The notes under the pieces: model-generated
What the model was told of the DNA's origin: nothing
What the model saw: the letters and a program-made list of their open reading frames with translations, nothing else
Databases searched by the model: none
Made by a program: the position numbers and the translations under genes
In this document: positions 1-64,000 of the stretch, piece after piece
Layout: each line of letters starts with the position of its first letter
How positions within the stretch are numbered: position 1 is the stretch's first letter
DNA from: Deltaproteobacteria bacterium
Lineage (GTDB): Bacteria; Desulfobacterota; Desulfuromonadia; Geobacterales; Pseudopelobacteraceae
Direction: 5' to 3'
Assembly (NCBI GenBank): GCA_021779135.1
Contig: JAJYBH010000001.1
Span: 25,993-89,992 of the forward strand
DNA: 64,000 nucleotides

Positions 1-2
1 TG

Positions 3-707
3 GAACGCCTGAACGTCTTCGGCCCCGGCGAGGCCGAGGTGGATGAGATGCTGGGTGGTATTGCCCGGCCGGACCAGGGTCTGTACCTGGGGATATGCGT
101 TACGTTTCCCTGGATGCGCATTACACTGCGGGCTGAAGCGGATGGTGACGACAAGGCCTCGGCACTGCTTGACCCCGCTGTCAGCCTGGTGCGGGAACGG
201 CTTCAGGAGTACGTCTTTTCGAATGGTGACCGTACCATCGACGAGATCATTGCCGAACTGTTCATCCGGAAGGGGATGACACTGTCGCTGGCGGAATCCT
301 GTACCGGCGGGATGATTGCCCAGAGAATCACCTCGATCTCCGGCAGTTCCCGTTATTTTCTGGAGGGGGCGGTAACCTACAGCAATGCCGCCAAGTCCCG
401 TCAGCTGGAGGTGGGGCCGGCGTTGCTGGCGGAAAAGGGCGCGGTCAGCCGCGAGGTGGCTTCGGCCATGGCCAAAGGGGTGCGCCGGGCCGCGGGCAGC
501 CATCTGGGACTGGCTGTCACCGGAATCGCCGGGCCGGACGGCGGCACCGACGACAAACCGGTCGGCACGGTGTTCATCTCCCTGGCGGCCCCGGACGGTT
601 GCTGGACCAAGCGTTTCCGGTTCAGCGGCAGTCGCGACGAAATCCGCATTATCACGACCTGGACGGCGCTTGACTGGCTGCGGCGCTACCTGCTTAAGAA
701 GGAGTAG
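3..707 (+). CDS. cinA: CinA-family protein (competence/damage-inducible, nicotinamide-nucleotide amidase C-terminal domain), 5'-truncated by window edge
   Basis: Open frame runs in from the window edge ([17 protein letters not shown]...); C-terminal CinA motifs [39 protein letters not shown]; located upstream of recA. Confidence 0.92.
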
Positions 708-899
708 ATACGCTTTCATAAGTTGCTTGTCATCATCCCCTCGTGGAACATGAAACGAGGCGGCAGCTTTTTTTCATCATAAATGTCACCTAGAGACGTA
801 TTGTGTCACCCTCCCGTGGTATCCTTCAAAAAGATTGTAACTGTTTGGATTTTGTATTTGTCAGTGCGGACATTTTGGCCCAAAGAAGGAGTACGTGCC

Positions 900-1745
900 A
901 TGACAAAAAGCGAGCTTATTCGGGTAGCTGTTTTTGAAGGAAAGCATATTCGCAAAATCTTGCATGAAGGCGAATGGTGGTTTGCAGTAATTGATATCGT
1001 GGAAGTACTCACCGGAAGCAGCATTCCTAAACGGTACTGGAGCGATCTCAAAAGAAAGCTTGCCAGGGAAGGCTATTTCGAGTTGTACGAAAAAATCGTA
1101 CAACTGAAATTCGAAGCAGCCGATGGCAAGTTCTACTCCACCGACTGCGCAGATACCGAGACGATGTTCCGTATCATCCAGTCCATCCCGTCACCCAAGG
1201 TAGAACCTCTGAAACGCTGGCTGGCCAAGGTCGGCAAGGAGCGGATCGACGAGATCGAAAATCCGGAACTCTCCATGGAGCGGATGAAGTCCCTCTACGA
1301 GAAAAAGGGCTATCCGAAAGATTGGATCGACAAACGGATGCGGGGGATAGCCGTCCGGCAGGACCTGACAGACGAATGGCAGAATCGAGGCGCCGGAACA
1401 AGCCTGGAGTATGCGATACTGACCAACGAGATCATGCAGGGGACGTTTGATCTGAAGGTGGAGGATTACAAGCAGGTCAAGGGATTGGAACGGGAAAATC
1501 TGCGCGATCACATGACCGACATTGAGTTGATCCTGACCATGCTGGCCGAGGCGACGACTACCAAGCTCCACCGCGACCGGGATTCAAAGGGATTCGAGCC
1601 GCTGAAAAAGGATGCCCAGGAGGGTGGAGCCGTGGCCGGCAGCACACGCAGGGATATTGAGAAGCGGTCGGGCAAGCCGGTGGTGACGGGAGAAAATTTC
1701 AAGGGATTGACGGGGAAAGGGCGGAAGAAGCCTGAAATTGGCTGA
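900..1745 (+). CDS. BRO-family N-terminal domain (phage antirepressor-like) protein
   Basis: ATG at 900 preceded by AAGGAG; N-terminus VAVFEGKHIRKILHEGEWWFAVIDIVEVLTGSSIPKRYWSDLKRKL resembles BRO-N/antirepressor domains. Confidence 0.8.
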   Translation: MTKSELIRVAVFEGKHIRKILHEGEWWFAVIDIVEVLTGSSIPKRYWSDLKRKLAREGYFELYEKIVQLKFEAADGKFYSTDCADTETMFRIIQSIPSPKVEPLKRWLAKVGKERIDEIENPELSMERMKSLYEKKGYPKDWIDKRMRGIAVRQDLTDEWQNRGAGTSLEYAILTNEIMQGTFDLKVEDYKQVKGLERENLRDHMTDIELILTMLAEATTTKLHRDRDSKGFEPLKKDAQEGGAVAGSTRRDIEKRSGKPVVTGENFKGLTGKGRKKPEIG

Positions 1746-2063
1746 GGTTTGAAGAAGTGAAACCTAGGCATAATCATAAAATGTTTAGAAGTTAAATCTA
1801 TGGCTAAAGCCGGTAAAATCTGCTATGGCAAATAGACTGGATCGGACTGGGTGGCGCGCACCAGTAAGTGTTTAGGGCCGGTTTTGTTGCTGTTAGGGAT
1901 CGGATAGGTTTTGTGGGGTAAAGGCGTGGGATGGGTGCCGTGGCCTCTGGGGCTTGGATTAATGCAACAAAGCAAATTTGACCTTGATGAGGTATCTATC
2001 AAGTCGCATTCTATAACGAAAATGAAAAATTAGATGCCATTGGGCCCATTCCAAGGAGGAAGT

Positions 2064-2387
2064 ATGATAAATCTGGAAGCAATGAGGATTGTGGCAATTG
2101 AGAATGAATTGGCTCTGCATGAAAGTTCGACTGGTGTAATGTTGATGGAATTCCCCTCGATAGGAAAAGTTTTACCACTATTGTTGTCAGCTGATGAAGG
2201 AGAAACTTGGTGCCCTGAAGCCTCCGGCCCAGAAGTAAAAATGTGGGGTGGTCGAATTAGTTTGCAAGGTATAACGCTGGAAACGGAAATTCGAGACATG
2301 TACCGTGACTTAAGTCTTGGTTCACCAGATAAAATGTTGAAGGCTGCCAATGAATTGCAGTCGATGAATGGGACCATATTCTCTTAA
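2064..2387 (+). CDS. hypothetical protein
   Basis: 107-aa ORF with strong SD (AAGGAGGAAGT) before ATG 2064; no family recognised. Confidence 0.55.
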   Translation: MINLEAMRIVAIENELALHESSTGVMLMEFPSIGKVLPLLLSADEGETWCPEASGPEVKMWGGRISLQGITLETEIRDMYRDLSLGSPDKMLKAANELQSMNGTIFS

Positions 2388-2680
2388 AGAGGCAACAAAT
2401 TACGCACCAATTTGGAGGACTAATGAGTTACCAGTCTGAAATCACTGGTAGGCATAACAAACCGGCCACCTAAAATCATATCCAGGGAACTTACGAACTC
2501 TCGACCTTCGAGAAAATAGCACCAATGATTATTCCTGGATATGCTCGGCTCAACACACTTCATTCTCTTGTCAGTTGACCCAATCGAGAACCCCAGATAA
2601 AGCCTTGCGGGACAACGCCAGGATATGCTATTTTCTAACCCTTTAAATTACCCATCCCACCTTTCAGGAGACATATACCA

Positions 2681-3703
2681 ATGGCGGAAAAAGATACGGC
2701 ATCGGATAAAAACAAGGCCATAGACCTGGCGCTCAGCCAGATTGAGAAACAGTTCGGCAAGGGTGCCATCATGCGGCTGGGCACGGATGAGGCGCTCCCG
2801 GGGGTGGAAGCCATTTCTACCGGTTCCATCTCCCTGGACATGGCTCTGGGAGTGGGTGGCGTGCCGCGCGGCAGGATCGTGGAAATATACGGACCAGAGT
2901 CTTCCGGCAAGACGACCCTGGCTCTGCACATTGTGGCCGAGGCCATGAAGAGCGGTGGCATCGCCGCCTTCGTGGATGCTGAGCACGCCCTGGACATCGG
3001 CTACGCCCGCAAGCTGGGGGTCAAGACCGATGACCTGCTGGTATCCCAGCCGGACACCGGCGAGCAGGCCCTGGAAATCGCCGAGACCCTGGTGCGCAGC
3101 GGCGCCATCGATGTGCTGGTGATCGATTCGGTGGCGGCACTGGTGCCCAAGGCCGAGATCGAAGGCGACATGGGCGATTCCCACATGGGCCTTCAGGCCC
3201 GCCTGATGTCCCAGGCCCTGCGAAAATTGACCGGCATCATCTCCAAGTCCAATTGCTGCGTGATCTTTATCAACCAGATCCGCATGAAGATCGGTGTCAT
3301 GTTCGGCAATCCCGAAACCACTACCGGCGGCAACGCCCTCAAGTTCTACGCCTCGGTGCGCATGGATATCCGCAAGATTGCCACCCTGAAGCAGGGGGAT
3401 GCCGTAATCGGTTCCCGCACCCGCGTCAAGGTCGTCAAGAACAAGGTGGCCCCCCCTTTCAAAGAGGTGGAGTTCGATATCCTTTACGGTGAAGGTATCT
3501 CCCGCACCGGTGATGTGCTGGACCTGGCGGTGGACAGGGGCATCGTCGACAAGAGCGGAGCCTGGTTCTCCTACGGTAAGGAACGTATCGGACAGGGTCG
3601 CGAAAACTCTCGCACCTGGTTGACCGAGCACCCTGAAACACTGGCCGAGATCGAAGGAAAGCTCATGGACCTGCTCAAGGCTCCACTGGTCGCCAAAAAG
3701 TAG
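2681..3703 (+). CDS. recA: Recombinase RecA
   Basis: Walker [82 protein letters not shown]. Confidence 0.99.
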
Positions 3704-3714
3704 TCGGAGGGAAC

Positions 3715-4869
3715 ATGGATCTGAATGAAATACTGACGATCGCCGTCAAGGCCAAGGGCTCGGATATACATATCAAGACCGGGTTGCCTCCCATCGTCCG
3801 TATCGATGGCCGGTTGCACCCGATCCCCAACGCCCCCCGGCTTTCTCCCGACGTTGTCAATGGCATGAGTCAGGGTATGATGAATGATCGGCAGAGGCGG
3901 ATATTCGAGGAGAATTCGGAGGTCGATCTGGCCTATGCCGTTCCGGGACTGGGGCGTTTCAGGGTCAGCGTGTATCGACAGCGCGGCACTACCGCGATGG
4001 TGTTCCGCTCCATCTCCTTTGTCATACCGTCACTCTCTGGGCTCAACCTGCCGCCGGTTCTGCAGAAGATCTGCCAGGAGGAGCGCGGACTGGTGCTGGT
4101 GACCGGTACCACCGGTTCCGGCAAGTCTTCTACCCTGGCAGCGATGATCGACTATATCAACCAGAACCGCACCTGCAACATCATCACCATCGAAGACCCG
4201 GTCGAGTTCCTGCATCGCGACAACAAGAGCATCATCAGCCAGCGTGAGGTGGGATCGGATACGCCCTCCTTCTCCGGCGCCCTCAAGGGAGCCCTGCGGC
4301 AGGACCCCGATGTTATCCTGGTGGGCGAGATGCGCGACTACGAGACGATTGAGACCGCAATGACCGCTGCCGAGACCGGCCACCTGGTCATGTCAACCCT
4401 GCACACCATGGATGCCGCCGAGACGGTAAACCGCATCATCGGCGTGTTTCCTCCCTACCATCAGCGCCAGGTCCGCATCCAGCTGGCAAGTGTTATCAAA
4501 GGGGTCATCTCCCAGAGGCTGGTGCCGAAATCCGATGGTAAAGGACGTGTTCCGGCGGTGGAGGTCATGCTGGGGACCGGCCGCATACGCGAATGCATCG
4601 ATGACAAGGACAAGACCAAGCAGTTGCATGATGCCATTGCACAGGGATTTGTCAGCTATGGCATGCAGACCTTTGACCAGTCATTGATGAAACTCTACAC
4701 GGCTAACCTGATCTCCTATGAAGAGGCGGTGCGGCAGAGTTCCAACCCGGACGACTTCGCCCTCAAGGTCTCCGGTATCTCGGGCACCTCGGATGCCTCC
4801 TGGGAAGGCTTCGAGAGCAAGGAAGACCCGGTTGCGGAACCGGAACCGCTTGAAATCGAGAAGTTCTGA
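3715..4869 (+). CDS. pilT: PilT-family twitching motility ATPase
   Basis: GTTGSGKSSTLAAMIDYIN, IITIEDPVEFLH, GEMRDYETIETAMTAAETGHLVMSTLHT. Confidence 0.93.
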   Translation: MDLNEILTIAVKAKGSDIHIKTGLPPIVRIDGRLHPIPNAPRLSPDVVNGMSQGMMNDRQRRIFEENSEVDLAYAVPGLGRFRVSVYRQRGTTAMVFRSISFVIPSLSGLNLPPVLQKICQEERGLVLVTGTTGSGKSSTLAAMIDYINQNRTCNIITIEDPVEFLHRDNKSIISQREVGSDTPSFSGALKGALRQDPDVILVGEMRDYETIETAMTAAETGHLVMSTLHTMDAAETVNRIIGVFPPYHQRQVRIQLASVIKGVISQRLVPKSDGKGRVPAVEVMLGTGRIRECIDDKDKTKQLHDAIAQGFVSYGMQTFDQSLMKLYTANLISYEEAVRQSSNPDDFALKVSGISGTSDASWEGFESKEDPVAEPEPLEIEKF

Positions 4870-5335
4870 ACCCTCTTCTCCGGAACGGGCGTACCTGTAT
4901 GCGCTACGCATTCTGACCGCGCGGGATTATACGGTGTCCCGGCTGCAGGAAAAGCTCCGTGGCAGGGATTTTGATCTGGCGGATATCGAGACCGCACTCG
5001 GGCGACTGGTCTCGGAGGGGTGGGTGGACGACCGCCGTTTTGCCGAACGCTTTGCCGAATCGGCGCTGGCGTCCGGGCGTTACTACGGCGCCCGTTTGCG
5101 GCAGGAGATGCGACGGCGGGGACTGCCGTCCGAACTGGTGTCCGAGGTGCTCGGACAACTCCTGGCGGATCATGATGAAGTCGAGGAAGTATGCGCAATC
5201 GTTGAACACCGTTTCAGCGGTTTTTCATTTTCCGCTGCCAGCGACAAGGAAAAACGCCGGGCGGTAGGTTTTCTGCAACGCCGCGGGTTCTCTCTTTCCG
5301 CGATAATGCGTGCCCTGCGGACAACGGAGCTGTAA
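4850..5335 (+). CDS. recX: Regulatory protein RecX
   Basis: AYLYALRILTARDYTVSRLQEKLRGRDF...GWVDDRRFAERFAESALASGRYYGARLRQEMRRRGLP; the tracked ORF start 4718 overlaps pilT, so a TTG near 4850 is a more plausible start (start uncertain). Confidence 0.85.
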   Translation: MKSRSSEPSSPERAYLYALRILTARDYTVSRLQEKLRGRDFDLADIETALGRLVSEGWVDDRRFAERFAESALASGRYYGARLRQEMRRRGLPSELVSEVLGQLLADHDEVEEVCAIVEHRFSGFSFSAASDKEKRRAVGFLQRRGFSLSAIMRALRTTEL

Positions 5336-5364
5336 AGAAAAATTTCTAAGTGTTGAGGATACAG

Positions 5365-7998
5365 ATGACAGGCAGAGAGATTCGCGCACGATTTCTGAAA
5401 TATTTTGAGGATCGGGGACATGTGGTGGTCCCCAGCTCGGGGATCCTCCCCAAGAACGACCCGACTCTGATGTTTACCAATGCCGGCATGAACCAGTTCA
5501 AGGACTGTTTCCTGGGTCTGGAGGATCGCGGCTATTACCGGGCAGCCAGTTCGCAGAAGTGCGTGCGGGCCGGCGGCAAGCACAATGACCTGGAGAATGT
5601 GGGGCGCACCGCCCGCCATCATACCTTCTTCGAGATGCTGGGCAACTTTTCCTTCGGCGACTACTTCAAGAAAGAGGCCATCGCCTTTGCCTGGGAATTT
5701 CTCACCGTCGACCTGGGGCTGGACAAGAGCCGCCTGTATGTGACGGTCTACACCGATGACGACGAGGCCGCCGACCTCTGGCACCTGCAGGAAGGTGTGC
5801 CGCGTGAGCGGATCTACCGCTTCGGCGAGAAGGACAACTTCTGGTCAATGGGGGATACCGGCCCCTGCGGCCCCTGTACAGAAATCTTCTGGGACAACGG
5901 TCCCGAGGTGGGCTGCGGCTCTCCAGACTGTGCCGTGGGATGCGACTGCGACCGCTACATGGAGATCTGGAACAATGTCTTCATGCAGTTCAACCGCTCA
6001 GCCGACGGTGTCCTGACGCCGCTGCCCAAGCCCTCCGTCGATACCGGCATGGGGTTGGAGCGCATCACGACCGTCATGCAGGGGGTGCACTCCAACTACG
6101 ATACCGATCTGCTGCAGGGGATCATCCGACACATCGAGCGTCACAGCGGTAAAACGTATGGCGACAATGAGAAAGACAATGTCTCCATGCGGGTCATAGC
6201 CGATCACTGCCGTGCCGTGACTTTCCTGATCTGTGACGGGGCCCTGCCCAGCAACGAGGGGCGCGGCTATGTGCTGCGACGCATCATGCGCCGCGCCGCC
6301 CGTCATGCCAAGATGCTGGGGGTGGGCGAACCGTTGCTCTACAGGATGGTGGAGGCGGTACGCGAAATGATGGGGGATGCCTATCCGGAACTGGCCGAGC
6401 GCGAGGCCTATATCAAGAAGGTGGTTCTGGCGGAAGAGGAACGCTTCACCGAGACCCTTGATCGCGGCCTCGGGATTCTCAACGATGAAGTGGCAGCGTT
6501 GCGTATCAGCGGAAAAACGGTAATTCCGGGCGACGTGCTCTTCAAGCTGTACGATACCTTCGGTTTCCCGGTCGATCTGACGGCTGATATCGTGGAATCG
6601 GAAGGTTTTACGGTTGATGAAGCCGGTTTCGGGGCCTGCATGGAAAAACAGCGCGAGCTGGGCCGCGAACACTGGAAAGGTTCCGGGGCTGAGGGAATTG
6701 CCGACATCTACAAGGCAATACACAATCGTGGTGTTCATTCCCAGTTTGTCGGCTATGACGCCCTGCTGGCCTATTCTCCGATACTGGCGCTGGTGCGTGG
6801 TGGCGTTGAAGCCAACACTGCAACGGCCGGCGACCAGGTGGATGTGATCGTGGAATCGACGCCTTTCTACGGTGAATCAGGTGGACAGGCAGGTGATGGC
6901 GGCCTGATCTCCTCCGGAAGCGCTCATCTGGAGGTTGTGGATACCAGTCGGCCATTTGTTGACCTGATAGTCCATCATTGCCTCGTCAAGGAAGGGTCAC
7001 TGCGGGTTGGTGATGCGGTCAATCTGACCGTCAACGGCGCTACCCGCGCTGCCACGGCGCGCAATCACACCGCCACGCACCTGCTCCAGACCGCCCTGCG
7101 CCAGGTGCTGGGGGAGCATGTCAAGCAGGCCGGTTCACTGGTGTCTCCAGACCGTCTGCGTTTCGACTTTACCCATTTCTCCGCCATGACCACCGACGAG
7201 CTCAGGCAGGTGGAGGGTCTGGTCAATGGCTATGTCATGGAGAATGCCCCGGTGGCTACCAACCAGATGCCGATCAGTGAAGCCATCGAAGCCGGGGCAA
7301 CGGCCCTGTTCGATGAAAAATACGGTGATTCGGTGCGCGTGGTCCGTGTGGGCGATGTCAGCATGGAGTTGTGCGGCGGCACCCACGTTCGGGCGGCTGG
7401 CGACATTGGTCTGTTCAAGATCGTCTCGGAAGCCGGGATTGCCGCGGGGGTACGCCGCATCGAAGCTCTGACCGGGACCGGCGCGCTCGGTTTCGTCCGG
7501 CAGATGGAGGATGAACAGCGGGCGATGGCGGCACTGCTCAAGGCCGAGGGAGGCAACCCGCTGGACCGGCTGGAAAAGCTGCTGCTCCGCCAGAGGGAGT
7601 TACAGCGCGAGATCGAGTCGCTCCAGGGGCGCCTCAACGCCGCGGCGTCCGGGGATCTGCTGTCGCAGGTTGTTGAGGTCAACGGCATAAGACTGCTGGC
7701 GGTACAGGTACAGGTCGAGGATATCAAGGGGTTGCGTGACCTGTCCGATACCCTCAAGGAGCGTATGGGTGAAGGGGTTGTCATCCTGGGCGCCGAGATC
7801 GGCGGCAAGGCCAATTTGCTGGTTGCCGTCAGCAAAGAATTGAGTGCAACAATAAAAGCCGGTGATATAATCAAACAACTGGCACCGATTGTGGGAGGAA
7901 GTGGCGGCGGCAAGCCCGAATTGGCCCAGGCCGGCGGAAACCTTCCCGGCAAGATTGGTGAAGCCCTGGCTGCGACAGCACGGATACTCGGACGCTAG
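5365..7998 (+). CDS. alaS: Alanine--tRNA ligase
   Basis: [59 protein letters not shown] and CGGTHV motifs. Confidence 0.99.
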
Positions 7999-8028
7999 GA
8001 GCCTGGTTCATTCGTCACGAGGTTTGCA

Positions 8029-9147
8029 ATGATATTACAACACCTGCATAACGAGGCGCCCACCCCGCAAAAAAATCCGACAACCATCCTGATTGTGGAC
8101 GATGAGTCCGTCATCAGGGATCTTTGTGCGAAGGCCCTCAGCAGCTACAATGTGTTTCAGGCCGGTTCCTGTCTGGAGGCCATGAATATCTATGAAAACG
8201 AATCCGTAGACCTGATCCTCACCGATGTCATGATGCCTGGCGGCACCGGGCTTGATCTCCTGCGGCAGATCAAGCATATTGATCCCACGGCCGTCGTTGT
8301 AATCATGACCGGGTTTGTTGAAAAGGATATTATTCTCGAAGCGCTCAAAGAGGGCGCCGATGATTTTATCAACAAGCCTCTCAATTTATTGCAGTTGAGA
8401 ACAGCCGTCGAGAAGGCCATTGCAAAGAAAATACTTAAAGAAGAACTTGCAAATCTGAAAAAACTGGATCACCTCAAGAGTATCTTCCTCTCGCTCATCT
8501 CCCATAAACTCCGCACGCCGATCACTTCAATCTCACTGTTTCTGCAGGATATTCAGCACGGCGTCTATGATATGAATGATCCTTCATTTGCACAGAATGT
8601 GCGGATGATCAATGAAGAAACCCTGTATCTGAGCCGCATGGTGGGCGACCTTCTTGCTTTCAGCCAGGTAATGGATGTGAGGGGGGTACAGCGCGAGGCA
8701 TGTGATCTCAACTTTATCGTGGCCTCGGTACTGCAGGGATCCATGGAGGCGCAAAGCAAACCCGGCATTGAGACGGATTTTCATGAAGTGCCGCTGCCCC
8801 CATTACAGCTGGACCGGAAAAAAATCACCTTTGCTTTGCAGCAGGTCATCGAGAATGCCTACAAATTTTCAGGTGAGGTAGGTCACGTTACCATCTCCCT
8901 GCTCGATGCCGGCGACCAGGTGTGTATAATTGTTACTGATACCGGGGTCGGGATGGCCCGTGACGAGATCCACAAGGTGTTTGAAAAATTCTATCAGATC
9001 GATCCCTGTAATACCGGCCAGGTGCGGGGCTTTGGTCTGGGGTTGTATTATGCGCGGGAGTTTATCCGGCTGCATGGGGGCAGTATCAATCTGGACAGCC
9101 AACCCGGTTTGGGAGCCACGGTTACGATAATGCTGCCGATGCAATAA
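8029..9147 (+). CDS. Hybrid REC-HisKA-HATPase sensor kinase/response regulator
   Basis: N-terminal receiver (TILIVDDESVIRDL, LILTDVMMPGGTG), HisKA-like SLISHKLRTPITSI, HATPase NAYKFSGEVGH.., DTGVGMARDE, GFGLGLYYAREFIRLHGG. Confidence 0.92.
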   Translation: MILQHLHNEAPTPQKNPTTILIVDDESVIRDLCAKALSSYNVFQAGSCLEAMNIYENESVDLILTDVMMPGGTGLDLLRQIKHIDPTAVVVIMTGFVEKDIILEALKEGADDFINKPLNLLQLRTAVEKAIAKKILKEELANLKKLDHLKSIFLSLISHKLRTPITSISLFLQDIQHGVYDMNDPSFAQNVRMINEETLYLSRMVGDLLAFSQVMDVRGVQREACDLNFIVASVLQGSMEAQSKPGIETDFHEVPLPPLQLDRKKITFALQQVIENAYKFSGEVGHVTISLLDAGDQVCIIVTDTGVGMARDEIHKVFEKFYQIDPCNTGQVRGFGLGLYYAREFIRLHGGSINLDSQPGLGATVTIMLPMQ

Positions 9148-9175
9148 CCTTTTGAGGTTTTGCGAATTCTACGTT

Positions 9176-9213
9176 AAACTGCCAGCTTTAAGGTTGGCAG
9201 TTTTATTTTTTTT
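9176..9213. terminator. Rho-independent terminator
   Basis: AAACTGCCA-loop-TGGCAGTTTT followed by ATTTTTTTT between the kinase gene and argB. Confidence 0.8.
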
Positions 9214-9249
9214 ATCGCACGTATCCCGCATCCGGGGAAAAGAGACGAT

Positions 9250-10128
9250 ATGAAACATCTGATAGAAAAAGCCACGACGTTGATGGAGGCGCTGCCCTAC
9301 ATCCGGCGCTTCGCCGGCAGGACATTTGTTATCAAGTACGGCGGCCACGCCATGTCGGACGAGAAGCTGAAAGAGTCGTTTGCCCTGGACGTGATCATGC
9401 TGAAGTCACTGGGAATCAATGCCGTCATCGTGCATGGTGGCGGCCCGCAGATCAACGAGACCCTTAAGCGTTACGGCATCGTCTCTGAATTTGTCAGGGG
9501 CATGCGGGTGACCGATGCCGAAACCATGTCAGTGGTGGAGATGGTGCTGGTTGGTCAGGTCAACCGGGAAGTGGTTGGCTATCTCAACCAGCATGGCGGT
9601 CGCGCAGTCGGGCTGTCCGGCAAGGACGGTACCCTGCTGCTTGCCGAGAAGCTTCTTCAGGAGGTTACCGGAGACGATGGCGCAGTGGAGCTGGTTGACA
9701 TCGGCTACGTCGGTGATGTGGTCAAGGTCAATACCGACCTGATCGCAACCCTGGAAAACGGGAAATATATCCCGGTCATTGCGCCGGTGGGAGTCGGCCA
9801 GGATGGGGAAAGCTACAATATCAACGCCGACCTGGTTGCCGGACGGGTTGCCGCGGCGCTTAATGCGGAAAAGCTGATTCTTTTGACAGACATTGAAGGT
9901 GTCAAGGACACGAACGGCAGGCTCCTGGGAAGTCTTTCGGTAGCTGAATTGCACTGCCAGATCGAGCAGGGCGCCATTACGGGTGGAATGATCCCCAAGG
10001 TGGTCTGTTGCGCCGATGCACTAGGGGATGGCGTCAAGAAGGCCCATATCATCGATGGGAGAGTGCCCCATGCCGTGCTGCTTGAAATATTTACCGACGT
10101 CGGTATCGGGACGGAGATCACCAAATAG
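9250..10128 (+). CDS. argB: Acetylglutamate kinase
   Basis: [43 protein letters not shown]; first gene of the arg cluster. Confidence 0.98.
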
Positions 10129-10130
10129 AA

Positions 10131-10246
10131 GGAACGCGAATTTTTCCCAATCTCGGCGTTGGCCATCGCGCCTCCTCGTGCAGCGTAGCGCTGCTACGCT
10201 TCCTCGTCGCCCCTTGGCCGCCTTGATATTGAAAAATACACGTTCC
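10131..10246. repeat. Long imperfect palindromic element between argB and argD
   Basis: Ends GGAACGCGAATTTTTC and GAAAAATACACGTTCC are near-complementary; centre AGCGTAGCGCTGCTACGCT (10182-10200) is a perfect 8-bp-arm hairpin; intermediate segments also partly complementary. Confidence 0.75.
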
Positions 10247-10263
10247 TATGGGTTGGAGAAAAA

Positions 10264-11460
10264 ATGAATTCACAACAGTGGATAGAAAAATCAGACAGAT
10301 ACATCATGCGGACCTATGGCCGCTACCCGATCGTGCCGGTACGGGGTGAAGGATGCCGCCTGTGGGATGCCGACGGCAAGGAATACCTGGATTTCCTGGG
10401 GGGCGTGGCAGTCAACAACCTGGGCCACTGTCATCCCAAGGTGGTCGCGGCGCTGCAGAAGCAGGCCGCTGAGCTGATCCACTGCTCCAACTACTATCAG
10501 ATCCCCCAGCAGATCGAACTGGCGGAGCTGCTCTGCAACCATTCGTTTGCTGACAAGGCCTTCTTCTGCAACAGCGGCGCCGAGGCCAATGAGGCGGCCA
10601 TCAAGTTGGCCCGCAAGTACAGCCGCGATACCTATGGTCCCGAGCGCTACGAGATCATTACCGCAGCCGATTCCTTCCATGGCCGCACCATGGCCACGGT
10701 GTCCGCTACCGGTCAGGAAAAGGTCCAGCGATTTTTCGATCCGCTGCTGCATGGATTCAAACACGTTCCCTTTGACGACCTGGATGCCCTTGAGGCGGCG
10801 GTCACTCCCGCTACCTGTGCGGTCATGCTGGAACCGATCCAGGGTGAGGGGGGGGTAAATGTACCGTCTCCCGGATATTTCCAGGAAGTACGGCGCATCT
10901 GCGACAAACACGACCTTATCCTGATCTTCGATGAGGTGCAGGTGGGCATGGGGCGCACCGGAAAACTGTTCGCCTATGAACATTTCGATATCGTCCCGGA
11001 TATCATGACCCTGGCCAAGGCGCTGGCCGGTGGTGCTCCCGTCGGAACCATGCTGGCGAAGGACCGCTTCGCAGCCGCTTTTGTGCCCGGCACCCACGGA
11101 TCCACCTTTGGCGGCAATCCGCTGGTATGCGCCGCAGCCATCGCCACGGTCCGGACAATCCTGGAGGACGGTATCCTCAACCGCTGTGAAGAAATCGGCG
11201 AGTATCTGGTGGGAGAGCTCCAGTCGCTCCAGCACAAATATCATGTCGTGAAAGAGGTGCGCGGCATCGGCCTGATGATCGGCATGGCCCTGGATATCCC
11301 GGCCGGTGACATCGTCAAGAAGGGGCACGAGCGGGGCGTGCTGCTGAACGTGACCCACGAAACGGTGCTGAGATTTGTCCCGCCCTTGACAGTGACGAAG
11401 CAGGAAATTAATCAAATGATTGCCATTCTCGACGGTATTTTTGCGGAGGGCGCGGCGTAA
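10264..11460 (+). CDS. argD: Acetylornithine aminotransferase
   Basis: Class-III aminotransferase; FFCNSGAEANEAAIKLARKY, LIFDEVQVGMGRTGKLFAYEH, STFGGNPLVCAAA; within arg cluster. Confidence 0.96.
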   Translation: MNSQQWIEKSDRYIMRTYGRYPIVPVRGEGCRLWDADGKEYLDFLGGVAVNNLGHCHPKVVAALQKQAAELIHCSNYYQIPQQIELAELLCNHSFADKAFFCNSGAEANEAAIKLARKYSRDTYGPERYEIITAADSFHGRTMATVSATGQEKVQRFFDPLLHGFKHVPFDDLDALEAAVTPATCAVMLEPIQGEGGVNVPSPGYFQEVRRICDKHDLILIFDEVQVGMGRTGKLFAYEHFDIVPDIMTLAKALAGGAPVGTMLAKDRFAAAFVPGTHGSTFGGNPLVCAAAIATVRTILEDGILNRCEEIGEYLVGELQSLQHKYHVVKEVRGIGLMIGMALDIPAGDIVKKGHERGVLLNVTHETVLRFVPPLTVTKQEINQMIAILDGIFAEGAA

Positions 11461-12383
11461 TGGGGGTGACAGTGACGCGACATTTTCTGGCGCTGCATGA
11501 TTACAACGAGATTGAGCTGTTCGGCATGCTGACCCTGGCCCGCGAGTTGAAAGAGAAGCAGAAGCAGGGCATAGCGCACAGATTGCTGGAAGGCAAAACG
11601 GTGGCGCTGATTTTTGAGAAGGCCTCCACCCGTACCCGTGTTTCCTTCGAGGTGGGCGTCTTTCAACTGGGTGGCTATGGCCTGTTTATGTCATCCGGCA
11701 CGTCTCAGATGGGGCGCGGTGAGCCGATCAAGGACAGTGCCCGTGTCATGTCGCGTTATTGCGACGGTGTCATGATCCGCACCTTTGGCCAGGAAATCGT
11801 GGAAGAGTTTGCCCGCTACTCATCGGTGCCGATAATCAACGGTCTGACCGACCTGTTTCACCCCTGTCAGATCATGGCCGACCTGCTGACGGTCATTGAG
11901 CACAAGCGCAGCTACGAAGGGCTGAAATTCGCTTGGGTGGGGGACGGAAACAACATGGCCAACACCTGGATAGAAGCGGCCGCAATACTCGGTTTTGACC
12001 TGACTCTGGCATGCCCGCAGGGTTATGAGCCGGATGCCGGGGTCATGGCCTGGGCTCGGGCCAAGGCGCCCGGCAGGATCCAACTGACGACGGATCCGAA
12101 GCTGGCGGTGACGGGAGCCGATGTCATCAACACCGATGTCTGGGCCAGCATGGGTCAGGAGAGCGAACAGAAGGAGCGCGAGCAGGCCTTTGCCGGCTAC
12201 TGTCTGGATGACGCGCTGCTGGCCCTGGCGCAGCCGGATTGCTTGGTGCTGCACTGCCTGCCCGCTCACCGTGGAGAGGAGATCTCTGACTCGGTCATCG
12301 AAGGCAGGAACTCGGTAGTCTGGGACGAGGCTGAAAACCGGCTGCATATACAAAAAGCTATCATGGCAACCTTGATAAAATAA
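11460..12383 (+). CDS. argF: Ornithine carbamoyltransferase
   Basis: EKASTRTRVSFEVGVFQLGG, FHPCQIMADLLT, VLHCLPAHRGEEI. Confidence 0.97.
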   Translation: MGVTVTRHFLALHDYNEIELFGMLTLARELKEKQKQGIAHRLLEGKTVALIFEKASTRTRVSFEVGVFQLGGYGLFMSSGTSQMGRGEPIKDSARVMSRYCDGVMIRTFGQEIVEEFARYSSVPIINGLTDLFHPCQIMADLLTVIEHKRSYEGLKFAWVGDGNNMANTWIEAAAILGFDLTLACPQGYEPDAGVMAWARAKAPGRIQLTTDPKLAVTGADVINTDVWASMGQESEQKEREQAFAGYCLDDALLALAQPDCLVLHCLPAHRGEEISDSVIEGRNSVVWDEAENRLHIQKAIMATLIK

Positions 12384-12407
12384 AACAGACAAGCGAAGGA
12401 GAAGCTC

Positions 12408-13637
12408 ATGGCAAAAGTTAAGAAACCTGAAATCAACAAGATCGTTCTGGCCTATTCAGGCGGCTTGGACACCTCCATCATCCTCAAATGGCTCAAGAAC
12501 GAGTACGGATGCAAGGTCGTGGCCTTTTCGGCCGATCTGGGGCAGGGGGATGAGCTTGATCCGGTCCGTGAAAAGGCCCTGGCTACCGGAGCCGACAAAG
12601 TCTATATCGATGACCTGCGCGAGGAGTTCGTCAGGGATTTCGTGTTCCCCATGTTCCGCGCCAACGCTATCTACGAAGGTCACTATCTGCTGGGCACCTC
12701 CATCGCCCGACCGCTGATCGCCAAACGCCAGATGGAGATCGCCGCCAAGGAGAAGTGCGATGCCGTTTCCCACGGGGCCACCGGCAAGGGCAACGACCAG
12801 GTCCGTTTCGAACTGGCCTACTACCACTTCAACCCGGCCATCAAGGTCATCGCACCCTGGAGGATGTGGGACCTGAACAGCCGTCAGGCCCTGATCGAGT
12901 ACGCCAAGAAGAACGGCATTCCTATCCCGACCATAAAGAAGCGTCCCTGGTCATCAGACCGCAACCTGCTGCACATCTCCTTCGAGGGGGGCATCCTGGA
13001 GGATACCTGGGCCGAGGCGCCGGAAGAGATGTACGTGCTGACCAAATCTCCGGAGAAGGCGCCCAACAAGGCCCAGTATGTGGAGATCGAGTTCAAGAAC
13101 GGTAATGCCGTGGCCGTGGATGGCGAGAAGATGACGCCGGCCCAACTGCTGGCGCACCTCAACTATATCGGCGGACAGCATGGCGTTGGCCGTGTGGATC
13201 TGCTGGAAAACCGGTCCGTGGGGATGAAGTCGCGCGGCGTGTACGAGACCCCCGGTGGCACCATCCTGCGCGAGGCCCACTCGGCCGTCGAGCAGATCAC
13301 CATGGACCGCGAAGTCATGCGTATCCGCGACAGCCTGATTCCAGAATATGCCAAGCAGATCTACGCCGGTTACTGGTTTTCTCCCGAACGCCAGATGCTG
13401 CAGACCCTGATCGACGACTCGCAGAAGTGCGTCAACGGCGTGGCCCGCGTAAAGCTTTACAAGGGCTTGTGCCGTACGGTCGGCCGCAAATCCGAGAGCG
13501 ATTCGCTCTTTAACCTGGATTTTGCCACCTTCGAGAAGGATCAGGTCTTCAACCAGGCTGATGCCGAGGGCTTCATCAAGATCAACTCCCTGCGGCTGCG
13601 CATACGTTCGCTGATGCAGGCCAATCGGAAGAAATAA
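12408..13637 (+). CDS. argG: Argininosuccinate synthase
   Basis: [51 protein letters not shown]. Confidence 0.99.
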
Positions 13638-13652
13638 TTCAGGAGCATTGTG

Positions 13653-15029
13653 ATGTCCAAAGACAAATTGTGGGGCGGGCGTTTCACCCAGCCTACCGAT
13701 AAATTCGTGGAGGAGTTCACCGCTTCCATCGACTTCGACAAGCGCCTCTATCACCAGGATATTCGCGGCTCGATTGCCCATGCCCGCATGCTGGGCAAAC
13801 AGGGGATCATTACCCTGTCCGACGTGGAGCAGATCGTCCACGGACTGCAGCAGATCCTGCAGCAGATCGAGGCCGGAGAGTTCGATTTTTCGATCAGCCT
13901 GGAAGATATCCATATGAACATCGAGGCGCGTCTTTCGACCGCCATCGGCGAAGCGGGCAAGCGTCTTCACACCGGCCGCTCGCGCAACGACCAGGTGGCG
14001 CTGGACATCCGCCTCTATCTGCGGGACGAGATCGTGGGGATCAGCACCTACCTTGATCTGCTGATAGATGCCCTGCTCAATCAGGCCGAGGGCAACCTGG
14101 ATGTGATCATGCCCGGTTTTACCCATCTGCAGACAGCCCAACCGATCCTTTTCAGCCACCATATGATGGCATATGTGGAGATGTTCAGGCGTGACAAGGC
14201 CCGTTTGGAAGACTGCCTGAAACGGGTCAATGTCCTGCCGCTGGGGGCTGGCGCGCTGGCCGGTACGACCTTCCCGATCGATCGCGAGTATGTGGCCGAG
14301 CAGCTGGATTTTCCGACGGTGACCCGTAATTCTCTGGATGCTGTTTCGGACCGGGATTTTGCGCTAGAGTTTCTGGCGGATGCCGCCATCCTGATGATGC
14401 ACCTCTCCCGTTTCTCCGAGGAGCTGATTCTCTGGTCCACCAGCTCCTTCAGATTCATCGATCTGTCAGACGGTTTCTGCACCGGTTCATCGATCATGCC
14501 CCAGAAGAAAAACCCGGATGTGCCGGAGCTGGTGCGGGGCAAGACCGGTAGGGTCTACGGCAACCTGATGGCGCTCCTGACGACCATGAAATCGCTGCCA
14601 CTGGCCTACAACAAGGATATGCAGGAAGACAAGGAACCGCTTTTCGATACCATCGATACGGTCAAGGGGAGTCTGAAGATCTTTGCCGATATGATCCGCG
14701 AGATGCGCGTCAACGGCGATAGCATGAGGCGTGCCGCGTCTCTGGGGTTTTCGACCGCCACGGATGTGGCTGATTATCTCGTCCGCAAGGGTCTGCCATT
14801 TCGCGATGCCCATGAGGCGGTTGGCAAGGCGGTCGGCTACTGCGTCGAAAACGGCATGGATATCACCGAGTTGTCACTGGCGGAGTGGCAGCTTTTCTCC
14901 GCTAAGATCGAAAGTGACATCTTTGCCTGCATTACGGTCGAGGCCAGCGTCAATGCCCGCAATGTGATCGGCGGTACCGCGCGGGTCGCGGTGGAGCATG
15001 AGATACAGAGAGCACGAGAGGGTAAGTAA
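13653..15029 (+). CDS. argH: Argininosuccinate lyase
   Basis: [53 protein letters not shown] signature. Confidence 0.99.
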
Positions 15030-15035
15030 TCCCTG

Positions 15036-15899
15036 ATGTACTGTGAATTTTTCGGTTTCAGCGAAAAACCGTTCACGATCACCCCCAATCCGCAGTTCAT
15101 TTATCTGAGCGAGCACCATCGCGAAGCCTTTGCACACCTTCTGTACGGTATCGACAGCCATGCCGGCTTCATTGCCATGACCGGCGAAGTGGGCACCGGC
15201 AAGACGACCGTGCTTCGGACGCTCCTTACCCAGCTTGACCCGGAAAAATATTGCAGCGCCCTGATCTTCAACCCCTGTCGTTCGGGTGAACAGCTCCTGG
15301 CCAACATCTGCCGCGAGTTCGGCGTGAATCCGGAGGAGCGAAACGGCTTCGGATACCTGGACGCGCTCAACAACTTTCTGCTTGAGCAGCATGAAGCCGG
15401 AAGAACAGTCGTCCTTGTCGTCGATGAGGCCCAGAACTTGACCCCCGACGTTCTCGAGCAGGTGCGCCTGATCTCGAACCTTGAGACAGAGCGTGACAAA
15501 CTGATACAGATCGTTCTGTCCGGCCAGCCGGAGCTCGACACTGTCCTGCAACGTCACGACCTGCGTCAGCTCAACCAGCGCATAACTGTACGCTGTCGTC
15601 TGGCACCGATGGATATGCGCGATACCGCCGAATACATCCGGCACCGGCTGAAGGTGACCGGCTGCCGGATTCCTAGCCTGTTCTCTGTGGGGGCGGTGAG
15701 GCGCATTTACCGCTTTTCGCGGGGGGTGCCACGCTTGGTCAATGTAGTCTGTGAACAGGCGCTGGTCATGGCCTGGACCCAGGAAAACAGCAGCGTGACC
15801 CCGGCCATTGCTTCTCGGGTAATCGCAGGAATCCGGCATTCTTCAGGACATCGCAACGTATGGCAACGAATACATGGTTGGCTTTGGGCCGGAAGGTAA
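15036..15899 (+). CDS. gspA: ExeA/GspA-like AAA ATPase
   Basis: MYCEFFGFSEKPFTITPNPQFIYLSEHHREAFAHLLYGI, GEVGTGKTTVLR, VVDEAQNL. Confidence 0.87.
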   Translation: MYCEFFGFSEKPFTITPNPQFIYLSEHHREAFAHLLYGIDSHAGFIAMTGEVGTGKTTVLRTLLTQLDPEKYCSALIFNPCRSGEQLLANICREFGVNPEERNGFGYLDALNNFLLEQHEAGRTVVLVVDEAQNLTPDVLEQVRLISNLETERDKLIQIVLSGQPELDTVLQRHDLRQLNQRITVRCRLAPMDMRDTAEYIRHRLKVTGCRIPSLFSVGAVRRIYRFSRGVPRLVNVVCEQALVMAWTQENSSVTPAIASRVIAGIRHSSGHRNVWQRIHGWLWAGR

Positions 15900-15906
15900 T
15901 TGTAAA

Positions 15907-16644
15907 ATGAGCTATATCCTCGATGCATTGAAAAAGCTGGAGAACGAAAAGTCCAGAAAATCCCGCAAGGACGGGGTTATCAACATATCCGGTGCGCTCT
16001 TTGAGAATGAACGTCATCAGGGTTCAGGAATGTCGGGCTGGAAAATTGTTCTCGCCGTGACGCTGGTCGTGCTGGTTACTTTCGGAGCCAGCTGGTTGTT
16101 TTTCCGGTCCGGGAAGGGCCGCAAAAATATGATACCGCTCATTGCAAAACCGGCCCAGATAACTCCTGCCGCCCCTCCGGCTGCTATCTTGACCGCTCCG
16201 CCACCGGTGATACCGGCTGTTCCTGCGCCGCAAGTCCCCATATCAACGCCTCCCGTGCCAGCAGTAAAAACCCATCCCATACGTTCCGCTTCCCCTGCGA
16301 GAGCGCGGAAAGCCGCTGTTCAGGCCGCGACCGTTGCCGAAGATGATACTCCTCGGAAAACTCCGCAGGAGCAGTACACACGTAAGAAAGATCAGAAAAG
16401 ACAGGACGTGCCGGCAGAACAAACCATGGCTGCGCCAACCGACATCAAGCTGTCCGGCATAGCCTGGCAGGAAGAACACCGCGCCCGTCGGGCAGTCGTG
16501 AATGGATTTCTGGTGAAGGAGGGTGACGTTATCTCGGGCGCCAGAATAACGGACATTTATCAGGACCGGGTGCGATTCTTACTTTCTGGCAAGAGCTTTG
16601 AGATCCCACTGGTTTCATCGACTGTTCCCGCCGCAGGAAAATAA
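15907..16644 (+). CDS. gspB: GspB-like membrane protein (GspB/PulB C-terminal domain)
   Basis: MSYILDALKKLENEKSRK N-terminus, one TM segment, Pro-rich linker, C-terminal KLSGIAWQEEHRARRAVVNGFLVKEGDVISGARITDIYQDRVRF; follows gspA. Confidence 0.82.
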   Translation: MSYILDALKKLENEKSRKSRKDGVINISGALFENERHQGSGMSGWKIVLAVTLVVLVTFGASWLFFRSGKGRKNMIPLIAKPAQITPAAPPAAILTAPPPVIPAVPAPQVPISTPPVPAVKTHPIRSASPARARKAAVQAATVAEDDTPRKTPQEQYTRKKDQKRQDVPAEQTMAAPTDIKLSGIAWQEEHRARRAVVNGFLVKEGDVISGARITDIYQDRVRFLLSGKSFEIPLVSSTVPAAGK

Positions 16645-16672
16645 CACTCATCACTAAGGGAAAGGTGTCTTC

Positions 16673-17434
16673 ATGCGCACGCTCTTTGGCCTGCTGTTTT
16701 TCGCCATATCCATCACCGCCTGCGGTAAAAAGGGCCCCCTGTTCTACCCGGATATGCTGGTGCCGGCCGCTCCTTCGGCTGTGACGGCGCTTCAGTCCGG
16801 CAAATCCATTAAACTGTCTTTTGAACTACCTTCCAGGGATCTGGCTGGTCGGAACTTTGCCGGCCTGACCGGTGTTAAAATCCTCAAGCGCGACATGCCT
16901 GCCGGACAGAACCCTGGTTGCAGCGCCTGTATGGATGATTATTCCTTGTTCCGAACGTTTAATCTCGACCTGCTTCAGCCCGATATCCAGCGCTACGGCC
17001 GATTGCTGATGCTGCAGGATAACGACGTGCTTGTCGGCAGATCCTATACCTATCGAGTCTCCGCACTGGCCAAAGATAATCAGGCCGGCGGGTTTTCTGC
17101 TCCGGTCTCAGTGGTTATGGTCGCACCAGTCGTACCGCCGGTGCTTCAGGTGATAAGTCAACCGACCGAGATACTGCTCGAATTTGCCGGATTGCCGCCA
17201 GCCGAGGGCGTTCTCGTGGGGTACAACGTCTACCGGGCTCTCAAAGGAGAAAACTTGCCTTATCAGCCCCTGAACAGAGAACCATTGGCTGACAACCGTT
17301 ATGCCGATGTGGGACTTGAACGGCGCACAAGCTATGTGTATGGTGTCAGGTCGGTTGTGCGGCTATCGTCTGGGGACAGGGTCGAGAGCAGTCTCTCCAA
17401 CGAGGCGGTGGGGCGCTTGAAGGATGATGAATAG
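16673..17434 (+). CDS. Large lipoprotein with LptM/YifL-like N-terminus and FN3-like body
   Basis: Signal peptide + lipobox ITAC followed by GKKGPLFYPDMLVPAAPSAV; later SYTYRVSALAKDNQ..SAPVSV and TSYVYGVRSV FN3-like strands. Confidence 0.75.
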   Translation: MRTLFGLLFFAISITACGKKGPLFYPDMLVPAAPSAVTALQSGKSIKLSFELPSRDLAGRNFAGLTGVKILKRDMPAGQNPGCSACMDDYSLFRTFNLDLLQPDIQRYGRLLMLQDNDVLVGRSYTYRVSALAKDNQAGGFSAPVSVVMVAPVVPPVLQVISQPTEILLEFAGLPPAEGVLVGYNVYRALKGENLPYQPLNREPLADNRYADVGLERRTSYVYGVRSVVRLSSGDRVESSLSNEAVGRLKDDE

Positions 17435-17462
17435 AGGATTGCAGCGCAATTGAGCAACTACC

Positions 17463-17505
17463 AACTGAAAAGGGCATCCGCAATAAACGGATGCCCTTTT
17501 CAGTT
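17463..17505. terminator. Bidirectional terminator between convergent lipoprotein gene and atpE
   Basis: AACTGAAAAGGGCATCCG / CGGATGCCCTTTTCAGTT perfect 18-bp arms, 7-nt loop. Confidence 0.92.
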
Positions 17506-17525
17506 ACTGTGACGCGGCTTGAAAA

Positions 17526-17804
17526 TTACTTGGCAACGACGGTTTTTGCCAGTTCCAGAGCGATATCCTTGTAGGGGTTGGCGAACAGGATGATCAAACA
17601 GACTACCAGGGCGTAGATTGCCAGAGACTCGATCATGGCCAGACCAATCATCATGGTGGTCAGAATCTTGCCGGAAGCGCCGGGATTACGGGAAACACCT
17701 TCTACCGCACTTTTAACAGCCAGACCCTGGCCAATGCCGGTGCCCAGTGTACCCAGTGCCATACCAATACCTGCTGCCAGAACGCACATCGTGAAAAAGC
17801 TCAT
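17526..17804 (-). CDS. atpE: ATP synthase Fo subunit c
   Basis: MALGTLGTGIGQGLAVKSAVEGVSRNPGASGKILTTMMIGLAMIESLAIYALVV. Confidence 0.98.
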   Translation of the reverse strand: MSFFTMCVLAAGIGMALGTLGTGIGQGLAVKSAVEGVSRNPGASGKILTTMMIGLAMIESLAIYALVVCLIILFANPYKDIALELAKTVVAK

Positions 17805-17864
17805 CTTTACTTCTCCTCTCTTCTATTGGTTGATATCCTAAACAGTATAGGATTTGAAATATTG

Positions 17865-18554
17865 TTAGTGTGCGTGCTCCAGTGAACCCTGGATGTAGAT
17901 CATGGCCAGGAGCATGAACACAAAGGCCTGGATAAAGGATACCAGAACCCCCATCAGCATCATCGGCAATGGAACCAGGAAAGGTGCCAGGCCGAAGAAT
18001 ATCATCAGGACCAACTCGTGGCCGTTCATGTTGCCGAAGAGACGCAGGGTCAGGGAAACCGGGCGGCTCAGGTGGCCGATGACCTCGATGAAGAACATGA
18101 TCGGGGCCAGCCATGCGATAGGTCCCAGGAAATGTTTGATGTAACCTGCACCATGGTGTTTGAGCCCGACAATGTGGGTCGAGATAAATACGATTACCGC
18201 ACAGGCCGCGGTAGTGTTGATGTTGGCGGTCGGCGGAAAAAATCCGGGAACCAGGCCGATCAGGTTTGAGACCAGTATGAAGATTGCCAGAGTGGCGATC
18301 AGGGGAAAGAAAGGGCGGCCATGTTCGCCCATGGTTTCGACAACCATGTTCTCGATGCCGCCGATGACGACCTCCATGAAGTTCTGCAGTCCACCGGGGA
18401 CCGCCTTGATCGCCTTGGTCGCCAGTACGGAAAGAATGAGCAGAAGAATAATCACAAACCAAGTGTAGATTATTGCGTCGGCGCTGGCGCCGGTTATATG
18501 AAACGGAACCAGTAGCGTGCGGAAGAACTCGAGAAAAAGTAATGGGTGAACCAT
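17865..18554 (-). CDS. atpB: ATP synthase Fo subunit a
   Basis: [42 protein letters not shown]; start at MVHPLLF with upstream AGGAGG. Confidence 0.97.
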
Positions 18555-18558
18555 GAAG

Positions 18559-18942
18559 CTAACCTCCTGTGTGTATGGCACGATATAGTGAAAGTGAAAT
18601 TATATTGACCACAATGATGGATAATCCCGCCAGCGTACCGGCCAGCGAAAACCATCCAGATGTTAATACGAAGTAGAGGGCACATCCGGTTACTGTCATG
18701 CGGGCAATGTACCGCATCAACGCATACCGTTGTGCATTGACCGGTAATAGCCCCAGTATGCGCTGCAGCACGTTGCGCATCCAGAGGAAGTTGACGATCG
18801 CGATGACACCCCCCGCCAGGACCCCCAGTGCCGCCTGGCAGGAAAACAGGACAAAAGCGCCGAGCGCAAGAACCGCCAGCAGTCCGAGGCTGCCCTTGAT
18901 GATGACTGAGAAGAGGTTATCTTCGTTGATCGCTGTCATCAT
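18559..18942 (-). CDS. atpI: ATP synthase subunit I-like protein
   Basis: Small polytopic protein between AtpZ-like ORF and atp[25 protein letters not shown]; start inferred at MMTAINED. Confidence 0.72.
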
Positions 18943-19159
18943 CCCTGCGGATCTCCCTGCCGGCAATGACATAGATGTTCTTGAAGCCGGCGGCGATGCC
19001 GATAAAAAGAAAGATATAAAAGAACCAGGGTTCAGTGCCGAACCATTTGTCCAACTGTCGACCAAAGGCAAATCCAATCACGATGGCCAAAACCACCGAG
19101 ATGCCCATGCTGGATACCATGGCGAGGTTTCGAAACAGCTCTTTCTTGTCGTTATTCAT
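18917..19159 (-). CDS. atpZ: AtpZ/AtpI-family small membrane protein
   Basis: LAMVSSMGISVVLAIVIGFAFGRQLDKWFGTEPWFFYIFLFIGIAAGFKNIY; start of Fo gene cluster. Confidence 0.75.
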   Translation of the reverse strand: MNNDKKELFRNLAMVSSMGISVVLAIVIGFAFGRQLDKWFGTEPWFFYIFLFIGIAAGFKNIYVIAGREIRRDDDSDQRR

Positions 19160-19241
19160 GACAGGACGCGTATACAACTGTGCACAAAACCTGTATTCCA
19201 TAGCACGGCCGGCGCAATTCTGTCAAACGAAATCAAGTCTG

Positions 19242-20528
19242 TCACGCGATCAGTTTAAAACATTTTGCCGCTGCAGCGATTGTCTTTTCGATGTCGGATA
19301 TTCCGTGGGCGGCAGAGACAAAGCCGGTCTCGAACTGGGACGGGGCCAGGTAGATACCCTCGTTCAGCATGGCCAGGAAGTATGCGGCGAAGGCCTTGGT
19401 GTCGCACTGCGATGCAGATGGCCAGTCGTGGACCTCACCTTTGGTGAAGAAGGCGCAGAACATGCTACCGACTCGGGTGGAATAGATCGGGTACCCGGCA
19501 TCCTTGGCCGCTTTAGCGATACCCTCCGCCACCATGCGGCTCTTGTCTTCAAGTGCCTGGTAAAAACCGGGCTGCTTGAGGATGTTCAGGGTGGCGATCC
19601 CTGCCGACATGGCCAGGGGGTTGCCGGAGAGGGTGCCGGCCTGATAGATCCCGCCGGAGGGTGAAAGCTTCTCCATAATCTCGCGCCTTGCGCCGAATGC
19701 GCCCACCGGAAGGCCGCCGCCGATGATCTTGCCCAGTGTGGTCATGTCAGGCGTAACGCCGTACAGTTCCTGAGCCCCGCCATAAGCCACGCGGAAACCA
19801 GACATTACCTCGTCAAAGATCAGGATGATCCCTTCCTGTGTGCAAATATCTCGGAGTCCTTCCAGAAAACCCTCTCGCGGCGGGACAGTGCCCATGTTTC
19901 CGGCCACCGGCTCAACGATGATACAGGCTACGGAGTCCCTGTTTTCAGCTACCAACTTTCTGACCGAAGCAAGCGAATTGTATTCTGCCGTCAGTGTCAG
20001 CTTGGCAACCTCGGCTGGGACGCCGGGTGAATCGGGTACCCCGAAGGTGGCGGCACCGGAACCGGCCTTGACCAACAGGGAGTCGGCGTGGCCATGGTAG
20101 CAGCCGGCAAATTTCAGGATTTTATCACGGCTGGTAAAACCGCGAGCAAGGCGGATAGCGCTCATGGTGGCTTCTGTTCCGGAGCTGACCATGCGCACCA
20201 TTTCAATTGAGGGAACCGCATCAATAACCATGTTGGCCAAGGTGGTTTCGAGTTCTGTCGGTGCGCCGAAGCTGGCGCCGCTCTCCATGGTGTTTTTAAC
20301 CGCGGCGATGACGGCCGGGTGGCAATGGCCGACTATCATTGGCCCCCAGGACCCGACGAAATCTACATAGGTGTTCTCATCTTCGTCAATAATATGGCAG
20401 CCGGAAGCTTTCTTGATAAAAAGCGGATCGGCGCCGACTGATTTAAAGGCCCTGACCGGGCTGTTGACTCCACCGGGAATAGAGGATTTGGCCTGTTGAA
20501 ATAACAAACTGGAGCGAGTGTGGTTCAC
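19242..20528 (-). CDS. hemL: Glutamate-1-semialdehyde 2,1-aminomutase
   Basis: [55 protein letters not shown]. Confidence 0.98.
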
Positions 20529-20772
20529 GTTGATGACTCCTTTGAAGCGGTAAGTGAGGAACAGCAGGCAAATCTGATAGTCTTGGTTAGCATATTGAAT
20601 GCGGCCATGTCAATCACAGAGAAAATTTGTCGTTAGCAAGGTATTTATTTGATTTTTCTTATGTACTAATTGATAGCTGGTAAGGAAATATTGTAACAGT
20701 AACGTATACATAAGGATTGTGATGATTATTATTCCAAGCAAATATCTACGAAAAAAAACACGGAAAAACTCC

Positions 20773-20801
20773 TTGACAAAGGGCTTCGAATAACCTATTT
20801 T
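20773..20801 (+). promoter_or_regulatory. Sigma70-like promoter for the nuo operon
   Basis: TTGACA (20773-20778) - 17 bp - TATTTT (20796-20801) upstream of nuoA. Confidence 0.6.
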
Positions 20802-20815
20802 CCTCAGCGTTTGTA

Positions 20816-20829
20816 TACAGTATACTGTA
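20816..20829. promoter_or_regulatory. Candidate operator: 14-bp perfect palindrome TACAGTATACTGTA
   Basis: Perfect dyad about 15 nt downstream of the predicted -10, before nuoA SD. Confidence 0.55.
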
Positions 20830-20849
20830 CGCAGTAAGGAGGTCTATCA

Positions 20850-21206
20850 ATGCTCGGTGCTTATCTACCTATACTTCTTCTGGTTATTGTAGCGATAGGC
20901 TTTGGCCTCGTTTCGCTGGTGATGTCTTCTCTCATCGGCCCGAAGAAGTACTCAGCTTTAAAAATGTCTCCATACGAGAGCGGATGCGAACCGGTAGGAA
21001 CGGCTCGCGAGCGTTTCTCGATCAAGTTTTATCTGATTGCCATGCTCTTCATTGTGTTTGATATAGAGGCGGTGTTTCTCTACCCTTGGGCAATCCTCTA
21101 CAAAAAGCTTGGTATGTTCGGTTTGGTGGAGATGGGGCTTTTTATCGTCATCCTCTTCGTCGGCTATATTTATGTATGGAAAAAAGGAGCACTGGAATGG
21201 GAGTAG
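20850..21206 (+). CDS. nuoA: NADH-quinone oxidoreductase subunit A
   Basis: [44 protein letters not shown]. Confidence 0.98.
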
Positions 21207-21709
21207 AAAATCCGCTTGGCGAAAACATCATAACCACGTCACTTGATGCACTTGTGAACTGGTCACGGAAATCGTCCATCTGGCCGATGACCTTTGGTCT
21301 TGCCTGCTGCGCTATTGAGATGATGGCTACCGGCGCCTCCCATAATGACCTTGACCGATTCGGCATAATATTCCGCGCTTCTCCTCGCCAGTCAGACTGT
21401 ATCATCATCGCCGGCACTGTCACCAAGAAAATGTTGCCGGTTATCAAGACCGTCTATGAGCAGATGCCCGAGCCGAAATGGGTTATCGCAATGGGAGCCT
21501 GTGCCTGCTCCGGCGGGATATTCGATACCTATAGTGTCGTTCAGGGTATTGACGAAGCACTGCCGGTTGATGTCTATATCCCAGGCTGCCCTCCTCGCCC
21601 CGAGGCGCTACTCTTTGGTCTGATGAAACTGCAGGACAAGATAATGAAAGACAAAAACTCATTCGGATCAGCTATTGGTCTTGGTGAGAGGATTGCGTCA
21701 GCCGCCTAA
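21197..21709 (+). CDS. nuoB: NADH-quinone oxidoreductase subunit B
   Basis: [45 protein letters not shown]; start corrected to [10 protein letters not shown] at 21197. Confidence 0.97.
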
Positions 21710-21768
21710 CTGCAACCAGCTAAGCAGGTCGTTGCATAAATCAAATCCCAGAAAAAGGGTTGGATATC

Positions 21769-22257
21769 ATGGCAGAAAATAATCGCGCAGTACTCCAGTT
21801 GAAGGAAAAATACGCTGCTTCAATTATTGACGTGGTTGAGTTCAGGGGTGAGGTGACGGTGACCGTCAGAAAGGATGCCATTATTGATATCCTTTCGTTC
21901 CTCAAGCAGTCACTTCAGTACAACCTGCTCACAGATCTTACGGCAGTCGATTATATGGGGAAGAAAGAAGATCGTTTCATGATGGTATATCTTCTTTATT
22001 CGATTTCTAACAAGGATCGCCTGCGAATCAAGACGTCGGTGAGCGAGGCCGATTGTCACATCCCGAGCGCCACTCAGGTATGGAGAACTGCTAACTGGTT
22101 GGAGCGGGAAGTCTTTGACCTTTTTGGTATCGTTTTTGACAATCATCCCGACCTTCGTCGCATCCTCATGACCGATGACTGGGAAGGGCACCCGCTCCGC
22201 AAAGATTATCCATTGCAAGGCCCTGACCGTGAACCTTATAAAGGGCGTTTGTCGTAG
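21769..22257 (+). CDS. nuoC: NADH-quinone oxidoreductase subunit C
   Basis: ANWLEREVFDLFGIVFDNHPDLRRILMTDDWEGHPLRKDYPL. Confidence 0.97.
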   Translation: MAENNRAVLQLKEKYAASIIDVVEFRGEVTVTVRKDAIIDILSFLKQSLQYNLLTDLTAVDYMGKKEDRFMMVYLLYSISNKDRLRIKTSVSEADCHIPSATQVWRTANWLEREVFDLFGIVFDNHPDLRRILMTDDWEGHPLRKDYPLQGPDREPYKGRLS

Positions 22258-22305
22258 TATAACTGCTACATCGTTTTCGTATTTCGACCATAGAAGAGGC
22301 GATAC

Positions 22306-23478
22306 ATGGCTACTACCGAAACAATGACACTGAACATGGGACCGCAGCACCCCAGTACACACGGGGTTTTGAGGCTAGTTCTCGAACTGGACGGTGAGGT
22401 GATCACCAAGATCACCCCTCATATCGGTTATCTGCATCGAGGTGTAGAAAAACTGTCCGAGCACCGCACCTACCATCAAATTCTGCCTCTTACCGACCGA
22501 CTCGATTACTTGGCGCCCATGAGCAACAACCTCGGTTATATCCTGGCAGTCGAAAAACTGATGGCGGTTGAGGTGCCCGAACGTGCTGAAACGATTAGGG
22601 TAATCATGACTGAGCTGACCAGGCTTGAATCGCATTTAGTCTGGATTGCATGCCATGCTCTCGATATCGGCGCCATGACTGTCTTTATCTATGCCTTCCG
22701 TGAGCGCGAGGCCATTATGGAGACCTATGAACTGATCTCCGGTGCACGTATGACCTCGAACTTCTTCCGGGTTGGTGGACTTTCCCAGGATGTGCCTGAT
22801 GAGTTTGTACGGAAAGTAAGTGACTTTATAGACAGTATGCCAGGATACCTGGACCAGTATGAAGGACTGTTGACGACTAATCCGATATGGCTCAAGCGAA
22901 CTATCGGAAATGGTGTCATCTCGGCCGAAGATGCCATCGATTTTGGCATTACCGGTCCAGCACTGCGCGGCTCTGGTGTTGATTGGGATCTCCGACGCGA
23001 TAATTCGTATAGTGGGTACGAGAAATACCAGTTCAAAGTGCCGGTAGGTGAAAACTGTGACACTTTTGATCGTTACAAAGTTCGATTGATTGAGATGCGC
23101 GAAGCCTGCAAGATAGTCCGTCAGGGGCTTGACAGGCTTAAGCCGGGACCGGTTCTGGCTGATAATCCGCAGGTCTGCTATCCACCGAAGGAAAATGTCT
23201 ACAACAGTATTGAGGGTCTTATACATCACTTCAAGATAGCTTCTGAAGGTTTCCCCGCACCAGAAGGAGAAGTATACCAGGGCGTTGAGGCTCCCAAAGG
23301 GGAGCTGGGATTCTATATCGTCAGCGACGGCGGAAACAAGCCGCAGCGATTGAGAATTCGCCCACCATCGTTCGTCAACCTTCAGGCAATCGAGAAAATG
23401 GCCAAAGGAGCCATGATTGCCGACTTGGTGGCTGTAATCGGAACCTTGGACATCGTTCTTGGTGAGATAGACAGATAA
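22306..23478 (+). CDS. nuoD: NADH-quinone oxidoreductase subunit D
   Basis: MTLNMGPQHPSTHGVLRLVLELDGEVITKITPHIGYLHRGVEKLSEHRTY. Confidence 0.98.
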   Translation: MATTETMTLNMGPQHPSTHGVLRLVLELDGEVITKITPHIGYLHRGVEKLSEHRTYHQILPLTDRLDYLAPMSNNLGYILAVEKLMAVEVPERAETIRVIMTELTRLESHLVWIACHALDIGAMTVFIYAFREREAIMETYELISGARMTSNFFRVGGLSQDVPDEFVRKVSDFIDSMPGYLDQYEGLLTTNPIWLKRTIGNGVISAEDAIDFGITGPALRGSGVDWDLRRDNSYSGYEKYQFKVPVGENCDTFDRYKVRLIEMREACKIVRQGLDRLKPGPVLADNPQVCYPPKENVYNSIEGLIHHFKIASEGFPAPEGEVYQGVEAPKGELGFYIVSDGGNKPQRLRIRPPSFVNLQAIEKMAKGAMIADLVAVIGTLDIVLGEIDR

Positions 23479-23580
23479 CTCCCACGTAATTAAGTAACTT
23501 GATGAACCGTGTTTAAGTAACCAATGGACTTTTCTAATAAATCAGAAAATTTGTTGTTTACTAAAAAGGAGAAGGCGCGA

Positions 23581-24093
23581 ATGAGTGAAGCAGTTGCTCA
23601 ACAGGCTGCAGAGCAGGAACCGGAAATAGACCTCTCGCTTGCCAATAAGATCATAGACAAGTATATAGACATGCCAGGAAACTTGATGCCGGTACTTCAG
23701 GGTGCTCAGGACGAGTATGGTTACATTCCTCGCGCCGTTGCCGACCTCATCGCCGAACGCCTGAATGTCTATCCTAGCCAGATATATGGTGTCCTTACCT
23801 TTTACGCCCAGTTCCATCTCAAACCGCGCGGCAGGTTTATCATCAGAGTGTGCGTCGGGACGGCTTGCCATGTGCAGGGCGCACCGCGTATCGTTGAGAC
23901 ATTCTTCGACAAACTGAAAATCGGTCATGCAGAAACCACCCCCGACCTTCGCTATACCTTCGAAAAGGTGGCCTGTCTGGGGGCTTGTGGTATGGCTCCG
24001 CTGGCCATGGTCAATGATTCAACCTACGGTGCCATGACGGTGCAGAAGGTTGATGAAATCGTTAATGATTATAACCAGAGACCAATGAAATAG
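23581..24093 (+). CDS. nuoE: NADH-quinone oxidoreductase subunit E
   Basis: VCVGTACHVQGAPRIVETFF...EKVACLGACGMAPLAMVN 2Fe-2S motif. Confidence 0.95.
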   Translation: MSEAVAQQAAEQEPEIDLSLANKIIDKYIDMPGNLMPVLQGAQDEYGYIPRAVADLIAERLNVYPSQIYGVLTFYAQFHLKPRGRFIIRVCVGTACHVQGAPRIVETFFDKLKIGHAETTPDLRYTFEKVACLGACGMAPLAMVNDSTYGAMTVQKVDEIVNDYNQRPMK

Positions 24094-24132
24094 AAAGTAG
24101 CTCGAAACTTTCCAGTAGGGGACAAATCAGTC

Positions 24133-25914
24133 ATGAGCGAAAACGAAGCAATTAAAATTCTGATCTGCCAGGGAACTGGCGGGGTTTCGATGGGCGCCAA
24201 AGAGGTAGAGGCGGCTTTCGTTAAGCATCTTGCTGAGAAAGGTGTTAGCGCCGTTGTCGGCAAGCGTTGTGATGTTATAAAGACAGGATGTCGCGGATTG
24301 TGCGCCAACGATGTCCTTGTTGACATCATAACCCCTGATCAGGGACGCGTCACCTACGATTTTGTTAAACCCGAAGAGGTCGAGAAGATCATTGAGGAGC
24401 ATATCGTCAACAAGACGATAATGGAAAAAAGAAAAGCTAAACCTTACTATAACCAATTTGTTAATGCCCAGATGCGTGTTGTCATGACCGGCTGCGGTCA
24501 GATTGATCCTGACAGTATTGATGCCTATAAAGAAGAAGATGGATTCAAGGCAATCGAGAAGTGCGTCAAGTCAATGAAACCAGAAGAGGTTATAGAAGAA
24601 GTAAAAAAATCAGGACTGCGTGGTCGTGGAGGCGGTGGTTTTCCCACTGGAATGAAGTGGTCCTTTTGCAAGGCATCGCCAGGCGAACACAAGTATTTGA
24701 TCTGCAACGCTGACGAGGGTGATCCCGGCGCATTTATGGACCGTTCTCTGCTGGAGGGTGACCCCTACTGCATCATTGAAGGTATGATGATTGCCGCCTA
24801 TGCCATTGGTTGCGATTTTGGTTACGTGTACGTTCGTGCAGAGTACCCTCTGGCGGTACAGCGTCTGCAACACGCAATTGACGTTTGTTATGAAAAAGGT
24901 TACCTGGGCAAGAATATACAGGGTTGGGGTCTTGATTTCGATATGCGCATCAAGATGGGTGCCGGTGCCTTTGTCTGTGGTGAGGAAACCGCTTTGATGG
25001 CTTCCATTGAAGGACAGCGCGGCATGAGTCGCCCTCGTCCTCCGTTCCCTGCCGTGCGCGGTCTGTGGGGGCATCCGACTAACATCAACAATGTCGAGAC
25101 ATTTGGCAACGTCCGTCACATCATCAACAAAGGTGGTGACTGGTACGCGTCACTAGGTACTGAGACTACCAAAGGTACCAAGATCTTTGCCGTCACCGGT
25201 AAGGTCAAGCACACCGGCCTGGTTGAAGTCCCTGCCGGAATGAAAATTCGCGAGGTCATCTACGATGTCTGTGGCGGTATTGCAAACAACCGAAAGTTTA
25301 AAGCCGTCCAGGCTGGCGGACCTTCCGGTGGTTGTATCCCTGCAGAAATTCTGGATACCCCGGTTGACTACGATTCGCTGATCAAAGCCGGTGCTATGAT
25401 GGGTTCTGGCGGCCTGGTCGTCATGGATGAGACAACCTGCATGGTTGACGTATCACGATTCTTTCTCAACTTTACGAGAATGGAATCATGCGGCAAGTGT
25501 GTTCCCTGTAGAATCGGTCTTAAGGTCATGCTCGATATTCTTGAACGCATTACCGAAGGACGAGGCGAGGCAACCGACATTGCCACTCTTCAGGACTTGG
25601 GAATCGCTATCAAGAAAGCCTCGTTGTGCGGACTCGGACAAACTGCGCCCAACCCGATTCTCTCCACCATCAATTATTTCCGCGATGAGTATGAAGCACA
25701 CATCAACGACAAGCGTTGTCCTTCGAACTGTTGTAAGGAACTGCTGTTGTGGCAGGTAGTCGAGGATAAGTGCGTCAAGTGCGGGGCATGCAAGAAAGCC
25801 TGTCCGGTTGACGCGATTGTATGGGAAAAAGGTCAGCTTGCATTTCTTGACAAAGAAAAGTGCACCAAGTGCAAATCATGCTATGACGCTTGCCGCTTTA
25901 TGGCACTTGAATAG
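24133..25914 (+). CDS. nuoF: NADH-quinone oxidoreductase subunit F, extended (N-terminal thioredoxin-like Fe-S domain and C-terminal 2x[4Fe-4S] ferredoxin)
   Basis: SGLRGRGGGGFPTGMKW; CGKCVPCRIG; N-terminal ICQGTGGVSMGA...GCRGLCANDV; C-terminal CVKCGACKKACPVDAI...CTKCKSCYDACRF. Confidence 0.95.
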   Translation: MSENEAIKILICQGTGGVSMGAKEVEAAFVKHLAEKGVSAVVGKRCDVIKTGCRGLCANDVLVDIITPDQGRVTYDFVKPEEVEKIIEEHIVNKTIMEKRKAKPYYNQFVNAQMRVVMTGCGQIDPDSIDAYKEEDGFKAIEKCVKSMKPEEVIEEVKKSGLRGRGGGGFPTGMKWSFCKASPGEHKYLICNADEGDPGAFMDRSLLEGDPYCIIEGMMIAAYAIGCDFGYVYVRAEYPLAVQRLQHAIDVCYEKGYLGKNIQGWGLDFDMRIKMGAGAFVCGEETALMASIEGQRGMSRPRPPFPAVRGLWGHPTNINNVETFGNVRHIINKGGDWYASLGTETTKGTKIFAVTGKVKHTGLVEVPAGMKIREVIYDVCGGIANNRKFKAVQAGGPSGGCIPAEILDTPVDYDSLIKAGAMMGSGGLVVMDETTCMVDVSRFFLNFTRMESCGKCVPCRIGLKVMLDILERITEGRGEATDIATLQDLGIAIKKASLCGLGQTAPNPILSTINYFRDEYEAHINDKRCPSNCCKELLLWQVVEDKCVKCGACKKACPVDAIVWEKGQLAFLDKEKCTKCKSCYDACRFMALE

Positions 25915-25956
25915 AATCATCACTTGAACGGTCAAACTCACTACGCAGAGGTTGAG

Positions 25957-28425
25957 ATGGTAAATCTGACAATAGATGACAAGCAGGTAACAGCACCCAA
26001 AACCGCGACAATTTATGAAGCGGCGAAGTTGAATGGGATTAACATACCGATTTTGTGCCACGACAAAAAACTGAAGCCATTCGGTGCATGCCGCATGTGT
26101 CTGGTCGAAGTGGAGCAAATGAAGGGCCGTCAGATCCCGGCCTGCACTACTCCGGTTACTGAGGGGATGATTATCCGGACCTCAACCCCTGATATTGTCA
26201 AAGCGCGTAAGATGGTGCTTGAACTTCTCCTGCTCAACCATCCAATTGACTGCCCTGTATGTGACAAGGCCGGCGACTGCGATCTGCAGAATCTAACGTA
26301 TGAATACAAGGTGAATGCCAACCGATTTACAGATGAGAAGTTCCATCACGAAATCGATTACAACAATCCTCTAATTGAACGGGATATGAATCGTTGCGTA
26401 CTCTGTGGCAAGTGCGCCCGTATCTGTGATGAAATCGTCTCATTTGGAGCCTTGACATTTATCAGCCGTGGCATTGAGACCAAGATAGGTTGTGAGTTCG
26501 ATGAAGCACTGAATTGCGAGTTCTGTGGTTCCTGCGTGTCTGTCTGCCCGGTGGGTTCTTTGCTTGCACGTCCATTCAAGTTCAAAGCACGCTTCTGGTC
26601 GCTCACCAAACAAAAGACAATATGCGGGTATTGCGGTACCGGATGTAATCTGACACTAGGAGTCAAGGACAACAAGGTTCTCACCACGATTTATGATGAA
26701 AATCAGGGCTTTCATAACGGCCAGCTCTGTTGCCGAGGGCGTTTTGGTTATCAGTTCATCAATAGCGAGAAGCGTCTGACAAAGCCTTTGGTTCGTAAAA
26801 ACGGAAACCTGGTGGAAGCTGGCTGGGATGAGGCTCTTGATCTTGTAGCTGCGCGACTGAAGGGAGCCGGAGCCGCTGCGGCTGCTATAGCAACAGCACG
26901 TTTGACGAATGAGGAACTGGTGCTTTTCAAGCAGCTGATGGAAACTGCCGGATCCAACAATTATGACCATTCCGCCGGATACGCCCATGCGGCACTCACT
27001 GAGGGTTTTGCCAGTAGCTTCGGCGTAGCCGCTTCACCTTCATCGATACTTGACATACAAAAGAGTGAGTTGTTGCTTGTGATCAAGACCGATGCGTATG
27101 AAACCCATCCGGTAGTTGGCTTCGAGATCAATATGGCGGTCAAAAATAAGGGTGTCCTGCTCAAGATTTTGTCCGACAAGTCAGGGAAACTCTCCAAACT
27201 ACCTGATGCTAAGACTCTGATCCATACTCCCGGTACAGAAACCACAATTATCAACTCATTGGCAAAAGTCATCCTGGATAATAAGCTTGCTGATGCTTCA
27301 GCTGCATTGATCCCCGGATATGACGAACTTGAGAAGGCATTAGCCGATTTTACACCTGAGGCGGTTTCTGCCCAATGTGGTTTGAGTGCTGTTGAAATTA
27401 AACAGTTGGCTAGTGCTTATGCCAAAGCAGATAAGGCTTTGATTATTTTCCCTGTTGGGCAGGCTTACCCAGGGCATACCGCCGCCTTGGCCAATGCCAT
27501 TGCCAATCTGGCCTTGCTGGCTGGGAAACTTGGCAAAGAAGGCAGCGGGGTGCTCTGCCTTTCTGAAAAGAACAACAGCCAAGGCGCCGTCGACATGGGA
27601 TTCCAAACTGCCGATGGACTCAATGCAAACCAGATTCTTGACGGTTGTGCCAGTAAGACGATAAAGACTTTGCTCATTGCTGGCGAAAATCCGATGGTGT
27701 CCTATCCTGATCACGCCAAGGTAGCAGCTGCCCTAGACAGATTAGAATTTCTGGTAGTGTCAGAAATATTTCTGACAGAGACTGCGGCCATGGCCGATGT
27801 TGTTCTGCCGGTCTGCTCCTTTGCCGAAAAGGAAGGTACCTTTACCGCTACTGACAGACGAGTACAGCATATCAAGCCAGCGATCAAAAAAACTGCTCAG
27901 AGCCGCTCAGACTTTGAGATCCTAGGGGCGTTGATCAAAAAACTGGGTGGTATCGCTCCGACAGCGCCTGCATCCGTATTTGCCGAAATAGCCTCCTCTG
28001 TTCCCGGGTATGCCGGTATGAGCTACGTGTCTCTGGGAGAAGAAGGTCAATTTGCAACTGTTGCCGTAAAGCCTGCTTTTGTAGTCCCGCAAGCTCCGCT
28101 CGCCAAATCAGAAACGGGTAAGCTGGCGCTAGTTATCGGCAGTGCTCTGTATCACAACGGAACGCTTTCTCAGTATGGTGAAGGGCCAATGCACGTCTGT
28201 CCTGAGGGATATGTCGAACTTTCCAGGGCTGATGCCGCCGCGTTAAACTTTGCTGAAAACGATCTCCTGACGGTCAGTTCGGCCGGCGGAAGCATGGTCC
28301 TCAAGGCCCGGATCTCGTCTCGCATACCGCAGGGAGTCGTCTTTGCACCATACCATTTCGGATCCAATCCGGTTAACCAGATATGGAATGGAGCTGCTGT
28401 TACCTGGGTGACCCTGACCAAGTAG
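25957..28425 (+). CDS. nuoG: NADH-quinone oxidoreductase subunit G
   Basis: MVNLTIDDKQVTAPKTATIYEAAKLNGINIPILCH; CDKAGDCDLQ; 4Fe-4S motifs; molybdopterin-oxidoreductase-like region. Confidence 0.96.
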   Translation: MVNLTIDDKQVTAPKTATIYEAAKLNGINIPILCHDKKLKPFGACRMCLVEVEQMKGRQIPACTTPVTEGMIIRTSTPDIVKARKMVLELLLLNHPIDCPVCDKAGDCDLQNLTYEYKVNANRFTDEKFHHEIDYNNPLIERDMNRCVLCGKCARICDEIVSFGALTFISRGIETKIGCEFDEALNCEFCGSCVSVCPVGSLLARPFKFKARFWSLTKQKTICGYCGTGCNLTLGVKDNKVLTTIYDENQGFHNGQLCCRGRFGYQFINSEKRLTKPLVRKNGNLVEAGWDEALDLVAARLKGAGAAAAAIATARLTNEELVLFKQLMETAGSNNYDHSAGYAHAALTEGFASSFGVAASPSSILDIQKSELLLVIKTDAYETHPVVGFEINMAVKNKGVLLKILSDKSGKLSKLPDAKTLIHTPGTETTIINSLAKVILDNKLADASAALIPGYDELEKALADFTPEAVSAQCGLSAVEIKQLASAYAKADKALIIFPVGQAYPGHTAALANAIANLALLAGKLGKEGSGVLCLSEKNNSQGAVDMGFQTADGLNANQILDGCASKTIKTLLIAGENPMVSYPDHAKVAAALDRLEFLVVSEIFLTETAAMADVVLPVCSFAEKEGTFTATDRRVQHIKPAIKKTAQSRSDFEILGALIKKLGGIAPTAPASVFAEIASSVPGYAGMSYVSLGEEGQFATVAVKPAFVVPQAPLAKSETGKLALVIGSALYHNGTLSQYGEGPMHVCPEGYVELSRADAAALNFAENDLLTVSSAGGSMVLKARISSRIPQGVVFAPYHFGSNPVNQIWNGAAVTWVTLTK

Positions 28426-28475
28426 TCTATTACAACACCTACGAAAATAACTATAAACCAAGGAAAGAGGGACAG

Positions 28476-29543
28476 ATGGATATCGTGATATTAGGACTGC
28501 CGATGATGTACTACATCGCCATGGTTGCCAAGGTCCTGGTGGCGTTTGTCTTCGTGTTGCTGACCGTGGCATATTCCACTTATGCTGAACGCAAAATTAT
28601 CGGACATATGCAAGTGCGACTGGGACCTATGCGTACTGGATGGCACGGACTTTTGCAACCGATAGCCGACGGAGTCAAACTCTTTTTCAAGGAAGAGATT
28701 GTCCCTGCACAAGCGAGTACCTTTGCTTTTTTGATTGCACCTATAATTGCACTGGTCCCGGCCTTTATAACTTTTGCAGTCATCCCGTTCGGTGGAGTTA
28801 TTGAGGTGGCCGGCTACAAGATTCCGCTACAGGTTGCAAGTTACGTTGATGTCGCCTCCGGTAAAGTTTATGACATCAACGTCGGTGTATTGTATATCCT
28901 AGCCATGTCTTCAATCGGTGTTTATGGCATTGTCCTAGCCGGATGGGCATCAAACAGCAAGTATTCTCTTCTGGGCGGTCTGCGTGCATCGGCACAGATG
29001 ATATCGTACGAACTTTCAGCCGGTCTGGCCATTGTCTCTGTTTTTATGCTTTCCGGCACTCTTTCAATGAATGAAATTGTCAATCTTCAATCCGGTGTTG
29101 GAGGGTTCGACTGGTACATATTCAAACAGCCGCTAGCATTTATCATGTTTTTCATCTGTTCGATAGCAGAGATCAACCGCACACCTTTCGACCTACCAGA
29201 AGCAGAAACTGAACTGGTATCGGGATTCTGCACTGAGTATTCAAGTATGAAATACGCGATGTTTTTCATGGCTGAATACGCCAACATGATAACCGTGTGC
29301 GCTATTACTACCACCCTGTTCCTGGGTGGGTGGAACGGTCCGATGGCAACGACAATACCACTGCTTGGCCCGGTCTATTTCGTGGCAAAGGTTTATTTCC
29401 TGATTTTCTTCTGCATGTGGCTTCGTGCAACAGTCCCCAGGTATCGCTATGACCAACTCATGCATATAGGGTGGAAAGTGTTTATCCCGCTTGGTTTACT
29501 TAACATTGTGGCCACAGGTATCTGGAATTTTATTCTTCAGTAG
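28476..29543 (+). CDS. nuoH: NADH-quinone oxidoreductase subunit H
   Basis: YAERKIIGHMQVRLGPMRTGWHGLLQPIADGVKLFFKEEIVP; AEINRTPFDLPEAETELVSGF. Confidence 0.97.
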   Translation: MDIVILGLPMMYYIAMVAKVLVAFVFVLLTVAYSTYAERKIIGHMQVRLGPMRTGWHGLLQPIADGVKLFFKEEIVPAQASTFAFLIAPIIALVPAFITFAVIPFGGVIEVAGYKIPLQVASYVDVASGKVYDINVGVLYILAMSSIGVYGIVLAGWASNSKYSLLGGLRASAQMISYELSAGLAIVSVFMLSGTLSMNEIVNLQSGVGGFDWYIFKQPLAFIMFFICSIAEINRTPFDLPEAETELVSGFCTEYSSMKYAMFFMAEYANMITVCAITTTLFLGGWNGPMATTIPLLGPVYFVAKVYFLIFFCMWLRATVPRYRYDQLMHIGWKVFIPLGLLNIVATGIWNFILQ

Positions 29544-29580
29544 GATTTAAACCAAGGACTCCAAGAACAAGGACGGAAAC

Positions 29581-29994
29581 ATGAATCCGATTAATACGTT
29601 TGTGCCGATCATACAAGGCCTTAAAATCACACTGGGGCATCTATTCAAAAAACCGGTCACCTTGCAGTACCCAGATGAGCGACCAAAAGTAGCAGCGCGC
29701 TTCAGGGGGCTGCATGCATTGAATGTTTCTCACAACAAGGCAAAATGTGTGGCCTGTTACCTCTGCCCTACTGTTTGTCCTGCCAAGTGCATAACGGTTG
29801 AGGCGGGTGAGGATGCTTCCCATGACAAGTTTGCTGCTGTCTATGAGATTGACATGTTACGCTGCATCTTCTGCGGTTACTGTGTCGAGGCTTGCCCGGT
29901 GGATGCCATTCGGATGACGGGTGAGTTTGAGCTGGCCAACTATAACCGCAAGGATTTCGTCTACTCCAAGGAACGACTCTTAGAAAAGAAATAA
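29581..29994 (+). CDS. nuoI: NADH-quinone oxidoreductase subunit I
   Basis: CVACYLCPTVCPAKCITVEA...CIFCGYCVEACPVDAI. Confidence 0.97.
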   Translation: MNPINTFVPIIQGLKITLGHLFKKPVTLQYPDERPKVAARFRGLHALNVSHNKAKCVACYLCPTVCPAKCITVEAGEDASHDKFAAVYEIDMLRCIFCGYCVEACPVDAIRMTGEFELANYNRKDFVYSKERLLEKK

Positions 29995-30005
29995 AGGAGC
30001 AGTAC

Positions 30006-30509
30006 ATGGAAACCCTCTTCTTCTTAATAATCTCGCTGGTGGCCATCGTGTCGGCGATCCTGGTGGTTACCTGCAGGAACCCGATAAATAGTGCTCTGTC
30101 ACTGATCCTGACTTTTTTCTGTCTGGCAACCTACTACGTGATGCTGGATGCACCATTCATGGCTGCAGTTCAGGTGATGGTATATGCCGGTGCCATCATG
30201 GTCCTGATTGTGTTCACCATCATGCTGCTCAATATCCGGGTAAACGCATCTAAAAGCCAATCACATAAAATTGTGCTGGGAACTATTATCGGTTTCTTCA
30301 CGCTGATCAATACCGCTGTAATCGTTTTCAAGGGTCGTGTCGCAATTCCCAGCGGACCATTGACTGGCGAAATTATCAAGCAACAGGGTCATACCGAGTT
30401 GATTGGGCGTGAGATGTTCACCACCTTTCTGCTCCCTTTCGAGATAACTTCGATTCTACTCCTGGTAGCCATTATAGGTGCTGTTATTTTGGCCAAGAAA
30501 AAAATCTAG
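30006..30509 (+). CDS. nuoJ: NADH-quinone oxidoreductase subunit J
   Basis: [52 protein letters not shown]. Confidence 0.97.
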
Positions 30510-30525
30510 ACAGAGGGATAAATTC

Positions 30526-30828
30526 ATGGAAAATCTGAACGGTTATCTCATAATCAGCGCCATACTTTTCTCGATCGGGACGATTGGTGTGCTGACGCGC
30601 AAAAATGCCATCGTTATCTTCATGTGTGTGGAAATGATGCTTAATGCTGTGAATCTTACCTTCGTGGCGCTTTCACGGCACTTGGGCAATCTGGACGGAC
30701 AGGTGTTTGTTTTCTTTGTCATGACTGTTGCCGCTGCGGAGGCCGCCGTCGGTCTGGCTTTGATGATAGCATTTTACAACAACAAAGAATCGATTGACGT
30801 CGATGACGTCAATCTGATGAAGTGGTAG
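30526..30828 (+). CDS. nuoK: NADH-quinone oxidoreductase subunit K
   Basis: [60 protein letters not shown]. Confidence 0.98.
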
Positions 30829-30881
30829 TTCCGGTTTCAATAAAACAAACAACGTTTAACGATTGAATAAAGGAGTCCCAC

Positions 30882-32876
30882 ATGCTTGACTACGTTTGGC
30901 TGATCCCGTTCTTCCCGCTTGTTGGTTTTCTGATCAACGGATTGCTCGGGAAAAAGATCAAGAATGAGGCGGTCATCGGTGCAATCGGCACCTTGGCGAT
31001 ATTTTCGTCATTTATTGTCTCCTGCATGGTTCTTCTCGAGATGATAGGTCTATCTCCCGAGAATCGAGTCTTTGAGAAAGTGGTCTTTCCTTGGATTCAC
31101 TCCGGTAACTTCAAGGCGGATATGGCTTTTTTGGTGGATCCGCTCTCCTGTGTAATGATCATGGTCGTCACAGGGGTAGGATCTCTGATTCACCTCTACT
31201 CCATTGGCTATATGCACGGTGAGGAGGGCTTCTACCGCTTTTTCGCCTACCTGAACCTGTTCTGTATGTCCATGCTGCTGCTGGTGCTGGGCGGCAACAT
31301 GCTTGTCATGTTCATCGGCTGGGAAGGTGTCGGTCTCTGTTCATACCTGCTGATAGGTTACTATTTCCACAAAAAATCTGCCGGGGACGCTGCTAAGAAA
31401 GCCTTTGTCATGAATCGCGTAGGCGACTTTGGATTCCTGATCGGCCTGTTTACTCTTTACTGGTGGCTCGGTAGCAACCATAATATTTGGACCATCAACT
31501 TCACCGAAATCAAAGCTGCGTCACATCTGTTGCCCTACGGAGGCGTTGTAACAATCGCTACTCTATGCTTCTTTGTTGGTGCTACGGGTAAATCGGCTCA
31601 GATTCCTCTCTTTACCTGGCTACCTGATGCCATGGAAGGTCCGACCCCCGTTTCTGCTCTGATCCACGCGGCCACAATGGTCACCGCAGGTGTTTACATG
31701 ATCGGTAGAATGAGCTTTGTCTTCATAAAATCGCCCGAGACTATGATGGTTATCGCAGTCGTCGGAGCTGCAACTGCTATCTTTGCAGCTACCATCGGTA
31801 CTGCGCAGAATGATATCAAGCGCGTTCTCGCTTACTCTACCGTATCGCAGCTCGGATTCATGTTTCTGGCCATGGGTGTCGGTGCATTTGGGGCCGGTAT
31901 CTTTCATCTTATGACCCATGCATTTTTCAAGGCCTGTCTGTTCCTCGGGTCTGGGTCGGTCATTCATGCCATGCACCATGCGCTACATAAAGGACACCTG
32001 CACGATGATGCCCAGGATATGCGCAACATGGGTGGACTCAGAAAAGCCATGCCAATTACTTTCCTGACATTTCTTGTGTCTACCATCGCAATCTCTGGAA
32101 TACCCGGTTTTTCCGGTTTCTTTTCGAAGGACGAGATCCTCTGGCAAGCCTTCGCCAACCCCTATCATGGCAATCTGAATTACTTCCTTTGGGCGACTGG
32201 TGCGATAGCGGCCTGTTTCACAGCCTTCTACATGTTCCGTCTGGTATTCATGACCTTCTTTGGCGAGTGCCGTATCAACAGCAAGGTCAAGGAGCACCTG
32301 CACGAGTCACCTCTGGTTATCACGATCCCTCTGATGGTGTTAGGTTTTCTTGCTCTGATCGGCGGCTATATTGGTATGCCGAAACTGATGGGAATGCTTC
32401 CTAACTACTTTGAACATTGGCTTGATCCCGTCTTTGAACTGGCCACAGAATACGGTGCCGCCTATGCACACCATGGCGAACATTCTAGTCATGCACTGGA
32501 ATGGGGATTGATGTTCGGCTCAGTAGTTATTGCCGTGATAGGTATCGGCATTGCAGCCACCATGTATACGAAAAACTCCACGCTGCCTAAACGGTTCACC
32601 GACGCGTTCCCGTCCTTGCACCGTGCCGTATACAACAAGTGGTACATCGATGAACTTTATGATTTTGCTTTTGTTAATCCCTGCAAGTCATTTGGCCAGT
32701 TTCTTTGGAAAGGTTTTGATGTGCTGGTTATTGACGGTGTTGTCAACGGTGTTGCCGGTGTGGTAATGGGATTCAGCGGCATATTCCGTTACATGCAGTC
32801 CGGCCTGATTTCCAACTATGCCTGGTCCATGGCCTTTGGCGTTGTTGTGATGCTGGGCTACTACGTATTCAAGTAA
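30882..32876 (+). CDS. nuoL: NADH-quinone oxidoreductase subunit L
   Basis: FIGWEGVGLCSYLLIGYYF; SAQIPLFTWLPDAMEGPTPVSALIHAATMVTAGVY. Confidence 0.98.
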   Translation: MLDYVWLIPFFPLVGFLINGLLGKKIKNEAVIGAIGTLAIFSSFIVSCMVLLEMIGLSPENRVFEKVVFPWIHSGNFKADMAFLVDPLSCVMIMVVTGVGSLIHLYSIGYMHGEEGFYRFFAYLNLFCMSMLLLVLGGNMLVMFIGWEGVGLCSYLLIGYYFHKKSAGDAAKKAFVMNRVGDFGFLIGLFTLYWWLGSNHNIWTINFTEIKAASHLLPYGGVVTIATLCFFVGATGKSAQIPLFTWLPDAMEGPTPVSALIHAATMVTAGVYMIGRMSFVFIKSPETMMVIAVVGAATAIFAATIGTAQNDIKRVLAYSTVSQLGFMFLAMGVGAFGAGIFHLMTHAFFKACLFLGSGSVIHAMHHALHKGHLHDDAQDMRNMGGLRKAMPITFLTFLVSTIAISGIPGFSGFFSKDEILWQAFANPYHGNLNYFLWATGAIAACFTAFYMFRLVFMTFFGECRINSKVKEHLHESPLVITIPLMVLGFLALIGGYIGMPKLMGMLPNYFEHWLDPVFELATEYGAAYAHHGEHSSHALEWGLMFGSVVIAVIGIGIAATMYTKNSTLPKRFTDAFPSLHRAVYNKWYIDELYDFAFVNPCKSFGQFLWKGFDVLVIDGVVNGVAGVVMGFSGIFRYMQSGLISNYAWSMAFGVVVMLGYYVFK

Positions 32877-32913
32877 GCGATACTCTGCAATTTGCATAAA
32901 GGAGCATGAATTC

Positions 32914-34542
32914 ATGAGTAACCTATTGAGCCTGACGACATTCCTGCCGATACTGGGTGTCCTGTTGTTGCTGTTTATACCCAAAGACAGCAAAGGAACG
33001 CTGCGTAATGTTGCACTTGCAACAACAGTCGTGACTTTCATTGTGTCGTTGCCGATAATGTTTGGCTTCCAGAGTAACGCCGAATTTCAGTTCGTAGAGA
33101 ATATTCCCTGGATATCAGCCGGCCCGTTTGTCATGCGCTACTTCGTTGGTATCGATGGCATCAGCCTCTGGCTGGTCATCTTGACTACCTTCATCATGCC
33201 GATCGCGGTACTTTCCACCTATACTGCTGTCGAGGAGAAGGTCAAAGAGTACATGATCCTGTTGCTGTTGCTCGAGACCGGAATGCTGGGGGCGTTTATA
33301 TCCCTGGACATGTTTCTATTCTATATCTTCTGGGAAGTCATGCTGATCCCGATGTATTTCATGATTGGTATCTGGGGTGGTAAAAACCGAATTTATGCTG
33401 CTGTAAAGTTTTTCATCTACACCATGGTTGGCTCCCTGCTCATGCTTGTTGCTCTGATCTATCTCTATTTCAAGGGTGTAGAGGCCGGTTTTACCAACTT
33501 CGGACTTCTTCAGTTCTTTAACTTGCAACTACCGCTTGCAACACAGGTTTGGCTGTTCCTGGCCTTTGCCCTGGCCTTTGCAATCAAGGTTCCAATGTTC
33601 CCTTTGCATACCTGGTTGCCGGATGCCCACACCGAAGCACCAACAGCCGGTTCCGTTATCTTGGCCGCCATACTGTTGAAGATGGGTACGTATGGTTATG
33701 TACGTTTTGCTATACCGCTTTTCCCGGAGGCTGCCCACAAATTTGCTCCTCTCATCGCGACACTGGCAGTGATCGGCATTATCTATGCTGCACTTGTTGC
33801 CATGGTGCAGGAGGATGTCAAAAAATTGGTCGCCTATTCATCTGTTGCCCATCTTGGTTTCGTTATGCTGGGTGTTTTTGCCTTCAATGTTGAAGGTATC
33901 ACTGGTGGACTTCTGCAAATGATTAACCACGGTGTTTCCACCGGCGCTCTGTTCCTTATCGTCGGATTCATTTATGAACGTCGGCACACGCGACTGATTA
34001 CTGATTTCGGCGGACTCTCAAAACAGATGCCGATTTTTGCAACCATTTTCATGATTGTAACCTTTTCTTCGATTGGTCTACCTGGTACCAACGGGTTTGT
34101 TGGCGAGTTCCTGGTTCTAATCGGTGCCTTCGAAAGCGAACTGCGCTGGTGGACGATCATCGCTTCTAGCGGTGTGATTCTTTCAGCAGTCTATATGCTC
34201 TGGATGTTCCAGCGGGTTATGTTCGGTGAACTGGACAATCCAAAAAACCAGAAGCTGGCAGACCTGAATGCACGCGAGATTGTTATCATGGTGCCGCTGA
34301 TCGTTATGATATTTGTGATGGGTATTTACCCGAAACCATTTATTGACAAGATGGATCCAGCCATCAAAAAACTGGTATCACAGGTCCGCCCTCTTTCTAT
34401 GAGTGCCCAGAAGATGTCGGAAGCCCAGCCGTCACTTCCATCTGGACATACCGGTATTGAAATGCCCGCCGGACACCCCGGCATGTCTCCAGAAACTGAT
34501 TCACACGCGGCACCGGTAGCAAATCCACACGAAGCCAAGTAA
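32914..34542 (+). CDS. nuoM: NADH-quinone oxidoreductase subunit M
   Basis: FYIFWEVMLIPMYFMIGIWGGKNRIYAAVKFFIYT; KVPMFPLHTWLPDAHTEAPTAGSVILA. Confidence 0.98.
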   Translation: MSNLLSLTTFLPILGVLLLLFIPKDSKGTLRNVALATTVVTFIVSLPIMFGFQSNAEFQFVENIPWISAGPFVMRYFVGIDGISLWLVILTTFIMPIAVLSTYTAVEEKVKEYMILLLLLETGMLGAFISLDMFLFYIFWEVMLIPMYFMIGIWGGKNRIYAAVKFFIYTMVGSLLMLVALIYLYFKGVEAGFTNFGLLQFFNLQLPLATQVWLFLAFALAFAIKVPMFPLHTWLPDAHTEAPTAGSVILAAILLKMGTYGYVRFAIPLFPEAAHKFAPLIATLAVIGIIYAALVAMVQEDVKKLVAYSSVAHLGFVMLGVFAFNVEGITGGLLQMINHGVSTGALFLIVGFIYERRHTRLITDFGGLSKQMPIFATIFMIVTFSSIGLPGTNGFVGEFLVLIGAFESELRWWTIIASSGVILSAVYMLWMFQRVMFGELDNPKNQKLADLNAREIVIMVPLIVMIFVMGIYPKPFIDKMDPAIKKLVSQVRPLSMSAQKMSEAQPSLPSGHTGIEMPAGHPGMSPETDSHAAPVANPHEAK

Positions 34543-34574
34543 AAAAGCGTCAATCCGACCGGAGGATATACTAG

Positions 34575-36032
34575 ATGGACATGATTATTATTCCAGCCGT
34601 CAACTTTACACCGATTCTGCCGGAGATATTCCTCTCTGTGCTAGCCATGGTACTTCTGCTGATCAACGTATTCGTCCCGGGTGATCGCAAAGCCTACCTG
34701 GGTTACCTCAGTTTCTTCGGTATAGTTGCAACGGGCGTACTAGTTGGTGCTGGTTGGGGCGGTCATATCGAGAGCTTTAGCGGCTCGGTAGTACTGGATA
34801 ATTTTGCTACCTTTTTCAAGATGATCTTCCTTGTCGCTGCCGGACTTGCCGTACTCATTTCCGACCAGTACATGGAGCGCGAACAGTGCAACCACGGTGA
34901 ACTGTACCCTTTGATTCTTTTCTGTGTAGTCGGCATGATGCTGATGGCTTCGGGTACGGACCTGATGACAATTTTCCTCGGACTGGAGGTCATGTCAGTA
35001 TCTTTGTATGTTTTGGCCGGATTCAATCGAAGCAACAAGAAGTCTAACGAGGCAGGACTCAAGTATTTCCTTCTGGGGGCATTTTCCACAGGCTTCCTGC
35101 TGTACGGCATGGCCCTGACCTACGGTGCCACTGGAACAACACGTATTGCCAAAATTGCTGCGACAGTCGGCCAGATGACACTTCCTTCGACCAATATCAT
35201 GCTGGTAGCTGGCATGCTGCTGATGTTGACCGGATTTGCATTCAAGGTAGCCGCCGCTCCATTTCACATGTGGACCCCTGATGTCTATGAAGGTGCCCCG
35301 ACTCCCATGACCGCATTTATGTCAGCTGGACCCAAGGCCGCCGGTTTTGCAGCCGCCTTGCGTATCTTCCTGGTAGCTCTCCCCACATTGCAGGTTGAGT
35401 GGAGTCAAGTTTTCTGGATCCTTGCGGTATTGACTATGACTGTAGGCAACATCACGGCTCTTCGTCAGGATAACATCAAGCGTATGCTTGCATATTCATC
35501 CATTGCACATGCCGGTTATGCCTTGGTCGGCTTTGCTGCCGGTAACCCTACCGGTACGGCAGGCATTCTATTTTACATGTTGTCATACGCATTCATGAAT
35601 ATTGGTGCTTTTGCCATCATCATTCTGGTTGGCAAGAAGGGAGAAGCCAACGGAAATGTTCAGGACTTCGCCGGGTTCGGAGTCAAGCATCCTGTCCTAG
35701 CCGTTGCCATGTCAATATTTCTGTTCTCGTTGGCCGGTATGCCGCCTACAGCAGGTTTTATTGGTAAATTTTATTTGTTCTCAGGCGCAATTCAAAAAGG
35801 TTACATCTGGCTGGCGATCATTGGTGTACTTAACAGCGCCGCATCAGTCTATTACTACCTGAGGGTGATGGTTTATATGTACATGAAAGATTCTACTGAA
35901 GAATTCGACTGGATGCAGGTGACCGCTCCAATGGCACTGTGTGTTGCAATCTCGGTAGCTGGTTCACTGATACCCGGCATTGTCCCATCAATAATCCTCC
36001 AATTTGCACAACAGGCAATAAAGCTAATCTGA
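34575..36032 (+). CDS. nuoN: NADH-quinone oxidoreductase subunit N
   Basis: LGLEVMSVSLYVLAGFNR; AAPFHMWTPDVYEGAPTPMTAFMSAGPKAAGFAA. Confidence 0.97.
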   Translation: MDMIIIPAVNFTPILPEIFLSVLAMVLLLINVFVPGDRKAYLGYLSFFGIVATGVLVGAGWGGHIESFSGSVVLDNFATFFKMIFLVAAGLAVLISDQYMEREQCNHGELYPLILFCVVGMMLMASGTDLMTIFLGLEVMSVSLYVLAGFNRSNKKSNEAGLKYFLLGAFSTGFLLYGMALTYGATGTTRIAKIAATVGQMTLPSTNIMLVAGMLLMLTGFAFKVAAAPFHMWTPDVYEGAPTPMTAFMSAGPKAAGFAAALRIFLVALPTLQVEWSQVFWILAVLTMTVGNITALRQDNIKRMLAYSSIAHAGYALVGFAAGNPTGTAGILFYMLSYAFMNIGAFAIIILVGKKGEANGNVQDFAGFGVKHPVLAVAMSIFLFSLAGMPPTAGFIGKFYLFSGAIQKGYIWLAIIGVLNSAASVYYYLRVMVYMYMKDSTEEFDWMQVTAPMALCVAISVAGSLIPGIVPSIILQFAQQAIKLI

Positions 36033-36060
36033 CTTAGCTGCTTTTTTGTCATGACACGAA

Positions 36061-36088
36061 AAGGGCGGTCTCCTGGGAGGTCGCCCTT
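36061..36088. terminator. Terminator-like hairpin after nuoN
   Basis: AAGGGCGGTCTCC-TGGG-AGGTCGCCCTT inverted repeat between convergent genes. Confidence 0.65.
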
Positions 36089-36111
36089 CGTATTTTCGAG
36101 TGCGTAATTCT

Positions 36112-36414
36112 TCAATGGAATGTCGGCAGGCGCTCCTGGATAAGGACATAGGGGCTGATAATCAGCATGGAGAATTTCTTTGTAACATCATCATTCCACG
36201 AATGAATCTGCTTTGCGGAAGGTTTGCCAATCTTACCATCGTTAATCCACTGCTCAATCGTTGCTATATCGTCTTCCGCAACCTTTAATGCCGCTTCCGC
36301 AAGATCAAGGCTGTCATCAACAAGAATCAAACCTCCACGCTCCAAATGCGCTCGCAGCCAGCTCCATTCGCTTTCATCTATTGTCAGTGCCAGTTCCTCT
36401 TTAGACGCTATCAT
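36112..36414 (-). CDS. DUF2288-like small protein
   Basis: LTIDESEWSWLRAHLERGGLILVDDSLDLAEAALKVAEDDIATIEQWINDGKIGKPSAKQIHSW. Confidence 0.7.
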   Translation of the reverse strand: MIASKEELALTIDESEWSWLRAHLERGGLILVDDSLDLAEAALKVAEDDIATIEQWINDGKIGKPSAKQIHSWNDDVTKKFSMLIISPYVLIQERLPTFH

Positions 36415-36782
36415 TTAAAAAAGCCTTTCTCGATGCATTTCTCGCGAACTGCAATGGTATCATCTACGACTTTTTTCTGTTCGATAGACATGGCAGCATA
36501 ACCTAGTGTATCAAGTGGTGTTATCACCGTATGAACATATTGCTCGAAATTAATGTTAAGTGGCAGGTTAGTGCTGACGCAGTCACAGAATTTTTCGCGA
36601 GCAAATGCCTTCATGCACTGGTCTGATTTAACCGCAGTGATAGATTGTTGTGCCTTGAGGATCTTCAGTTCCTGTATCTGTTGTTCGAGTTGTCTGATTT
36701 TCTCCATCATGTCATCCTGCGCAATAGAAGGAAGAACGGATAGAGACAGACAGGACAATATTAATATTAAGCGTTGAAGCAT
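36411..36782 (-). CDS. Putative secreted protein with coiled-coil segment
   Basis: Signal peptide MLQRLILILSCLSLSVLPSIAQ; MEKIRQLEQQIQELKILKAQ; overlaps the DUF2288 start by 4 nt. Confidence 0.6.
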   Translation of the reverse strand: MLQRLILILSCLSLSVLPSIAQDDMMEKIRQLEQQIQELKILKAQQSITAVKSDQCMKAFAREKFCDCVSTNLPLNINFEQYVHTVITPLDTLGYAAMSIEQKKVVDDTIAVREKCIEKGFFK

Positions 36783-36819
36783 GACCTTTCTCCAATCCAT
36801 GTAATGTGCTCCTGTTGTA

Positions 36820-37830
36820 TCAGGCAACGCAAACAAAATCGAGTCCTTCTTTTAAAGATAGCGGTCGGACGAGTTCTCTGAACTGCTCACGAGCGCCACG
36901 GACACCGATTGCCACAATAATTGGACCATGTTGGGTTCCAAGTTGATCCACGCTCATTACTGGAGCACCATGCAAAATTCGGCCAATCTTGCGCGGATCA
37001 ACATCCACCCAGCCGGATACGGAGATTCCCTTGTCAGCCAGTTGACGATGCCATGCCCGTCCTTCAAGACCAGCTCCGGCAATGATTACTTTCTGAGTAT
37101 TCTTGAGAAAACCTTGGCAGAGATGATAAAGCTTGCAGGCGCGGAATGCCGATGCACTGTACTCAATCATAGTGCGTGTGGCGCGATCGGGATGATCGCG
37201 CCAAAAAAAGAGTGGATACGGCACTCGTGCAAAACGTATTCCCATGTAGGCCATGCGCAACCAAAGATCGTAGTCTTCGGCCCATCCGCAGTCGCGATAA
37301 CCTCCTGCAGCTTCAATCAGGCCTCGTCGTGTCATAATAGAGGGATGAACAAATGGAGACTCGACGAAAAGGTCACGCTGGATCAGTTCATGGTTCACAA
37401 GGGCATTTTGCCAGGTTTCGTAGGACAACAAGCCCTGTTTGAGTGTGTTGCGTGGAAAATGACGGAAGTTGCAAGCCACCAGTCCCGTGTCGGCGTGCGT
37501 ATCCAGATATGTTGCCTGGAGTTCGAGACGCTTGGGATGGCAGATATCATCGCCGTCCATGCGCGCTAACAAGGGAGCTCGACAGGCTGCCAAGCCGCAG
37601 TTGAGTGCAGCCACCAATCCGCCACCATCCCGACGGATAACACGGATCCGGTGATCCATGCGGGCGGCCTCCGCCAAGATGGCGGGTGTATTATCGCTGG
37701 AGCCGTCATCCACGGCGATCAACTCCCAGTCTCGCAACGACTGCTGCGTGAGAGATTTGAGCGCCGCCGGGAGAAAGGCGGCTTCGTTGCGTACGGGCAT
37801 GAGAATCGAGATGCGGGGCAGGGCGGTCAT
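36820..37830 (-). CDS. Family 2 glycosyltransferase with C-terminal Rossmann-like extension
   Basis: PRISILMPVRNEAAFLPAALKSLTQQSLRDWELIAVDDGSSDNTPAIL; C-terminal KVIIAGAGLEGRAWHRQLADKGISVSGWVDVDP. Confidence 0.85.
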   Translation of the reverse strand: MTALPRISILMPVRNEAAFLPAALKSLTQQSLRDWELIAVDDGSSDNTPAILAEAARMDHRIRVIRRDGGGLVAALNCGLAACRAPLLARMDGDDICHPKRLELQATYLDTHADTGLVACNFRHFPRNTLKQGLLSYETWQNALVNHELIQRDLFVESPFVHPSIMTRRGLIEAAGGYRDCGWAEDYDLWLRMAYMGIRFARVPYPLFFWRDHPDRATRTMIEYSASAFRACKLYHLCQGFLKNTQKVIIAGAGLEGRAWHRQLADKGISVSGWVDVDPRKIGRILHGAPVMSVDQLGTQHGPIIVAIGVRGAREQFRELVRPLSLKEGLDFVCVA

Positions 37831-37904
37831 CAGGACTCCTGTTTTTTCTTGACGAATGAATGACACATCGTAAAGGATATATAAAAACACATAAGGACAT
37901 CGTA

Positions 37905-38507
37905 GTGATAAGCACGCTTCCGGGGTATCAGAACACAATCGGTGACATCGCAGAGAGGCTAGGGCGGCGCGTACACCAGAAGCAATACGCCGTTGGCAGG
38001 CGAACCAGGGCGGCGGTTGCCATGATCATGCGCGAGTTAGCGGATGACCTGGAGATTCTCTTTATAGAGCGGGCTACCGATCTCCGTGATCCCTGGTCAG
38101 GGCATCTGGCCTTTCCCGGAGGTAAGGTGGAACAGGGTGAACAGGCCCGCCAAGCCGCTGAACGTGAGACACGTGAAGAGATCGGTCTTGTCCTGGAGAG
38201 TGAACGTTATCTTGGCAGAATGTCCGATATTGTTGGGGCGAATCTCCCCGTACAGGTATCATGTTTCGCGTACGCGGCTGTATCGGCTGCCGTCCGGCCG
38301 GTAGTCAGCCCCGAGGTGCGCGATGTCTTCTGGGTCAGGCTGTCGGATATCCGTGATCCGCAACGCCACAGGCTGGCCACGGTCGGATTCTCAGGAAGAT
38401 CGCTGGAGGTGCCCGCCATCATACTTCCCCAGGCGGATAAGCCGGTGCTCTGGGGTCTGACTTACCGTCTGGTCATGCAGTTTCTGGAGATTATTCAAAC
38501 GCCCTGA
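37905..38507 (+). CDS. NUDIX hydrolase (CoA pyrophosphatase-like)
   Basis: Nudix box GGKVEQGEQARQAAERETREEIGL; start codon (GTG 37905) uncertain. Confidence 0.82.
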   Translation: MISTLPGYQNTIGDIAERLGRRVHQKQYAVGRRTRAAVAMIMRELADDLEILFIERATDLRDPWSGHLAFPGGKVEQGEQARQAAERETREEIGLVLESERYLGRMSDIVGANLPVQVSCFAYAAVSAAVRPVVSPEVRDVFWVRLSDIRDPQRHRLATVGFSGRSLEVPAIILPQADKPVLWGLTYRLVMQFLEIIQTP

Positions 38508-38581
38508 CCGCCCCCGGTTGCATTTTTGTGCGAATGCCGTACACTGACGATATCAATAATCGAAATCCAGGAGGATATCCC

Positions 38582-39097
38582 ATGAAAGAACGCAGTGGCA
38601 TCATTACCTTCAAAGGCAATCCCTTTACCCTGCTCGGGCCTGAGCTTAAAGTCGGTGACAAGGCTCCTGATTTCACGGTGGTAGACAACGGCCTGTCACC
38701 GGTTTCTCTGGCAAACTCAGCCGGTAAGATCAGGATCATCAGCTCGGTACCCTCTCTGGATACGCCTGTCTGTGATACGGAAACCCGCCGATTCAATCAG
38801 GAGGCCGCCAGCCTGCCGGGCGATGTGGTCGTGCTGACAATCAGCCTCGACCTCCCCTTTGCCCAGAAACGCTGGTGCGGCGCGGCCGGCGTCGACAAGG
38901 TCACGACCCTGTCGGATTACCGTGACCGCTCGTTTGGCCAGAGCTATGGCGTGCTGATCAAAGAGCTGCTGCTTCTTACCCGGGCCATCTTTGTGGTGGA
39001 CGCACAGGGAGTTATCCGCTACATCCAGATAGTTCCCGAAGTGACCAGCGAACCTGATTATGCTGCGGTAATCGACGCCGTCAAACCGTTGCTGTAA
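38582..39097 (+). CDS. tpx: Thiol peroxidase
   Basis: ITFKGNPFTLLGPELKVGDKAPDFTVV; SVPSLDTPVCDTETRRFN; LPFAQKRWC. Confidence 0.96.
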   Translation: MKERSGIITFKGNPFTLLGPELKVGDKAPDFTVVDNGLSPVSLANSAGKIRIISSVPSLDTPVCDTETRRFNQEAASLPGDVVVLTISLDLPFAQKRWCGAAGVDKVTTLSDYRDRSFGQSYGVLIKELLLLTRAIFVVDAQGVIRYIQIVPEVTSEPDYAAVIDAVKPLL

Positions 39098-39110
39098 TAG
39101 TGTCATGTAA

Positions 39111-39135
39111 TGAGACGCCCCAGTGGGGCGTCTCA
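39111..39135. terminator. Hairpin terminator between tpx and convergent P-type ATPase gene
   Basis: TGAGACGCCCC-AGT-GGGGCGTCTCA perfect 11-bp arms. Confidence 0.8.
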
Positions 39136-39212
39136 TCGCCAAAGGCCTGCAAACCGCTACTAAACTCCGCCACATATTAGTCAACACCGGAAAATACAAC
39201 TGGTTTTACCGG

Positions 39213-41471
39213 TTAAAGATCCTTTTCGATCCGTTTCAGCATGATCGAATTCAGCACCACAGAGACCGATGAAAGGGCCATGGCCAGTCCGGCGTACTCC
39301 GGTTTGAGGTGTATTCCATATCTGGAGAACAGACCCGCGGCAATCGGGATGCCCAGGATATTGTAGAACAGCGCCCAGAAGAGGTTCTGTCTGACCTTTG
39401 CCAGGGTTGCCCGACCTATCCGTATGGCGCGGACCACATCCAGAAGGTCATCGCGTATCAGGACAATGTCGCCTGTTTCCTTGGCCACGTCCGTGCCGCC
39501 GCCGATGGCGATGCCCACCTCGGCCTGGGCCAGGGCCGGGGCATCGTTGATGCCGTCGCCCACCATGGCGACGGTCATACCGCCTCTCTGGTATTCCTTG
39601 ACGACCTCCTGTTTTCGGTCTGGCAGGACGTCGGCCTCGAAGTCGTCCACCCCTGTCTGCCGTGCCACGATTCCGGCTACATCGGCGTGGTCGCCGGTTA
39701 TCATGCAAGTGCGGATACCCATGCGTCTGAGCTCGTTGACCGCCATGGTGGAGTTGGGTTTGAGCGTGTCGCCAAAGGCGGCTACCCCAACCAGTGTCGA
39801 GCCGGCGGCCACATAGATCAGCGACTTGCCTTCCGCGGTCAGTAGCCCGGCCTTGTCGGCCAGGGGGGCTAGAACGATTCCCTCCTCTTCCATCAGCCGC
39901 TCATTGCCCACGGCCAACCGAAATCCTTCGAAGCTGCAGGTGATACCATAACCGCCTCGCTCTTCGAAATTCTGGCCTACTCCAGGCCGGATGCCGGCTT
40001 TTTCGGCGGCGGTAATGGCTGCCTGCGCCAGGGGATGGGTGGAGTGAGACTCGGCGGTGGCCAGGCATTCGAGAAGTTTGGTCGGATCGACACTGCGTGA
40101 CACGGGGAGCAGGTCGGTCAAGACCGGCGTACCAGTGGTCAGGGTTCCGGTTTTGTCCAACAGCACGACCTGTATGCGGGAGATGGTCTCCAGAGCTGAG
40201 CCCTTTTTGACCAGAATACCCCTTCCCAGGGCAATGCCGCTGCCCACCATGATAGCAGTGGGGGTGGCCAGACCCATGGCACAGGGACAGGCGATAACAA
40301 TTACGGCGATGGCATATCTGAACGCGCTGAGAAAATCTGCATGCAGTACTGCAAACCAGATCAGAAAGGTTGCCATCGCCAGGATGATGACCAGTGGAAC
40401 GAATCGGGAGGAAACCGCATCGGCAAAGCGCTGGATGGGCGCCTTGTCACTCTGCGCCTCGCGCACCATGCGGACAATCTGGGAAAGGAGGGTTGCCTCG
40501 CCTACCCGGGTTGCCCGCACGCGCAGGACGCCGTTTCTGTTGATCGTGGCTCCGGTCACGCCGTCCCCGGGGTTCTTGACGACCGGCATGGATTCTCCGG
40601 TGACCATGGCCTCATCCACCGCACCGCTACCTTCAATCAGCTCCCCATCCACCGGAATCGTTTCCCCCGGACGCACCATCACCTCGTCGCCGACCCTGAT
40701 GATGGAGGCGGGCACCTCCTTTTCACCAGCATCTGTAACCAGTCGGGCCTTGTCGGCCTGCAGGTGCAGGAGTTTTTTGAGGGCCTCGCCGGCTTTGCCG
40801 CGGGCGCGGGTTTCCAGGTACTTTCCGAGGCGGATGAAGGCGATCAGCATGGTCGACGTCTCGAAGAATACTTCGTGATGCGGGCCGAGCAGGCTAAAAT
40901 ATGCCAGCAAGGAATAAAAATAGGCCGCCGATGTTCCCAGTGCTACCAGCACATCCATGTTGGCGCTTCTGTTTTTGATTGAACTCCAGGCTCCGCGGTA
41001 GAAGGTCAGACCGGCGGAGAACTGTACCGCCGTTGCAAGAAGCAGGTTTAACTGCATGGCGGCACGGTTGCTGTGCATGCCCATGGTAAACATTATCGGC
41101 AGGGAGGCGCATAGTGCGAAGATCATCCAGTTGCGCTGGATGCGCAGGTCGTCGTCCGCGGCGGTGTCGGCCACTTGCAGTTCCACGGGTGTATAACCGG
41201 CAGCATGGACGAGTCCGAAAATATTGGAGGGTGTCAGGCACTGGGGATCGAAGCGGACGAAGCCGGTTTCAGTGGCCAGGTTGATGATGGCGGTGGTTAT
41301 GGCGGGCTGTTCCAACAGTTTCTTTTCAAGCGAGTTTACACAGGATGCGCAATGCAGGCCGCGGACACCGAAAGATATTTCACCGGGTGATTCGCTGGTA
41401 TGGAAAGGTTGTTCCGGACTCAATGTCGTTATTCCTTTAACGTGATGCGAGTTCTTAGCGTCTGAAATCAC
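39213..41471 (-). CDS. copA: Copper-translocating P-type ATPase
   Basis: HMA GLHCASCVNSLEKKL; CPCAMGLATPTA; DKTGTLTTG; GDGINDAPALAQA; exact start uncertain. Confidence 0.92.
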   Translation of the reverse strand: MISDAKNSHHVKGITTLSPEQPFHTSESPGEISFGVRGLHCASCVNSLEKKLLEQPAITTAIINLATETGFVRFDPQCLTPSNIFGLVHAAGYTPVELQVADTAADDDLRIQRNWMIFALCASLPIMFTMGMHSNRAAMQLNLLLATAVQFSAGLTFYRGAWSSIKNRSANMDVLVALGTSAAYFYSLLAYFSLLGPHHEVFFETSTMLIAFIRLGKYLETRARGKAGEALKKLLHLQADKARLVTDAGEKEVPASIIRVGDEVMVRPGETIPVDGELIEGSGAVDEAMVTGESMPVVKNPGDGVTGATINRNGVLRVRATRVGEATLLSQIVRMVREAQSDKAPIQRFADAVSSRFVPLVIILAMATFLIWFAVLHADFLSAFRYAIAVIVIACPCAMGLATPTAIMVGSGIALGRGILVKKGSALETISRIQVVLLDKTGTLTTGTPVLTDLLPVSRSVDPTKLLECLATAESHSTHPLAQAAITAAEKAGIRPGVGQNFEERGGYGITCSFEGFRLAVGNERLMEEEGIVLAPLADKAGLLTAEGKSLIYVAAGSTLVGVAAFGDTLKPNSTMAVNELRRMGIRTCMITGDHADVAGIVARQTGVDDFEADVLPDRKQEVVKEYQRGGMTVAMVGDGINDAPALAQAEVGIAIGGGTDVAKETGDIVLIRDDLLDVVRAIRIGRATLAKVRQNLFWALFYNILGIPIAAGLFSRYGIHLKPEYAGLAMALSSVSVVLNSIMLKRIEKDL

Positions 41472-42516
41472 CCGCGAGGATGTGTCCCCAGGTGATCTTT
41501 GCAGCAGCGGCGATGGGCAGCGCCAGCAGAATGCCCCAGAAACCGAGTAGTTCCCCCAGAGCCATGACCATGATGATGGTCACCAGCGGGTTGAGGTTCA
41601 TTGATTTTTTGAAGACCAGCGGTTTAACAATGTATCCTTCCAAGAAGTAGATCACCAGGAAGGCGATGACGACCTTTAGCAGAATAGTCATCTCCTGATA
41701 CTTGAACCATGCAAAAAACAGGGCCGGCAAGATGGCGATGATCACACCGATGAAGGGCAGGATCGATGCCGCGCCGGCAAATATACCGCACAGGAACGGA
41801 TGGGGGATGCTCATGCTGTAAAGCGCCAGCGAAGCAAGTAGCGCCACGATGATCGAGACGATCACCTGGCCGCGCAGATACCCGCCGATGCTGCTGTTTA
41901 CTTCCCTCCCGATGCCGAGAACAATCGAGCGATTGTGCTCCGGTATCCAGGAGGCAAGCGTCGTTATAATAGTCTGTTTGTAGTACAGCATGAAGAAGAC
42001 CAATATGGGCGAAAGCACGACGTTGAAAAGGTTGAAGAACATACGCCCGGCAAAGGAGTAAGCCCAAGCGCCGGTTTTTTCTGCCGCTGTGTCGACATTG
42101 GCGGAGGTTTTGTCCAGCATCCACTGAATCTCTTCCGAACCGTAGCGATCGGGGATGCGGGCCTTCCATTCCATGGCCATCTGCTTGATCTTCTGGATAT
42201 ACTGGGGAAGGTCGCGGAGAAAGGAATCCCAGCTCATGGTGAGCTTGGGTACCATGAAGGTCAGGAAGAAAATGGTCAGGATACCAAGGACAATGTACAG
42301 CAATGCCAAGGCATAGGTGCGTTTTATTTTACGGGCTTCAATCTTCACCACCAGCGGGTCCAGCAGATAGGCGATGATCCAGGAAAGCAGAAAACATGAG
42401 ATGGTGTGTTGCAGGGCATAGCCCGCGGCAGCCAGCAGGCAGAGCAGCAGAATCCCGGCAATCAGCTTGCCGTAGTCATTGCGGTGGGAGTGGGCTTCAT
42501 GGTTCGTGTGCGGCAT
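41455..42516 (-). CDS. AI-2E family transporter / PerM-like permease
   Basis: Multiple TM; LRGQVIVSIIVALLASLALYSMSIPHPFLCGIFAGAASILPFIGVIIAILPAL; NPLVTIIMVMALGELLGFWGILLALPIAAAAKI. Confidence 0.87.
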   Translation of the reverse strand: MPHTNHEAHSHRNDYGKLIAGILLLCLLAAAGYALQHTISCFLLSWIIAYLLDPLVVKIEARKIKRTYALALLYIVLGILTIFFLTFMVPKLTMSWDSFLRDLPQYIQKIKQMAMEWKARIPDRYGSEEIQWMLDKTSANVDTAAEKTGAWAYSFAGRMFFNLFNVVLSPILVFFMLYYKQTIITTLASWIPEHNRSIVLGIGREVNSSIGGYLRGQVIVSIIVALLASLALYSMSIPHPFLCGIFAGAASILPFIGVIIAILPALFFAWFKYQEMTILLKVVIAFLVIYFLEGYIVKPLVFKKSMNLNPLVTIIMVMALGELLGFWGILLALPIAAAAKITWGHILAGDFRR

Positions 42517-42523
42517 ACCAACC

Positions 42524-42979
42524 TCAGGCACGCGAAGAGAACATGCCATCCGTCTCGACGGTGAACAAGTTGTGCTCCTCAAGCCAGCTCTTTACCCGGT
42601 TTGTGACGAAGGCATCCTTCATCTCCAGCAACTCTTCATGCTCCTCTGGAAAGAAATCCAGAATCTCATTGATATTCCCGTAGGGCTTTCTTCCGGTTAG
42701 TGCACCGCTCAAGAGGGATTTCAGCTCGGTGTTTTTCACTGAATCGACGAATCCAGACATAATCTTCCGTTCATTACTGTAATCGAAACGGGGAATTTCC
42801 AGAAAACGTTCCTGGTTGGTCTCCACCTGTCGCCAGAAATCGTCGTCTTCCAGGGCGGAGGGGACAAAGAAAATTTCCCCGGTAAAGCGGTCCAGAAAAT
42901 ATATACGATCACCGGTACCGCTGGTAAAGGCATCCATCAGATCATTCCAAACTATTTCCACATTATGCACAATGCCCAT
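42524..42979 (-). CDS. UPF0158-family protein
   Basis: VEIVWNDLMDAFTSGTGDRIYFLDRFTGEIFFVPSALEDDDFWRQVETNQERFLEIPRFDYSNERKIM...GRKPYGNINEIL. Confidence 0.75.
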   Translation of the reverse strand: MGIVHNVEIVWNDLMDAFTSGTGDRIYFLDRFTGEIFFVPSALEDDDFWRQVETNQERFLEIPRFDYSNERKIMSGFVDSVKNTELKSLLSGALTGRKPYGNINEILDFFPEEHEELLEMKDAFVTNRVKSWLEEHNLFTVETDGMFSSRA

Positions 42980-43036
42980 GTCGGCATACCTCTCTTCTCT
43001 ATTGACATCCTTGGGGAGTGACAGCACAATCCCCGC

Positions 43037-43774
43037 ATGCGTACGATATTTCTTGCCGATGCCCACCTGGTGTCTCCAGACGAGCTGAATTACCGACTCT
43101 TGCTGCGATTTTTCCGCGAACTGGAGGGGAATACGGAGTCCCTTTTTATCATGGGTGACCTGTTCGACTTCTGGCTCGGTTTTCCCTCGAACCCCTTCCG
43201 TCAATTTGATGAAATGCTGGATGCACTTCAATCATTGGTGCGTAGCGGCTGCCGCATTGTTTATTTCGAGGGCAACCACGATTTCCATCTGGGGGCCATT
43301 TTCCGACAGAGGCTCGGGGCGGAGATACACACCGGTCCGGCGGTCATCACCGTGCAGGGGCAGCGGCTTTTTCTTTGCCATGGTGACCAGATCAACCACC
43401 AGGACCGGGGTTACCGCCTATTGCGTTTGCTCCTGCATAATCGCCTGGCTGCTGCCATAACCGACTTCATTCCACCATTGATTGCACTGCGCGTCAGGGA
43501 CTGGTTGCAAAGGGCCAGCCGTGCCGGTTATCACGCCAAACGCCAGCGCTGGAACTATCCCGACATTATCCGCGCATTTGCGCGCACCGTCCGGGGGCAG
43601 GGATGTAACGGGCTGGTTACCGGGCATTTTCATCTTGCTTTCTGTGAGAAGCTAGACGTTTCACCCTTTACTATCCTCTCCCTGGGGGACTGGATGGAGC
43701 AATTCACCTATGGTGAGATGGCCGAGGGGGCCTTGTACCTCCGAAAGTATGAAATGCCTCATGAACCCTTGTGA
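43037..43774 (+). CDS. lpxH: UDP-2,3-diacylglucosamine diphosphatase-like metallophosphoesterase
   Basis: TIFLADAHLVSPDELNYRLLLRFFREL, GDLFDFWLGFP, FEGNHDFHLG, FLCHGDQIN, TGHFHLAF. Confidence 0.85.
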   Translation: MRTIFLADAHLVSPDELNYRLLLRFFRELEGNTESLFIMGDLFDFWLGFPSNPFRQFDEMLDALQSLVRSGCRIVYFEGNHDFHLGAIFRQRLGAEIHTGPAVITVQGQRLFLCHGDQINHQDRGYRLLRLLLHNRLAAAITDFIPPLIALRVRDWLQRASRAGYHAKRQRWNYPDIIRAFARTVRGQGCNGLVTGHFHLAFCEKLDVSPFTILSLGDWMEQFTYGEMAEGALYLRKYEMPHEPL

Positions 43775-43805
43775 TCATCACATAGGTTATCTAGCCACCG
43801 GCCGG

Positions 43806-45188
43806 TCAATTACTGAAAAACTCCTCCAACGCCTGTTCTCCCACCTGAGCTGACTTGATCTTCCATTTGTCCTGATTGATGACCAGTACTACCAGAGCAA
43901 TGCGAGGATTGTGTGTCGGCGCGAAGGCGGCAAACCAGGAATAGTGTCCCCGCGGGTCACTGCCGGATATGGAGCCGGTCTTGGCAGCGATATCTACATC
44001 GATTCGAGCCCGCCCCCGACGGTCGTGAAAGGCGCGCCGGGATGTCCCGGTGGTGACGGTGCTGGATAGCATCCGGGTCAGTGACGCGGCCGTTGTTGGT
44101 GCTACCAGGGTGCGAATTTCACGGGGTACGAATATATCCTTGCTCGTACCCCGTTTGTCGGTAATCTTCTCGGTCAAGCCAGGGGCCATCATTCTGCCGC
44201 CATTGGCAATAGCCGCCATCATGACTGCCGCGTGCAGGGGTGAAATCTTTACGTCATGGTCAAGCCCCGCTCCCATCAACATCAGGCCATGATTGTCTTG
44301 CGGTTCGGAGGCCGTGCTCTCCTTGGCGGGTGTGCCGGGCAGCAAGGCCTGGTTGAATCCGAATCTGTTGACGCACTCCATCACCGATGCCTTGCCGGCG
44401 ATATCACACGCCAGTCGGCCATATACCGGGTTCATGGACTTGCCCATGGCATAGCTTACATCGGTGCGGTTGTTTCTCCCTCTTGGGCTGGCATCCCAGT
44501 AACGAGGGTTCTCCGAGGTGGCATTGCCGCGAAACTCGATTACCGTCTCAGGCGTGATTTTTCTGCTCTCGAGGGCGGCCGAAGCGGTGATGATTTTGAA
44601 GAGTGATGCCATCGGGTAGAGGTTGAAATAGGCGTTTTTTGACCATTCAGGATCAACGGAAGAGTGAGCCGTCATACCCAGGATGCGTCCCGTGGCCGGC
44701 TCTATTGCCACGAAGACCCCATAGGGTACCTGGTTCTTAGCCATAAAGTCGTGGACGCGCTTTTGCAGGTTACCGTGGATGGTAAAATGAAGGAGCTCGC
44801 CCTCCACTGTTCGGGCAGTCATCTGATCGGGTGGCCCGCTGGCATCTTCGAGCAGCGAGCTGGCTGTCACAAAACTGCTGGCAGGAGGTTTTCCGGGTAT
44901 CTCCCCCGGTTTGTTGGCCGGAACGGACCGCGCCACCCATGACCGAACCTCCCCGCCAATTGTGGAAAGTTTCTGGTAAACGTACAGGGAAAGCGGAATC
45001 AGCGCCAGTACGATGGCCACACAGACAAGGAGACGCTTGAGCTGCTCACGCTGTTTACCCGTCGGGAGGCAAAGTCGCGGAGAAAGGCGTTCACCGGAGC
45101 GCGGTATCTTCCTGTTGCTGCGGCCAAAGCTGAAAAAACTGAAACCGAGACTCCGTTTTTGTCTGGATAGGTGTTTAAGGTCCTGCAT
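43806..45188 (-). CDS. Penicillin-binding protein transpeptidase domain protein
   Basis: SLFK (SxxK) MASLFKIITASAAL, SMN motif, AKTGSISG (KTG); single N-terminal TM. Confidence 0.85.
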   Translation of the reverse strand: MQDLKHLSRQKRSLGFSFFSFGRSNRKIPRSGERLSPRLCLPTGKQREQLKRLLVCVAIVLALIPLSLYVYQKLSTIGGEVRSWVARSVPANKPGEIPGKPPASSFVTASSLLEDASGPPDQMTARTVEGELLHFTIHGNLQKRVHDFMAKNQVPYGVFVAIEPATGRILGMTAHSSVDPEWSKNAYFNLYPMASLFKIITASAALESRKITPETVIEFRGNATSENPRYWDASPRGRNNRTDVSYAMGKSMNPVYGRLACDIAGKASVMECVNRFGFNQALLPGTPAKESTASEPQDNHGLMLMGAGLDHDVKISPLHAAVMMAAIANGGRMMAPGLTEKITDKRGTSKDIFVPREIRTLVAPTTAASLTRMLSSTVTTGTSRRAFHDRRGRARIDVDIAAKTGSISGSDPRGHYSWFAAFAPTHNPRIALVVLVINQDKWKIKSAQVGEQALEEFFSN

Positions 45189-45282
45189 GGCATTCCAGGA
45201 TAGCTGAGATAGAGGGACTATACAGGTAAGGCGGCTACCTTGTCAATGGATGAGGGGGGTCCCAAGCCGCCATGGGTGGTTG

Positions 45283-46311
45283 TTAAAAGGTGTTTATGCG
45301 GTTGATGAAGGCCATCAGGAGCCCATAGTGATGGTGGTCGAAGAGAAACGAGATGCGCGGAAGCGCCGCAAGGTCTGGCTCGTCTTGTTCCTCGGGGAAC
45401 ATGCCGCAACAGTGGATGGAATCACCTTTGCCGATCATCTCGGAGAACTCGTCCTCCAGGGTGGCAATCTGTTCCGGGGAAAGCTGTTTGTTCAGGCGTA
45501 TGACAAGCCGATTTTCTATGAAGCGCAGTGAGTTGTAGACGCGGTAGAATAAATCTATCACCTTGATGGCCTCCTGCTCATCCTTGGTGATGGTGAACAG
45601 GGAAAAGTCCTCTCCCGAGATGAACCCTTTCACGAGCAGGCTCTCCTTGACGAAGTCGAAGAAACGCTCCCAGTAGCCTTCATCATCATCCACCAGTATC
45701 AGCGGCTTCGGTGAGGTCTTGCCGGTCTGGATCAGGGTAAAGACCTCCATGGCTTCGTCCAGGGTGCCGAACCCTCCCGGAAAAACCGCCATGGCGTCGG
45801 CCTCCTTGACAAAGGCCACCTTGCGGTTGAAGAAGTATTTGTAGGTTATCAACCGCGGGTTGCGGTACATGATCCGGTTGGGTTTCTGCTCGAAGGGCAG
45901 GCGTATGTTTACGGCAAATGAATTCTCGCTGCCGGCGCCTTCGTTGCCGGCCTGCATGATTCCGGGGCCGCCGCCGGTGATGATCATGTAGCCCTTGTCT
46001 GCCAGCATGCGGCTGAAGCGCATACATTTCAGGTACATCTCGTCCTGCGATCCGGTGCGGGCGGAGCCGAAGATAGTAACCTTCTTGCGGTCTCGATACG
46101 GTGCGAACACCTGGGTGGTATAACGCATCTCACGCAGGGTACGGTTAATCAGCTTCAGGTCGGCCAGGTAATCGACGTCCTGTCCGATTTTCAGCGCGGA
46201 CAGGAGCATCTCGCGGATGATCTGGGGCTGGTGGATGTCACCAGCGGTCTCGATGAGCTGACCTATAAGCTGGTCAATCGATTCGTTTGCACGGGAAAAA
46301 CTGAGTTTCAT
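45283..46311 (-). CDS. LOG-family protein (lysine decarboxylase-like nucleotide hydrolase fold)
   Basis: TIFGSARTG, MIITGGGPGIMQAGNEGAG, AVFPGGFGTLDEAMEVFTLIQTGK. Confidence 0.88.
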   Translation of the reverse strand: MKLSFSRANESIDQLIGQLIETAGDIHQPQIIREMLLSALKIGQDVDYLADLKLINRTLREMRYTTQVFAPYRDRKKVTIFGSARTGSQDEMYLKCMRFSRMLADKGYMIITGGGPGIMQAGNEGAGSENSFAVNIRLPFEQKPNRIMYRNPRLITYKYFFNRKVAFVKEADAMAVFPGGFGTLDEAMEVFTLIQTGKTSPKPLILVDDDEGYWERFFDFVKESLLVKGFISGEDFSLFTITKDEQEAIKVIDLFYRVYNSLRFIENRLVIRLNKQLSPEQIATLEDEFSEMIGKGDSIHCCGMFPEEQDEPDLAALPRISFLFDHHHYGLLMAFINRINTF

Positions 46312-46440
46312 TACCATTCCTCATGGGTGCGACAGGATAATTCCGCTGCTGACGGTAGCACAGCTTGCGGGACAAAGTAAACATGCTCTCGACGGCTGCG
46401 CCGACAGCGTGGGTGTCTTGACCACGCCAGAAACAAGCGC

Positions 46441-46510
46441 TTGCATTCAATGGTAACGTATAGTACTATTCTGCCCTTCGCGCCGCATACAGCGGCGTTT
46501 TGCACGAAGG
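46441..46510 (+). promoter_or_regulatory. Promoter-like sequence and 5'-UTR stem-loop upstream of the PpiD/SurA-like gene
   Basis: TTGCAT - 17 bp - TACTAT, then nested hairpin CCTTCG[CGCCGC-ATACA-GCGGCG]TTTTGCACGAAGG (46475-46510). Confidence 0.5.
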
Positions 46511-46536
46511 ACAAACATATCAAGGAGCTTTAGTCC

Positions 46537-48126
46537 ATGCTAGATATCATGCGCAAGAAAAAAAACTCGATTATCATCAAGTTCGTCTTCGTCATAATCG
46601 TGCTGTCGTTTATCGGCACCATGTTCCTGGTATGGGGCGAGGGCAGGAGCGGCATGGGTGGCGGCAGGAGTTACGCGGCCAAAGTTGACGGCAAAAAAAT
46701 CTCCCTGGATGAGTATCAGAGCTCCTATCAACGCCTGCGCAACGTGTACCAGCAGATCTACGGGCAGTCCCTCTCCGCCGAGATGGAAAAAATACTCGGA
46801 TTGAAAAAGCTGGCCCTGGATACCTTGATCGATAATCGTCTGATCTTGAAGGAAGCCAAGTCCATGGGCATCAAGGTGACCAAGGAAGATGTCGCTGCCG
46901 CCATTGCCGCGATGCCCACCTTCCAGAAGGACGGCGCCTTCAGCTTTGATCTCTACCAGCAGCTCCTCAAGAGCAATCGTATGACCGCCAGTGATTTTGA
47001 GGAGGGGCAAAGGGAAGAGCTGATCCTGAAAAAGGCTCGCCAGGTGATCAAGGATAAGGCAACCGTCAGTGACGAAGATGCCCTGGCCCAGTTCCGGAAA
47101 GAAAATGACAGGATTGAACTGGAGTACGCATCCTATGCGCCATCCGATGTGATCAACGAAGTCAAGCTGACCGATGCCGAATTGAACGAGTACCTCCAGA
47201 AGAACCAGGCCGAATTCAAGACCCCTGAGAAGGTGGCCCTTTCCTATGTCTTGCTGGACCCGGCTCTGCTGGCTGCCAAGTTGACGGTCACCGATGAAGA
47301 GATCCAGACCTACTATCAGAAAAACATAGACAAATACCAGGGCAAGGATGGCATTCAACCGCTTAAGGAGGTCAGGGAGCGGGTAAAGGATGATGCCCTC
47401 CGCCAGAAAGCGGCCAAGCAATCGTTTGAGCAGGCTGCCGACACCCTCTACAAGAACATCAAGTCCGGAGACCTGGGCCTGGTTGCCGGTCAGCTTGGCC
47501 TCAAAATTCAGGAAACCCCCCTGTTTACCGCCAACGCACCTGTCGCTGTCCTGGCCGGTGAGGCCGCTGTTCTCAAAAAGGCCTTCGAACTGAAACAGGG
47601 GGAACTGGGCGGGCCGGTGGAGACCCCCAAGGGCATCTACATCCTCAAGGTGAAGGAACGTAAGGACGCGGTTGTGCCACCTTTGGCGGAGATAAAGGGC
47701 GCTGTAGAGACCAGGGCCAAGGCAGCCAAGGCCGTGGAAGTTGCCAAGCAGAAAGCCGAAGCTGCCGCCAAGCAATTTGTAGCCAAGGCCAGCCTCAAGA
47801 CTCAGTCCACGGGCAGCTTCGGCTACTCGGCAAAGGGTGAAATACCGACTATCGGCAATGCCCCCGAACTGATGGAGGCGGCCTTCAAACTGACCCCCGC
47901 GGCGCCGGCGGTCGACACCCCCTTCAAGGTCGGCAACCGCTGGTATGCCGTTCGCCTCAAGCAACGTATTGAGGCGCCCAAGGCTGATTTTGAAAAGGTC
48001 AAGGCCGACCTGAAAAAGAAGTTGCTGCCCAAGAAACAGGAAGAGGCCCTGGACAAATGGATCAAGGATCTCAGGGCCAAGGCCAATATCGAGATTAATC
48101 AGGCGCTAGTCGCCGCCGATAAATAG
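46537..48126 (+). CDS. PpiD/SurA-like peptidylprolyl isomerase, membrane-anchored
   Basis: N-terminal [36 protein letters not shown]; SurA-N-like helical region; parvulin-like repeats. Confidence 0.87.
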
Positions 48127-48136
48127 GAGGACGTCC

Positions 48137-49027
48137 ATGTCTCAACTCGTCATGCAAACTGATTTTCCCGGACTTAACCTGATCACCCGCGGCAAGGTCC
48201 GGGACATTTATGACCTGGGCGACACGCTGCTGCTGGTCACCTCCGACCGCATATCCGCCTTTGACGTCATCATGAACGAGCCGATTCCGGACAAAGGTTT
48301 CGTTCTGACTCAGATCTCGACCTTCTGGTTTCGCCAGATGGCCGATATTGTGCCCAATCACATTATCTCAACCGATGTGGCCGATTACCCTGCTGTCTGC
48401 CAGCCCTATGCAGACGTGCTGAGGGGCCGCTCGATGTGGGTAAAAAAAGCCAAACCACTGGCTGCGGAGTGTATCGTGCGTGGATACGTCTCCGGCTCGG
48501 GCTGGAAGGATTACAAGGCCACCGGCTCCATCTGCGGCATCAAGTTGCCGGCGGGGCTGAAAGAGTCCGAACGCCTTCCCGAACCGATCTTCACCCCCTC
48601 TACCAAGGCCGATTTGGGCACTCACGATGAGAATATTTCCTTCGATGAGATGGCCGAAGTCTGTGGTCGCGAGTTGGCCGAACAGGCCCGCGAATATACA
48701 CTCAGGATTTACAGCCGCGCCCGTGACCTGGCCGCCGAAAAAGGGATCATCATTGCTGATACCAAGTTCGAGTTCGGCGTGTTTGAAGGGAAGCTGATCA
48801 TCATCGATGAGTGCATGACCCCGGATTCCAGCCGTTTCTGGCCCCAGGACCAGTATCAGCCCGGCGGACCGCAGCCCAGCTTCGACAAACAGTTTCTGCG
48901 CGATTATCTGGAGACCCTTGATTGGGGCAAGAGCGCGCCGGCTCCGCCGCTGCCGTCAGAAATTGTCGAGAAGACCGCCGCAAAGTATCGCGAGGCACTG
49001 CTGCGCATTACCGGAATCAGCGTGTAG
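48137..49027 (+). CDS. purC: Phosphoribosylaminoimidazole-succinocarboxamide synthase
   Basis: [68 protein letters not shown]. Confidence 0.98.
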
Positions 49028-49054
49028 ACCCTTTCGGATACCTCTGCATCTCGA

Positions 49055-49084
49055 AGCGGGCCTCTCTGGGCCCGCTTTTTTTTA
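49055..49084 (+). terminator. Rho-independent terminator of purC
   Basis: AGCGGGCC-TCTCTG-GGCCCGCT followed by TTTTTTTT. Confidence 0.92.
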
Positions 49085-49178
49085 AAAAAAAATAGCATCG
49101 TATTGGAAATTGTCAATTATTGCGCTATAGTATTCGTCATGCTGGATAACAAATCACGTACCATGGAGAGATGACGAC

Positions 49179-49358
49179 ATGAAGCTGGATGAAATCAGAG
49201 AAATTGCAAAACAACATAACATCAAGGCGGGAAAGATGAAGAAGGCGGATCTGATACGTGCCATCCAGCAGGCGGAAGGCAATGAGGTCTGTTTTGACAC
49301 CGGCAAGGCTGCAACCTGTGGTCAGCACACCTGTCTGTGGAGTGATGACTGTCAGTAA
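49179..49358 (+). CDS. 59-aa SAP-like/Cys-rich small protein (not in supplied ORF track)
   Basis: Translated by hand: MKLDEIREIAKQHNIKAGKMKKADLIRAIQQAEGNEVCFDTGKAATCGQHTCLWSDDCQ; upstream GGAGAG; own hairpin downstream. Confidence 0.75.
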   Translation: MKLDEIREIAKQHNIKAGKMKKADLIRAIQQAEGNEVCFDTGKAATCGQHTCLWSDDCQ

Positions 49359-49423
49359 TTCAGTCTGATCCCTTATCACCCCCTTTCCCTTCTTATCATG
49401 GATGGGAAGGGGGCGGACGTTTT

Positions 49424-49823
49424 TCATGCATGCACGGCAGTGCTCCTCAGAAATTTACCCTGCTTCACATCCACCGTGGATATGTGGTGTATCAACCATT
49501 GCAACAAACAAGGTTGGTTTCGACGACATGATGAAGCGCGACCCCTTCCCCGTTGATCTCCCCCTTTAGATCGGTCAGATGGGCGACAAACGAATTGTGC
49601 CCTGGTTAATGGGCCGAATGGTCGCGCTGCCCGGGCTACGTCTGTATACGTTCCTCATCTCTGAAATGCTTGATCACATACTCGTCCAGAAAACCGAACA
49701 GAGGTTTCAACTCATTATCCCCTTGCCGGACTCTCAGGCCTTCAGCAGCGGGTCACAGTGTGGCCGCAGCGTTTTGTACTGATTGTCGATCTCCGTTACA
49801 CTGACAGAAAGCGAATCTCTCCA
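49424..49823 (-). pseudogene. Degraded bacteriohemerythrin gene
   Basis: Minus-strand pieces in different frames: WRDSLSVSVTEIDNQYKTL; QGDNELKPLFGFLDEYVIKHFRDEERIQT*; PGHNSFVAHLTDLKGEINGEGVALHHVVETN; QWLIHHISTVDVKQGKFLRSTAVHA*. Confidence 0.85.
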
Positions 49824-49825
49824 TC

Positions 49826-52290
49826 CTATTCCCAGGTGTCTGGCCTCTCCGGGCTGTTTTTTAAAACGCTGCCGGCTGCTTTTCGTGGTTTCTTTGTGCG
49901 CCTGCCTTCCTGTTCCTTCATCCGCTCCGCCATTTCAGTCAGGCGCTTGTCCACCAAATGAAAAATAGTCTTTTGGGGGAATGTCCCCTGTTTGTTCCGC
50001 TTGCCGGCTTTCATGCCGGTCAGGATCTCTATGCCCTGTTCAATGGTTTCCACGCTCCAGATATGGAAGCGGCCGTTTGCAACAGCCTCGATAACCTCGT
50101 CGTTCAGCATCAGGTGGCGTTCATTGGTCTTGGGGATCAAGACCCCCTGTTGACCCGTCAGCCCCTGTGATTTGCAGATCGCAAAAAAACCTTCGATCTT
50201 GAAGTTGACGCCGCCGATCGGTTGGATCATGCCACGCTGGTTGACGCTGCCGGTGACGGCGATGCCCTGTTTGATCGGAATACCGGCGAGGGCCGACAGC
50301 AGGGCATACAGCTCGGTGGATGAGGCACTGTCACCCTCGATGCCGTCGTAGGATTGTTCAAAACAGATGGAAGCCGAGAGTGACAAGGGGCGCTGCACGG
50401 CGAATGTACCGCCCAGATAGCCGGTCAGGATCATGACCCCCTTGTCGTGAATCGGGCCGGAGAGCTTGACCTCGCGCTCGATGTTGACCATGCCGGCCTG
50501 ACCGGTGTAGACCCGTGCCGTGATGCGGGAGGGACGGCCAAAGGTGTGGTCTCCCAGGCCGATCACCGACAGGCCATTGATCTGGCCAACCACCACATCG
50601 TCGGTATCCACCAAGAGCGAGCCGTCTTCGTAGAGCTCGTGCATGCGTTCTTCGATGCGATTGACCCGGTACACCTTTTCTTCGGCAGCCCGCAGTACAT
50701 CGGCTCCGGTGACGACGGTGTGTCCGTCCTTGCGGGCCCAGAAGCTGATTTCACGGATAAAGTCGGAAATCTCCATGAACTGGGAGGAGATCTTGTGCTG
50801 GTCCTCTACCATGCGGGAGGTGTATTCCAGCAGGCGGGCCACACCCGTACGGTCAAAGTGCAGCAGTTTTTCACAGCGGCAGTGCGTGGCCACGAACAGG
50901 GCATAATCCTGCATGATCTCGGGTGTGCGGGTCAGGCGGCTGTCGAAATCGGCCTTGACCTTGAAAAACTTGCGGTAGTCCGGGTCCATGTAAAACAGCA
51001 GATAGTAGATCCAGGGGGTACCGATCATGATGATCTTTGTCTGCATGGCAATCGCCTCGGGTTTGAGGGTGACCATGGTCATGAAGCGGTACTGTTCCAG
51101 CACGTCCTCGATACGGATGTCGCCGGTGCGGATGCAGCGCTTGAGCGCATCCCACACAAAGGGATTGATCAGCACCTCGCGGGCGTCAATGACCAGATAA
51201 CCGCCGTTGGCGCGGTGCAGGGCACCGGAGCGGATCATGGTGAAGTCGGTCACCGCGACGCCGCCGTACTGCATGACATGTTCGATGCGGCCGAAGAGAT
51301 TATTGTAGGTCGGATTTGACTCGAACACCACCGGAGCGCCCACGGTGTCCTTGTTGTCTACCAGTACATTGACCTCGTAGCGCTCAAAGGTCGGTTCCTG
51401 CCGCGTCATCTTGATCCCTGGGATCTGGGGCTGGTTGGACTGGGGTTTGAAGTCCTCAAGATTGTTGATGATATCTTCCTGCACCGCATCGAGATAGGCC
51501 TGCACCTTTTCAAGGCCGGCATATTTTTCCTTGAGCGGCCCCAGTCGATGGCCCAGGCAGGACATTCCCAGATCACGGTCGGCCTGCGCCAGGGCATCTT
51601 TGGTCAACTTTTCGTTGTCCCTGACCCGCCGCAGTACCTCGTTAAGTTTTTCGGTCAGCTTTTTCCCGGTATCATCGAGCTTCTGGCGTTTCTTATCGGT
51701 CAGCGCTTCGTACTCTTCCTGGGTGTAGTTGCGCCCCTGTTTCTGTGGCACGATCACCAAACCGGAAACCGTCCGCTGCAGGGCAAAGCCGTGTTTGGCC
51801 GCTTCCTTTTCCAATGTCTGGAACAGGTCGTTGTTGTTTTTCTGGTATTCTTCAAGAATTTCCGCCCGTCTGGCCTCATATTCCGGGCTTTCCAACGCCT
51901 TGGGGATGTCAGTTTTGAAGGCATCCACAAGCACCTTCATATCTGCCGCCAGCTCACTTCCTTTTCCCGCCGGCAGTGCCAGGGAAACAGCGGAGTCGCT
52001 GTCCTTGAAATTATTGACGTAGACCCAGTCGCTGGGCTGCGGTTCTTCCTTGGCCCTTTTTTTGAGGATATTGCGGATGGTAGAGGTGCGGCTGGTGCCG
52101 GTCTCGCCCGAGATAAACAGGTTGAAACCGGTTTCTTCCATACCCAGGCCGAATTCGATCGAGCGCAGCGCCCGCTGCTGGCCGATGGCATAATCCAGAT
52201 CGGGCAGCTCTTCGGTCGTCTCGAATTTGAACAGTGCGGGATCGCAGGTCCAGCGGAGTTTGTCCGGTGTGAGCAGGTGATTGCGGGATG

Positions 52291-52294
<4 letters not shown>
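49826..52294 (-). CDS. Lon-related ATP-dependent protease (AAA + S16 peptidase)
   Basis: LFISGETGTSRTSTIRNIL; HRANGGYLVIDAREVL; protease region EGDSASSTELYALLSALAGIPIKQGIAVTGSVNQRGMIQPIGGVNFKIEGFF. Confidence 0.92.
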
Positions 52295-55256
<2,962 letters not shown>

Positions 55257-55350
55257 TTGAACTATTGTAACGTGTCACGGTAGGTGGCTCTTTTATTCTT
55301 GCCGTAATGATACTGCTAATATAGTGACACGCTGTGTGAAAGGATTGAAC

Positions 55351-56259
55351 GTGGACAAGGTAACATTGACGATCAACGCCCGCAAGCTGATGAAGGGGGT
55401 TAGCGACCTGCCGGGTATTCCGGGCATCGTTTCGCAGGTGATTTCCCTGCTGGACAATCCCGACGCGGACCCTGACAAGATCGCCGACCTGATCCTGTCC
55501 GATCAGGTGCTGGCTGCCCGGGTGCTCTGGGTGGTCAATTCGCCGCTCTTTCGGGTCGCCACCGAGATCACCTCCGTTAAGCGCGCACTGCTGCATATCG
55601 GCTTCCAGGCCATTCGCGAATTGATCCTGACCAGGTATTTTGTAGACGCGTTCAAGAACCTGGAGCAGCCGTTTGACATCAAGGTGTTCTGGCTGCACTC
55701 GTTCAATGTCGGTGCGGTCTCCCGCCTTGTCGCCGGCAAGGTCGGCTACCGTGACTCGGAGAAGGCCTATCTGGCCGGGATCGTCCACGACATCGGCAAG
55801 GTCTTCCTGGGGCATTACCTGCGCAAGGAGTACGGCGAGATGCTGGCCGGCGTCAACGGCACCCGCTATCGGACCTACGAGGCCGAGCAGGAGTTTTTCG
55901 GCACCACCCACAGCGAAGTCGGCCTCTGTCTGGCACAGCGCTGGAATTTCCCCCCCGACTATTGCGACATCATCTCGTACCATCACACCTCGGAGCTGGC
56001 CATCCTGGATCCCATTCTGACGGCTATCGTCAGCCTCTCGGATTTTTTCTGTCTGAATCATGACGCCAGCAACGGGGAGATAGGTGAACTGGCCATCCAG
56101 GCGACCCGGTCCGAAGAGAACGCCTGGCGCGTGCTCAACCAGCTTTCAAACAGGCCGCTGGAAAAGGACATCCCCGCCTTTTTCGCCACGCTTTCCGATG
56201 GGTATGCCGAGATCGCGGACGAGGTGGACGTTCTGATCCGGGTCCTGACCAGGGACTGA
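55351..56259 (+). CDS. HDOD-domain protein
   Basis: VSDLPGIPGIVSQVISLLDNPDADPDKIADLILSDQVLAARVLWVVNSPLF; AGIVHDIGKVFLGHYL. Confidence 0.88.
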   Translation: MDKVTLTINARKLMKGVSDLPGIPGIVSQVISLLDNPDADPDKIADLILSDQVLAARVLWVVNSPLFRVATEITSVKRALLHIGFQAIRELILTRYFVDAFKNLEQPFDIKVFWLHSFNVGAVSRLVAGKVGYRDSEKAYLAGIVHDIGKVFLGHYLRKEYGEMLAGVNGTRYRTYEAEQEFFGTTHSEVGLCLAQRWNFPPDYCDIISYHHTSELAILDPILTAIVSLSDFFCLNHDASNGEIGELAIQATRSEENAWRVLNQLSNRPLEKDIPAFFATLSDGYAEIADEVDVLIRVLTRD

Positions 56260-56378
56260 CATCGGCCCGGACGCCGCCACTGGCGGCGGCATGCCGGTCT
56301 TGTCGTGTCAACAGCCTGTCACAGCCGAAACTCGTTCATGTAGTATCACCTTTTTCAATCCTTTCACGGGAGGCAAAC

Positions 56379-57104
56379 ATGTCTGATCAAGCACCGGTTT
56401 CGTGTTCCAGATGCAGTCTGGTCTGGCAAAATTGCGGCACTACAAACTGCTGGAGCGGCGACCCGCTGACGGCGCCGCCCAGGCCGGGCAACTGCCCGTC
56501 GAAAAACTACGCCGACGTCGTCGAGAGCAGTTTCAAAGAATACCGCGGCGACAGTGAGGATGCCCGCATCGCCTTTGTTGCGGCCCGGGTTGAGGGGCTC
56601 TGTTACCAGCCGGTGCCGGGCAGCGATGCCATCAATGCCCGCTGGACGCGGGTGGAGGACACGATCGCCTTTGCCAGGCTGATGGGTTACCGGAAAATCG
56701 GCTTGGCCACCTGTATCGGCCTGCTGGACGAGTCCGAACGCCTGGCGGCCATCCTGCGGGCCCAGGGTTTCGAACCGCTGAGCGTCTGCTGCAAGGCGGG
56801 CAGTATCGACAAGCTGGAACTCGGGCTGGAAGAACGCGACAAGGTCCGGCCCGGCACCTTCGAGCCGGCCTGCAATCCCATCGCCCAGGCCGAGATCTGC
56901 AACCGGCTGGAAACCGATATGAACATCATCGTTGGCCTGTGCGTCGGGCATGACATGCTATTCAACAAGCATTCCAAGGCTCCGGTCACGACCCTGGTCG
57001 TCAAGGACCGCGTCACCGGTCACAATCCGGTCGCAGTGCTGTACGGTCAGAACTTTTATTACAAACGGCTGCAGAAACAGCCGGTGCTGACGGGAAACGA
57101 GTGA
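56379..57104 (+). CDS. DUF1847-like Cys-rich protein
   Basis: CSRCSLVWQNCGTTNCW...NCPSKNY; CIGLLDESERLAAILRAQGFEPLSVCCKAGSIDK; CNPIAQAEICN. Confidence 0.8.
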   Translation: MSDQAPVSCSRCSLVWQNCGTTNCWSGDPLTAPPRPGNCPSKNYADVVESSFKEYRGDSEDARIAFVAARVEGLCYQPVPGSDAINARWTRVEDTIAFARLMGYRKIGLATCIGLLDESERLAAILRAQGFEPLSVCCKAGSIDKLELGLEERDKVRPGTFEPACNPIAQAEICNRLETDMNIIVGLCVGHDMLFNKHSKAPVTTLVVKDRVTGHNPVAVLYGQNFYYKRLQKQPVLTGNE

Positions 57105-57114
57105 TTGCCGTCCC

Positions 57115-57143
57115 TTGACATTCCTGGATTTGGCATTACTATT
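57115..57143 (+). promoter_or_regulatory. Promoter-like sequence upstream of hsp20
   Basis: TTGACA - 17 bp - ACTATT. Confidence 0.4.
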
Positions 57144-57191
57144 AAAGATATAGGAAAGGTCACGGAGCCGTTATAACGAACCCGGGAGGAG

Positions 57192-57644
57192 ATGGCCATG
57201 GCACTGGTAAAATACAACCCGCTGAGAGAGTTGCGATCCATGCAGGAACAGATGAACAAACTCCTGAACGTATCCTGGAATCATGATGTTTCAGGAGAGG
57301 ATATGAGGGACGGAATCTGGCAGCCGGCCGTCGATATCTTCGAAACAGCAGATTCCATCGTGATAAAGGCGGAGGTTCCTGATGTAGACCAGAAGGATAT
57401 CGACGTTCGGATCGAGGATAACACCTTGACCATCAGGGGTGAGCGCAGGCATGACGACGAGGTTAAGAAGGAGAACTATCATCGTATCGAGCGCTACTTT
57501 GGCACGTTCCAGCGCAGCTTCAGCCTGCCGACAACGGTGGATCAGGAAAATGTCGCTGCCGCCTGCGAAAGAGGGGTGCTGACCGTTACGCTGCCCAAGA
57601 AGGAAGAAACCAAACCCAAACAGATCAATATCGCGGTCAAATAG
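57192..57644 (+). CDS. Hsp20/alpha-crystallin small heat-shock protein
   Basis: WQPAVDIFETADSIVIKAEVPDVDQKDIDVRIEDNTLTIRGERR...GVLTVTLPKKEE. Confidence 0.95.
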   Translation: MAMALVKYNPLRELRSMQEQMNKLLNVSWNHDVSGEDMRDGIWQPAVDIFETADSIVIKAEVPDVDQKDIDVRIEDNTLTIRGERRHDDEVKKENYHRIERYFGTFQRSFSLPTTVDQENVAAACERGVLTVTLPKKEETKPKQINIAVK

Positions 57645-57686
57645 TTTTCATCCGGAGGTTCCGGAGTGAGGCTGAAGCGGGAAGAA

Positions 57687-57710
57687 AACGGGCCGGGTAA
57701 CCGGCCCGTT
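57687..57710. terminator. Hairpin terminator after hsp20
   Basis: AACGGGCCGG-GTAA-CCGGCCCGTT. Confidence 0.8.
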
Positions 57711-57870
57711 CCCGTTCTTGCCTGTAACCCGCCATTAGCAATCCCGCCTGCCGCCACCATCCGTTTTACTTACAATAAAATATTTTACCAAAATTAAATA
57801 ATTTATTTGACTTTAATTCGAAATGAATTATTTTATCAGTACTAAATTTCGTAATTATGAAACACGGTTG

Positions 57871-57888
57871 TCACGCGCTGATGCGTGA
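57871..57888. promoter_or_regulatory. Candidate operator TCACGC-N6-GCGTGA upstream of the XRE-cupin gene
   Basis: Perfect 6-bp dyad, 37 nt before the ATG, in an AT-rich leader. Confidence 0.4.
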
Positions 57889-57924
57889 AAGTCCTGCAAA
57901 CTTTACCGGGGAGCTTGATCAATA

Positions 57925-58512
57925 ATGTCTGAATTAACAGGGGCCAAGATATATGATTACAATATCGGGGCCAAGATCAAGGAACTCCGGCGGGCAAAAA
58001 AACTGAAGCTGCAGGATGTGGCCAATGAAACGGGGTTTTCTACCGCGCTCATATCACAGATCGAAAACAATAACGTTTCACCTCCCATCGCCACCCTCTC
58101 CAAGATCGCACATTTCTTTGACGTCAAAATAGGTCACTTTTTCAACGAAACTGAGGAAGAGAGCCCCTACGAGGTCCTCAGAAGCACCGAGCGCACCGTA
58201 GTTCCCAAGGTTGTGTCCAAGGACGGCACCAGCCAGGGCTATTTTTACGAATCCCTTTCAGTTCGCAAAAAAAATAAGCAGATGGATCCCTTTCTGCTGA
58301 CACTCAACGAGAAGGTCACCAACACGGACACCTACAGCCACAAAGGCGAAGAATTCATATTTATCTTGAAAGGTTGTGCCGAATTGCTGCTTGATGACCA
58401 GCGCATCGCCCTCAATGAAGGGGACAGCGTCTATTTCGATGCCAACCTCAAACACCGCCTGTTTTCATCAGGGGGCGACGAGGTCAAGGTGCTGGCGGTG
58501 GTCATGCGTTAG
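57925..58512 (+). CDS. XRE-family HTH / cupin transcriptional regulator
   Basis: IGAKIKELRRAKKLKLQDVANETGFSTALISQIENNNVSPPIATLSKIAHFF; cupin SHKGEEFIFILKGCAELLLDDQRIALNEGDSVYFDANLKHRL. Confidence 0.93.
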   Translation: MSELTGAKIYDYNIGAKIKELRRAKKLKLQDVANETGFSTALISQIENNNVSPPIATLSKIAHFFDVKIGHFFNETEEESPYEVLRSTERTVVPKVVSKDGTSQGYFYESLSVRKKNKQMDPFLLTLNEKVTNTDTYSHKGEEFIFILKGCAELLLDDQRIALNEGDSVYFDANLKHRLFSSGGDEVKVLAVVMR

Positions 58513-58625
58513 ATTGCCTGCCATCCGGGTATGCCGATTTTTTCGGGGCCGGTTGTTTTCTATAAATTCAGCATCATACGAATCTGACAACGCTTCAAAA
58601 TACATCCGCAGCAAAGGAGAGTTCC

Positions 58626-59798
58626 ATGAACATCCACGAGTACCAAGCCAAGGCGATACTGCGGGAATTCGGCGTTCCGGTTCCCGACGGCCACGTCTGC
58701 TACAACTCCGCCGGCGCCCGCGAATGGGCCAAGCGCCTCGGTGAAGGCCCCTGGGTCGTCAAGGCCCAGATCCACGCCGGCGGCCGCGGCAAGGGGGGCG
58801 GGGTCAAACTGGCCCGCACCGCCGACGAAGTCCGCATGATCTCCCGCGAGATGCTCGGCATGACCCTGCGCACCCACCAGACCGGCCCGGAAGGCAAACT
58901 GGTCACCCGAGTCCTGGTCGAAAACGGCTGCAACATCGCCCGTGAGCTGTACGTCTCCCTGGTCGTCGACCGCGGTACGTCCAAGGTCGCTATCATGGCT
59001 TCCACTGAAGGTGGCATGGACATCGAGGAGGTCGCCGCCAGAACCCCCGAAAAGATCTTCAGCGAAACCATCGATCCCCTGGTCGGCCTGACCGCCTTCC
59101 AGTGCCGCAAGATCGCCTTCAGCCTCGGTCTGGAGGGCAAACTGGTCGGCAAGGCCGTCGCCGTCCTGCAGGGCCTCTATAAAACCTTCATCGCCTGCGA
59201 CTGCTCCATGTTGGAGATCAACCCGCTGGTCATCACCGCCGAAGACAACCTGATCTGCCTGGACGCCAAATTCGGTTTCGACGACAACGCTGTCTTCCGC
59301 CACCCCAAACTCAGCGACATGCGTGACTACGACGAAGAAGACCCCAACGAAGTCGAAGCCTCCCAGCACGAGCTCTCCTACATCTCGCTGACCGGCAACA
59401 TCGGCTGCCTGGTCAACGGCGCCGGCCTGGCCATGGCCACCATGGACATCGTCAAGCACTACGGCGGCGACCCGGCCAACTTCCTGGACGTCGGGGGAGG
59501 GGCCACCATCGAGCGCGTCACCGAAGCCTTCAAGATCATACTCTCCGACAAGAATGTACGCGGCATCCTGGTCAACATCTTCGGCGGCATCATGAAATGC
59601 GACATCATCGCCACCGGCGTCGTCGAAGCCGCCAAGCAGGTCTCCCTCGACGTCCCCCTGGTCGTCCGCCTGGAAGGCACCAACGTTGCCCGCGGCAAAG
59701 AGATCCTCGCCGAAAGCGGCCTCAACATCGTCGCCGCCGACGGCATGGCCGACGCCGCCCAGAAAATCGTAGCAGCAGTGAAGGAGGTGGCCCCATGA
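58626..59798 (+). CDS. sucC: Succinyl-CoA ligase beta subunit
   Basis: [59 protein letters not shown]. Confidence 0.98.
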
Positions 59799-60667
59799 GC
59801 ATCCTGATCAATAAGAACACCAAAGTCATTACCCAGGGCATCACCGGCGCCACCGGTCTCTTCCACGCCCAGGGGGCCCGCGACTACGGCACCCAGATGG
59901 TCGGCGGCGTCACCCCCGGCAAGGGGGGCACTACCGTCGACGGCTTTCCGGTCTTCGACACCGTCCATGAAGCCATCGCCAAGACCGGCGCCACCGCATC
60001 CGTCATCTACGTACCGCCCCCCTTTGCCGCCGACTCGATCATGGAAGCCGTCGACGCCGGGATAGAGTTGGTCTGCTGCATCACCGAAGGGATCCCGGTC
60101 CTGGACATGGTCAAGGTCAAGCAGTACATGAAAGGGAAGAAAACCCGGCTGGTCGGCCCCAACTGCCCCGGCGTCATCACACCCGGTGAATGCAAGATCG
60201 GCATCATGCCGGGCTACATCCACAAACCGGGCCGGGTCGGCGTCGTCTCCCGCTCCGGCACCCTGACCTACGAGGCCGTCTGGCAGCTGACCTGCCTCGG
60301 CCTGGGCCAATCGACCTGCGTCGGCATCGGCGGCGACCCGGTCAACGGCACCAACCACCTCGACGTCCTGCGTCTGTTCGAAGCCGACCCCGACACCGAC
60401 GCCGTCATCATGATCGGCGAGATCGGCGGCACCTCCGAGGAAGAGGGCGCCCGCTTCGTCAAGGAGCACATGACCAAGCCGGTAGCCGCCTACATCGCCG
60501 GGGTCACCGCCCCTCCCGGCAAGCGCATGGGGCATGCCGGTGCCATCATCTCCGGCGGCAAGGGCACCGCCGCCGAGAAGGTCAGAGTACTTGAGGAATG
60601 CGGGATCAGCGTGGCGGCCAGCCCGGCCGAGATGGCCCAGGCGCTGCTGAGGATCTATAAGCCTTAA
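59795..60667 (+). CDS. sucD: Succinyl-CoA ligase alpha subunit
   Basis: [66 protein letters not shown] overlap with sucC. Confidence 0.98.
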
Positions 60668-60670
60668 CAC

Positions 60671-60761
60671 GTAGGGGCGCTGCTTGCCGCGCCCAATGAC
60701 CGCGCACAAAGGCCGCATCCTGATCGACGCACCGATTGGGCGGAGCAAGCGCCGCCCCTAC
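60671..60761. repeat. Inverted-repeat element between sucD and maeB
   Basis: GTAGGGGCGCTGCTTGCCGCGCCCAAT ... ATTGGGCGGAGCAAGCGCCGCCCCTAC, about 27-bp near-complementary arms. Confidence 0.75.
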
Positions 60762-60793
60762 ATTACCGAATTAAAAACAGGAGAAATCATAGT

Positions 60794-63043
<2,250 letters not shown>

Positions 63044-63078
63044 TCAAGTATTATGGCACAATGCTTGTATAGATCAAA

Positions 63079-63124
63079 AGGCAGCAGGGTCCGACTCACG
63101 TCTTAACCTGCTGCTTTTTTTGAT
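63079..63124 (+). terminator. Terminator of maeB
   Basis: GCAGCAGG ... CCTGCTGC followed by TTTTTTTG. Confidence 0.75.
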
Positions 63125-63374
63125 ATTACTACATTCTGGATAGGTTTATTGCAGATCACCTTTATCCTATGGACACTCCAGCTACGCGATATAACAAACA
63201 TTTACCTCCAGGATCGCTATTTGCCGTATCCCTGGTGTGAAATTAAGTGCTGTGATTACAGGCAATTCCGTACTATTTATTAGATGATTTATTTTGACAT
63301 CGTCCGTGAATTGATTTAATGCTTGTAAACATTTTTAAGACTGTCGAGAAGCCCATCCGAATCAGGAGGCACAG

Positions 63375-64000
63375 ATGTTCCTTCTTCCCAAAGGCAACCC
63401 CCTTTTTGAAAACCTGGCGGCCACCAAGCTGAAGCTGCCGGAGGTTATGACCAAGTTGAGTTCCGGCGGTTTTACCGGCTACGCCAGCTTTGTCTTCCAA
63501 ACAGCAACAATCATTCTCGTATTCGAAGCGGGTAAACTGGTCAGCGTCCTTCTTGAAGAGCAAAATGGCCACCGCCAGACGGGCTTTGATGCGCTTTCCT
63601 CTTTGGCAGAACTTATGGTTACCTCAAACAGCGGCGCAATGAATGTTTACAAACTCTCCAAAGACCTGACCATGTGCATTCACGCACTGCTCCAGGGCGA
63701 GATACTCTACAAAGCCCAGGAACTCAGGTTGATCGACATCAAGCTCTTGCTGGAGAAGATCAAGGAAGACCACATGAATGGCTGCCTGCGCATCTACACC
63801 GCAGACCGCTCCGCCATGATCTTCTACAAGGACGGAACCCCGCTCGGCTTTTTCCATGATGGATCACACGACATCGAGACATCTTCATCAGAATCCCAGA
63901 AGATCGCCGCAATGCCTGGCGCAAAGATCGATCTCTACTCCACTCAGGGGGTGGAAGAGTTGATGAGCGTCGACCTTCTGGAGGTTACCAATATCCAGAA
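63375..64000 (+). CDS. Uncharacterised protein, 3'-truncated by window end (not in supplied ORF track)
   Basis: ATG 63375 with SD AGGAGG; hand translation MFLLPKGNPLFENLAATKLKLPEVMTKLSSGGFTGYASFVFQTATIILVFEAGKLVSVLLEEQNGHRQTG...; no stop before 64000. Confidence 0.75.
   Translation, partial: MFLLPKGNPLFENLAATKLKLPEVMTKLSSGGFTGYASFVFQTATIILVFEAGKLVSVLLEEQNGHRQTGFDALSSLAELMVTSNSGAMNVYKLSKDLTMCIHALLQGEILYKAQELRLIDIKLLLEKIKEDHMNGCLRIYTADRSAMIFYKDGTPLGFFHDGSHDIETSSSESQKIAAMPGAKIDLYSTQGVEELMSVDLLEVTNIQ

What the first reader, a model, noticed from the sequence alone, without database searches (positions are those of the whole stretch)
49424..49823. Bacteriohemerythrin pseudogene hidden downstream of the Lon-related protease
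The minus strand carries every diagnostic part of a bacteriohemerythrin split by frameshifts and stops: N-terminal WRDSLSVSVTEIDNQYKTL (cf. W-x-LSVGV-x-EID-x-QHK), FGFLDEYVIKHFRDEERIQT* (HxxxE-type ligand helix), PGHNSFVAHLTDLK, and QWLIHHISTVDVKQGKFL (W-L-x-x-HI-x-x-x-D). Its N-terminal end directly abuts the protease stop codon (49826-49828) with no start codon, so the 5' end has probably been lost. The annotation track shows only spurious plus-strand ORFs here.
Basis: partly seen in the sequence, partly recalled or inferred. Interest (0 to 1): 0.6.

Follow-up and report, generated by a model that had tools for sequence, protein, structure and literature searches.

The report
Decayed bacteriohemerythrin gene beside Lon protease
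A small gene for an oxygen-binding iron protein, intact next to the same protease gene in most related bacteria, has rotted into a full-length but unreadable relic here; this is ordinary gene decay caught midway.

Summary
The finding is real. On the minus strand, 49835..49424, immediately downstream of a Lon-like protease (52294..49826), lies a full-length relic of a bacteriohemerythrin. A frameshift-tolerant alignment to 43 intact orthologues scores 286, against a maximum of 33 in 200 dinucleotide shuffles. Intact copies of about 135 codons sit directly downstream of the same protease in most of the bacterial family, including one species of the same genus.

The relic has three in-frame premature stops, two net one-base losses, CTG at the ancestral ATG start, and a diiron-ligand His changed to Tyr. 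Its branch has lost codon-position bias (21:19:18), whereas the sister branch keeps it (6:9:26; p = 0.002), although the contrast is weaker with some outgroups.

In the intact sister the gene overlaps the protease by 10 nt, and the same junction is present here with only the start codon altered. Sequencing error is unlikely given at least five lesions plus neutral-type substitutions.

In the genus, one species is intact, one decaying (this one), and two lack the gene at this place. An ordinary pseudogene; interest is low.

The parts
49424..49835 (-). Full-length bacteriohemerythrin pseudogene (about 137 codons including the terminal TGA 49426-49424)
   Evidence: frameshift-tolerant profile alignment, score 286 vs shuffle maximum 33; TIGR02481 65.4 bits; intact syntenic orthologues
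49833..49835 (-). CTG at the place of the ancestral ATG start codon; it lies inside the end of the protease gene
49776..49778 (-). TAC (Tyr) in place of the first diiron-ligand His (profile column 20, at least 97% His in 43 orthologues)
49734..49736 (-). Premature stop TGA (column 34)
49714..49715 (-). Net one-base loss (frameshift), next to a GGGG run; position uncertain by a few bases
49636..49638 (-). Premature stop TAG (column 67)
49606..49608 (-). Premature stop TAA (column 77), within the HxxxH ligand pair
49511..49512 (-). Second net one-base loss (frameshift); position uncertain by a few bases
49826..52294 (-). Intact upstream Lon-like protease (AAA_32, LonB AAA-LID, LonC_helical, Lon_C domains), 822 aa
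   Evidence: 87% identical to G001 with mostly third-position changes (82:44:334)
49179..49358 (+). Convergent small Rho_N/SAP-domain protein with a Cys-rich tail, a syntenic neighbour that marks the locus in relatives
48137..49027 (+). SAICAR synthetase (purC), the next syntenic marker

Best explanation
The locus is a decaying, in-place pseudogene of a single-domain bacteriohemerythrin that in most of this Geobacter-related family is carried immediately downstream of a Lon-like protease. In an ancestor it presumably made a soluble four-helix diiron protein that binds O2 (function inferred from the family), expressed together with the protease (close or overlapping genes: shown; co-transcription: inferred). 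In this lineage selection on it was relaxed. It then collected a start-codon change, three stops, two frameshifts and loss of an iron ligand, and it no longer encodes a working protein. The protease upstream remains under purifying selection.
For: Profile alignment far above shuffles, with at least five disabling lesions. Codon-position pattern on the window branch is flat (21:19:18), on the sister branch 6:9:26, Fisher p = 0.002 with outgroup L025, and p = 0.014 with three agreeing outgroups. Protein identity to the G001 orthologue is 58% for the relic (hand-joined reading) versus 87% for the protease. Two other species of the genus have lost the gene at this place.
Against: 32 of 38 near-invariant positions are still kept, so decay is not far advanced. 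CTG is a rare permitted start in table 11, so the start change alone would not prove inactivation. The codon-position contrast is weaker with other outgroups (p = 0.23 with L041, 0.11 with L017). The genome is a draft of 221 contigs and reads could not be inspected.
Confidence: 0.96

Rival explanations
1. Assembly or sequencing error: the real gene is intact and the draft sequence is wrong here.
For: Draft assembly of 221 contigs; one of the two frameshifts lies by a GGGG run; reads were not available.
Against: Three substitution-type stops, a start-codon change, a ligand His to Tyr change and a flat codon-position pattern over about 58 branch-specific substitutions cannot come from a few base-call errors; the adjacent 2.5-kb protease gene is open throughout.
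Confidence: 0.02
2. Still functional in a recoded form: translation from CTG with readthrough or frameshifting, or a shorter peptide keeping part of the helix bundle.
For: CTG can serve as a rare start; several ligand motifs (HxxxE, HxxxH, HxxxxD) survive.
Against: Three stops, two frameshifts, one ligand lost and no codon-position constraint.
Confidence: 0.01
3. Remnant of a horizontally acquired or duplicated hemerythrin inserted here, not the native gene of the locus.
For: Hemerythrins are multicopy in relatives.
Against: Intact orthologues lie at the same place, in the same orientation and, in G001, with the same 10-nt overlap; the closest matches to the relic are those syntenic copies.
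Confidence: 0.01

Closest known systems
Bacteriohemerythrin (NF033749 / TIGR02481; solved relatives 4xpx, 4xpw and DcrH-Hr 2avk)
   Same: Same length, same WRxSL...EIDNQ(H)K, HFxxEE, HxxxH and WLxxHIxxxD motifs; the intact orthologue matches NF033749 at 115 bits (cut-off 84) and 4xpx at E = 7e-13
   Different: The window copy is broken: start altered, three stops, two frameshifts, first ligand His is Tyr
Syntenic intact orthologue in G001 (locus L008, same genus)
   Same: Same place, orientation and 10-nt overlap with the protease gene
   Different: Complete 135-codon frame with all ligands; 58% identical to the relic's hand-joined reading
Broken copy in L065 (Geobacter sp. isolate GL140_6)
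   Same: Same locus, also with a premature stop and a frameshift
   Different: Different lesions and a distant lineage, so either independent decay or MAG error; not tested further

Membership tests
Bacteriohemerythrin (TIGR02481 / NF033749) | Profile match over the full domain | tested here: met
   Hand-joined reading: TIGR02481 65.4 bits over the cut-off of 51.75; NF033749 65.6 bits, below its cut-off of 84; raw-DNA frameshift alignment spans columns 1-132 of the profile
Bacteriohemerythrin (TIGR02481 / NF033749) | Seven diiron ligands (H, HxxxE, HxxxH, HxxxxD) | tested here: not met
   Six of seven present; first His replaced by Tyr (column 20); the HxxxH pair encloses a stop
Bacteriohemerythrin (TIGR02481 / NF033749) | Open reading frame able to make the protein | tested here: not met
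   Three stops and two frameshifts
Pseudogene of the lon-linked bacteriohemerythrin | Intact orthologue at the same place in relatives | tested here: met
   L008 and most of the family
Pseudogene of the lon-linked bacteriohemerythrin | Several independent disabling lesions | tested here: met
Pseudogene of the lon-linked bacteriohemerythrin | Relaxed selection on the branch | tested here: met
   Codon positions 21:19:18 vs 6:9:26, p = 0.002; weaker with some outgroups
Pseudogene of the lon-linked bacteriohemerythrin | Lesions confirmed by reads or other strains | not testable with these tools
   No reads and no second genome of the species were available

The most novel reading that the evidence does not exclude
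The Lon-like protease and the hemerythrin next to it form a functional pair in this family (for example the diiron protein senses O2 or iron and tunes the protease), and lineages that lose the hemerythrin, like this one, have uncoupled the protease from that signal.
Probability: 0.07. Interest if true: 0.5.

Novelty: already known. Interest (0 to 1): 0.17.

Why it matters
It is a clean, well-controlled case of gene decay caught midway: intact, decaying and absent states of the same small gene among four species of one genus, with the neighbouring protease unaffected. It is a useful annotation correction, since gene callers would miss it, and it draws attention to a conserved Lon-like protease/bacteriohemerythrin gene pair. 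I found no paper on that pair in the library searched, but the pair's function remains speculative.

Tried and rejected
Loss of the 5' end: rejected, because the intact sister gene overlaps the protease gene in the same way. Replacement by a close paralogue elsewhere in the genome: not found. The other PF01814 matches are two iron-sulphur repair RIC/ScdA-like proteins (L003 was tested, L004 judged by its similarity to L003), a distant HHE protein (L001), a hemerythrin domain at the end of a chemotaxis-receptor-like protein (L002, about 30-35% identical to the orthologues) and a diverged hemerythrin-domain protein (L005, open frame 178 aa, 23% to the relic). Remnant of the gene in the G002 intergenic region: none detectable. 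One family search failed on wrong coordinates and was repeated with typed-out sequences. Literature on a hemerythrin/Lon link: nothing found; Geobacter genomes are known to carry several hemerythrins (PMC2996986). No structure prediction was run, since the family assignment is clear from sequence.

Full report
What is there. The minus strand from 49835 to 49424 carries a full-length relic of a bacteriohemerythrin gene directly downstream of a Lon-like protease gene (52294..49826; Pfam AAA_32, LonB AAA-LID, LonC_helical and Lon_C). A joined reading matches TIGR02481 above its curated cut-off. Because that reading was assembled by eye, I also aligned the raw DNA to a profile of 43 intact orthologues with a frameshift-tolerant dynamic programme: score 286 over profile columns 1-132, versus a maximum of 33 in 200 dinucleotide-preserving shuffles; an intact orthologue scores 433.

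Lesions. Relative to the orthologues there are three premature stops (TGA 49736-49734, TAG 49638-49636, TAA 49608-49606), two net one-base losses (near 49715 and near 49512) and a CTG at the position of the start codon (49835-49833). The first diiron-ligand His is Tyr (column 20); the other six ligand positions are kept, as are 32 of 38 near-invariant columns overall. The reading ends at TGA 49426-49424, giving almost exactly the length of the intact genes.

The 5' end is not lost. In the sister species G001 (L008) the intact gene begins 10 nt inside the protease gene: the protease TAG lies within ATGGCAATAGAATGG. The window reads CTGGGAATAGGATGG with its protease TAG in the same place. CTG is a rare permitted start, so this lesion alone would be weak evidence.

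Context in relatives. An intact hemerythrin of 132-138 codons directly follows the same protease in most genomes of the family, usually separated by 1-50 nt or overlapping by 4-20 nt (151 nt apart in one). In the other families of the order that were fetched, the protease lacks this neighbour and the nearest hemerythrin lies elsewhere. A protease tree places the window genome with G003 (98/95), then G001 (85/49, not firm), then G002. G001 is intact, the window is broken, G002 lacks the gene while the small Rho_N/SAP protein and purC stay next door, and G003 has different genes downstream. The hemerythrins that remain elsewhere in G002 and G003 are at most 43% and 40% identical to the G001 copy, so they are not simply moved copies. 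At least two losses in the genus are therefore likely if the tree order holds, and whether the window's decay began before its split from G003 cannot be told.

Selection. Using G005 (L025) as outgroup, substitutions specific to the window branch fall evenly on codon positions (21:19:18; test for evenness p = 0.89), while those on the G001 branch favour third positions (6:9:26; p = 0.0002); the two differ at p = 0.002. With three agreeing outgroups p = 0.014; with single outgroups L041, L017 and L011, p = 0.23, 0.11 and 0.02. The adjacent protease, compared between the same two species, shows 82:44:334, strong constraint. Relaxed selection is thus well supported, though not equally by every outgroup. 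Several independent lesions plus this pattern make sequencing error very unlikely.

What it did and what is left. Family knowledge (bacteriohemerythrins are O2-binding diiron four-helix proteins; solved relatives 4xpx and DcrH) suggests that the ancestral gene made a soluble O2 binder, probably co-expressed with the protease (inferred). The other PF01814 proteins of this genome are RIC/ScdA-type repair proteins, a chemotaxis-receptor-like protein with a hemerythrin domain, a distant HHE protein and a diverged hemerythrin-domain protein; none is a close replacement. The draft is 98% complete, so a missed copy is possible but not likely.

Verdict. It is a routine pseudogene, interesting mainly as a decay intermediate and as a pointer to a conserved Lon-like protease/hemerythrin gene pair whose meaning is untested.

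Noticed in passing
window 49179-49358 (+); also seen in L008, L012, L065: Small conserved protein (59 aa) with a Rho_N/SAP domain and a Cys-rich tail (CFDTG...CGQ..CLW..DC), kept between the protease/hemerythrin unit and purC even where the hemerythrin is lost; function not followed up.
   Followed up: partly
Family-wide, e.g. L008, L010, L013, L025: Conserved adjacency of a Lon-like protease and a bacteriohemerythrin within one family, not seen in neighbouring families of the order; possibly functional, possibly only conserved gene order.
   Followed up: partly
L065 about 6466-6870: Second broken copy of the lon-linked hemerythrin in another lineage (premature TAA and a frameshift); decay or MAG error.
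   Followed up: no
L057, L058, L064, L068: Further lineages with the protease but no hemerythrin directly downstream.
   Followed up: partly
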